A DNA stretch of 64,000 nucleotides from Physcomitrium patens (lineage: Eukaryota > Streptophyta > Bryopsida > Funariales > Funariaceae). Position numbers and translations under genes: made by a program. Below are positions 1 to 64,000 of this stretch, piece by piece (position 1 is the first letter of the stretch; each line of letters opens with the position of its first letter). Where the stretch lies: NCBI RefSeq assembly GCF_000002425.4, contig NC_037265.1:788835-852834 (forward strand), given 5' to 3'. Below the pieces are notes generated by a model, which did not search any database, was not told the DNA's origin, and saw nothing but the letters and a program-made list of their open reading frames with translations.

Positions 1-795
1 CCTGTGTCATCCCCCGTTTCACGCCTGTAACTGTTGACCTTAGCCTTTGCTCGGCATTGATCCCAGAAAGGGTGAATTCACCTCATGTTTCTGTAATGAA
101 CAGTCGTCACTTTTTTCTGATTGTGCTTCTTTTTTTGGATAAGTTCAGTTGACGGTTCGGCTATAAAGTCTACAGGTGATTGAAGGTGATGAGTGTTGCC
201 GCAGGTCTGGGACGAAGAAGTAGAATGCCAGCGAAGGGGAGGAGCTGTGGTGGTATGTGACAACTCCAGGTCATGTGTAGAACCTCCAGGGGCTACGAAT
301 TTTTCTGTGCAAAAGTGGCTGTTCAAGTTGACGATCTTGTATGCTCTGATCGGACAATGGATTAGCCCTTCCATGAGGGTGTGGAAAGGGCAAAAAGTGG
401 TTGCGTCGTGTTCCCAGTGCCATTGCCGGCAACGAAAGAGAGGAAGCAAACACATTCCGCGCACTGTTGTATCGCAGAAGGATGAAAGTGACTTGGTTCT
501 GAAGTTTAATCTTGAACGTTCACGACCGACTCGGTCGAATCTCTCTTTGCACGGGACGTTGGGGTCAACCAGGAATGAGGTGAGTGGTTTTTGTTCCAGT
601 TGCAACCCAAACAGTTAAAAAGTTTAAAGCCCAAAGTTGCCGATCTAGACTGCGGGGAGGACGGAGAGGGGGATGTTCTGGTAATTAGTTCCTCAAAGTT
701 CCCGGGGAGCAAAACTGTTATTGGAAAACTGTATTAAAGGACAGATGGCAGAACCAGGATCGCTAGTGCGATAGAATGATAACAGTATAGGATCT

Positions 796-815
796 GGATA
801 TCCGAATGGATATAC
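796..815. promoter_or_regulatory. Paired P1BS-type sites (GNATATNC)
   Basis: GGATATCC (796-803) and GGATATAC (808-815) both fit GNATATNC, the site bound by PHR1-type MYB factors in plant phosphate-starvation signalling. They lie 12 bp apart, about one helical turn, and about 1.9 kb upstream of the start codon of a phosphate transporter gene. The match is seen directly. Function is inferred from the motif and the identity of the downstream gene. Confidence 0.45.
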
Positions 816-1685
816 CCTTCAAATATCTATCTCGAATGCAGTTGACTCATCGACGCTGCAAACACGCTCGGATCAAGGTAATCGACACAAAACCGAGCAT
901 GGAGCTTCACGATAATCGTAGGAGAGAGTTTAACGAATCTGCCCGTGACGACGGCTAGGAGGAACTTTTCAACCCTGCGAGTATGCTTCGTCACCCAGCT
1001 GCAGGGAGGCGACTCACTTGCGGTGTTTTCTACAAACAATTGAAGGAGAAAACTCAGCGACGTTCCTTATTAAGCTTGCGAGGTTGTCATATTCTCACAT
1101 AGCATAATGTCGCCGTTTTCGAATCCCTCGTCTCGATCTTGAATACTACGTCCTGCCACTTTCAACCGGGCTTTGATGTAGGAAAGAGTTAGATTTTGAA
1201 TCATAACTTTGTCTTTGCAACTCCTGGGCTTCCTCTGTTACCCAGCCGCCAAAGTGGCCTACATCTTGAGCCGCCACTGGTTCCCCTTCCTGAGGATATA
1301 GCTCCCACCGCCATCTTCACACACCTCTTGCGACATTGCTATTACTCTCTAGTTCTCAACTGAAATCACTATGTTCAGCGGAACGGAGTTTTTCGATTAT
1401 CTGTGAAGAGCATGGGCTTTTAGAGGACAACTTAGTCTGGAGGGCAAGGAGTGAGAGTGAACCCCGTTAGCTTTAGTTTGGCGGTAAGATCTTGAACGCA
1501 CACGACAGGGGAAGTTGAATGTGAGAGGAGTGTTCGAGTTGGCAGTTTCGTACGAGTACGATGCTTAAATGTTGCTACTGACACCAGAATATGTGTGTGA
1601 TTTTTTGATAATACTGAATTTGGCCGCATCAATTTTTTACTCCGATGCATTTCAAGGTCTCACCCTGGAAGATCTCTATTCTATC

Positions 1686-1690
<5 letters not shown>

Positions 1691-1727
<37 letters not shown>
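1691..1727 (+). repeat. (CT)n microsatellite
   Basis: This is an uninterrupted CT dinucleotide run followed by an imperfect CT-rich tail to about 1745. CT runs are common in plant 5' leaders and promoters. Apparent open frames across it on both strands come from the repeat. Confidence 0.9.
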
Positions 1728-1731
<4 letters not shown>

Positions 1732-1940
1732 CTTCTCTCTCTCGGACACTGTACATTTTGTTCTGCTGTAGAACCAGGGTGGTGGGGGTTTTAGAAACTC
1801 CAATTCTCATGATCAACATCAATTGTCCCGCAGAGATTTTCAATGTGGTCACTAGACTAAAGTCTATCAAGAGTTGAGTCGCTTGAGCCTGATAAGAGGT
1901 CACCAGGATTCCTTTTTCGAATAGACCAGAGCTGTGACTC

Positions 1941-1948
1941 GAATATTC
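1941..1948. promoter_or_regulatory. Third P1BS-type site
   Basis: GAATATTC fits the palindromic GNATATNC consensus and lies about 0.8 kb upstream of the SPX-MFS start codon. A single short match is weak alone. Its weight comes from the pair at 796-815 and the phosphate role of the downstream gene. Confidence 0.3.
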
Positions 1949-2731
1949 TGGAAAGTCCTCATTGTACTTTCAACCTTTCAATTTCTTCTAATTTTCCATG
2001 TCTACTATGTGCGTTAGCTCGGCTAGAGAAGGATCCATCAGCAGTGTTATGTAAACGCCGAGCTTGACAAAACTGGCATAATTATCAAGTATCTTTTCCC
2101 ACGAGTTTCGCTTTATCGTAGGATCTACGAGGATACCTTATCTAAAGATATTCCCTCGTCTGTCTTACTTTTATTTCAGCCTAATACACAATGCGAGTTT
2201 CTCTTTCTAGACCTTCTCTGAGAAGAAGCTGTAGCTGAGAACAAGTCTAGAGAGAGACTAGCATAGAGAAAATTTCGTATGTGAATTGTAGCACATTTCT
2301 ATTCGGAGAGGCGACTTGGTGCTTAGCATACTTGATCATAACGTAGGAAACGATGTCGTGAGGATTGTTTCAAGCAGCATTTTGCTAAGGGATGTAACTG
2401 TTTTGATTGTAGCACTTTCTTCTGTGAGCACTCTACTTTCGACCTCCAGTGGGAAGGCCGACCAGAATTCCCGCAGATTATGCACTGATCATAACCAGGC
2501 TTCCGCATGACTCATGAATTAGTTGTCACAACCCACGTTGTAGGCATTAGGAACATTTCGTATTGCATTGCTCTATCATGGTCATTGTGCATTTGAAGTT
2601 CCAAGACGGACCAGTTCCAGCTTAATTTGAACTCTTCCAACTAGAATTCGAAAGGATATCACAATTATTGAAACTGGATGCTGTGTTACAGATTGATTGT
2701 CACTAAGGAAGAACAATTTGTCCGAGTGGAG

Positions 2732-5700
2732 ATGGTGCACTTCGGGCAATATCTTCGGGACCGTCAGATACTGGGCTGGGAAGAGTACGTCACGTAGACC
2801 CTTTCAAATTCAATTTTATGCATCTGCAGTGATTTTTTTGGATAAGTTTATTTTTATTTTTTAATTATTTAAATTTTAATTTATTATTACTAAAAATATG
2901 TATTTCAGTGTGCTTTTGTAGTTCGCGCTTGCATGTAAACAACGAACTAAAACTTGTGGAAAATCAGGAGGTTTGAACTGAATCTTACCCTTAATTGCAG
3001 GTATTACATCGCATACAAGTCCCTTAAGAAGAGGATTAAACAGGATTCAACGCGTGCTCAAAATTCATCCATAGGGGCTGAGGAACGTCATGAAATTGTG
3101 AAAACATTCTCCGAACTTCTGGACTGTCAGGTTCGACGACTATTCTTGTACTGATTATTTATTTTGTTACTTTCAGTTTAGCAAGGTCAGCAAACCGTCT
3201 CAGAATGATTACAGATAGCAATTTGGATGTGCATGGTTCTATTGCTGACTCGACGGAATTATTCACTACAGGTTGAAAAAGTGGTGTTGTTTATGATAGA
3301 GAAGCAAGGTCTTCTTGCAGAGCGCTTGCAGAAACTGCGGAAACAACGAGAAGCTGCTGCCACAGCAGATTTTCTTATCGAATCTGAGGTTGATGAAGGA
3401 TCGGATCTCAATGAGCGGCCAAGTGCCCCGGTAGTGGTTCATTGGCAGGTCATGGATGAATACAGGTATTCCTTCTGACTCTTTATTGTGTAAGTGTAAT
3501 TCAGGTGCAACCTGTTGCAGGAGATACAACAACACATTGTGACCCTAATGTGGAAGTGCTTCTGTGCAGGCAAATCGGTACAGAGCTTCTACAACTGCTA
3601 AACTTTGTGGAACTGAATGTCACGGGACTAAGAAAAATATTAAAAAAGTTCGACAAAAGGGTTGGAGTTCGCTTGGGTGGTCAGTACATCGCCTCTCGCT
3701 CCAATCATCCTTATTCCCAACTCCAGCAAGTCTTCCGCACTATTGTAAGGGACTTCTCATGTTGGTATCATTGACGTTTGCAACCTCACTTCATTTTCAG
3801 TTTACTATCAAAGCATGCTTTAAAGAATCATTCCCACTGCACCGTGGTATCTCTACTACCGGACTACCTATTTGATTGGGGACATGGTGGTTAGTAGTAA
3901 TGACTTCATACTATTATATGCATTTACCATGTTCTAAAACGTTTAACATGTGCATAACAGGGAATAGGTGCAATGGTCGCAACCATATCTAGAAATCTTG
4001 CTGAGCTACGAAACGAGAGCCTGGAGGCAGCCTCTGCAAGCAGTGCCGTTTCTCTTTTTCGTTATGCTGCTCTTCCAGCACGAATTATTGAGGAAGAGCC
4101 CGTTATTCAGGTATATAAACCCATTCCTCCCTTCATCTGAATCTACTTTGCTCGCACGTAAGATAAAACGTTGCTGTGTTGAATGCAGTGTTGCAGCCTA
4201 TGTCCCGTCGATCACTGAGGTCAATCTTGGGCCCGCTCTCTTTCCTGGATCTGCAGGCAATTGAAGAGACGATGCAGCGCTTGACCCACGAGGTTAATAT
4301 ACAAACATATTTATCAAAAGAGCTTCTTCTACCAGCTCCGAGCAGGAGGCAACAGGAAGCAGAAGCCGGAAGAATACCTGGGTTGGTGCAGGAAGAAGCC
4401 CATTTCATGTCCATACAAATTAACCTATTCAATACATTTTTGTACATGGTAATTTACCCCTAAACCTCACCATGTCAATGCCTGATATTCGCTGAGATAT
4501 AGGTTGTCACTGGTTCCCCAAGAGGTCAGTTCTATCAATGGCCTTGATCCTCCTACCTAGCTGAACAGACCATGTCACCATCCGACCTTGCTAGTTGAGC
4601 TTATCACAAGGCGATAACACTTTGCACCACTGCAGGTAAATTATTACATAATAGTACCTTCATCAGATGACTATGCCAAACTTTTGGATGCGCCAGGCAC
4701 GCTGTGTGGAGTGATAATCGGCTCCATGCCTTTGGCCGCGCTGGTCTCAGCGCTTGTTTATAGTTGGTGGTCCAATTTCTCGTACAAAGCACCTTTGATA
4801 GTCAGCTCTTTCATTCTCATGGCCGGCAACTTCTTGTATGCCATAGCTCTCCACTTCGATTCTGTTTGGCTCCTCCTCATTGGTCGATTTTTATGCGGGT
4901 AAGAGCATTATATCCATAAATCCACTGTACCACTCCATCTCTTTATTGTGAAATTCACGCTATTAGTATGATGCTTGGCGTGTCTGCAATGCACTGCTTC
5001 CAAATCAACAGTGGGTTACTGTAGTATTTCTGTTTATTGATCTTGCTGTGTGAAATTTATGCTTGGAGGGCAGTTTGGGAGGGGCAAGGGCTATCAACAG
5101 GAGGTACATATGCGACCATGTGCCTCTGAAGCAGCTCACGAGTGCATCCGCGGCTTTTATAAGTGCTAGTGCTTTGGGTATGGCAGTTGGACCAGCCCTT
5201 GCTGGTCTGCTTAGCAGAATCAACTTCAAGGTAGCTATCTCCCATACAACTGGTTTAATTTTTTAAAATTTTTTTTGAAGGCAACGATGAGGTTTTTGTT
5301 TCGTTCCATTTTTGAAATCAATCACGTGTGCAATGTTCATCGTATGATTAATCCAGTATTTTCACCTTGATCAGCCAGCGTGCATTAACATCGTTGCCTA
5401 TGTAAAATTTGCGGATGCAGATCTACGGGACACTACCTGTGAATTTTGTAACTGCCCCCGGGTGGTTGTTGTTCTTGAGTTGGAGTTTGTACCTGATTAT
5501 CGTCCTTTTTTTCTTCAAAGAGCCCGACCGAGCAACTGCATTATGCCGACGAATGAGCTCTCACGCGAATCTAAACACAATGGACAGTATTGTTTCAACT
5601 GATGAATCAACACTCGTAGCACCCCTATTATCTGGCAGCATTAATGTTGCGAACGGTTTGCAAGGGTATCCATCGGACGAAGAAGAATCCAGAGAGAGCA

Positions 5701-6464
5701 CCACCGAAGGAGACTCGGACTATGGTGAGGATAAGGCGGTGGAAACTGTGAGTGATCTGATGAAGGAACTGACCCGCCCAGTGAAAATCCTGTTATGGGT
5801 TTACTTCATGCTCAAGTTCGCATCGGAGCTTCTCATCTCGGAGTCTAGCCTACTGACTGATTATTACTTCAACTGGAAAACGTCTCAGGTATCCAGTGTC
5901 CCCTACTAACCCTTTCTTGTACCCAGACAAATGATGTATGCGTTGGACATCAGTAGGGGTCACATATTTGACATACCTGTGCATGATATGTTGCAGGTGG
6001 CAATATTTCTATCATTGCTGGGGTTGACGGTGTTGCCCATGAGTGCGGTAGTGGGCAACTGCATCAGCAACATATACGAAGACAGGGTGGTGGTGCTTTG
6101 GTCACAGGTAACAACAGGAGTAGGGGTGGCAGCAATCTTGTGCTACAGCCCCTGGGTACACTACAGCGCGTACCAGTATGTTACCGCGGCGGTAGTGATC
6201 TTCGTGTCCACAAACGTCCTAGAGGGGGTGAACATGTCGCTGCTGTCAAAGGTGATGTCACCGCGGATGTCGCGCGGCGTATTCAACTGCGGACTGTTGT
6301 CAACAGAGGCAGGGACGCTAGCGCGGGCGATTGCCGACGGATTGATCAGTGTAGCAGGGAAGTGTGGCATTCAGAACCTAGTAAACCTGACAATGCTGCC
6401 CACTCTCGCCATAGTGGCCGCCACCACCGGGTACACCTGCATCGGCTACTTCACTCTCTATTAA
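2732..6464 (+). CDS. VPT1: SPX-MFS vacuolar phosphate transporter (VPT/PHT5 family), 10 exons
   Basis: Proposed exons: 2732-2784, 3001-3130, 3272-3465, 3570-3744, 3961-4110, 4257-4448, 4636-4898, 5074-5230, 5421-5888 and 5997-6464. All junctions are GT-AG and the phases join into 749 residues, close to the usual 700 or so. The product should move phosphate into the vacuole across the tonoplast. The N-terminal SPX domain (about 1-190) begins MVHFGQYL and has [10 protein letters not shown] and KILKKFDKR; Lys24 and the lysines near 148-155 form the likely inositol-pyrophosphate pocket. Transmembrane MFS segments start near residue 275, with [10 protein letters not shown] and [12 protein letters not shown] in the first half. 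An acidic Ser/Glu-rich loop (about 490-545) separates the two halves. An alternative acceptor at 4197 is in frame and would add 20 residues; I prefer 4257 because homologues join VI(Q/D) directly to the AIEE-type helix. The start is chosen because MV-F is the SPX N-terminus. The N-terminal exons are short, as is usual in this family. Confidence 0.93.
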
Positions 6465-8700
6465 CCACTCCCACTGTTTTTTTAAACATACGTAGCGTAT
6501 CAGCTGGATGGCAGTCCTCCTTCCTTCGCTTAGAAAACTAGCTCAACAGATGCACCCTGATATTGCAAGTGTGCAAGTTTTGTAGCCATATGCTTGGTGC
6601 TTGAGGAAGTAGGGGTTGCTACTACAGGGATGGCAGTGCAGAGCTGGAGAGGTGAATGGCGTCATGTCTCCTCTTCTCTTCAATTCTCTTCCCTTTCTCT
6701 GCTCTTCTCACGCAGCTCGTCACGCCCTCCGCTCCGCCGTTCCCTGTGTCCCCAGAGTGTATTAAACCCCCCGCGATTGCCTTGTTTTCTCTTCTCACTG
6801 GATGTGTTCACGTTATACAATTGCAACATTGATCTCTTTGGATACCTTTGGATGCCTTTGGACTCTATTACGCGCATCCCGGATGGAAGCAAGTGCATAG
6901 ACTCTAGTAGAGAGCCTTGCAGTGTTTGCCTATCAGATATTGTTACTATGTGCTAGATTTTTCAGAAGGGATCTTGATTGGCTTTATTGTTCTGAACACT
7001 GTGAATACCTTACTCTAAAAAGAGAAAATATTTCTTTGACAGGTATTAAATGTGTATCAAATTACACTATGTTTATCTTATTACGGTGGATTTCACTGTA
7101 ATGCTGTACTTCGATGATTGTCAAAATCTTGAGCATGTCGACCAGGTTTCAACTCAAGATTCGTTTGGTTTCCGACATAATGTATGATTACCTATTTCAC
7201 CATACTAGTCGATAAAACAGGCGTAATCTATTCGTGAAAAACGTCGTGGACAAAATCATTGATCAATAGATTTAAAATATATTCATCTCAAATGCTTAAA
7301 ATGAAAAAAGTACAAAAAATAGAAAAGAAAAAAATGCCTTTTTTTAAAAAAAAAAAAGCTAGCAAATCAAATAACACACACATCAATTTTTTTTTTTTTT
7401 TTCTTCTCCTTCTTTTTAACAAAATCTGAAATAACAAATACTTACAAACCATTTTAAATAAGATGAGAATAAGATAGCTAAAAGGAGTGTTTATATTGGA
7501 CTTCATGTATGGTAAATATTTTCTATAATGATAAACAAAGACAAATCCACAACAATGGAAATATTTGAAGATGTTATGTAATTTAAACATGTGGATTTAA
7601 AAAACTTAATTTATTTAATTTTTACTTAATTAAAAAAAACTTAATTTATCTAATTTTTATTTTGTATTTGATGTTTTCTTTTATTACATTGAATTTACTG
7701 GCAACATAACATCAGCTCAATGTTAAATAGATCCAAATTTTTACTAAATCAATCTACCCATGATGAATAATATGATAATCATGATGAATGTGGTTGGTTT
7801 TCATTGGTTTCAGATTGAGTAGTAGAGAAACAAATCTAAATGTCATTTTTTTTTTTTTTTTTTTTTTTTTCCTGTGATGATTAGGATGGATAGATCAATT
7901 TTGTAAAAGTTTGGGTCTATTTAACATTCCCCTAATTGTATACTCAAATTGGAATTTTGATTTATTTGTTCATAATCAGAATTTGATCATATTTTCTGAA
8001 ATTCAACCAATGGATTCACAACAAAATCATTCAAAATTCTTCAAACTAAAATGTTTAAAATGCATGCAATGACTAAAATCAGCAAGTTGGTTACAAAAAA
8101 GGAAATTTTTAGTTCCAAACACAACAAATAGAAGAAAAACATACTTATTTGTGAAAAGATGAAGAAAAACCATGTACTAATGCCAAAGATATGTATATCT
8201 ACAACTGAAAGACTTTACTTTAAAAAAATGGCATGAATGCCTTTATCCAACAATTATCAACAACTTGTTCCAAGCATTTCTCAACATAATAATAATAATA
8301 ATAATAATGCTTTTTCGAGATAGATAATCCACTGTACAGGTGAGTGAATATACTTGGAGTTGAAGATGTTAATGGTTTGCAAATTTCACCAAACATGCAG
8401 ACAAAGTAGTAAGTCAAGTTTGACCCAATGTAGTCAGACTCAGAGCACTCACTCACTATTGCTCAGAGGATAATGCATGCACAAGCACCAGAAGAGGATT
8501 TGAATACAAATGCAAGCAAAACAGAAGAAGAAGAAGAAGAAGAAGAAGAAGAAGGGAAAAAAAATAAAAATAAAAATAAAAAGAAGAAAAAAGGTGCGGA
8601 TTAGAAAAGCGCAGGTGGATTCTTCTTCACAAAGTCAGATATTCAAAGATAGAGAGAGATACGGAGAGAGATACGGAGAGACAGAAGAAGAAGGGGACTA
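6465..8700. other. 3' UTR and AT-rich spacer between the SPX-MFS and ethylene receptor genes
   Basis: The first 400-500 bases after the stop are probably 3' UTR. Beyond about 7000 the sequence is AT-rich with homopolymers (T runs at 7387-7402 and 7847-7870), an AAT run near 8288-8309 and an AAG run near 8524-8554. Open frames here are low-complexity (poly-Lys, poly-Phe) and I call none of them. No RNA gene or transposon end was recognised. Confidence 0.6.
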
Positions 8701-9826
8701 GAGCAAAAAGAGACACGGAGCTGGGAAAGAATCGGCGGATGCGGGGATGGGGCACCCCACGGCCATGAGGTCAGGTGACGAAGAATGACGGAGAAGGCGA
8801 CACCTCACCCGCCCTGATTCAGGTCAAAGAGCCGGCGAGCGCACGCCACGTAGCAAACTCAGCAAAGAACCTGGGATTCGATCCCGTGACTGGAAGGAAC
8901 AGAAGGGGGAGTTCAAGGGCGGGGGGCGTGAAGCAGTGCAGAAGAGCGGCGTCGCGGCCGTGAATCCGAAGAGGGAGGAAGGGGAGGGAGGGTTAGAAGA
9001 AGAAGGAGAAGTAGAAGAGGGAAGAGAGGAGCGAGGGGGGGAGTCGTGCTGTGAAGGTGAATACCGGACGACGTCACCAGGCAGCATAACTTATTGTATG
9101 TTCCCTTGGGCCTGAGGAGGAGGCCAGGTTTGCCACTTTGCATGCCTGCCTGCGTTAGGAGGAGGCCCCGCTCCGACGTGAAGAAGAAGAAGAGGAAGAT
9201 TGAGAAATGAGTGAGTAGTGCTGTACACACTCTGCCTGCCCATTGGAGCAGCAGGAGGCTGGCAGTGACATGCCCTGCTTGCACCCTCGAGCTACTACTC
9301 CTCTGTAGTAGTGCTGTGGTGTGTTGCTGTGATCACGGGGTTTGCAGTGTCGTCGTGCGCCATGCCCGGGGCTTGTGAGGGAAACGTGAGCGAAGGGTGT
9401 GCTTGCGGGAACGGTTCGGGTGAGAGCCTGGAGGGAGTTGCTAGAAGAGGAGGAGTCACCCAGTTTTGCTTTTGCTGCATTTCCGTTGCGCTGCGGGGAT
9501 CTTCGCGCTCCAGCTGGCGGAGCGTGCGCGCGCGTTGTGAGCCGCTCGCGGATGAGTGAGTTTGTGTGAGGTGTTTTTTTTTTTTTTTTTTTTTTCGGGC
9601 GTGTGGTTGTATGCGGCGATGATGTTCATGTAGGATCATGAGTGCGACGGGTTAATTTGAGGCAAAGTAGGGGTTGCGTTTTGGAGTTGTAGGTGAAAGG
9701 GGTGGAATCGAAATGGGGTGCAGATAATTGGAGTGGTGAGTGAGTTCCGAAATGGGGTTGCCCTATGCGAATTGAATTGAAGGTTTGTAGGTTTCTCCCA
9801 AATTTTAGGTTTTCGGGTTTCCTGGT

Positions 9827-9866
<40 letters not shown>

Positions 9867-10055
9867 ACAGAGAGAGAGCGAGAGAGATTGCCGTGGATGT
9901 TAGATGGGGTCATTGTTAGTTTTTGGATTTTGAGTTCACCAGTCACTCGAGCTAGATTTCATTGTTTAGCACTCGTTTCAGGTATGGCTACTGGAGTGAC
10001 TTATCAAGCTTGGAAATTAATTCGAACATCACTTTTTCGTGTATTTTTGGAATTA

Positions 10056-10095
<40 letters not shown>

Positions 10096-10680
10096 AACTT
10101 AAGAAGTCCAGGTCTTTTGGAATGAACAAATTCAATTCCTAGACATGGTTTGTGTTATTGGCTCAATTTTGGGATTCTGTTAACGAAGAACAGGTAGACA
10201 TTTGGAAATTGTATCGAAAGTGGTAGTATTAGATTGAGAGGTACCCACACATAATCTCTTATGTTTAGTCCTCATGTAAGGTATGTCTCTAAGGGAGACT
10301 TCGTGTGCATAACACCATACAATGTTTGGTGGGCATGAAGCGGCAACGGTCCTCTTGTTTTTCATTTTGTTTAGGTTTGGGAGGTGGACAGCACTTGCTG
10401 ATGACTAGGATTCCTGCACTGATCCTGTCTTCTTTCTTTTTTCGGTTTCGTGCACTCTTGGGTCTTTTTTGATAACTAAGATTTCATTTGGCTTAGATCG
10501 GCCTTTAATATCTCAAGGTTGGAAGTTGTATGGAACTGAAATCGTCTCTGGATTTCTAGGCATGCAGGAGACCAAGACATTATTGGCTAGATTTTTCGAA
10601 GTATATAGAGGGGTGACAACGCTCACTCTTGTGGAGGATAATTTCGGGATCACCGTAGATCCCTAGGGTTAGCGGAAGAG
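8701..10680 (+). promoter_or_regulatory. Promoter / 5' leader region of the ethylene receptor gene
   Basis: GC content rises sharply at about 8700-9560 and then falls, as at a plant promoter and transcribed leader. The rest contains a T run (9572-9593), an AT microsatellite (9831-9862) and a long T run (about 10060-10094). The T-rich stretch just before the coding exon would suit a 5'-UTR intron, which known ETR1-type genes have, but no splice pair can be chosen with confidence. Open frames at 9311-9559 and 9765-10142 match nothing I recognise. Confidence 0.4.
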
Positions 10681-13600
10681 ATGGATACATGCCATTGTGT
10701 CGAACCGCAATGGCCAGCAGACGACCTTCTTATGCGTTATCAATATGTGTCGGATTTTTTTATAGCCCTGGCATACTTTTCGATTCCGCTTGAGTTGATA
10801 TATTTTGTTAAGAAATCTTCTATATTTCCATACCGATGGGTGCTTGTACAGTTTGGGGCTTTCATCGTCCTCTGTGGGTCTACACATCTTATCAACTTGT
10901 GGACTTTTAGTCCCCATACCCGCACGGTAGCTGTGGTGCTCACTGTAGCGAAGATTTTTACCGCGGTAGTGTCTTGCGCTACTGCCCTTATGCTTATCCA
11001 TATCATTCCAGACCTGCTTAGTGCTAAAACTCGGGAGCTTTTTCTGAAGAACAAGGCAGCAGAGTTAGACAGGGAGATGGGGTTGATACGAACTCGAGAG
11101 GAGACTGGTCGTCATGTTCGCATGCTTACTCATGAGATTCGGAGTACACTTGACCGGCAGACTATTCTGAAGACAACACTGGCTGAGTTGGGAAAGGCAC
11201 TTGACCTCGAGGAATGCACTTTGTGGATGCCAACCCGGCTTGGTCAGGACTTGTTGCTCACGCATTCACTGCGACAACTTGAACAAACGCATATTACAGT
11301 TCCTATACATCACCCAGTAGTAAAGCAAGTCTTTAGTAATCATCGAGCAATTATGATTACACCCAATAGCCCTGTTTGCTTAATCAGATCCCGCCAAGGA
11401 AAGTATTCAATGGGAGATTGCGTAGCTGTGCGGGTCCCACTTCTCCCTCTTAATAACTTCCATACTGATTGGCCTGAGAGCCACTCGAAGCGGGCATATG
11501 CGTTGATGGTCCTTATGCTACCTTGCGATAGTGCTCGTAGGTGGCACGTTCATCAATTACAGCTCGTGGAGACTGTGGCAGACCAGGTTTGGTGATTACT
11601 TTCTTTTTTAAAAAATGATTAGTTTCTTCTTCTTCTCCTTCTTTCTGTAGAGTCGCGTTTTCCTGAACTTTCCTACTGCTGGTCGAGGAATTTGTAGTAG
11701 TCAATGTGGATATGCTTGCGGTTCGTATTGGATGTCAGTTAGTATTTTAGTCTGTCTGGCAATTTCGAGAAGCTTATCTATTCTATACCGTCATAAGATT
11801 CTGACTAGTCTTCTTTATGCAGGTGGCTGTTGCTTTGTCACATGCTGCAATCCTGGAAGAGTCCATGAGAGCCCGCAGCCTTCTTGTGGAACAAAATGTG
11901 GCTTTGGACCTGGCAAGGCGTGAAGCTGAGACAGCCATACGTGCTCGGAATGATTTTCTAGCTGTAATGAACCACGAGATGCGTACACCCATGCATGCGA
12001 TTATTGCCTTGTCTTCCCTTCTCCAGGAGACACGATTGACGCCCGAACAGCGTTCAATGGTGGATACTATTCTCAAAAGCAGCAACTTATTAGCGACTTT
12101 AATCAACGATGTACTTGATCTCTCTCGGCTCGAAGACGGAAGCTTGGAGTTAGAGACCCGGGTCTTTAACCTACCAATCGTTTTCAAAGAGGTTGCGCAT
12201 GTTATCTTCAATCACTTCTGTTCAAAATCTATTGGCGCCGGCTTTCTTCATTATCATGTCATAGGGTGGAAACTACTAAATACTTATTGACTTCGTTGAA
12301 AGTTCGATTTATAGATTTTGAACAATATTTGGTAGGTATGGATAGCTGACTATCCTTAATGTGTTAATCAATTTGATGATTTTTTTGCAGGTTATGAAAT
12401 TAGTTGCACCGATAACTTCAGTGAAAAAACTCAAATCTGAATTGACTTTGGATGGAGACCTACCAGAGTTTGTGGTGGGCGATGAAAAACGGCTCATGCA
12501 AACTGTTCTCAATGTTGTTGGGAATGCTGTGAAGTTCACGAAAGAGGGCAGCGTGACCATTCATGTTATTCTTGATAGGGATAGAACAGATTATCAAAGG
12601 TCTGAGCCTCATTCTCTCAGAGAACCTCTATCGCAAGTAGAGTCCCGCTCGCAAAGGGATCATCATCTTTCTTTGGGAGAGCAACATTGCTACATTAGAG
12701 TTGAGGTACAGAAATTTTGGAGTTAACTAACTGCACTTACTGTGACGTGCAAAAATCATAGCATTGCTGATGTAAGTGTCTATGATAGGCTACATCACAA
12801 GTTCTTTTGAAAGTTTCCTTGTCAAGTTAGATGCATGTTGATCCTTTGTTTTTGTCCTTAGTTTTGATGTCCAAAGTTTGTGCATGGCAGGTGGTCGACA
12901 CTGGTGTGGGCCTGAATCCTTTGGATATTCCCAATCTTTTCAACAAATTTCTCCAGGCTGACTCTTCTCCTACTAGAAATTACGGAGGAACAGGCCTGGG
13001 CTTGGCAATCTGTAGGAGGTAACTCAATCGGTCACTATTACTTTTTGTTGCAGATGTCATGTTCTTCGTTGATGTTGTGACCATTTGTCCTGTGATTATC
13101 GATCCGACGACATGCAATCTGAAGAAGTGGATAAACTATTTCATTGTGCAGGTTCGTGTCCCTGATGGGCGGCGACATATGGGTTGAGAGTGAAGGCATT
13201 GGAAAGGGTACCACCGTCAATTTTAGTGTCAGACTAAGCCTACCTGAGAAACCAAATGAACAAGATAGGCAAATTACTCCCTCTCCTGCATCAGTACATC
13301 TGCGAACCGATTTTAGCGGTGTGAAGGTCCTTGTCACAGATGATAATGGGTATGTCTCTTGAGTTCTGATTGACTGATATCATTGTAGTTTTTATTAATG
13401 TGCTCGCATGTATCATCATTTGCATCGGCTCTTCTAAGGTGTCTCGATAGCCAATGTCTTTTGTTTGATGCGCTTGAGCTTTCTGTTACTTCATGTTAGG
13501 GTCCTGTATTGATTCGTTTATTGATTGTGCGGCTGCTTTTACATCTGTACTTGTGCCTAGACATTAACTTACTTCAATGTGATGTACAGGGTGAATCGGA

Positions 13601-13965
13601 TGGTTACTCGGGGGTTACTTACGAGGCTTGGATGTGAGGTGACTGTTGTTAGCTCCGGCAGCGAATGCCTGCAAGTTATCTCTCAGCCTGGACAGAATTT
13701 CCAAGTGCTACTGCTAGATGTCTGCATGCCTGAAATGGATGGCTACGAAGTGGCTATTCGCATACAGCAAAAGTTTGCTCGGCATGAGCGGCCGTTAATG
13801 GTGGCTCTAACTGCAAATACTGACAAGCAAACGAGGGGAAAATGTCTCGATTTGGGGATGGATGGTGTCATCATGAAACCTATTTCGTTGGAGAAGATGC
13901 GAATGAATTTAACAGAGCTCTTGGAACGGGGCTCCTTGACACCAGAAACCCGGCGGAAAGCATAA
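10681..13965 (+). CDS. ETR1: ETR1-type (subfamily I) ethylene receptor histidine kinase, 6 exons
   Basis: Exons: 10681-11586, 11823-12191, 12391-12705, 12891-13018, 13152-13349 and 13590-13965, all GT-AG, giving 763 residues (Arabidopsis ETR1 has 738). The protein is expected in the ER membrane as a disulfide-linked dimer that binds ethylene through copper and represses signalling via CTR1-type kinase when unbound. Visible evidence: Cys4 and Cys6 for the dimer link; three membrane helices (about 20-120) with copper ligands Cys65 and His69; a GAF region (about 158-307) after the [20 protein letters not shown] stretch; H-box NHEMRTP with His353; N-box [21 protein letters not shown]1 VVDTGVGL; F-box LFNKF; G2 GGTGLGLAI; and a C-terminal receiver with an acidic TDD pair, phospho-acceptor Asp682 in [13 protein letters not shown], and the conserved Lys in IMKP. 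No kinase or receiver residue is lost. A hydrophilic insertion (about 480-525) explains the extra length. The large first exon covers the sensor and GAF parts, as in other ETR1 genes. Confidence 0.97.
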
Positions 13966-15780
13966 AGAGAGTCTACGTTTCTGTTTTTTTTCTTTCGTTT
14001 TTTTCTTTTTTACATACTAGTTAGTTCTTTTTTGTCCAGCAGTTCTCTGTGGGGCTCTCTATCGCAGCTGTGGGGATTCTGTATGCTTCTTCCAATGTAA
14101 GGATTGCAGCACCCTTTCAAAGACTGCTAGTATTCTGGAGGTAGATTTTAAATGGATTGTTGAGCACTTGTGCAGGTTTTACTTAGATATGGGAAGTTTG
14201 TGCCGGTTTCAAGGGAGATTGACCATTAGAAGGCTATTCTCTATGAGTGGTCGAGAGGTTGTACTAGTTAAAGCAGTGTTTCATAAATATGTCAGCATGA
14301 GCACTTTTAGGATTGTCCGTCTGAGACTTACTTAAATGTAGACGTGGACTCTTGTATAATCGGGTGGTATTGTGCCAGGTTCTTCAAGTAATGACTTTCG
14401 GGATTTTCTGGTAAGTGCGAGGCTTACATGTCAAGGAGCTTGTAGCACTTCACCGTGATCTCTATTAGGTCTTCTCCACCTGTTGGAGACTAAATGTATC
14501 ATAATTACTCTTGATTGGAGTTGGTAATTGGTAAGCTGAGTGACCGTTATGAATCGTCGCTCTTGTTTTCTCTTCTAACGTTATGGGGCAAACGAATATT
14601 GTTATGCTTTCAATTTTAGTTTTATACAGATCTTTTGTTCCTGATAATGATTGCTTTCAGTAATTCAGGAAATGCTGTGTCTTCATTCGTGGCATGCTTT
14701 TGTATGCCTTTCGGGTGAGCTTGCCAATGCCGCAGATCCATGAATGCCAAGAACAGTAGTCAGGAGAGGCGTGTTCAATTTTGAAGTCTTGTTCGTAAGT
14801 GTGAAAAACCGAACTGTCTTAGAGCAATCAGGTTTTCGGTATTGTTTAAGTAACTGTAATTGAATGGTTATTAGAATAATTGTGTATTGAATACATTCAA
14901 TCAAAAGTGGTTTCACTATTTGTGGCATTAATCATTTTGTACTGTGATTCTCAGTTGTAACTAAGTAAATTTAATGTTGAGTCAAAGTTTGAGTTTGATT
15001 TATGAAATTTACTACACTTTTTTATCCACGTAGTTTTAAAGTTTTGTACTTATCACTAACAAGATAATGGTAAATTTAATTTAGTTTGAGAGTCATGTAG
15101 ATCAATATTATTTAAAACTTAAATGTAAGATCTACTTTTTACATTGTACACTCTTATTCTAAAAATAAATGATTCTATCAACAAAAGATTTTTAATAAGT
15201 TAAAACGTTTTTTTATTTGTAATGAATTATTAGAGATATAATGATCCTTATTAATTAATTCCTTAAAAACTAATAATCTATAGTCTAGAGCAAATAATTA
15301 GAATTTTGGGATTCAATTTAATACTTAAATATATATCATCAATCTTTGATTTCTAATAATTTATTAATTTTTATTAAATAATAAAGAGTATTAAAAGAAG
15401 ATGTGTGATTGGCTAGACCATGTAGCTACATGTGATTAGATGTTGCAAGGTCAGATGGCCAATAGGATTATGTGGCTGCAAAGACAAAGTGAGTAGCTTA
15501 GATTGTAAAATCTTGATAGGAATGGTTTCTATCTTGCTTTTAATAGACTACCTTTCATGATTGATAACCTTTCATAATTAATACTTTTTCTTGCAATGAA
15601 TGATGTTAGTTAAAAGATTATTGTATGTATATTTTACTTAGTTTGGATAATATTGATGTGTAAAGTAATGAATTTAACTTACTTTCTAAATATAATCAAC
15701 TTTTATTATAGTCAACCTTACAGAAGTTAATTTTGGATTGAAGCCAATTCATTTTGTCCATCTTAATCTCTACTACTAGA
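13966..15780. other. Ethylene receptor 3' UTR and AT-rich spacer
   Basis: About 13966-14650 is of moderate composition and probably holds the 3' UTR. From about 14950 the sequence is strongly AT-rich with no open frame or repeat end I can support. Confidence 0.5.
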
Positions 15781-15938
15781 ATTAACTTTAGATATTAAAT
15801 TTTATTGTAAAATGCTAATAATTGTAAATATTGATCATATATAGTTAGTGTAAATATTTGTAACAATTATTAACATTTAGATATTTACAATTATTAACAT
15901 TAACTTTAGATATTAAATTTTATTGTAAAATGCTAATA
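15781..15938 (+). repeat. Two direct copies of a 40-bp AT-rich unit
   Basis: The 40 bases at 15781-15820 recur identically at 15899-15938, an offset of 118 bp. The bases between are simple AT-rich sequence with shorter echoes of the same unit. The second copy ends about 30 bp before the left end of the Tc1-like element. A local duplication is the simplest explanation. Confidence 0.8.
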
Positions 15939-15970
15939 TATATGATCAATATTTTTACAATATATATATA

Positions 15971-16003
15971 CAGTGACAAACAAAACCGAGTACAAAATCT
16001 GAA
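15971..16003 (+). repeat. Tc1-type element, left terminal inverted repeat
   Basis: This 33-bp repeat starts CAGTG and matches 17522-17554 exactly in reverse complement. It lies directly inside the TA target duplication at 15969-15970. The next base inward differs between the ends, so the repeat stops at 33 bp. Confidence 0.95.
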
Positions 16004-16197
16004 GTGCCAACTTTCAAGAGCAATTACAGAAATTTCAATGATTGCTTTATAAATCTGAAAGTTACATGGAATAATACACACAGTCTTGTACACATGTACA
16101 AAGTTGCACATCAAATTGATAACTAAACATCCTTCTACAAAGTCAAATCAACAACTATGTCTTGTACTCAGTATTGTTCAAAGAAAATCTTCAAACT

Positions 16198-17214
16198 TCA
16201 ATATTTAGTCCAATAACCTTTTGCTTCCAAAACAGCTGAAATCCTTCTTGGCATACTTTTGTATAGTTTCTCACAATCTTTTGCATCAAAACTAGGGTAA
16301 ATACTACAAACATTCTCCCACAATTCTTGAACACCTCTTGGCCTTGGAGTGACTTGGCTTAAACGTTGTTTGAGAAGGGCCCAAAAATGTTCCATTGGAT
16401 TCAAATCTGGAGATTGAGCTCGCCATCAAAGGAGCTGAAATGGCTGTGAAGAGAGCCAAAACTGAACACTTTTTGCCGTATGTTTGGGATCATTATCATG
16501 TTGAAAAACCACCTTAGTAGGATCTAAGTTGTAATTCTGTGTAGTACTTTGCAAGTAGGTTTCTAAAATTTTTTTGTACAAGTGTTGCTCCATTCTACCT
16601 TCAATTTGATACCAAACACCCGGTCCAAAAGCAGTCATAGAACCCCAAATCATAATTGAACCACCACCATGTTTGACAGTTTGACTAACATGTTTAGGTC
16701 CAGGTCGTTCTCCTTCTCTCAACCAACACCAAGACCTACCATCTGAGTTGATTAGGTTAATCTTTGTCTCATCACTAAAAATAACCCGTCTCCAATCATC
16801 AAGGGTCCAATTTTTGTATTTATGAGCAAAACTCAACCTTGCAAGAACATGTCTTTTGGCAAGTAGTGGCTTCTTTTATTGCACACAAGCACCCAAACCA
16901 GCTTCTCTCAAACCACGCCTCAAGGTGATGTCTGAGAAGTATTTACCTATTTTTTCTCGAAGTTGTTTTGCAGCTGTACTTGCCGTTTTGAGACAACCAG
17001 TAGTGACAAGGTGCACACCAAGTCGCTTCTCTTGCTCTCCTAAAACCTTTGGACGTCCTCCTCTTTGCTTTTCTATTTCACCACTAATCTCCCTTCTTAG
17101 ATGAGCTACTGAAGACTGACTCATTCCAAGTGAGTCTGCAACTTTTCTTGTAGAAACACCACTCCTAAGGTGCACCAATGCTTGGTGGTTCAATAATTCA
17201 TACAACCGAGGCAT
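16198..17214 (-). pseudogene. Tc1-like transposase with two in-frame stops
   Basis: One continuous frame of 339 codons runs from 17214 down to 16198, interrupted by TAA at 16876-16878 and TGA at 16426-16428 with no frameshift. The N-terminal third (MPRLYELLNH onward) is a paired helix-turn-helix DNA-binding region with a GRP-like motif (RGGRPK). The catalytic core shows the first Asp in VIFSDETKI, the second in FQHDNDPKHTA, and Glu in DLNPMEHFW. Exactly 34 residues, counting the stop position, separate the second Asp from the Glu, which is the Tc1 DD34E spacing. The enzyme would bind the terminal repeats and cut and rejoin DNA at TA. As read, no full-length protein is made. Each stop is compatible with a single base change. 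Confidence 0.95.
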
Positions 17215-17521
17215 AGAGATACAATTGACAAATCAACTTTCACTATAGATAGTACACAACAAGAGCAACACAACAAACAAAAAATGCCGTCAAATCTTGC
17301 AACAAGGAGTGTACATTGAAATTTCGAAATTAAGCAAGAAGAAGCAACCAAAACTGAGTACGTACATCTGTGTGCTTCTACAACACTTTTCTCATAAATC
17401 CTACTTCAAATGATAATGAGATTTTTCATCCATGTAGAGGACTGGATGAATACACACAATAAAAAAGTAATTCTATCAATTGACTTATGTGTCAGTTGGA
17501 AGGATCAATGAACTATGAGTG

Positions 17522-17554
17522 TTCAGATTTTGTACTCGGTTTTGTTTGTCACTG
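17522..17554 (-). repeat. Tc1-type element, right terminal inverted repeat
   Basis: Exact reverse complement of 15971-16003, followed by the TA duplication at 17555-17556. It lies about 300 bp upstream of the transposase start codon, so the transposase promoter would be in the interval 17215-17521. Confidence 0.95.
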
Positions 17555-17556
17555 TA

Positions 17557-20403
17557 TATATAACGTATTAATAGGCCTTAAATATGAAAGGTAATGAATC
17601 TCTACCATTCAATAAAAATGCACCTTATATTGCTTTGACTTGACTTACTTACACACCCACTCTTAACTTTGGAGATGCCAATGACTTCATCAATCTTCAA
17701 GAGATTCTATATATTAAGTTCATTAATGGTCAGCTAGCCTTGCTTAGAGCTATCAAAGCTATTGTAGTTGACATCATGGGTAGAATTGATTTAAATCCTC
17801 ATAAGACTACTACTCAGTTTAAGAGTGGCATCATAAACCAATTGGTTTTAGATAAAATTTGGTAAGCATGTTTTAAGTAAGTTTATAAATAAATGAATAG
17901 ATTTTAGAAGCAAGAAGTGCCATAGTTTGTTGGCAACAAAGCTTTAAAAAATAAGAATAGATTGGATTTCAACCTTATAAGATTAAGTTTTTAGCCTTTG
18001 GACATCAAATGGTGGCTAAGAACTTGTGGAAATAGGAAGGATGATGAAGTTGTGGGATTGCACCTAGAATATCTTGGCTTCAAATCTCACCATTGGTAGA
18101 GAGGGAATGAGAGGAAGTATATTATCTAAAATCCTCATTTAATTCATTGATAATGAGCAAAAGGTTGGCTTTGCAATGCTTGCATTAGAAAATTATATTG
18201 GATGTTTTGTCATCTATGGGCAATAGCAATGTATTTTTCTTAATATTAGCATAATGTACATTGCCCATGTCTTTTATATATTCATCTTCTTAATAGATTG
18301 ATATGTACCTTTCTTAGAATATAAATTTGCAATTAATATTGTGTATTAAGACATGGCCAAACTAAGGTGGATCAATTGGATGGATATAAAGATCATAATA
18401 TACCTTGAAGTCACATCTACCTAAAACTACAACTTAGATACCAATATAACAATTTTTAAAAAAGTTGCAAAGAAAACTAGTCCAATGATTGAAATGTTTA
18501 GAAATACATAAGAGCAAATTTATACATTATGCTAATATTAAGAAAAAAGATTGTATAATAGAGTAAAAAGAACAACTATAATTAAAAAATTACAAATATA
18601 AATATAAAGAAGATATATCTATATATATATATATATATATATATATTTCTTCTATTAATGCAAATACATAATGTTAATCTAAAATAAAAGAAAAATTATA
18701 CTTAATCAATTTTAATATATTTAGAATGTTAGCAAGATTGAGGCATTTTATTGTATATAAAACTTAAGGTATAATTGCTTTTGCCAAGAGTTTGGTGTAT
18801 CATGCAAAATTAAAGAATGTTACAAACATAATATCACATTGAAATTGAGAAGGTGATAAAAACAAACAATTAAATTAGAGAAACATTCCATATATTATAT
18901 AGTGGCAAATATGATAATAAAAGCTACAGTAAGGAATAAACATCCTTATTTAATATGATTGATAGTGCTGAATAGATTTGATAATTTGCAAAGTGAATGT
19001 TAAATGATGATAACATTTGTTGTTTATGCCTAAAAAACAATGACTTGATTAAATATTAATCAAATTTAGAATGATTAGAAAAAAGTGGTAGTTAATTTAA
19101 ATATTAATTAGGGCAATGAAGAGATTATATGGTTTTTATGTAGTGATTACAAAGTACTTATATAATAATTATGTAGAGGATATATTAACCTAAAAAAAAA
19201 TAGAATTTACATCTTTAATTTTTTAATCTTTTTTATGTAATGTTAAGTAAATAACTAACCTAAAAATATCCTTTATTTCAATATTCTTAGTATAAGTAAT
19301 TTCAACGCTTCTTTTTCAATTACTTCTTGTATGTTTCAATAAATATACTACTTAATTAATTTATTTTTTAAGTACATTTTTAAGATTTCTAATTTTTTAT
19401 TATTGATAAAAAATCATATGAAATAATTTTATTATTTATAAAATTTTAGTATGAATTTTAATATAGATTTTATTTGTTTTTTTGTACAAATATCAGTGTT
19501 GAATTATCCTATTATTTTCAATCATCAAATAAGTTCACAAGAGCTGCATTATAGTATTTGAAGTTTGTATCTAGGTTTTTAAGTTGATGTTTATTAAAAC
19601 AAAATCGACTGTATACAAAGAACAAACATAAGTATCATTTACAAAAATGATTTCGAAGTACTAAACAAGTTAAGCACAGAGACACAAAAACTATTTAACC
19701 TCACAATCAAGAGAACAAATTTGTATGGGCAATTTAATTTTAAATTAATTTAAAAAGTACTCAGTTATGAAGAATAGATCTATAAATTCAACGATAAGTT
19801 TTTTCATAAAATTTGAGATTAAAATAACCTAGAACAATGCAGGGAATACAGATATTCACACATACTTACAACAATGAATGAAAACAAGTCCTGTGTGTAT
19901 GTTTTTCCATTTGAAACATTTCAAACCAGCTAAGATAATACGCAGACGGCACAGCAGGGTTGTTTTTTAGAAACTCTAAGAGAACAAAATAAATCGGTAG
20001 TTATCGAACTCCATCAAAGAGTTGTCTAGGACAAGCTGTTCAGTATGGTAGATCAAAACACATGCATCCTTGTTTCCAGCCAGTAGATATCCTAATTTAA
20101 TAGCTGGTGAGCTATTCGTCAAGAAATTGCTGAAAGAAACAATTCACTCGCAGTGACGACGCAAAAGCTACACATAATGAAGCTTCTAGAGCACAAAAAA
20201 ATTATCGTATATTATAGAAAACACTTCTGACAAAGGATCCATCTGGAGGGACCTTGGAAAAGACCCGTTGCTAATTATTAATTATCATTAGGATCTGTAA
20301 CAAAGATTGACCTCGTGTAAAATAGTGTGTTCGGTTGGCCTGCAAGGCATCAGCTCGGAACAAGTTACACTAGCGGGACATTGCAATGGCCTGAAGTGAA
20401 GGT
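17557..20403. other. AT-rich spacer and 3' flank of the cellulase gene
   Basis: No gene or transposon end could be recognised. There is an AT microsatellite near 18618-18646 and several AT-rich stretches. Composition becomes more balanced from about 19900, and the last few hundred bases before 20404 probably hold the 3' UTR of the minus-strand GH9 gene. Confidence 0.5.

Positions 20404-26894
<6,491 letters not shown>

Positions 26895-26957
<63 letters not shown>
26895..26957 (+). repeat. Compound (CT)n(TA)n microsatellite
   Basis: A CT run of about 36 bases is followed directly by a TA run. A second TA run occurs at about 27055-27079. No functional role is suggested by the sequence. Confidence 0.9.
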
Positions 26958-26962
<5 letters not shown>

Positions 26963-27137
26963 CTAGATAGATAGAATAGAATTTAGTTCATTACAACAAA
27001 AATTATTTTTAATAAGATAATTGTTAAAATTTTCATATCACATATATAATGCTTGATATATATATATATATATATATATCTAACTTTCAAATTTTGTGTA
27101 GAAAATAAGGATGAATAAAATTCTTTGATTGAGCCAT

Positions 27138-27556
27138 TGTCATGGATATATATATTTACCTCAATAGTTACTTATATGATTAAGTAGAAGTAGGTAAAAT
27201 AGAATAATTTCATAAAGTCTTCTAGAGAAGCTTCTTAGAAGCTTTATAGACATGGTTTTGACTTTAGATATGTTCGTAGGTTAGAAACTTGGCCAAAAAG
27301 CTAACCATGTATTAGTAGCTTGTGGAACAAGTTACCTCCGTGTAATAGCTTGTGGAACAAGCCAACTATGTGGCGCATATATAGATAACTTGCCTTGCAA
27401 GATAAGACATGTAGCTAGTAAAGTCAACACATATTGGAGGTCCTATAGGACATCGCTACATAGCTCTTAGTTAGATAGTATATATGGAGGCAAGAGTGAA
27501 GCCTTCTTCACTCTTGTCAACGTCTTTCTAGTCTTAGTCTTGTTTCAAGACTTTCT

Positions 27557-27590
<34 letters not shown>

Positions 27591-27702
27591 AATAGCCAAT
27601 TCTAATTAATATTACATCACCTTTTGAGTGACTTTCTAGTTTTCTTTAGTTATAGAAGAATATATTGAAGATTTTCTTTTTTCGTAATTTATGTCCTTGA
27701 TA
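27138..27702 (+). repeat. E1 5' LTR
   Basis: It starts TGTCATGG and ends CTTGATA, where the 3' LTR keeps CTTTGACA. A TATA box lies at 27479-27485. The predicted start CACTCTTGTCAA follows 31 nt on (A at 27510) inside a palindrome with arms CAAGAGTGAAG/CTTCACTCTTG. Two copies of TAGCTTGTGGAACAAG lie upstream of the TATA box. The length is 565 bp including the T-run expansion. Confidence 0.93.
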
Positions 27703-27704
27703 GT

Positions 27705-27716
27705 TTGACAAGAGTG
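27705..27716 (+). promoter_or_regulatory. E1 primer-binding site, self-primer type (candidate)
   Basis: TTGACAAGAGTG begins two bases after the 5' LTR. It is the exact 12-base complement of CACTCTTGTCAA at the predicted RNA start in the same LTR (27509-27520). A minus-strand primer must anneal next to the LTR end, and no TGG-starting tRNA complement is present there. Confidence 0.6.
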
Positions 27717-28085
27717 CTAACATATTGTTTCTGACTTGTTCTAGAAGTGAGTGGATTACCCCACTTCTATTATTGTATTTTGAAGGTTATGGACTACCTA
27801 CCTTTAAACAAAAAATCTTATTTTCTAATACTGATATTTTTCTTAAAGAGAGTGGATTACCTCTCTTTGTGGGATTTGTTTTTAGAGGTTGCAAATTACC
27901 CTCCTCTAATTTAACTTTTGAATTCATTTGAGTTGTCTATGGAAGAAAAGATTATGGATGCTACTCTCAATTGAAGTGAGAATAGATTTGCAACTATAAT
28001 AGATCTTCATGAGCTTGTCAACACTCTAGGAGTAAAAATCTCATGTATTTCTAACGAGAATCATGAAAGTACTATACCTAAGCCT

Positions 28086-28720
28086 ATGAAAGAAGTTCAG
28101 AGTTTGCAGCAAGAAGTTGTGCAGTTGAAAGAAGCAACTACATCAACGTCAAAACCAAATCCAAGGAGTTTTGCTTCTACAAGTATGACATGGACAAGGA
28201 TTAGTATGCCTGAGAAGTTTGATGGAACAAGATCAAAATTTAGAGGATTTTTGCAACAAGTCAAGCTTTATCTAAGGTTACATCCTTTCCAATATCCTGA
28301 TGAATTTACCCAAGTCAGATTTATAGGCACGCTACTATCAGAAAGTGCTCTCTCTTGGTTTGCTCCTTTAATGGAAAAAGATTCACAACTATTTTATGAT
28401 TTGAATTCATTTGTAGAAGTGTTTATGGCCACATTCAGAGAAAGTGATCGAGAACAAGTAGAAGAGACCAAACTTTTATCCTTACAGCAAGGATCACGAT
28501 CAGCTACTACATATGCTGCCAAATTCTAAAATCTTGCTTGCGACGTGGACTAGAATGATAAAGCACTTAACAACCAATTGCGATATGGATTGAAGGATAG
28601 CATCAAAGATTTATTATTGACAATACCAAAAGTAGAATCTTTCGAACAATTTATTACTCAAGCCATTACATTTGACAATCATTTATTTGAAAAGTGTCAA
28701 GAATAAAGATTTGGTTGGAG
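28086..28720 (+). pseudogene. E1 gag remnant
   Basis: The intact stretch 28086-28529 has the gag core of this family: RISMPEKFDGTRSKFRGF, then FIGTLLSESALSWF. Further reading meets TAA at about 28527 and TAG at 28551 in place of a conserved Trp codon. The zinc-knuckle region near 28.85 kb has lost cysteines (CLYYGE in place of CLYCGE). The product would have been the capsid-nucleocapsid protein. Confidence 0.9.
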
Positions 28721-28999
28721 AGGAAGAAGTCAAGTAATGGCGATACCTCCCAAGTTTTTTGAAACATATTCGTCAAAGCCAGAACCAATGCAAATTGATA
28801 TGATACATTTTAAACCTCTCACAAATCAGGAAAAAACTCGACGTCGCTAAAAAGAATTATGTTTATATTATGGAGAAGCTAAGCACACTCCTTAATATTA
28901 TCCAAAGAAAAAACACAATTACAAAATGAGGAGCACAATTACCAAAGAAGATAATGTGTCGAAAAACGAGTTTTTTTAGCTACAAGAGGGACCGTGCAG

Positions 29000-31900
29000 T
29001 TGGAATCATGTGCAACAACTAGTAAAGGTCCTATCCTCTCCTCAGACTCCTCACCTTATTTTATAATAGAAGTATATTTAGGACCTAATAATCACAAAAT
29101 CTTTGCTTTATTAGATTCAAGAGCCTCAGCATGTTTTATAAATGAAGATTTTGCCTAAAATCAAAAAATACCTTTAGTAAAGAAAGTTAAATCCGTACAT
29201 GTAGAAGTCATAGATGGTCATTTGTTGTCTTCAAGAAATGTAATCCATGAAACTATTCCTTTAGATATAGCAATTAAAGATCATAACAACGTAGTAGTAT
29301 TTAATGTAATAAAATCTCCCTCTAATCTGGTTATTTTAGGTTTATCATGATTAGAAAAATATAACCCTCAAATAGATTGGATTTCTCGTAACCTTAATTT
29401 TTTTAATAGTATTATCCAAGATTGTATTAGTGAAGTAGAAGTATGTAAGTTCAGTATGCTTAAACCTTTATTAGTAATTGCAAAAGCTTTCATGCATGTT
29501 GCAAAAAAAAGATCATCTTTTGTTATATATGCTATATCCATTTCCAATGGTAAAACAACGTTGAGTGGTATTCCTAAGCAATATTAAGAATTCTAAGATA
29601 TTTTTGAAAAGAAGAATGTAAATATTCTCTCCGAGCATCGATCTTATGATTATTCAATTGATCTGCAAGAAGGAGCTCAACTACCATTTGGACCAATCTA
29701 TAGCTTATCGCAAAATGAGTTGGTTGCATTAAAGGAATACATTCATGAGAATTTGGCAAAGAACTCTATACGCCATTCTAAATGTCTAGTTAAGGCTCCT
29801 ATCTTATTTGTGAAGAAGAAAGACGGATCTTTGCAAATAAGTGTGGATTATCGAGGACTAAACAAGATCACCATCAAAAATAGGTATCCTTTGCCTTTAA
29901 TTTCAGGACTTCTAGACCAACTCAATCAAGCAAAGATCTATACCAAAATAGATCTACGAGAAGCTTACAACTTAGTTTGTATCAAAGAAGGAGATAAATA
30001 GAAGACTGCTTTTCAAACTAGGTACTGACATTTTGAATATAATGTCATACCTTTTGGCCTCACGAATGCATCGACTGCTTTTCAACATTTTACGAATGAT
30101 GTTTTTTGTGAGTTTTTAGATGATTTTGTTGTTTGCTATTTAGACGACATTCTAATCTATTCTAAGAATACAGAAGAATATGAGCTTTATATTCATTGTG
30201 TGTTACAAAAACTTAGAGATGCAGGATAATATGCTAAGTTAAAAAAGTGTGTATTCCATACTACTCAAGTTGACTTTTTAGGGTACATCATTTCCAACGA
30301 AGGCCTTATGATGGATCCCAAGAAGGTTCAACCTATCATAGATTAGAAGATTCCAAGAATAGTACGAGATGTGCAATGTTTTTTGGACTTTGCTAATTAC
30401 TATCGAATCTTCATCAAGAATTTTTCTCAAGTTGCAGCTCCACTTACACGTTTGACTTGTAAAGACAAACTTGAGTGGAATAGAGAAGAAGAAGCATCAT
30501 TTGATACTTTAAAGAAAGAATTTATTTCTACACTAATTTCATATTGCGTTGACTTTTTCAAGGTATTTTTTATGGAAACAGACGCATCAAATTTTGCTAT
30601 AGGTGTCATGTTGTCATAGATGGAAACAGATGACAAACTCCACCTAATAGCTTTCCATTCGAGGAAATTATCAGTAGTCAAGATTAATTATGAGATCCAT
30701 GACAAAGAGCTCCTTGCAATTGTGGATTCATTTCAAGAATGGCATCATTATCTAAAAGGCACCTCAAGTCTAGTTACAATGTATATAGATCATAAGAACC
30801 TTGAGTACTTCATGTCAGTACGTCCCTTGAATCGTAGTCAAGCTCGTTGGAGCATGTCTTTATTTAGGTTCAATTTCAAGATCATTTATTGACTCAAAAA
30901 ATAACAAGGTCTATTGGATGCTCTTTTTAGACGTTCTTATCTTGTACCAAAAGAAGGAGATGCATCTTTTGATCAACAAAGATCAATTCTCTTGAAGCTC
31001 GAGCATTTTCATCTTCGAGCTATAAAATCAACATTGACTATTGATTCAATATTTGTGAAGCAAATTCAATCAAGCATGTCTTCTAATTCTCTTGTTCAAG
31101 ATATCAAGGATACTTCCTCTAAGTTCCATGATACTTCAAAGTTTGAATTCAAGAATAATCTATTATATTTTGAAAGACCCCTATATGTTCCAAAAGGTGA
31201 AGCTCGATTACGTGTTCTTTAAGCTCGTCATGACTTTCCAATAGCAGGACATTTTGGGTACAATAAAACTTTGGAACTAATATCAAAGGATTTTTGGTGG
31301 CCGCAAATGTAGAAGGTAGTAAAAGATTTTGTAAAATCATGTGATGTTTGCTCAAAATCAAAAACTCCTTGTCATCAACCTTACAGACTTCTTCAGTCAT
31401 TACCTATTCTAGAACAACCATGGTCTTCTGTTTCTATTGATTTCATCAGGGATCTTCTAATCTCAAGTTCTTATGACTCTATATTCGTGATAGTAGATCA
31501 TTTTATTAAGATGGCACATTTTATACCATGCACAAAATCTATCATAGGTGAAGAAACAGCTAAGCTTTTCATTGATAATATCTATGGCTATCATGGATTA
31601 CCAAAGGATATTATATCGGATTGGAGGACTCAATTTGTATCAAGATTTTGGAGAACCCTATTTAAGTTTCTAAAGGTAGATATAAAGCTTTCTTCAACTT
31701 TTCATCCTCAAACTGATAAACAAACAAAACAGGTAAATCAAGTTTTGGAGTAGTATTTGAGATGTACCATCAATTATCATCAAGATGATTGGACAACTCT
31801 TTTACCATTGGCAGAGTTTGCATATAATAATTCAATACATTCTTCTAAGAAACAAACACCTTTCTTTGCCAATTATGGTAATCATCTATTTCTTGATACT

Positions 31901-32480
31901 TTTGACTTTTCAAAAGTTGATAATCCTACGGTGGAAGATTTAGCAAATTGCTTGTTAGAGCTATATACAACAATGACGATACAATTAAAGGAAGCTCAAT
32001 AATGACAAAAGACCAATGCATATGCCTAACGCAAGGAGTAACCACAATATAATATGGGCGACAAGGTATGGTTACTTCATTGTAATATCAAGACTACTCA
32101 TCCTTGTGATAAATTAGATTATCATAGGCTCAGATCTTTTCTTATTTGTGAATAAATCAATCCTGTTGCCTATTGATTACATCTACTGGAGTCTATGAAG
32201 ATCCATCCTGTATTTCATGTGTCTCTTCTGGAGCCGTATAAGACAATGAATATCTTGGGAAGAAGACAAATGTCACCTCCCCCTATAGAAGTGGATAATA
32301 ACGAAGAGTTTGAGGAGGAAGAAGTCTTAAATTCAAGGTGGCACCAAAATAGGTTGGAATATCTTGTTCATTAGCATGAATACGATATTAGTGAATGTAC
32401 ATAGAAGCCATCAAAGAATCTTGCAGATGCAGCAAAGAAAGTTGAAGTCTTTCATCAACGACATCCATCAAAACCAAGAT
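29000..32480 (+). pseudogene. E1 pol remnant (protease, RT, RNase H, integrase, chromodomain)
   Basis: Order of recognisable pieces: protease LLDSRASACF near 29.11 kb; RT fingers from 29720 ([30 protein letters not shown]); RT active site [10 protein letters not shown] near 30.15 kb; RNase H (METDASNFAIG, then HDKELLAIVDSFQEWHHY); integrase 31.2-31.95 kb; chromodomain remains near 32.3-32.46 kb. At least a dozen stops break it. Several replace conserved Trp codons (TGG to TAG or TGA at 29348, 29999, 30344 and 31310). It belongs to the same family as E2 and E3 but is more diverged. Confidence 0.93.
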
Positions 32481-32577
32481 AAAGAATAGAAAACCTTTAC
32501 TATAAAAGAAACAAGATCAAAGGAAATAACTTTCTACCTTCTATCTTTCATTGTAACTTGTGTGTATTTGTGATCAG

Positions 32578-32940
32578 ATGGAGCACCAACAACCAGGAGA
32601 TTCAACTCAAGAGCTTTCATTTGCGGACTTGCTAGACGAAACATTGTGATTGTCACAATCTTTGAGACGACGGAATTGAAATGAAGATCCTCAAGAATGA
32701 CATGTCCTTCCTCGGATAGATGGCGAGATACAATGTATTTGATATCACGACCTTAGAAGAGAATCCCGATGTTTAGTGATTTTATTAGAGGGTGGTTTTT
32801 TTCTCTGGGATAGGACACTATAGATGGTTGAGAGGACCTATCAACCATCTTCGAAGAGAGCAAAGATCAAAGTATGTAGCAAATATAATTCACCGCATTT
32901 TGGACTTCTTCAACATATGAAGACTGCTCCTTGTGGAACT
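32578..32940 (+). pseudogene. E1 third-ORF remnant
   Basis: Starting at ATG 32578, the frame resembles the 121-residue third ORF of E2 (opening MEHQQPGDSTQE against MESQQPADSTQE), broken by stops at positions of Trp or Arg codons. It lies between the chromodomain and the 3' LTR. The function is unknown. Confidence 0.8.
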
Positions 32941-32961
32941 TGTCCCTAGAAGAGAGGCTAA

Positions 32962-33509
32962 TGTCATGGACATATATATTTACCTCAATAGTTACTTATA
33001 TGATTAAGTAGAAGTAGGTAAAATAGAATAATTTTATAAAGTCTTCTAGAAAAGCTTCTTAGAAGCTTCATAGATGTGGTTTTGACTTTAGATGTGTTTG
33101 TAGGTTAGAAACTTGGCCAAGAAGCTAACCATATATTAGTAGCTTGTGGAACAAGTTACTTCCGTGTAGTAGCTTGTGGAACAAGCTAATTACGTGGCGC
33201 ATATATAGATAACTTGCTTTACAAGTTAAGACATGTGGCTAGCAAAGTCAACACATGTTGGAGGTCCTATAGGACATCGCCATGTAGCTCTTAGTTAGAT
33301 AGTATATATGGAGGCAAGAGTGAAGCCTTCTTCACTCTTGTCAATACCTTTCAAGTCTTAGTCTTGTTTCAAGACTTTCAAGTCTTCCTGTTTTTTGCAA
33401 TAGCCATTCTAATTAATATAATATCACCTTTTGAGTGACTTTGTAATTCTCTTTAGTGATAGAAGAGTATATTGAAGATTCTCTTTCTTCAAGATTCATG
33501 TCTTTGACA
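32962..33509 (+). repeat. E1 3' LTR
   Basis: It starts TGTCATGG and ends TTTGACA, 548 bp. A purine-rich tract (AGAAGAGAGGCTAA, 32948-32961) directly precedes it and is the likely plus-strand primer. It differs from the 5' LTR by scattered substitutions and lacks the T-run expansion. Confidence 0.93.
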
Positions 33510-33534
33510 ACCATATAGATTTTTGTATTCAAGT

Positions 33535-34142
33535 GAGTCTTAATCAAGATTAGACAAAGCTTTGATATTATAGGTGTACTCTTGTTAATCTGTCAAGGAC
33601 AAGAACTCGATGAAAAAATAATTCAGACAAGTAATGCTTCACTCAAAGATATGTAACAAAATATATATAAACAAGTATATATATTGAAGTAGAAACTAGA
33701 ATGGCTATTGCCAAAAGACAAGAAAACTAGAGACCCTTGAAACTAGACTAGAAGTAAGAAAGGAGTTGACAAGAGTGAAGAAGCCTTCACTCTTGTCTCT
33801 ATATATACTATCTAACTAGGGGCTACGTGGCGACGTTCTATAGGACCTCCAATATGTGTTGACTTTGTAGGATACATGCCTTGACTTACAAGGCAAGTTT
33901 TTCTATGTGTGGGCCTTTATAGTTAGCTTGATCTTCAAGCTAACAACATGTGTGGCACATGGCCAACTTGTTGACTACGTTTCTAATCCAAAAAATCAAT
34001 TAAAGACACCTATGAAGTCAAAGCAGCGTCTAAGAAGCTTCAAAGAAGCTTCCATATTAAATATTATAGAATTAATTTACTTTTACTTACTTCTACCTAT
34101 TTCTATATGTAATTATTAGCGTACATGATTATGGCCGTGATA
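33535..34142 (-). mobile_element. Remnant of the E2/E3 family: one LTR plus PBS and leader stub
   Basis: The interval 33591-34142 (552 bp) is a minus-strand LTR of the E2/E3 family (TGTCAAGG to CCGTGATA on the plus strand). The PBS complement (33578-33588, one mismatch) and a short leader piece lie on its left, so this was a 5' LTR. The body that should continue to the left is missing; about 25 bases further on is the end of E1 and its duplication. A solo LTR from recombination would not keep a PBS, so a deletion or rearrangement is implied. Confidence 0.85.
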
Positions 34143-35796
34143 TATTGTTACTAAGAATATTAGTAGTATGTAATGAATTTATTTTTATTATTAAAAAAAA
34201 ATATCTTTACATAATTAATACCTTTTTCTTGTCAAAAATCCATAGCCACCAATTAAGCTTTATAAATAGTGATTATTTTATAAAAAAATATCATATATAT
34301 CCTTAAAATATATTAAAATATGAAGATTTTTCATATATTTTTAATTATAGCAAAGATATCCTTCTCTTTTGTGATACTTGCAAATCTATCCATGAGCTTG
34401 ATAAGATATAATTTTATTCCTATTTTAGGTAAATATAGACTCTAATTCAAGTGCCATGCACATTTTAATGCGATTTTTTTTCTACAAGTTTGGCCTTCTA
34501 CAAACTATATGATGGTGTTGTTATCGCTATTGTCATATCTCCTTTGTTATATATGCCTAGCTTTATTAATGGCATCAAAATTATACTACCTTGATAGTTA
34601 GTGAACTTGTCGATAATACGTAAATTTTGGAACAATACGTGAATTTAGAAAGATCAATAATAAATAATATGTCATTCACCATAAGTACTAAAACTCTCAT
34701 CCTAATTCCACCTAAGTATGGATTTGAAAGGAAATTTTACATTCAAATATGAAAAGATAAAAGTATTCTTTTATTTGATCAAGATGAAATCATAACCAAT
34801 AATCAACTCAAAAACCTCTTTTGCATGTCGAATGAGGATCATGCAGTTTTCTTTTCTATCCTTCAAGTGTATAGTTTAGCAAGAGCTTGATTGTCTTTTT
34901 TATTGGTTATAGAAGTTAGTTGGAGCATTTACACTATAGAATATGATCATCCCTTCTCTTATAGGAGAGTTTGTACAGATGTATTTATTGTCGTGGTTGT
35001 CTTTAGACCTTTGATTCTTATAGTTGAGCTCTAGTTAAATTACTTGTAATTCAACTAGACATCTAGAAGATATATGGATTAAGTAGAAAGAAAGATTATG
35101 GAGTTGAGATTGTAAATTTGTATCTAAGACTATTCTTTATATTATTTGTTAAATATAATTGTCCAACATTTGTTTTAATTATTAAATTGATTCAAAATTT
35201 GACATACTTTTATTTCTCAAATGATATTTATTTTAAATAATGTAATCCATTTCTAAAGACAAACATCTGCAAAACATTATCACTATATCTAATTAATATA
35301 AAAGTTTTATATTTTGAAAAAATAAACTATAACATTAATTACTCATCATGACTCTCAATCCATATACTCCTTAGTATATTTATAACTAATAAATTTTGAA
35401 CTTAAGACCAAAAAATTTAAAATCATTGTTTGAATATTTCTATCAGATTTGTCTACTTCATAAATATATATTGTCATATATCTCATTTATTAATTTGAAA
35501 GCCTAGTGATATTATAAAATGCACTATTGCAAATGATCGTTATCAGTTAATTTCTTTGTCTATATCTTAATATATCAACAAATTTAAATATAGGTCTTTT
35601 AGTTGAAATTAGTGACACCAATGACTTATTGTTTTTTTGGATATGTGTCCAAACTTAACAATCTACAGTAGAAGTTGCCGTGATTGAGTCAAGTCTAGCA
35701 TTCGTGTTGTAATTTAGGCAACTAGTCAATGAATGCTTCTTCTTTATAATGTTATATTGAATATTCTTTGATTCATTCCACCACAAGTAGGCAAAT
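34143..35796. other. AT-rich spacer between retroelements
   Basis: No gene was recognised. A half-arm of the 59-bp repeat family is at about 34257-34275. The last five bases, CAAAT (35792-35796), are the left target duplication of E2. Confidence 0.6.
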
Positions 35797-36155
35797 TGTC
35801 AAGGACAAGAACTCGATGAAAAAATAGTTCAGACAAGTAAGCCTTCACTCAAAAAAAAGTAACAAAATATGAATAATAAGTATGTATATTGAAAAGAGAA
35901 ACTAGAATGGCTATTGCCAAAAGACAAGAAAACTAGAGACCCTTGAAACTAGACTAGAAGCAAGAAAGGAGTTGACAAGTGTGAAGAAGCCTTCACTCTT
36001 GTCTCTATATATACTATCTAACTAGGGGCTACATGGCGACGTTCTAAGAAGATTCTATATTAAATATTATAGAGTTAACTTATTTTTATCTACTTTAACT
36101 TACTTCTACCTATTTCTATATGTAATTATTAGCTTACATGATTATAGCCGTGACA
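35797..36155 (-). repeat. E2 3' LTR with internal deletion
   Basis: This copy is 359 bp against 561 bp for its 5' partner. About 200 bp are missing at 36049-36050, corresponding to roughly 47055-47255 of the other LTR. The TATA box and start-site palindrome are retained; the lost part is the U3 segment upstream. Confidence 0.92.
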
Positions 36156-36175
36156 TTACCCCCCCTTCTAGAGAC
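36156..36175 (-). promoter_or_regulatory. E2 polypurine tract
   Basis: On the minus strand, TCTCTAGAAGGGGGGGTAA directly abuts the 3' LTR. This is the expected RNase H-resistant primer for plus-strand synthesis. E1 has a weaker purine tract at the same place. Confidence 0.85.
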
Positions 36176-36253
36176 GAGTTCCACGAAGAGCGGTCATCAT
36201 ATGTTGAGAAAATCTATGATGCGACGAATTGTATTCGCCACATACTCTGATCT

Positions 36254-36619
36254 CTATTCTCTTCGAAGATGATTGATAGGGCCTCTCAACCATCGGTAGT
36301 GTCCCATACCAGGGCGAGAAGACCACCCAGTTATTTGATCATTATTGAGGCCTTCGTAACTTCCTTCTAATAGAATATTTGGAACACCATCAGGAGTTGT
36401 TCCTACCTCTAGCAAAATCACCAAACATCGGGAGTCCCTTCCCAAATTGTGATACCAAACGCGTTGTATCTCACCATCTATTCGAGTAAGAACATATCGT
36501 TCTTGAAGATCTTCATCTCGATTGCGTCGTCTTGAAGGTTGTGACAATCGTAATGTCTCATCCGACAGGTCAGCAAACGAAGGTTCTTGAGTTGAATCTG
36601 CTGGTTGTTGGCTCTCCAT
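36254..36619 (-). CDS. E2 third ORF, 121 residues, function unknown
   Basis: This is an uninterrupted frame downstream of the chromodomain and upstream of the polypurine tract. It opens MESQQPADSTQEPSFADL, is rich in Arg/Glu, and has an SRRRNRDEDLQERY stretch and a Trp-Tyr containing C-terminal half (RVWYHNLGRDSRC, GHYRWLRGP). There is no signal peptide, membrane segment or zinc motif, so it does not look like an envelope protein. The same ORF is present as a decayed copy in E1 (32578-32940) and as a truncated start in E3 (45602-45640). Its persistence between pol and LTR suggests an accessory protein of the family, but I do not recognise it. Confidence 0.75.
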   Translation of the reverse strand: MESQQPADSTQEPSFADLSDETLRLSQPSRRRNRDEDLQERYVLTRIDGEIQRVWYHNLGRDSRCLVILLEVGTTPDGVPNILLEGSYEGLNNDQITGWSSRPGMGHYRWLRGPINHLRRE

Positions 36620-36729
36620 CTAATTAGCGTCACAAATGCAAAGAAGTTACAAACAAGGATAGGAAATTGAATGTTATCTTGCCTCAATCTTGTCTCTTTT
36701 ATAAGAGAGATTTTCATCTTGGTTTTGAT

Positions 36730-39700
36730 GGATGTCGTTGATGAAAAACTTTGACTTTAGCTAATGCATTTGCTAGATTCCTGGATGGCTCTCATGTGCG
36801 TTCACTAATATCATATCCGTGCCAATGAACAAGATATTCCAGCTTATTTCGACGCCGCCTTGAGTCTAATATCTCTTCCACCTCAAATTCTTTATTATTA
36901 TCTACTTCTATAGGAGGCGGTGGCATTTGTCTTCTTCCTTGTATGTCTTATATGGTTCAAGAAGAGATACGTGGAATACAGGATGGATCTTCATTGACTC
37001 CGGTAGATGTAACCGATATGCAACTGGGTTGATCTGTTCAGAAACAGAAAAGGGGCCAAGCCTACGGTAGTCCAACTTGTCACAAGGTCGAGTAGACTTG
37101 ATATTGCGACGAAGTAGCCATACTTTATCACCCACGTTGAGATGTGGTTGCTCCTTACGATATAGATCTATGTTTATCTTTTGTCGTTCTTGAGCTTCCT
37201 TCAATTGTGTCTTCATTATTGCATGTAACTCTGACAACCGATTTGCTATATCTTCTGCTGCAGGATTATCAACTTTTGAAAAATCAAAAGTATCAAGTCG
37301 TGGATGATAGCCATAATTGGCAAAGAAAGGTATTTCTTGCGTGGAAGAATGTACCATATTATTATAAGCAAACTCTGCCAATGGCAGAAGGCTTATCCAA
37401 TCATCTTGTTGGTAGTTGATAGTACACCTTAAATACTACTCCAAGACTTGGTTAACGTGCTCTGTTTGTCCATCAGTTTGAGGATAGAAAGCCGAAGATA
37501 GCTTTATGTCCACTTTTAAAATCTTGAAAAGGGTCCTCCAAAATCTTGACACAAATTGAGTTCCCCTATCCAATATGATATCTTTAGGTAATCCATGATA
37601 GCGATAGATATTATCAATGAAAAGCTTAGCTGTTTCTTCACCTGTGATAGATTTTGTACATGGCACAAAATGTGCCATCTTGGTGAAACGATCTACTATC
37701 ACAAATATAGAATCATAAGATCTTGAGCTTGGAAGATCTGTGATGAAATCCATAGAAACAGAAGACCATGGTTGTTCTAGTATAGGTAATGGCTGAAGAA
37801 GTCCGTAAGGTCGATGACGAGGAATTTTTGATCTTGAACAAATATCACATGATTGTACAAAGTCTTTGACTGACTTCCACATTTGTAGCCACCAAAAATC
37901 TCTTGATATGAGTTCCAAAGTCTTATTATATCCAAAGTGCCCTGCTGCTGGAAAGTCATGACGTGCTTGAAGAACACGTAAACGTGCTTCTCCTTCTGAA
38001 ACATATAGGCGTCCTTCAAAATATAATAGATTATTCTTGAACTCAAACTTAGAAGGATCATGAGACTTGGAAGAATTATTCTCGATATCATAAATAAGAG
38101 GGTCTGAGGACATACTGGATTGGATTTGCTTGAGAAAAGTTGAATCAACAGTCAATGTTGATTTCATTGCTCGGAGATGAAATAGCTCCGGTTTCAAGAG
38201 GACCGTTCTTTGTTGCTCAAAAGCTGCATCTCCTTCTTTTGGTGCAAAATAAGAACGTCTAGATAGGGGATCAGACAAACCTTGTTGTTTTCCTGGCCGA
38301 TAAGTGATAATGAACTCGAATCTTGACAAAGACATACTCCAACGAGCTTGAAGACGATTCAACACGCGTGCTGACATGAAATACTCGAGATTCTTGTGAT
38401 TTGTATACACAGTGACTGGACTAGAAGCGCCTTCTAGATAATGACACCATTCTTGAAAAGAATCCACGATCGCAAGAAGTTCTTTATCGTGGATCTCATA
38501 ATTGATCTTGGCTGCTGAGAATTTTATTGAATGAAAAGCTATCGGATGAAGTTTGTCATCCATTCCCATTTGTGATAAAACTGCACCCAAGGCAAAATTT
38601 GATGCATCGGTTTCCATAAAAAATGCCTTGGAAAAGTCAACACGATATAAGACTAGTGCAGACACAAACGATGTCTGCAAGGCTTCAAATGCTGCTTCCG
38701 CTTTTTGATTCCATTAAAATTTATCTATACTAATCAAGTATGTAAGAGGAGCTGCAACTCGTGAGAAAGCTTTGATGAAGATCCGATAGTAATTGGCAAA
38801 TCCCAAGAAACATTGGACATCTCTTACTGTCCTTGGAATCTTCCAATCCATGATTGTTTGGACTTTCTTAGAATCCATCATGAGACCATCATTTGAAATG
38901 ATGTATCTTAAAAAGTCAACTTGAGTAGTGTGAAATACACACTTTTCCATCTTGGCATACAATCCTGCATCTCTAAGTTTTAGTAATACTTGACGAACAT
39001 GTATTTCATGTTCTTCGACATTCTTGGAATAGATCAAGATATCGTCTAGATAGCATACGACAAAATTGTCTAAGAATTCACGAAATACATCATTCATGAG
39101 ATGTTGAAAAGCAGTTGGTGTATTCATGAGTCCAAAAGGCATGACATTATATTCGAAATGTCCATACCTGGTTCGAAACGTAGTCTTCCATTCATCTCCT
39201 TCTTTGATCCGTACTAGATTATATGCTCCTCTTAGATCTATTTTTGTATAGATCTTAGCTTGATTCAACTGGTCAAGGAGTCCTGATATCAAAGGTAATG
39301 GATACCTGTTCTTGATTGTGATCTTGTTGAGTCCTCGATAATCAACACACATTCGTAAAGATCCATCTTTTTTCTTTACAAATAGAATTGGAGCTCCTGC
39401 TGGAAATTTTGAATGGCGTATGAAATTCTTTGCTAAATTCTTGTCAATATATGTCTTGAGTTCAGCCAACTAATCTTGCGATAAACTGTAAATTGGTCCA
39501 AATGGTGGCTGAGTTCCTTCCTTGAGGTCGATTGAACAATCATATGGGCGATGCTCAGGAAGAATATCTGCATTCTTTTTCTCAAAAACGTCTTGATACT
39601 CTTGATATTGACTTAGAATGCCACTTGAAGTTTTTACGTTTTCAAAAATAGGTGCAGCATAAATAGCAAAAGTTGATCCTTTTTTTGCTGCGTGTATAAA

Positions 39701-40251
39701 TGCTTTTGCACCTATCAGTACGGGTTTTACTATACTAAACTTATAATTTTTTACTTGGTTGGTAGAACTATTAATAACGCTTTGGGAAAAGTCAAGTTTA
39801 CGAGAATTGCAATCAATTTGAGTGTTATATTTTTCTAGCCACGATAAACCTAAAATAACAGGATTGGACGGGGATTTAATTATGTTAAAAGCTATGTAGC
39901 TATCATGACCGTCTATTGTTACTTTTATAGGATGAGTTTCATGAGTGACATCTCCAGAAGACAAGAGACGACTATCTATGACTTCTACATGTACTGGTTT
40001 AGGTTTCTGTACAAAGGATATTTTACGACTTTTAATAAATTGTTCATCTAAAAAACATGCTGAGGCTCTCGAATCTAATAAAGCAAAGGCTTTGTAATTC
40101 TTAGGTCCTAAATATAAGTCTATTATAAAACAAGGAGATGGTTCTGAGGAGAGGATAGGACCTTCATTAGAAATTGTACAAGGTCCAGCTGCATGGTCCC
40201 TATTGTAGCTGGACGAATCTGTTTCTCGACATGTTGTCTTCTTGGACCATC
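36730..40251 (-). pseudogene. E2 pol (protease, RT, RNase H, integrase, chromodomain) with several lesions
   Basis: On the minus strand, pol would start at ATG in TAGGGACCATG near 40.2 kb. Protease has DSRA (40067-40075) in place of DSGA. RT keeps YLDD. RNase H and a full integrase follow in one frame, with the first zinc-binding His pair and C-x2-C (CDICS), and Asp-Asp-Glu positions in VSMDFIT, LDRGTQF and TEHVNQVLE. A chromodomain ends the protein. Lesions: a one-base deletion just after the start, TAG at 39470-39472, TAA at 38714-38716 (shared with E3), TAG at 37436-37438 (shared with E1), and a deletion of about eight bases near 36950 before the chromodomain. Confidence 0.93.
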
Positions 40252-40795
40252 AGTCACGGCCATAATCATGTAAGCTAATAATTACATATAGAAATAGGTA
40301 GAAGTAAGTAAAAGTAGATAAAAGTAAGTTAATTGTATAATATTTAATATAAAAGCTTCCTAGAAACTTCCTAGACGCTGCTTTGACTTCATAGGTGTCT
40401 TTAATTAACTTTTTGGATTAGAAACGTGGTCAACAAGTTGGCCATGTGCCACACATGTTGTTAGCTTGAAGATCAAGCTAACTATGTGGCCCACACGTAG
40501 AAAAACTTGCCTTGTAAGTCAAGGCATGTGTCCTACAAAGTCAACACATATTGGAGGTCCTTTAGAACGTCGCCACGTAGCCCCTAGTTAGATAGTATAT
40601 ATAGAGACAAGAGTGAAGGCTTCTTCACTCTTGTCAACTCCTTTCTTGCTTCTAGTCCAGGTTCAAGAGTCTTTAGTTTCTTGTCTTGTGGCAATAGCCA
40701 TTCTAGTTTCCTTTTAATATACCTACTTGTTTATATTTTATATCGAGATAGCCTTTTGGTGTATATTTTTCCTCATCGAATCTTTGTCCTTGACA
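40252..40795 (+). repeat. E3 5' LTR
   Basis: A 544-bp LTR of the same family as 46808-47368 (reversed) and 33591-34142 (reversed), ending TTGTCCTTGACA. It has hairpin-forming sequence TTAGCTTGA/TCAAGCTAA in U3 and a TATA box at 40596-40603. R is inferred to begin at about 40627. Confidence 0.93.
40596..40637 (+). promoter_or_regulatory. E3 LTR core promoter and start-site palindrome
   Basis: TATATATA is at 40596-40603. A perfect 13-bp inverted repeat (GACAAGAGTGAAG at 40606-40618 and its complement at 40623-40635, 4-base loop) covers the expected start. The predicted 5' end of the RNA, ACTCTTGTCAA (40627-40637), begins 31 nt after the first base of the TATA box. The arrangement is conserved in E1, E2 and the remnant at 33.6-34.1 kb. 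Confidence 0.7.
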
Positions 40796-40797
40796 GA

Positions 40798-40808
40798 TTG
40801 ACAAGAGT
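40798..40808 (+). promoter_or_regulatory. E3 primer-binding site, self-primer type (candidate)
   Basis: TTGACAAGAGT begins two bases after the LTR end and is the exact complement of ACTCTTGTCAA (40627-40637), the predicted first 11 bases of E3 RNA. E2 has the same site at 46795-46805 (minus). A TATCAGAGC motif resembling an initiator-Met tRNA site occurs at about 40820, but it is 24 bases inside the LTR edge and is not kept in E1. Confidence 0.6.
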
Positions 40809-41007
40809 ACACTTACAATATCAGAGCTTTGTTTTTTCTTGAGTAAGAGTGGATTATCCCTTTCTCTTGACAAGACATAAGCGTATTAGAAGTTTCTGGA
40901 TTACCCACTTCTAAACTGATATTGTTCTTAGTATCTTCTTTGTTATCAAGTCTTTCTTTTCTTTTGTCTTGAGCAATATCAAACAAATTTTTCTTCTTAG
41001 TGTCATT

Positions 41008-42012
41008 ATGGCAGAGCTTGTTGAAATGAAGAGTGCAATGGCACAAATGCAAGAGCAAATGAGGGAGTTAATGCTTGCGATGCATCAACTCAATTCACCA
41101 ACACAGGAAAGAACAAGAATAGCAGAAAGTGGAGATATAGAGATGATCGGAGCTGCTTCAACATCTACAACAAATCACGTTCCTTCTCCAATTGTACAAC
41201 ACCCTATAAGCACTAGAGAACCAAGAATTACCTTACCTGAGAAATTTGATGGTACGAGATCAAAGTTTCGAGGGTTCATCAATCAAGTACAATTGGCAAT
41301 TGAACTTCAACCGCAAAGCTATCCAACTCCAGGATCACAAGTCAGGTTTATTGGCACTCTACTTTCTGGTTCTGCATTATCGTGGCTTTCGTCTTTTCTT
41401 GAACAACGAAATCCAATATTGGACAATTTGGAAGCTTTTTTGGCAGAGTTTCGATCTATGTATGGTGAAGACGATGCAACTCGTGTTGCAACAAATAAGA
41501 TCCGAATTCTGCGACAAGGAAATCGCTCAGTAACAGTATATACTTCACAATTTCGACAACTTGCAATTGACATCAAGTGGGATGATGCTGCACTCATCAG
41601 TCAATTTCTTTATGGATTGCAATACGAAGTAAAGAAATTGATGCTCAACTTACCTGATCCTCAAACTTTGAGTCAAGCAATCGATTTTGCGGTAAAATGT
41701 GATAATCGACTTTTTGAATTTCGATCTGAGAATCATTCACGGGAACCTCAACGTTATTACTCAATGGCAACATCAACATCTTTGCCAAACATACATTCGA
41801 AAGTAGAAGACATGCAAATTGACGCGGTACGTTTTAAACCTCTAACTGAGCAAGAAAAGATTCGTCATCGTCAAGAAGGATTATGTTTATATTGCGGAGA
41901 ACCTAAGCACACTGCTCAACATTGTCCAAAGAAACGATGCAACTATAAAATGAGGGGTACAACGGTCAAAGAAGACAACATGTCGGAAAACGGATTCGTT
42001 GACCTACAATAG
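41008..42012 (+). CDS. E3 gag, intact
   Basis: This uninterrupted frame of 334 residues starts MAELVEMKSAMAQMQEQM, with a Met/Gln-rich coiled N-terminus. The retrotransposon gag core (LPEKFDGTRSKFRGFINQ, FIGTLLSGSALSWLSSFLE) is followed by a CCHC zinc knuckle, CLYCGEPKHTAQHC, near residue 295. The product would form the virus-like particle and bind element RNA. It ends in TAG only five bases before the pol start position. Upstream frame extension to 40969 lacks an ATG, so I start at 41008. Confidence 0.92.
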   Translation: MAELVEMKSAMAQMQEQMRELMLAMHQLNSPTQERTRIAESGDIEMIGAASTSTTNHVPSPIVQHPISTREPRITLPEKFDGTRSKFRGFINQVQLAIELQPQSYPTPGSQVRFIGTLLSGSALSWLSSFLEQRNPILDNLEAFLAEFRSMYGEDDATRVATNKIRILRQGNRSVTVYTSQFRQLAIDIKWDDAALISQFLYGLQYEVKKLMLNLPDPQTLSQAIDFAVKCDNRLFEFRSENHSREPQRYYSMATSTSLPNIHSKVEDMQIDAVRFKPLTEQEKIRHRQEGLCLYCGEPKHTAQHCPKKRCNYKMRGTTVKEDNMSENGFVDLQ

Positions 42013-42017
42013 GGACC

Positions 42018-45000
42018 GTGCAGCTGGAACCTTGTACAATTCCTAATGAAGGTCCTATCCTCTCCTCAGAACCCTCTCCTTGTTTTATAATAGACTTATA
42101 TTTAGGACCTAAGAATTACAAAGCCTTTGCTTTATTAGATTCGAGAGCCTCAGCATGTTTTTTAGATGAACAATTTGTTAAAAGTCGTAAAATACCCTTT
42201 GTACAGAAACCTAAATCAATACATGTAGAAGTCATAGATGGTCGTCCCTTGTCTTCTGGAGATGTCACTCATGAAACTCATCCTATAAAAGTAACAATAG
42301 ACGGTCATGATAGCTACATAGCTTTTAACATAATTAAATCCCCGTCCAATCCAGTTATTTTAGATTTATCCTGGCTAGAAAAATATAACCCTCGAATAGA
42401 TTGGAATTAGCATAAACTTGACTTTTCCAAAAGCGTTATTAATAGTTCTACGAACCAAGTAAAAAATTATAAGTCTAGTACAGTAAAACCCGTACTGATA
42501 GGTGCAAAAGCATTTATACACGCAGCAAAAGAAAGATCAACTTTTGCTATTTATGCTGCACCTATTTCTGAAAACGTAAAGACTTCAAGTGGCATTCGAA
42601 ACAATATCAAGAGTATCAAGACGTTTTTGAGAAAAAGAATGCAGATATTCGTCTTGAGCATCGTCCATATGATGTTTTTTTAATCGACCTCAAGGAAGGA
42701 ACTCAGCCACCATTTGGACCAATTTACAGTTTATCGCAAGATGAGATGGCTGAACTCAAGACATATATTGACGAGAATTTAGCGAAGAATTTCATACGTC
42801 ATTCAAAATCTCCAGCAGGAGCTCCAATTCTATTCGTAAAGAAAAAAGATGAATCTTTACAAATGTGTGTTGATTATCGAGGACTCAATAAGATCACAAT
42901 CAAGAACAAGTATCCATTACTTTTGATATCAGGACTCCTTGACTAGTTGAATCAAGCTAAGATCTATACAAAAATAGATCTAAGAGGAGCATATAATCTA
43001 GTACGGATCAAAGAAGGAGATGAATGGAAGACTGCATTTCCAACCAGGTATGGACATTTCGAATATAATGTCATGCCCTTTGGACTCACGAATGCACCAG
43101 CTGCTTTTCAACATCTCATGAATGATGTATTTCGTGAATTCTTAGACAATTTTGTCGTCTGCTATCTAAACGATATCCTGATCTATTCTAAGAACGTCGA
43201 AGAACATGAAATACATGTTCGTCAAGTATTACAAAAACTTAGAGATGCAGGATTGTACGCCAAGATGGAAAAGTGTGTATTTCACACTACTCAAGTTGAC
43301 TTTTTAGGATACATCATTTCAAATGATGGTCTCATGATGGATTCTAAGAAAGTCCAAACAATCATGGATTGGAAGATTCCAAGGACAGTAAGAGATGTCC
43401 AATGTTTCTTGGGATTTGCCAATTACTATCGGATCTTCATCAAAGATTTCTCACGAGTTACAGCTCCACTTACACGCTTGACTAGTAAAGATAAATTTTA
43501 ATGGAATCAAGAAGCGGAAGCAGCATTTGAAGCCTTGCAGACATCGTTTGTCTCTGCACCAGTCTTATATAGTGTTGACTTTTCCAAGGCATTTTTTATG
43601 GAAACAGATGCATCAGATTTTGCCTTGGGTGCAGTTTTATCACAAATGGGAACAGATGACAAACTCCATCCGATAGCTTTTCATTCAAGAAAATTCTCAG
43701 CAGCCGAGATCAATTATGAGATCCACGATAAAGAACTTCTTGCGATCGTGGATTCCTTTCAAGAATGGCATCATTATCTAGAAGGCGCTTCTAGTCCAGT
43801 CACTGTGTATACAAATCACAAGAACCTCGAGTATTTCATGTCAGCACGCGTGTTGAATCGTCGTCAAGCTCGTTGGAGTATGTCTTTGTCAAGATTCGAG
43901 TTCATTATCACTTATCGGCCAGGAAAACAATAAGGTTTATCCGATGCCCTATCTAGAAGTTCTTATTTTGCACCAAAAGAAGGAGATGCAGCTTTTGAGC
44001 AACAAAGAACGGTCCTCTTGAAACCGGATCAATTTCATCTCCGAGCAATGAAATCAACATTGACTGTTGATTCAACTTTTCTCAAGCAAATCCAATCCAG
44101 TATGTCCTCAGACCCTCTTGTTTATGATATCGAGAATAATTCTTCCAAGTCTCATGATCCTTCTAAGTTTGAGTTCAAGAATAATCTATTATATTTTGAA
44201 GGACGCCTATATGTTCCAGAAGGAGAAGCACGTTTACGTGTTCTTCAAGCACGTCATGACTTTCCAGTAGCAGGGCACTTTGGATATAATAAGACTTTGG
44301 AACTCATATCAAGAGATTTTTGGTGGCTACAAATGTGGAAGTCAGTCAAAGACTTTGTACAATCATGTGATATTTGTTCAAGATCAAAAATTCCTCGTCA
44401 TCGACCTTACGGACTTCTTCAGCCATTACCTATACCAGAACAACCATGGTCTTTTGTTTCTATGGATTTCATCACAGATCTTCCAAGCTCAAGATCTTAT
44501 GATTCTATATTTGTGATAGTAGATCGTTTCACCAAGATGGCACATTTTGTGCCATGTACAAAATCTATCACAGGTGAAGAAACAGCTAAGCTTTTCATTG
44601 ATAATATCTATCGCTATCATGGATTACCTAAAGATATCATATCGGATAGGGGAACTCAATTTGTGTCAAGATTTTGGAGGACCCTTTTCAAGATTTTAAA
44701 AGTGGACATAAAGCTATCTTCGGCTTTCCATCCTCAAACTGATGGACAAACAGAGCGCGTAAACCAAGTCTTAGAGCAATATTTAAGGTGTACTATCAAC
44801 TACCAACAAGATGATTGGACAACCCTTCTGCCATTGGCAGAGTTTGCTTATAATAATACGGTACATTCTTCCACGCAACAAACACCTTTCTTTGCCAATT
44901 ATGGCTATCATCCACGACTTGATACTTTTGATTTTTCAAAAGTTGATAATCCTGCAGCAGAAGATATGGCAAATCGGTTGTCAGAGTTACATGCAATAAT

Positions 45001-45508
45001 GAAGACACAATTGAAGGAAGCTCAAGAATAACAAAAGATAAACGCAGATCTATATCGTAAGGTGCAACCACAAATCAACGTGGGTGATAAGGTATGGCTA
45101 CTTCGTCGCAATATCAAGACTACTCGACCTTGTGACAAGTTGGACTATCGTAGGCTTGGCCCCTTTTCTGTTTCTGAACAGATCAACCCAGTTGCATATC
45201 GGTTACATCTATCGGAGTCAATGAAGATCCATCCTGTATTCCACGTATCTCTTCTTGAACCATATAAGACAGTGGATATACAAGGAAGAAGACAAATGCC
45301 ACCGCCTCCTATAGAAGTAGATAATAATGAAGAATTTGAGGTGGAAGAGATATTAGACTCAAGGCGGCGCCGAAATAAGCTGGAATATCTTGTTCATTGG
45401 CGCGGATATGATATTAGTGAACGCACATGGGAGCCATCCAAGAATTTAGGAAATGCATCAGCTAAAGTCAAAGTTTTTCATCAACGACATCCATCAAAAC
45501 CAAGATGA
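42018..45508 (+). pseudogene. E3 pol (protease to chromodomain) with stops, one frameshift and a YLND RT site
   Basis: The start codon is GTG here where E2 has ATG. Protease DSRA is at 42138-42149. Lesions: TAG near 42408, a one-base deletion near 42595, TAG at 42944-42946, TAA at 43499-43501 (shared with E2), TAA at 43931-43933 and TAA at 45029-45031. The RT catalytic motif reads YLNDILIYSK, losing the first Asp. In contrast, the integrase (44018-45028) is uninterrupted and keeps its zinc-binding end and D, D, E residues. The chromodomain (about 45330-45505; [29 protein letters not shown]) is intact and would direct insertion to marked chromatin. Confidence 0.93.
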
Positions 45509-45601
45509 AAATCTCTCTTATAAAAGAGACAAGATTGAGGCAAGATAACATTCAATTTCCTATCCTTGTTTGTAACTTCTTTACATTTCTGACGCTAATT
45601 A

Positions 45602-45640
45602 GATGGAGAGCCAACAACCAGCGGATTCAACTCAAGAACC
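45602..45640 (+). pseudogene. E3 third ORF, truncated start
   Basis: The first 13 codons match the start of the 121-residue third ORF of E2 (MESQQPADSTQEPS). The frame then runs into the reversed gag of E2 at 45641. This is the right-hand breakpoint of E3. Confidence 0.85.
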
Positions 45641-46596
45641 TTCGTACCCCTCATTTTATAGTTGTGTCGTTTCTTTGGACAATGTTGAGCAGTGTGCTTA
45701 GGTTCTCCGCAATATAAACATAATCCTTCTTGACGACGACAAATCTTTTCTTCCTCAGTTAGGGGTTTAAAATGTATCGCATCAATTTGCATGTCTTCTA
45801 CTTCCGAATGTACGTTTGGCAAAGATGTTGATGTTGCCATTGAGTAATAATGTTGAGGTTCCCGTGAATGATTCTCAGATCGAAATTCAAAAAGTCGATT
45901 ATCACATTTTACCGCAAAATCGATTGCTTGACTCAAAGTTTGAGGATCAGGTAAGTTGAGCATCAATTTCTTTACTTCGTATTGCAATCCATAAAGAAAT
46001 TGACTGATGAGTGCAGCATCATCCCACTTGATGTCAATTGCAAGTTGTCGAAATTGTGAAGTATATACTGTTACTGAGCGATTTCCTCGTCGCAGAATTT
46101 GGATCTTATTTGTTGCAACACGAGTTGCATCGTGTTCACCATACATAGATCGAAACTCTGCCAAAAAAGCTTCCAAATTGTCCAATATTGGATTTCGTTG
46201 TTCAAGAAAAGACGAAAACCACGATAATGCAGAACCAGAAAGTAGAGTGCCAATAAACCTGACTTGTGATCCTGGAGTTGGATAGTTTTATGTTTGAAGT
46301 TGAATTGCCAATTGTACTTGATTGATGAACCCTCGAAACTTTGATCTCGTACCATCAAATTTCTCAGGTAAGGCAATTTTTGGTTCTCTAGTGCTTATAG
46401 GGTGTTGTACAATTGGAGAAGGAACGTGATTTGTTGTAGATGTTGAAGCAGCTCCGATCATCTCTATATCCCCACTTTCTGCTATTCTTGTTCTTTCATA
46501 TGTTGGTGAATTGAGTTGATGCATCGCAAGCATTAACTCCCTCATTTGCTCTTGCATTTGTGCCATTGCACTCTTCATTTCAACAAGCTCTGCCAT
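45641..46596 (-). pseudogene. E2 gag, one stop and truncated at its 3' end by E3
   Basis: It starts at 46596 (MAELVEMKSAM) and is closely similar to E3 gag. One in-frame TAA at 46288-46290 replaces a Gln codon. The zinc knuckle CLYCGEPKHTAQHC is intact near 45.70 kb. The reading frame leaves E2 at the breakpoint, so the last few codons and the gag stop are on the other side of E3 near 40.2 kb. Confidence 0.92.
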
Positions 46597-46794
46597 AATG
46601 ACACTAAGAAGAAAAATTTGTTTGATATTGCTCAAGACAAAAGAAAAGAAAGACTTGATAACAAAGAAGATACTAAGAACAATATCAGTTTAGAAGTGGG
46701 TAATCCGCAAACTTCTAATACGCTTATGCCTTGTCAAGAGAAAGGGGTAATCCACTCTTACTCAAGAAAAACAAAGCTCTGATATTGTAAGTAC

Positions 46795-46805
46795 ACTCTT
46801 GTCAA
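46795..46805 (-). promoter_or_regulatory. E2 primer-binding site, self-primer type (candidate)
   Basis: On the minus strand, TTGACAAGAGT begins two bases inside the 5' LTR, exactly as in E3 and E1. Its complement occurs at the predicted RNA start inside the LTR near 46.98-47.01 kb. Confidence 0.6.
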
Positions 46806-46807
46806 TC

Positions 46808-47368
46808 TGTCAAGGACAAGAACTCGATGAAAAAACAGTTCAGACAAGTAAGCCTTCACTCAAAGAAAAGTAACAAAATATGAATAATAAGTATGTATAT
46901 TGAAAAGAGAAACTAGAATGGCTATTGCCAAAAGACAAGAAAACTAGAGACCCTTGAAACTAGACTAGAAGCAAGAAAGGAGTTGACAAGAGTGAAGAAG
47001 CCTTCACTCTTGTCTCTATATATACTATCTAACTAGGGGCTACGTGGCGACGTTCTATAGAACCTCCAATATGTGTTGACTTTGTAGGACACATGCCTTG
47101 ACTTACAAGGCAAGTTTTTCTACGTGTGGGCCACATAGTTAGCTTGATCTTCAAGCTAACAACATGTGTGGCACATGGCCAACTTGTTGACCACGTTTCT
47201 AATCCAAAAAGTCAATTAAAGACACCTATGAAGTCAAAGCAGCGTCTAGGAAGGTTTTAGGAAGCTTCTATATTAAATATTATAGAATTAACTTACTTTT
47301 ATCTACTTTTACTTACTTCTACCTATTTCTATATGTAATTATTAGCTTACATGATTATGGCCGTGATA
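46808..47368 (-). repeat. E2 5' LTR
   Basis: This 561-bp LTR directly abuts the right target duplication CAAAT (47369-47373). Its outermost bases read TATCACGG on the minus strand, one change from TGTCACGG. It has the same TATA box and start-site palindrome as E3. Confidence 0.93.
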
Positions 47369-47373
47369 CAAAT

Positions 47374-48200
47374 GTGATTCGATGTTTGGATCACTAGCAT
47401 ATATTGTCTATGAAGCTACTAGGTATTATTCAAATAAAAAACTTTGTTGTCAAACTGGGACTTAATCATTAAGGTAGTGGAGTGTTGATGCCACCAACTA
47501 AGCCATGTGTAGGTAACAAAGGGAATATAGCAAGAGCGGCAATCGCAATACTAGCATCTAATTTTTTGAAAGTCCAACTTGTACAAAAAAATAATGTTCC
47601 AAATTTGCATATGTGATTTGAGCCTTGAATTCACTTAAAATATAAATGAAATTATAATTTATTAAGTTCAAAGATAGATTTTCAATTATCACAAAAGTAA
47701 GAGGTATATTTGTTATTATGAAGATTAAAAGAATATTTTTGATATTTTAAAATATTTTAATGGTATTTATGATATTTTTTCTTATTTTATTAATAATATT
47801 TTTTTCTTTTAAATCCATTTATAGTTTATTATTAAATGCCTCAGAAGATAATCCTCTAAAATTTATGTATTACTTCTAATTAAAAAACTACATTTAAAAT
47901 CTAATTTTTCTTTCTACCTGATGACATCTTTACTATTTAAAGCTTATAAAATTATATTAGGCTCATTAAAATCAAATAAAGAACATGAATAATTTGTAAA
48001 TAAGACATGATCATAATATTTGTTTAGTAATTAACTTTTTGTTGATCTTGTGGATTGTATTGATAGGATGGATGATAAAGATCTTAAATTACTTAAACCA
48101 GTATCATTGATTATATTATTATTATTTGATAAAAGAATTTTTGAAGCAATTAATAATATAGAAAATAACTATCATGTTGTAAATTATTTTGAGTATAAAA
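47374..48200. other. AT-rich spacer right of E2
   Basis: No gene was recognised. The small open frame at 48050-48256 (+) lies in low-complexity AT-rich DNA next to a decayed copia element and is not called. Confidence 0.5.
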
Positions 48201-49300
48201 ATCATTACTTTGAACACTTTGAACATTGGTGTCATAAAAAAACATACAACCATTAGATAATATTGATTGTCAATAAATATCATGATGTTAAAGTAAAATA
48301 AAAATATTATTTAATTTTTTTTATAAAAAAATATTTTGTATGATATCTATTTTAAGTTTTATTTCAATCAAGGCATATTGTGCTAATAAATCTATTTTAT
48401 TTTTATTATTATTTTTATTGATTCTTTTTTTGAATAAATAAATCTTTTAATAAGATAATTTTATCAAAAGTAAGATTTTGACTAGCACAATATTTTCTTA
48501 TATTTCTATCATACAATAGATAATACTTTATGCCTTATAATTTACTATAGATAAAAAAATATATTTACTATTTTTTGTATTAAGTTTTTATTGGTACTTA
48601 TTTAGAACATATACATATGTTGTATATCTACAAATATTCAAGTAATTTAAATTAAAAGTTTTATTTTACCATAATGTCAAAAGAATCATTGAAGCTTCTA
48701 ATGCCTTTTAAAAGATTCTATTTTATATATAATAAGTCGTGGCTATGGCATCTACTTAAAATAAATTTGATAATCTAAATGTATGCAACATAGATCTAGC
48801 ATACTTTATTAACTCTCTATTCTTTTGCTCTCTAACACCATTTTATTTTGGTAAATAGGATATAATAAATTGACATATTATTCTATATTGAATACATAAA
48901 TTATTAAATTCTATTGATGTATATTTTTTCATATTGTTTGAATATAAAGTTTTAATTTTATGATTTTTTTGATTTTTAATATAAGTTTAATTAATTTGGA
49001 ATATTTGAGATATCTCTAATTTATACTTTAAAAAATATATATCATTTAAATCTTAAACAATCATCAATGTAGATGAAAAAATCGGTAAAATCTTTAATAG
49101 ATCTAATTTTCATAGAACCGTATATATTGATATAGACCAACTCAAGTGATTTTGAATCATATAAAATTTTGTCTTTGAAAAAAGAATTTTTATATTATGT
49201 TTTAGCTAAATAATTTTTTTTACAAAGGAAGATTTGATATATTTACCAATATATTTATATCAAGCTTACTCATTTCTTTTAATGTATATTAATTGACATA
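48200..49300 (-). pseudogene. Heavily decayed Ty1/copia integrase region
   Basis: On the minus strand, allowing stops and shifts, the order of copia integrase motifs can be read: LELVYINIYGSMK (usual LELIH-DL-GPM) near 49.15 kb; IYIDDCLRF (usual IDD-SR) near 49.06 kb; KIKTLYSNN then YTSIEFNNLC (usual KTLRSDNGGEY-S-EF) near 48.95 kb; and a P-NGV--QKNRELIKYARSML stretch (usual PQQNGVAERKNRTL-E-ARSML) near 48.83 kb. Downstream AT-rich sequence to about 48.2 kb fits further pol decay. No LTRs could be assigned. This superfamily is distinct from the gypsy elements to the left. Confidence 0.75.
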
Positions 49301-51700
49301 TCTTAGACAATGATTTTATATAATAATTCTTTTTGTAGGTATTTATTAGTGATGCGATGACATCAAAAAATATTCCAAGCAAAGTTGTACCAATAAAAGT
49401 TATTGTTTATTAGCACAATTACAAAGCAATAGTAGATTTTACAAAGTTGTGTTAGTAAAAGCTACTATGGTAATTAATAGTGGCAGTGCAAAAAAAGTAG
49501 GGTATTAAGCAAAGCTTAAGAAAATTTTAGACACATAAAAATCCATTGGAAAAACTTTGAGGCTCTCTTTTTGGATTAGGTGATTGGTTGTCTATGCAGT
49601 AGTACTTTATGTGCTAATAGTTTCACTCAGTTTAGCAATCACTTCAATAATATACATGACTATAGATTTTTTTGCACAAAGAATAAAAGAGTCATTAGTT
49701 TCATTGAGATTAGTGTGAACTTGATATTTTTAAGTCTCTTTAAAGTGTCCTATATTAATTCAAAATTAGAATATAGCTTTTTCAATGCATTAATAAGCTA
49801 TTGTGACAATGTCTATCATCTATTGATGTATTTTTAACCATCAAAACTTGAGGACAAAAAATTGTTTAGTTATTCAAAATAAATATGATTGTTTAAAGCT
49901 AAAAAAATTAACCTCTAATATATAGAGATTTTCAATTTGATTATTTTTAATTATAAAATATTTTCTATCTTTAGAATATATTTTAATATGATAATAACTA
50001 TAAAAGAATTCACTCTTTTATATTAAAAAATGCTTAAATATATAGACAATAAACTTCTAGTTAAAATTAGTATATGTAAAACTTCTTGAGTATTTATGAT
50101 TCTATAATTTTTGAATTTAATTTGTATTATACTTTTACCAATAGCTTTATGCTCTTTATCAACTTCCATATATATAATTAATAGAGAATTTAAAATATGA
50201 TATGATGTAAACCACTCTTTAATTAATAACATCTAATATATTATTTTAGTATCCAAATACCACATAAATAAATTTATAAGTTCATCTTTGTTAGTAATAA
50301 TAAATAAATATAGTATATCTAATTTTTTTAAATTTTAAGTTATAATTTCTATTTAAAATAATATTGGCTTGAGGTTATTATGCACCATTTGTCTTTTCAA
50401 ATGCAAAAATTATACAATTAAGTCATTTATATCATAAATAATAATAATGATGACATATTAATGGTTTGTAATAATTTATTTTATTGGCACTTTGTACTTT
50501 ATGTGATCTATTTGTTGAAATGTTGTTCTTAAATGTATAATTAATCAAAATATTTCTGACAATCAACTACAAACACGTCTAAAGTCAAATCCACATCTAT
50601 GAAGCTTCTAAGAAGCTATGCTATAAGATATTATCAAATCTATCTATATTTATCTTCTATCTAATACTTTTTATCTAAATATATATCTATATCTATGATA
50701 AATTTATAATAATTTTACATATTTTTGTTCATCATGAATAATAAGTGTTGATTCTAAAACTTTGTCAATCATTTATTGAAACTCTTCAATAAATTCTACT
50801 ACAACTATTTCTTTATTCATAGATAATTGAAATAATTTCTTTTGTGTTGTGACTTATATTACAAGATAAACTTGTTTATATATGAATTCTAACTTATTTT
50901 ATATTTCTTTAAAAAATTTAAGACACTTTGTCAAATTAACTTATTTATCACTATAATGCAATATGATACTTTATCTTACTTTAGCATCTTTAATTTCTCA
51001 TGCAGTTTGCAATGCCAAATTTAAATTCTATTGTATTTGTAATAAAAATAAAATAAAATAAGATAAGAATAATTCATATTTTAATACTTTATAAATCATA
51101 TTTAGTAGATGTCAAATTACTATATATGGCTTATTAATTGAATTTAAAGTAGCAATGATTAATTAATTTGTTATTTGACAAATAGTCAATAAATGACATA
51201 GATATTTGTTTTTGCTTCTAATTATTCAATTTTTATAGCACTGACTCATATCCAATACTTTGATACAATGATTAATGAAAAAACAATTAATTAATTAAAA
51301 AATAAACTAAATAGTAATAATTATCTTTTATTATGCTTGTAAGATATGTATTACAAAAGTTGATGACAACTTGAATAGTTGAAGGACTAAATATGAAAAG
51401 ACATGATCTTAATATATAAATATAATAATTATTTTTAATACATTATATATATATATATATAAAATTCTAAATGTAATCTATAATTTCTTATAATATTTAA
51501 GACGAGTTAATATTTTATAAAAATTCATATATTTATATATATATATATATATATACAAGAGTTGCCAAAAGAAATCAATATTGCTGAGGCATTTTTAATG
51601 CTTTATTAGCCAATTCTCAACTTCACAATGAAGTACTTAATAAACACAACATGAGAGTAATTTAATAATATGTTTTCATGCATTTATGTGTGTGGTAGTC
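49301..51700. other. AT-rich repeat-derived spacer
   Basis: This is probably further decayed retroelement sequence upstream of the copia integrase. An LTR fragment is listed separately. TA runs lie near 51447-51460 and 51534-51555. No credible open frame was found. Confidence 0.5.
50570..50703 (-). repeat. Fragment of an E1-type LTR
   Basis: On the minus strand, about 50576-50640 matches the E1 LTR over AGCTTCTTAGAAGCTTCATA and the following GTGG-TTTGACTTTAGA-GTGTTTGTAG. More diverged similarity continues toward the LTR start. The rest of the LTR is absent. Confidence 0.7.
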
Positions 51701-52518
51701 ATTTCACTGTTCACAATTTATTGAAATTCTATTCAACTTAATTGTATGTAAGGACGCTTACTTTAAACAAACCGTGGGAGGGTTTTGAAAAAACTGTTGA
51801 GGAATACGATTTCAAGCTTAAGTTCAAGGATGGATGCACATGCAGGTGGATGAAATATGCCGTTGTCAGTGGATGTAAGACCCGACCGGACTGGACCCAC
51901 CAGAAGGGCGGAAAGGGGCAGGGCAGTGCAGGCACGCGCTGCCTGCAGGTGGATGGATGGACGGATGGATGAGAGAGAGGGGGTAGTGTAGGGTAGGGCC
52001 AACAACAGCTCACACACACACAGCATCTCCATCATCCCCCAGACCCCCCACTTACTTACCCACCTGCCTGCCTTCCCACCTACCTATTCATCCATCCATC
52101 CATTCATTCATTCATACATCCTTGACACCCACGTCTCCATCCATCCCACGTGGTGCGTCATAGAATCGAAGCCTGAGATCTGACACACACAACACTGAGT
52201 GAGTGACAGAGAGACACAGACCTATGGAGATAGAGAGCTAGAGAGGCTCTCAGCCGTCAGATCCAACCATTTCATCTTGGCCCCGTTACCACGGTTTCAC
52301 TGGGAGCGCGGGGGGAGCGTGGCGGGGCGGACAGGAACTGGCCCGGGGCGGGAGGGAGGGCGTCAAGTTAATTGCAATTATATATTTATATATAATTTTG
52401 AATCTCCCTTTCTCTCTCTCAAGTAATGCTTTACTTCATACCTTCTGATGAAGTGATGCACTACTTAATGAGGAGCAGTGCAGTGCACATTTGTCAAACG
52501 GAGGGCACCCATGTGATA

Positions 52519-52555
<37 letters not shown>

Positions 52556-53075
52556 GGAACAAATGTAGAGAACAACAACAACAACCCAGAAGACAATGCT
52601 ACACATTCTGAAAAGCAGATAACTTGTGTGTGTACTTGTGATCCACTTGACATGCTGTAATCTCTCACAACGAACATCACCAGGAACAGCCAACTCCGGT
52701 GTTGCTTGCTTGCTTCCTTCCTTCCTTCCTTCGTTATCAGTTGATACTCTACCACCCATAAAATCCAAACACACTAATTTACTCCAAACCCTAACTTTTT
52801 CTCGAGATTTCTTGTAACTGACAATTACAACTAGTGAATGTGCAGGTGGTGATACTACTTTAATTCGAGATACTTGCGCCAGATTGTCAATGGCTTGCTA
52901 AAAGTCCACCAAATAATTCGCACGTTTCGACACTACTTGTGGAAAGAACTGGGATATTCAATCTGCATCCCTGGTCACCACATTTGTGCGTTGCACTTGG
53001 GTTCGATCCTAAAATCACAAAGCTTCTGCTCTCACTGCACTAAGTCCCTCAGTTTCACTATTTACAATGAGAATC

Positions 53076-53111
<36 letters not shown>

Positions 53112-53140
53112 TGTATTGCTTGGTCATTCTTGACTAAAAC
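51701..53140. other. GC-richer island with tetranucleotide and dinucleotide repeats
   Basis: Composition shifts here from deep AT-rich to mixed. It contains (GGAT)n-type sequence near 51945-51972, (CATC/CATT)n near 52088-52120, an AT run at about 52520-52549, a (CTTC)n tract near 52709-52732 and an AT run at about 53088-53109. Open frames (51742-51972, 52199-52426, 52626-52817) have no family resemblance. It could be a promoter or an unannotated transcript, but I cannot support a gene. Confidence 0.35.
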
Positions 53141-54272
53141 AAAATGTGTCCAACCTGACAGATTATTTTTTAAATCATTTAAAATGGGTTAAAATGGGTT
53201 TAAAAGAAACTTGATAAAATGTTACAATTTTTATTTATTATGAAATTGGAAAATTCGAAATCATGTCAATCTTTTATATCAGAATGGGAAAACTTACCTC
53301 GGTTATATTTCAGTAATGGGAATCGTAATTTTTTGGCTATTAAAATCTGTTTCTGTTTACTAGAGTAGTAATCAAAACACTATTAAATTCAGAAATTTTG
53401 ACGTAAAATTGCTTTAATGCAACAAATTGTTCTATTTTCAATGTCCATTACTTCAAAACATTGTTGAAATTAGCTGTGCAATATTTTTTTATGAATTTGT
53501 CTGGTTCTTTTTTACTTTAAAATTATAAATTATACATAAACTAAAATAATTTCATCAAAATTTAGATTACATATATGTATTTATAAAAAAATATTCTTAT
53601 TAGTCTTTAGAAGAAATTTATTGGTTTCTTTTTTCTTTTCTTTTTAAATTTCAAATTTATATTTAAGCGATTGATAAGTTAGTAAAGAAAAGAACCATGC
53701 TAAGAAGGTAGAAGATTTTTAGTTTGTTATTATTATCTGTATGTAAACATTTATTATGATTTTTCTCCACAACTTTTATACAATATATTTGTATATATAT
53801 ATATGTATGTATGTGTGTGTGTGTGTGTGTGTATAATAGTCTTTTCTTACAAGTTCCAAAACAAGTGAATGAAGTTTTGTAATATATTTCTGAAAATAAA
53901 TAAAATTTCATAAATTTCCGAAATTTCCGTTCTATAAAAAGTCTTTGATGAACTAAATTTTTCTTATATATAAATTAAAGAATAAATTATTTGTAAGATT
54001 AAGTAGTGTTAATGTTACTTTTAATATTAAAAATCAATTACACCGTTTTCTTATAACTGTCAGAGACATCAAAGTAAAAAGTTTCATTATTTAAAGAAAT
54101 GTTTTTTATTCTTCATATTTCACTATAAAATCACGATTTTCAAAAGAAAAAATTGCACGAAAATCACAATTTGTACAATTTGTCATAAAAAATTGCATGA
54201 AAATCACAGTTTGTACAATTTGTCAATGTTCATTTTTATTTTTATTTTGTTTGTGTAATACAATTTTTTCAC

Positions 54273-54330
<58 letters not shown>

Positions 54331-57181
54331 CTGATGTGAAGTTTTTATTTTTTATTTTTTATGAAGGGGTGGAATTTTTATTCGTTTGATATCAGTTTAA
54401 ATTGATGAATCTGTGTTTAATGCTAATTTTCTATCCTGGCCATGTTGCATGTATTTTTAGAATATACACATGCGTTTATAATTTTCTCAAAATAAATATA
54501 CATAAGACACACATGTATCAATGTATTTATTTTTCCAATTGTATTTCTTTAAAATATAGTTTAAATTGTCAGACAGTATAACGGGACACTTATATAATAT
54601 TTTTTAAAATCCAATGAAAGCATTCGTTTTTAGAAAATGATCATCAGTAAAACAAATTTACGATAAAACCATGTACTTAATATGATTGTACTAACTTGTG
54701 CACATTACTTTGTCAGGTTTTATTGGTTTTAGCTCAATTATAACAAATCTAACCGTTGCTCTAGAACAAAAAAAAATTATACGTTTTGCAATGTAATTTC
54801 AATAGAAATTAGCACATGTTCAATTGTTACTTGACCCATCTGTTAATCATACCAGAATTAGTGCTGACAGTAGATTAAGGTCTAATGATACATTGAGATA
54901 TGAAATGATAATAACATAACTTCAATGAAACTGCTCACATGTGTGCATGTGTTTAACTGTTATTCACATGTGATTTATGCAAAATAATCTCATTTCCAAG
55001 TGATAAAAAACTAAACGCTCAATGAATATTCTCATCATCTTCTATGATTATGGTTTTTGAATGATTCAAAGCATGAATCGTAAAATTTGAGAAATTCTGT
55101 ACACAATAGTTTCTTTTTTTGTTTGTTTTAAATACCTCTAGAATATATTAAAAAAAAACCCAAGAAAAAAATGGATATGAAAGTGTGTGTGTCATGTTAC
55201 ATTCCAAGCATAAAACAAACTGTAATGAGCTTTATTGACATTGATTCTAAAAGAGCTATTCTGGAAGCTCGGGACCAAATACTACAATCTCTTGGACTTG
55301 TAGAGGAAAGAGTTTTGTCAAGTCTTGGATTAGAGAGAAGAATACTTGTTTTCTGGAACACAAGTAAAAAAACACCCTCTCAACAATAACAATAATCATA
55401 TACATTAACCCAGACTCAGTGAGCTCATACAATCCATACCAAATTTCATGTCGACATGTAGAAACATATTATAACACCATTATATCAAGCGTAAACTTAT
55501 CTAATTTAGACTACGAACTTTCATCATGCAATATGTAGGTGTGATAGTTTTACACACACACGTTGACATAAAACATATAAAATGCTTGCAAATATAGTAA
55601 GACAGTGAACAAATTTCATTATATAATTCTCTATGTTTCAAATCTTTACATCAGCTGATAATTCATTCAGAAATTCGAAAAGAAAATGGAGTGAATGCTA
55701 CAACAATGAAATATGGGATAAGTTGTTTTTGGTGATGAATTGCAAGGATCGTTAGTGCAGGTGTACATTGAAGTGCTGCATAGCCAAATTGATGAGCCTC
55801 ATCCTCCGGCGCAGCATCGCCTTGAGCCTTGTCACACCCTTTTTATATTTATACCTAATTTTTTTATTTATTTATACTTAAATCTCATTTTAATATTTTT
55901 TGGAGTTGTAAGTTTGATCAATCAAGTGATTGTTTGTGGAAATTTTAGATCTGTAGAAATACCATCATTTTTTCATTTTTGTTTCTTAAATATTCTAAAT
56001 AGTAAAGTAAAATTCATTGGATAAAAAGTTATGAGAATTAGTTTCTGGAAATTTGCAATATCCATTCAATATTTATTTGATTATTAAAATTATAGAATTA
56101 TTAACTCCTTTTCGTGTAAAGGATGGAGAAATTGAAATTTATTATTTTTTTGTATTTAGATGTATTATTTAATTTTTTGAAAAAATACATTAAAATAAGA
56201 TAGATTTGAAATTTTATACAACTTGATTAATATGTTATTACTATTGTTATTATTATTGTTTATTTTGAAAATGACTTATGAAGGTATATTATTAAATAAT
56301 AAGTAGGCATGTTCTTGAAAATTTTCAAAAAAACTTCTTATTAGTATTCAAAGTCCTGAAAATTTATTAGCTCATATAAAAAAAATATTTATCTTGTGTT
56401 AGATTTTAATTTATTTTTTAAGTATAAACATTTTTAGAAAATTTTAAAATTAATTCAATACTTATATTAAAGAATTATTATTTTTATTTCTATTTTATTT
56501 TCTTTGAGATATAACAAGTATAATTTTTTTTATTCAAGTCTATATAAATGATATAAATCCAAGTGAAGTTTCTTTTTTAAAAAAATTATCATAATATTAA
56601 ATATTTTTTATATTTTTTACATACATTAATAAGTTTTTGACAATAATTTTAAATCTAAAAATTTATATAAGATTCTATTATTATTAATTTTTTTTTCTAT
56701 AGCTCGATAAGAAAACTTATTTGGGGTCTATTTTTAAAATATTTCTATTAAAAATCATAATTTTTTTATTCAATATTTAAAAAAAATACTATGAGTAAAA
56801 TTATTCATAATTTTTTAAACACATTTATCATCTTCAATTGTAGTAGTTTAAGTAAAATATTTTATTTTTTATATAAAATTTAGTATCTAAGGTAGCTAGG
56901 GATTCCAATTATGATCAATTTTTTTTCTCGACATAACTACTAAGTTTTCTACCTATTTGTGACCTTCATATCTCTTTGCTCTCCTTGGCATGTACATTCT
57001 TATTTCATTTCATTGCAACCATTTGCTTCCTCTATGCCCTTAAAGTTTTTTCATAATACTTTTTTTTTTACATTTTTTTTATGTCAATACTTGCTATTCT
57101 TGCTTAAATTTGTTTTGTTAAAGTTCTTCATTGCTAGTAGTATACAATTGGAAGAAGTGCAATCAACTTTGACTAAATATG

Positions 57182-57212
<31 letters not shown>

Positions 57213-58300
57213 TTACTAATTGAAATGTTGTAGTTGAAAAAACATTTACTTTTTACTATGTCTCTTCCAAATGTTGTTTCTAATACATGTAAGATTCTAC
57301 TCTCATAATTAATTTAATTTAAGCAAAAGACACTTATAATTCATAAAGACATGAGCTAAATGTCTAGAAATAGATACAATAATAATTATTAGAAATATTT
57401 GTAGTTCATACTTATGCATATGGCTACATCATTTAATAAAAGATTAGTATATATATATTTTTTAATTATTCAATACGTAATTTTATTAAAAATGTATAGC
57501 ATGTATAGTAGTATAAATATTTGTGTTTGTTTTAGTAACTTGTGATTTTTTAATTTTAATTTATTATTAGTAAGTCTTATGAATATATAGTAATAAATTT
57601 TAATACTTTTAGAAATTATAGTTTTCTATATAAGAAAATAACTTTATTAGTTGCATGATTTGTATGAAATGATTTTTGTTCCATCTATTGTGTGATATTT
57701 TCTAATCATTGCCACTTTTTTCTTTGTCTATTTTATCTCTTATTAAAGAATATTTTGAAGAATCATAAACTAAACTAGATGTGAGGTTTGGAATTGACTG
57801 ATCTATGTGATAATCCTAATCTTTTACTTTTTTAGCTTGTACTACTTAATTAGCATCTAAACACTCTTCAACTAAGTCATAACTATATCATTATGCTTGT
57901 TACAATGTATATTCTTTAGTGATTCCAGGTCTTCATTTCTAAATAATATCTATTGTCTTGTGCAAATAACTCTTAAATTTTGCAAGTGGCTTTTACTTAT
58001 ATTCTTGAGTGCCTACATGTGAAAAATCTTTTGCAACAATCTAACCTTGGGATGTAAAAATCCAAACTTTTTATGGCACCCTACCACTCTTAATGGCACC
58101 TAAGGTTTGAGACCCAAAGACTCTCCCACTATTATACCCACACAAGTACAACAACTTCTTTGAGCCATTACAACGTGTTTCAGAAATGGTAGTTTGTTTT
58201 TATTTGCTACCTAGTCAAAATAACAAACAATTAAAAATGTTCAAGTCTTGTTTATCAGTTTAGGTGGTGGTCATGAAGGGACATCACTAGCATCTAATGT
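53141..58300. other. Long AT-rich spacer, no gene seen
   Basis: The spacer includes a (TA)(TG) run at about 53792-53831, a (CA)n(TA)n run at 54273-54323, and a TA run at about 57181-57211. The frame at 55171-55389 (72 residues) matches nothing I know. No splice-consistent gene model, RNA gene or transposon boundary was found. Confidence 0.5.
54151..54226 (+). repeat. Two tandem copies of a 40-bp unit
   Basis: The unit starting AATTGCACGAAAATCAC at 54151 repeats at 54191 with few changes. It is followed shortly by the CA/TA microsatellite at 54273. Confidence 0.75.
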
Positions 58301-59007
58301 TCGTTCAGGTTGCGACATCACTTGTGGAAGAATGCCTCACGTCTGTATGAATGTCTGTATGGCAAATTGCTGTTGTGAGTCTATCTCAAGAAAGAAAGCA
58401 GAAAGAAGGTGTAGATCATGAAGACGAGGGAGCACTAGTATGCGAAAACATGAACTTGGGTGGCACTAGTAGTATTAGTCGTGGTGATGTGACTAGTAGT
58501 AGTGATGTGAAGGGAGTAGTGCCCGTCGGTGGGGACATCTGGTACCCGGGACGCCCTCAGCCCCGTGGAAATGGGCATTTTGTCCAGGATGTTGACGAGC
58601 CCCGAGTGGCGAGGAGAGGAGAGGAGGGGCGCCGTGGAATTCAGGTGTGGCGGTGCGGTGCAATGCTCATGCCCGGCATCTCTTCCAACGCAAAACCCTC
58701 TCTTTGCATCGGATCCAACACCAGGACGGCAGAGCTTGTCATCGCAACTGGATGGAGCACCCAGCTACTTGGTCCCACTTTTTCTCGCGTTTTTTGTCGT
58801 ACATCATTTGAGTAAGAGTTTCTTCTCCTTCTTCACGTTTTCACCTAGGAGGGCAACAAGTTGTGATATTTAAGAAATCTCCACACGAGTAAAGGGTTCC
58901 AACAAGCGGCATAGGTTTTGTTCAAGTGGATTGGGCATTGTGTCCCGCCACACCGATTTTGGTGTTTAGGGTTTGGAGTAGAGAATTGGAGAGGAGTCTG
59001 CGCAGCT
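58301..59007 (+). promoter_or_regulatory. Promoter / 5' leader of the RlmN-type gene
   Basis: GC content rises at about 58400-58780, immediately upstream of the first coding exon. Two overlapping open frames (58351-58815 and 58529-58873) match no family and are best read as a side effect of the GC-rich sequence. Confidence 0.4.
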
Positions 59008-62000
59008 ATGGAGCAAGCGTCGCGTAAGTACTCTGTCTTCGACGTGGAAGTTTTGAAGTGGGAGCTGGAGCGAATTGGTGTCAAGGCGCTACATGTCTTC
59101 ACCATTTGGACGTGAGTATTGCTTTTCGCCTTGAGCCTTTGGACTAACTGGTTCAGTTTGAGTTTTCAGTTGACTCAAGTGTATTTTGGCGTGTTTCGGA
59201 CAGTCTGCACCAGGCATTGGGTTCCCTACGACGTGATGGGGATGTGGGGAGGTGTCGCTTATTCTCAGAGGGTCACTTGCAGGGTTGCTCCATATTCTTG
59301 CATTTGACCTGCATTGTGTTGCCCATTCCTTGAGCAGGTGGACATGGATTTGGCACTTCCATTTACCTATCTATGCTGTAAACTACTTTGTATTCAGCCG
59401 AATTTGCATATTCCACAGTTTATTACTTTTTGTGTTTTCTGTGCCCGTTTTTAAGGTCAGGAGGAGGCCACACACGATATGTGTTGTAGGATGTATGTAT
59501 CCGAGTTAGCAAAATTCCAAGGACACCAAATAAGTTTTCTTCGAAGTATTTCGAATCCAGGTTGATTATGAGGAATATATTGTGTTTGTTACCCGAGCCA
59601 AGTTTCTGAGGCTGATCCTGATGAATCTGCTGCAGACCTAATCGTTTATCATCTCTAAGTCTCTTTGCAGACGTGGTCTATTGTTTTGGCTTAATGGCAA
59701 ATAGCTCACGCAGCGTTTGTGTGCAGAGGAAAAATTATAATGCCTCCAAAGCAGATCCCTCGTCTCGTGGTATTTATCTGTATAATTATTATTATTTTCA
59801 TTAATCTAACAGGCACTACCCTGCCGTGGCAGGCATGTTTTAGCACATCCAGATACAGAAGCGCATGATGTGCCTGGACTGCCTTTTGCTGCTATCGATA
59901 TGATAAAAGAGAAATTCAAGACATTGACGTCGCAAGTTAAAGATCAGGAAACATCTGCGGATGGCACGACAACAAAGCTTTTGATCCAGTTACAGGTACG
60001 CCTCTACATCAAGTTATGCTCTCCATCAAGACGAAGGTTGTGCACACGATGTCTCGTAGCTGCGTACGTGGCTTTTGCAGAAAATCGTAAGGGACCAGCC
60101 ACGGCTTGTACTGCTCTCATGGTGAAAGAGAAGGAACACGCTGATTGTGTATATTCGTATATGTAGGGTGGGCAGTCTGTGGAGGCAGTGATAATGAGAC
60201 ATGATGCTGGAGCAGGAAAATACGCTGGTGGACCTCGTCAAGGTGGCTCTCGGGCCACTTTGTGTGTTTCATCTCAGGTCAGATTTTTGTAGGCACCTTA
60301 CTATTTCTATATCATAGGCTGGTGTTATCCTTCTCTGTCCCTTTCTCTCGAGGCTGATTGCAGCATCCTTGCATAGACTATTAAAGAATGGTCGAGTCAA
60401 AAGCGTATTTCTCACTCGTTGGCATAGATAGTGAGATGTGTTCCTTCACATGCAAAATCATCCTTTAAATATATATATTTTCATTTTTTTTTCTGTGTGT
60501 TCTACTGAAGGTGGGGTGCCAAATGGGTTGCACATTTTGCGCCACAGGCACTATGGGCCTGAAAGGTAATCTGTCTGCTGGCGAGATTGTAGAACAACTC
60601 GTTCATGCTTCTCAAGTTACTCCCATCCGTAATATTGTATTCATGGTACGACACCCATCTTTAACTCGCAGACGAATGACCCTTGTTAGATGATATGCGT
60701 ATCTCAAAATATGTGGAGGATTTTATTTAGTTCTGTGAAATTGTTTCTGTGGTTGTTAAATCTGGAAGTTAATGTTCGAAACAGGGCTAAATGCGTGTTT
60801 GTGACTGGTTTGGTGTATTGTGTTAGGGCATGGGAGAACCTTTGAACAACTATAAATCAGTTGTTGAAGGAATACAAATAATGACTGGACGCTGCTTCGG
60901 TTTGTCACCATCTCACATTACCGTCTCTACTGTACGCAGTCCGTTGCTCGTGTCAAACCCTCAATTATTTTCTTGTGTATCACTATGGTGGTACTTAGTC
61001 CGTGATGCTATCCTTGTGCCAGAACTGTTGCTTCTTAGTTGTGGGTAACTGGAGACTGGGTGGATCTTAACTACAAGTTTGAACTGTTGCTGTTTTCTTT
61101 TGTATTTATTCTGTAGTTCTGGCATCGTTGTTGTCTCTGATGACCATGTTACAATATTTTCTGATTTCGCCTCAGGTCGGAGTGATTCCACGTATTTTGT
61201 CAATAGCCAATGACTTACCAGGCGTAAATTTAGCACTTTCACTCCATGCACCAACGCAAGAACTGCGATGCCAAATTGTACCTACTGCGAAAGCTTATCC
61301 TTTGCATAAACTAATGGCTGCTCTGAATTCTTACCAAACGATCAGGTCTCACCTTCTAGCCTGGACAGTCCTCTTGGTAGACATACTATGACATCTGTTA
61401 ATGCAGAATAACATTGTGCAAATTTTATCGTACTTTTTTCTATTTGCAAGTTCTAGTTTCGGTATCTGAATGGAAGTTGCTTCACGCCAGCAGTACAATA
61501 TTGTTGACTTCTGTGTTTAATGCAGTCGACGGCGTGTGTTAGTGGAGTATGTAATGCTTGCTGGTATCAACGATTCTGATGAAGTGGCCCACCAACTCGG
61601 AACTCTTTTGAAGGATCATAATGTGGTAAGGGTTGTCGAAGTCCTTATGGCTTTCTGGATTGGTGCCTGCTGTAAGCTGTTTTTACCGTGAAGAGTTTGT
61701 CGAGCTTTTTAAAGTACATAACATTACAATCTGTTTGATTAAATTATTACGTCTATCTTTTAAACTTTATTTGAATTTGGCTTGTGCGTCAATTTTTGTT
61801 TTGGTCTTTCCTGCGTGTCTTCAATGTTCATTTCCTAAGATTGAGGTTGGTTTTTCTTTCAGACCCTTAATTTAATTCCATACAATCCGGCTACATCATC
61901 CGACTATAAGCCCACTTCGCAAGAAGATCTAACACGTTTTCAGAAGATCTTGAGAGGAGTACATGGCGTAAGGACCACCATTCGGCAAGAAATGGGACAA

Positions 62001-62093
62001 GACATTGCAGGCGCCTGTGGCCAGCTTGTGATATCGCAGTCAGTAAAACAATCACCCAAACTAACCGATATAGAGGATATGTGTTCATCATGA
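59008..62093 (+). CDS. rlmN: RlmN-type radical-SAM RNA methyltransferase, 8 exons
   Basis: Exons: 59008-59111, 59833-59995, 60167-60277, 60511-60645, 60827-60931, 61176-61345, 61526-61625 and 61863-62093. All introns are GT-AG and the exons join into 372 residues, near the bacterial RlmN length. RlmN enzymes methylate C2 of adenosine in rRNA or tRNA through a [4Fe-4S] cluster and two SAM molecules. The cluster motif is CQMGCTFC after VG; the methyl-carrying cysteines are the Cys in RATLCVSSQ and the one in DIAGACGQL near the C-terminus. GMGEPLNNY (SAM contact) and LALSLHAP are family motifs. The N-terminus [12 protein letters not shown] resembles the plant nuclear-encoded group, and I see no obvious organelle transit peptide, so location is uncertain. 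The introns exclude bacterial contamination. A poly(A)-like AATAAA is at 62625-62630. Confidence 0.95.
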
Positions 62094-64000
62094 CACGGAG
62101 GTCAAAACGACTCTCGTTTGTGTCACGTGTTCCATGTCGGGGATCATCCAGGTTGCAGCACCGGATCAAATGGCGGCGACCTAGTGTAGTCCTGTCTCCT
62201 TGTCCGATTTCTCAACCTCATTGGTTTTCTATTGTTCAGTTTCTAGTAACAAGCAGTCACTGCGAAGAAAGAATCTGGTTGGAATTGCTGTGGTAAGGTT
62301 GATCAGTTTGGAACAGGTTGTTTTTTTTTAATCTCTCAACAATCCAAAATTTCATAATGGTCAATCTCTAGCAGAATGGTTAGTGATTTGTCTTGCATTG
62401 GTTGCATGTCCAGGTCAAGCATTAGAAACTGCCTCCTATATCTCGGCCTATATCTCGGCCTTGCCATGAATAATGTGGAGTGCTTGTAATCTTGTCAAGT
62501 CCAATGAAGACATTTTTATTGGTGCTAGTGAGTTGGCTGATTGACTTAAGCTTGTAAATTTGAATGTTGGTAGTGTTAGACTTCGTGTTTGAATGTTGCT
62601 ATTAGTGATGTTAAACCCACTGTCAATAAAATATAATTGCTATTTCTATCAAAATAATGGTTAACCATTTTCTGATTTTCTGTTTGTTTGTTTGTTTGTT
62701 TTGTTTTGTTTTTTGTCATGTCCCTTTTGTCACTTCTTTTTCGTGATTTGTCTCCAATTTCCTTTCAATAAAAAGTAGTTTTCTTTTTCTTGTTTCTACC
62801 TTGGTAACTAACTTCTTATTCTCAACTTCTCTACAATATGTCATGTTTATGTAAAGTGACCCAACACACTAATTTTGCCCACTCTTCCTTCAAGCTCTTC
62901 TATTACAATCCTTTGTAAGTATTTTGTTTTCAATCCTTCTTTTTCACTTGTGAATTTAGCACATCATTTAGTACAAAATTGAAGGATTGGTGAGAGAGAG
63001 TGAATCCTTATGCAACTTGGGAGCAAAAGAAAATAAAAATATGTGGGCCAATTTTTTATTTATTTGTTTATTAATAGGTAGTTATATTTAAGGTTATAAA
63101 ATTAATTACTTTCTATATTTTTATGTAAGAATATATATATATATATATATATATCTATAGGTACACATTTTATTTACATATTTTATTTTAATATCCCTAA
63201 ATTTTCAAATTTTCTAATATTTGTAGAAAATTCCAACTATTATGGCATCTCTTACCAAATTTTAAAATTTTTAAAATTAAATTAAACCTTTATTATCTAA
63301 AAATAGATGTTGCATTCAAAATATTAAATTAAATGTGTATTATAACAAAATATAGTTATTTAGAATTATACATGATATTGAAATTGATCCCAAATTAAAT
63401 AATTGTACATCTGATATTATAAGTTTTAAAATGTTGAAGTCCATACAAAATACTTCTATTTTATGAATTTAAAGAATTTATGTTATTTTAAAACTTAATA
63501 TATCCAAAAGGATGTGGAATCAAATTAATGAATTTATGAGCAATTTAAAAAAACTTTGTTGTAAAGAAGAGTCTCTTTAAATTACACCAAATCCATAGCC
63601 ATAACATGAACACTTTTGAAAACAAATAGAATTAACAAAACCAAAATATAAAATATTCTTTAATTAAAGAATCTCACTTATAAAAAATATAATAATCACA
63701 TAAAATCTAAAAATTTTACATACAAAATTCTTCTTAATTATTATGACTATATTGTTAATTTAATTACACCCACACTATGAGTGTTTTTTTCTCCCTTCAC
63801 TTTAGGATTTCTTAGGAATTATTTTAAGATTTATTGTGGATTTCTTTTGAATTTCTTTAAGATTTATTATTATTATTATTATTTTTTAAAATTTCTTTAA
63901 AGTTTCTTTTGAATTTGATTAAAGCTTGCTTAGCATTGTTAAAGTTTAATTAGAATTTATTTAATATTATATAAAAGCTAGGATTTTGTTGTTGCAATTT
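62094..64000. other. 3' UTR and AT-rich spacer
   Basis: The first 500-550 bases are likely 3' UTR, with AATAAA at 62625-62630. Beyond about 63000 the sequence is AT-rich with a TA run near 63131-63153 and short ATT repeats near 63867-63882. No gene was seen. Confidence 0.5.

Follow-up and report, generated by a model that had tools for sequence, protein, structure and literature searches.

The long terminal repeat (LTR) retrotransposons in a 64,000-nucleotide stretch of the Physcomitrium patens genome (hereafter the window) are chromodomain Ty3/gypsy elements (chromoviruses), which in all probability use their own RNA to prime reverse transcription, in the manner of Tf1. The initial annotation had proposed such Tf1-like self-priming, and the proposal is supported here by a primer-binding site (PBS) that matches the element's own 11-mer in two families and in a single copy of a third LTR type. 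As expected of self-priming elements, the PBS carries a complement of about 11 nt to the segment of the 5′ LTR in which the RNA should start.

The elements encode the Pfam domains Retrotrans_gag, Ty3_capsid, RVP_2, RVT_1, RT_RNaseH, rve and SH3_Tf2-1, and a chromodomain (Chromo) is recognised in the element E3 at 6.3e-16, none being reported in the scanned piece of E2. The Ty3-type gag, the order protease–RT–RNase H–integrase and the chromodomain are those of chromoviruses, and among solved structures the reverse transcriptase (RT) finds its best matches in Ty3 Gag-Pol, 7q5b (1.1e-58) and 4ol8 (1.7e-59). No relatives were confirmed among viral contigs. The plant setting that had been read from the window agrees with its ethylene-receptor-like gene, and the elements very probably belong to the Tcn1 clade, and the moss-like setting and self-priming fit what is described for that clade in PMC6317226. 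The features of the window are as follows.

40252–40795, plus strand: E3 5′ LTR, a 96.5% match to the E2 5′ LTR over 481 bases, ending in ..CCTTGACA
40596–40603, plus strand: E3 TATA box TATATATA, with the first base of the primer 31 nt downstream of its start
40606–40635, plus strand: E3 inverted repeat, arms of 13 bp at 40606–40618 and 40623–40635, loop of 4 nt
40627–40637, plus strand: E3 self-primer ACTCTTGTCAA, the predicted first 11 nt of the RNA
40798–40808, plus strand: E3 PBS TTGACAAGAGT, 2 nt (GA) inward of the LTR end
40915–45508, plus strand: E3 proteins (gag, RT piece, integrase, SH3_Tf2-1, chromodomain)
40915–42012, plus strand: E3 gag, stop-to-stop frame
46808–47368, minus strand: E2 5′ LTR, with the target duplication ATTTG at 47369–47373
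46983–46993, minus strand: E2 self-primer
46795–46805, minus strand: E2 PBS, the match reaching 12 bases with 46794; gap GA
35797–36155, minus strand: E2 3′ LTR, with the target duplication ATTTG at 35792–35796
36908–40249, minus strand: E2 pol pieces (protease, RT, RNase H, integrase, SH3_Tf2-1)
27138–27702, plus strand: E1 5′ LTR
27510–27520, plus strand: E1 self-primer, 27509–27520 in its 12-base form
27705–27715, plus strand: E1 PBS, the match reaching 12 bases with 27716; gap GT
33766–33776, minus strand: self-primer in the LTR of a remnant
33578–33588, minus strand: remnant PBS TTAACAAGAGT, with one mismatch; gap GA
10642–12290: ethylene-receptor-like gene with ETR1_N, GAF and HisKA domains

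E3 lies nested within E2 in the opposite orientation, at approximately 40249–45645, with the E2 pieces resuming at 45638 and 40248, and BLAST of the window found no 3′ LTR for E3. The E2 3′ LTR is 202 bases shorter than the E2 5′ LTR and its copy of the primer is mutated to ACACTTGTCAA; on the minus strand at about 36250–36650, between the chromodomain region and this 3′ LTR, an open stretch of about 130 residues may represent an extra frame of the window family. E1 is flanked by GCCAT and ACCAT, which resemble a target duplication with one mismatch, and its 5′ LTR contains a run of 30 T at 27559–27588 that is far shorter at the corresponding position of the 3′ LTR.

The primer–PBS complementarity claimed for the window proved accurate in each copy. 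In E3, the 11 bases lying 2 nt inside the 5′ LTR edge are the exact complement of the primer that begins 31 nt past the start of the TATA box; E1 and E2 have the same exact 11-base complement, extended to 12 bases in each, at the coordinates listed above, and the remnant retains the same pair of sites with one mismatch. The accompanying claims were likewise confirmed: two bases separate the PBS from the LTR end in all four copies (GA in E3, E2 and the remnant, GT in E1), and the edges of the E2 LTRs are fixed independently by the ATTTG/ATTTG target duplication. In none of the four copies does a TGG start 5 nt or less from the LTR edge.

In 2000 dinucleotide shuffles of each LTR, a complement starting 0–5 nt inside the LTR edge and as long as the one seen (12, 12 and 11 exact bases for E1, E2 and E3, and 8 exact bases for the remnant) was found in 0.05% of shuffles for E1 and E2, 0.3% for E3 and 11.7% for the remnant; the E1 LTR was taken one base short at its end, which leaves its match unaffected. 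The primer 11-mer occurs 14 times in the window with at most one mismatch, against 2.28 expected and with none of 100 shuffles reaching this number, most of these copies being related by descent. Predicted structures of the E3, E2 and E1 RNAs place the start in a duplex with the PBS in both the minimum-energy and the centroid folds, while their overall fold stability is not special relative to shuffles (z of −0.9 to −1.0). We take the motif YTCANTYY to be an initiator with its A at +1. The primer–PBS duplex has a predicted energy of −14.4 and −16.2 kcal/mol for the own pairs of the two families, as opposed to −6.5 and −3.2 kcal/mol for cross-family pairs, and TTCANTCT around the presumed start fits the YTCANTYY motif, entered as INRNTPSADB (PMC2844064).

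Across the genome (470 Mb in 101 contigs), a first search with gag gave 29429 candidates, of which 112 were scored, and both exact 11-mers are present in all 30 loci cut out by way of this search, E3 among them. We rejected this conservation inside the window family as weak proof: the 112 scored copies, E3 itself aside, are 95–97% identical, so that so young a sample says little. Over the whole genome, a count of ACTCTTGTCAA followed by (N)TG gives 2069, and one of the reversed pattern gives 11. Among 28 older E1-like loci, chosen for an intact primer, two (L007 and L073) have the exact PBS at the LTR end and six (L001, L077, L081, L085, L088 and L089) have a PBS with 1–2 mismatches beside the LTR end after a 2-nt gap; the remaining 20, which are not separable, comprise 3′ LTRs, LTRs that are solo or decayed, and matches in the opposite orientation.

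A second chromovirus family of the same genome shows this arrangement with a different sequence. It was found by a PF17919 search (27524 candidates, 150 scored, 8 loci cut out and compared), and its RT shares 70.5–76.9% protein identity with that of E2 at all eight loci. Its primer, AGTCTCGACAA, lies 32 nt past the start of TATATA in its LTRs and its PBS, TTGTCGAGACT, 2 bases inward of the LTR end, with both sites present in 30 of the 32 loci examined; L056 and L100 were dropped for want of a recognisable junction. Pairing is Watson–Crick at 11/11 positions in 20 of the 30 loci and, taken position by position, in 23–30 of the 30 at positions 1–11, and falls to 0/30 at each of positions 12, 13 and 14, to 0/30 at −2 and to 11/30 at −1. 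Positions −3 and 16 often pair, not contiguously with the duplex. This limit after position 11 would be consistent with an RNase H cut there. The primers of the window family and the second family differ at positions 2, 6 and 8, and all three PBS partners are compensated (AGTCTCGACAA/TTGTCGAGACT versus ACTCTTGTCAA/TTGACAAGAGT). Both sites were also found in six of seven further loci, three for each primer type, with the last primer base changed in L124 and with L127 dropped as lacking a recognisable junction. The single copy of a third LTR type carries yet another pair, AATCTTGACAA/TTGTCAAGATT, with its TATA at −32 and a gap of 2 nt.

We quantified covariation in 18 sequences chosen by hand from the loci then available, seven of the window type and 11 of the second family. 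In the primer–PBS duplex, 98.5% of cells pair, as compared with 33–43% when the columns are slid by 1–3; cells changed on both sides number 21 against 7.8 in shuffles that ignore the relatedness of the sequences, with 0/500 reaching 21, and the covariation score is 0.277 against 0.105, again with 0/500 reaching it. Counted as pairs changed on both sides, the duplex shows no excess (3 against 2.5, 247/500). Most of the covariation thus reflects a single split, that between the two families.

The degenerate pair CTTCANTCTNGNCAA..TTGNCNAGANT is found 2012 times genome-wide and its reversed control 0 times; by a hand count, 84 of the 100 matches listed have AGTCTCGACAA. We fetched all 16 unusual and five usual rows among those listed. 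Of 20 rows fetched, 19 lie at an LTR end; L142, which looks like a chance match of the pattern, was dropped. Within the second family, four of the five copies with the usual primer pair fully and one has a mismatch, and the 13 copies with a changed primer comprise one that is fully compensated by Watson–Crick pairing, four that still pair through G·U and eight that keep a mismatch; two rows belong to the window family, one a full match and one a chance match. Copy-level covariation within the second family, which we had considered as support, is therefore counted against, and we read the uncompensated changes as decay after insertion. The suggestion that the PBS covaries with the RNA-start segment accordingly holds between families, in which three 11-mers each have their own PBS, and for the most part does not hold among copies of the second family. 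As changes within a family are mostly uncompensated, the case rests on the differences between the two families and on the one copy of the third type. The second-family primer occurs with a window-family PBS at the same spacing three times genome-wide. These mixed junctions (C18:3161091–3161253, C20:4293459–4293610 and C20:6882195–6882356) are possible recombinants.

Could the complementarity be a shared ancestral accident, or a promoter or integrase signal with no role in priming? In its favour, the window family has TTGACA both at the U5/LTR end and in the PBS, descent passes identical letters to related copies, and changes inside a family go mostly uncompensated; however, the three between-family differences are compensated, pairing stops sharply past position 11, the second-family primer is joined to a window-family PBS in just the three cases above, and the second-family LTR ends in GTGACA as against its PBS TTGTCGAGACT, so that we regard this explanation as very improbable. 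It is also highly unlikely that the PBS pairs with the interior of a tRNA (the half-molecule priming of some Ty1/copia elements), its match to the LTR being incidental: although plants do have elements primed in this way (PMC6317226), no TGG opens the PBS here, and a tRNA would not explain why the PBS tracks its own LTR across three different sequences, with the LTR partner 31–32 nt past the TATA box in the located junctions.

In the self-priming mechanism that we favour, transcription by Pol II would begin with the A of ACTCTTGTCAA, 31 nt past the start of the TATA box. The first 11 nt of the transcript are complementary to the PBS, which lies 2 nt inward of the LTR end, and are predicted to fold back and pair with it. 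By analogy with Tf1, the RNase H of the element would then cut after nucleotide 11, and the freed 11-mer would prime synthesis of the minus strand across the last two bases and U5. The two bases between the PBS and the LTR end would presumably be trimmed by integrase.

A further feature of these LTRs is an inverted repeat at the presumed border of U3 and R, GACAAGAGTGAAG-GCTT-CTTCACTCTTGTC, which extends around the presumed start from −21 to +9. The 5′ arm, lying in U3, reproduces nine bases of the PBS. The copies in the window are the following.

40606–40635, 27491–27516, 33315–33340, 33768–33797 and 46985–47014: inverted repeat in five LTR copies, with perfect arms of 11–13 bp and a loop of 4 nt

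A scan of the 64-kb window for perfect arms of at least 11 bases and loops of 3–8, leaving out one- and two-letter sequences, returned these five LTR copies and two AT-rich inverted repeats, and no others. Folded as RNA, the hairpin of E3 has a predicted energy of −21.3 kcal/mol and five examples range from −16.8 to −21.3 kcal/mol, compared with the −14.4 and −16.2 kcal/mol of the primer–PBS duplex. In the same 18 sequences, with 11 of the 13 pairs counted (a gap column intervening), 97.0% of hairpin cells pair, against 36–48% when slid, and 13 cells are changed on both sides, against 4.7 in shuffles; pairs changed on both sides show no excess (2 against 1.5, 241/500). The arms change in step between the families, A-U versus G-C in one case and G-C versus C-G in another.

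Because U3 is present in the RNA at its 3′ end alone, the hairpin might conceal the primer copy located there. As a weaker proposal than self-priming itself, the inverted repeat would be complete only in the 3′ copy and would mask the primer sequence there, leaving the true 5′ end alone free to anneal to the PBS. The RNA start, the PBS and the PBS-like U3 arm would then form a three-way complementary system in which the segments co-evolve, a model that we put forward tentatively and consider somewhat doubtful. Palindromes are often sites for proteins, and the inverted repeat may instead act as DNA, through a binding site or initiator symmetry, or be a by-product of copying and no RNA hairpin, for which we see a little short of an even chance. 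The repeat spans the presumed start site (−21 to +9) and, in the one copy of the third LTR type, inspected by eye, it is imperfect, both of which would suit a DNA element; against this, the arms differ in step between the families, a change that a fixed binding site would not need. Searches of titles and abstract openings found no such U3/R inverted repeat, the subscription literature being mostly uncovered and absence therefore unproven. In addition, the LTRs close with a small inverted repeat, TGTCCTTGACA or TGTCCGTGACA (40785–40797, and in the second family), immediately ahead of the PBS; it resembles the U5-IR stem to which the title of a Tf1 paper refers.

Self-priming of this kind has precedents in fungi and predictions in plants. 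In Tf1, the first 11 bases of the RNA are complementary to the PBS and RNase H cuts between bases 11 and 12 (PMC7175516), and in Tj1 of S. japonicus the PBS is complementary to the 5′ end of its own mRNA (PMC4600332). The likeness to Tf1 and Tf2 of Schizosaccharomyces pombe is upheld by a complement of the same length, 11 nt, and by a shared integrase domain of the Pfam family SH3_Tf2-1; in contrast to those elements, the present ones have a plant host, and their self-priming is predicted from sequence. Neumann et al. (2019) reported that most Tcn1-clade elements, from mosses and clubmosses, have no tRNA-type PBS, predicted them to be self-priming and tied the clade to the fungal Tf1/sushi elements (PMC6317226), whereas the parts of that paper drawn on here give no exact length, covariation or hairpin. 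Novikova et al. (2010) assigned SM-Tcn1 of Selaginella to the Tcn1 clade, with no evidence of either kind of priming according to the sections of their paper used here (PMC2864245). The most abundant transposable element of Physcomitrium patens is RLG1, a Gypsy element with an integrase chromodomain that is transcribed in protonema (Vendrell-Mir et al. 2020; PMC7466625); its abundance fits one of the present families, making it a candidate for identity, and the words 'priming' and 'Tcn1' are absent from the main text of that paper. Given the known 11-nt mechanism of Tf1 and the prediction of Neumann et al., our main claim is not new, self-priming here being already known in kind and predicted for moss and clubmoss Tcn1 chromoviruses. 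What we add, by comparing sequences, is a sharp 11-nt limit, the compensation between families and the U3/R inverted repeat that repeats part of the PBS and differs in step between the two families.

Self-priming frees an element from the host tRNA and from defences based on tRNA fragments. The plant clade that it distinguishes was linked by Neumann et al. to the fungal Tf1/sushi elements. How such an element tells apart the 5′ and 3′ copies of its repeat could be tested cheaply by way of the U3 arm, and since a single genome offers some two thousand site pairs, in no fewer than two matched types, the co-evolution of primer and PBS becomes directly testable in a plant.
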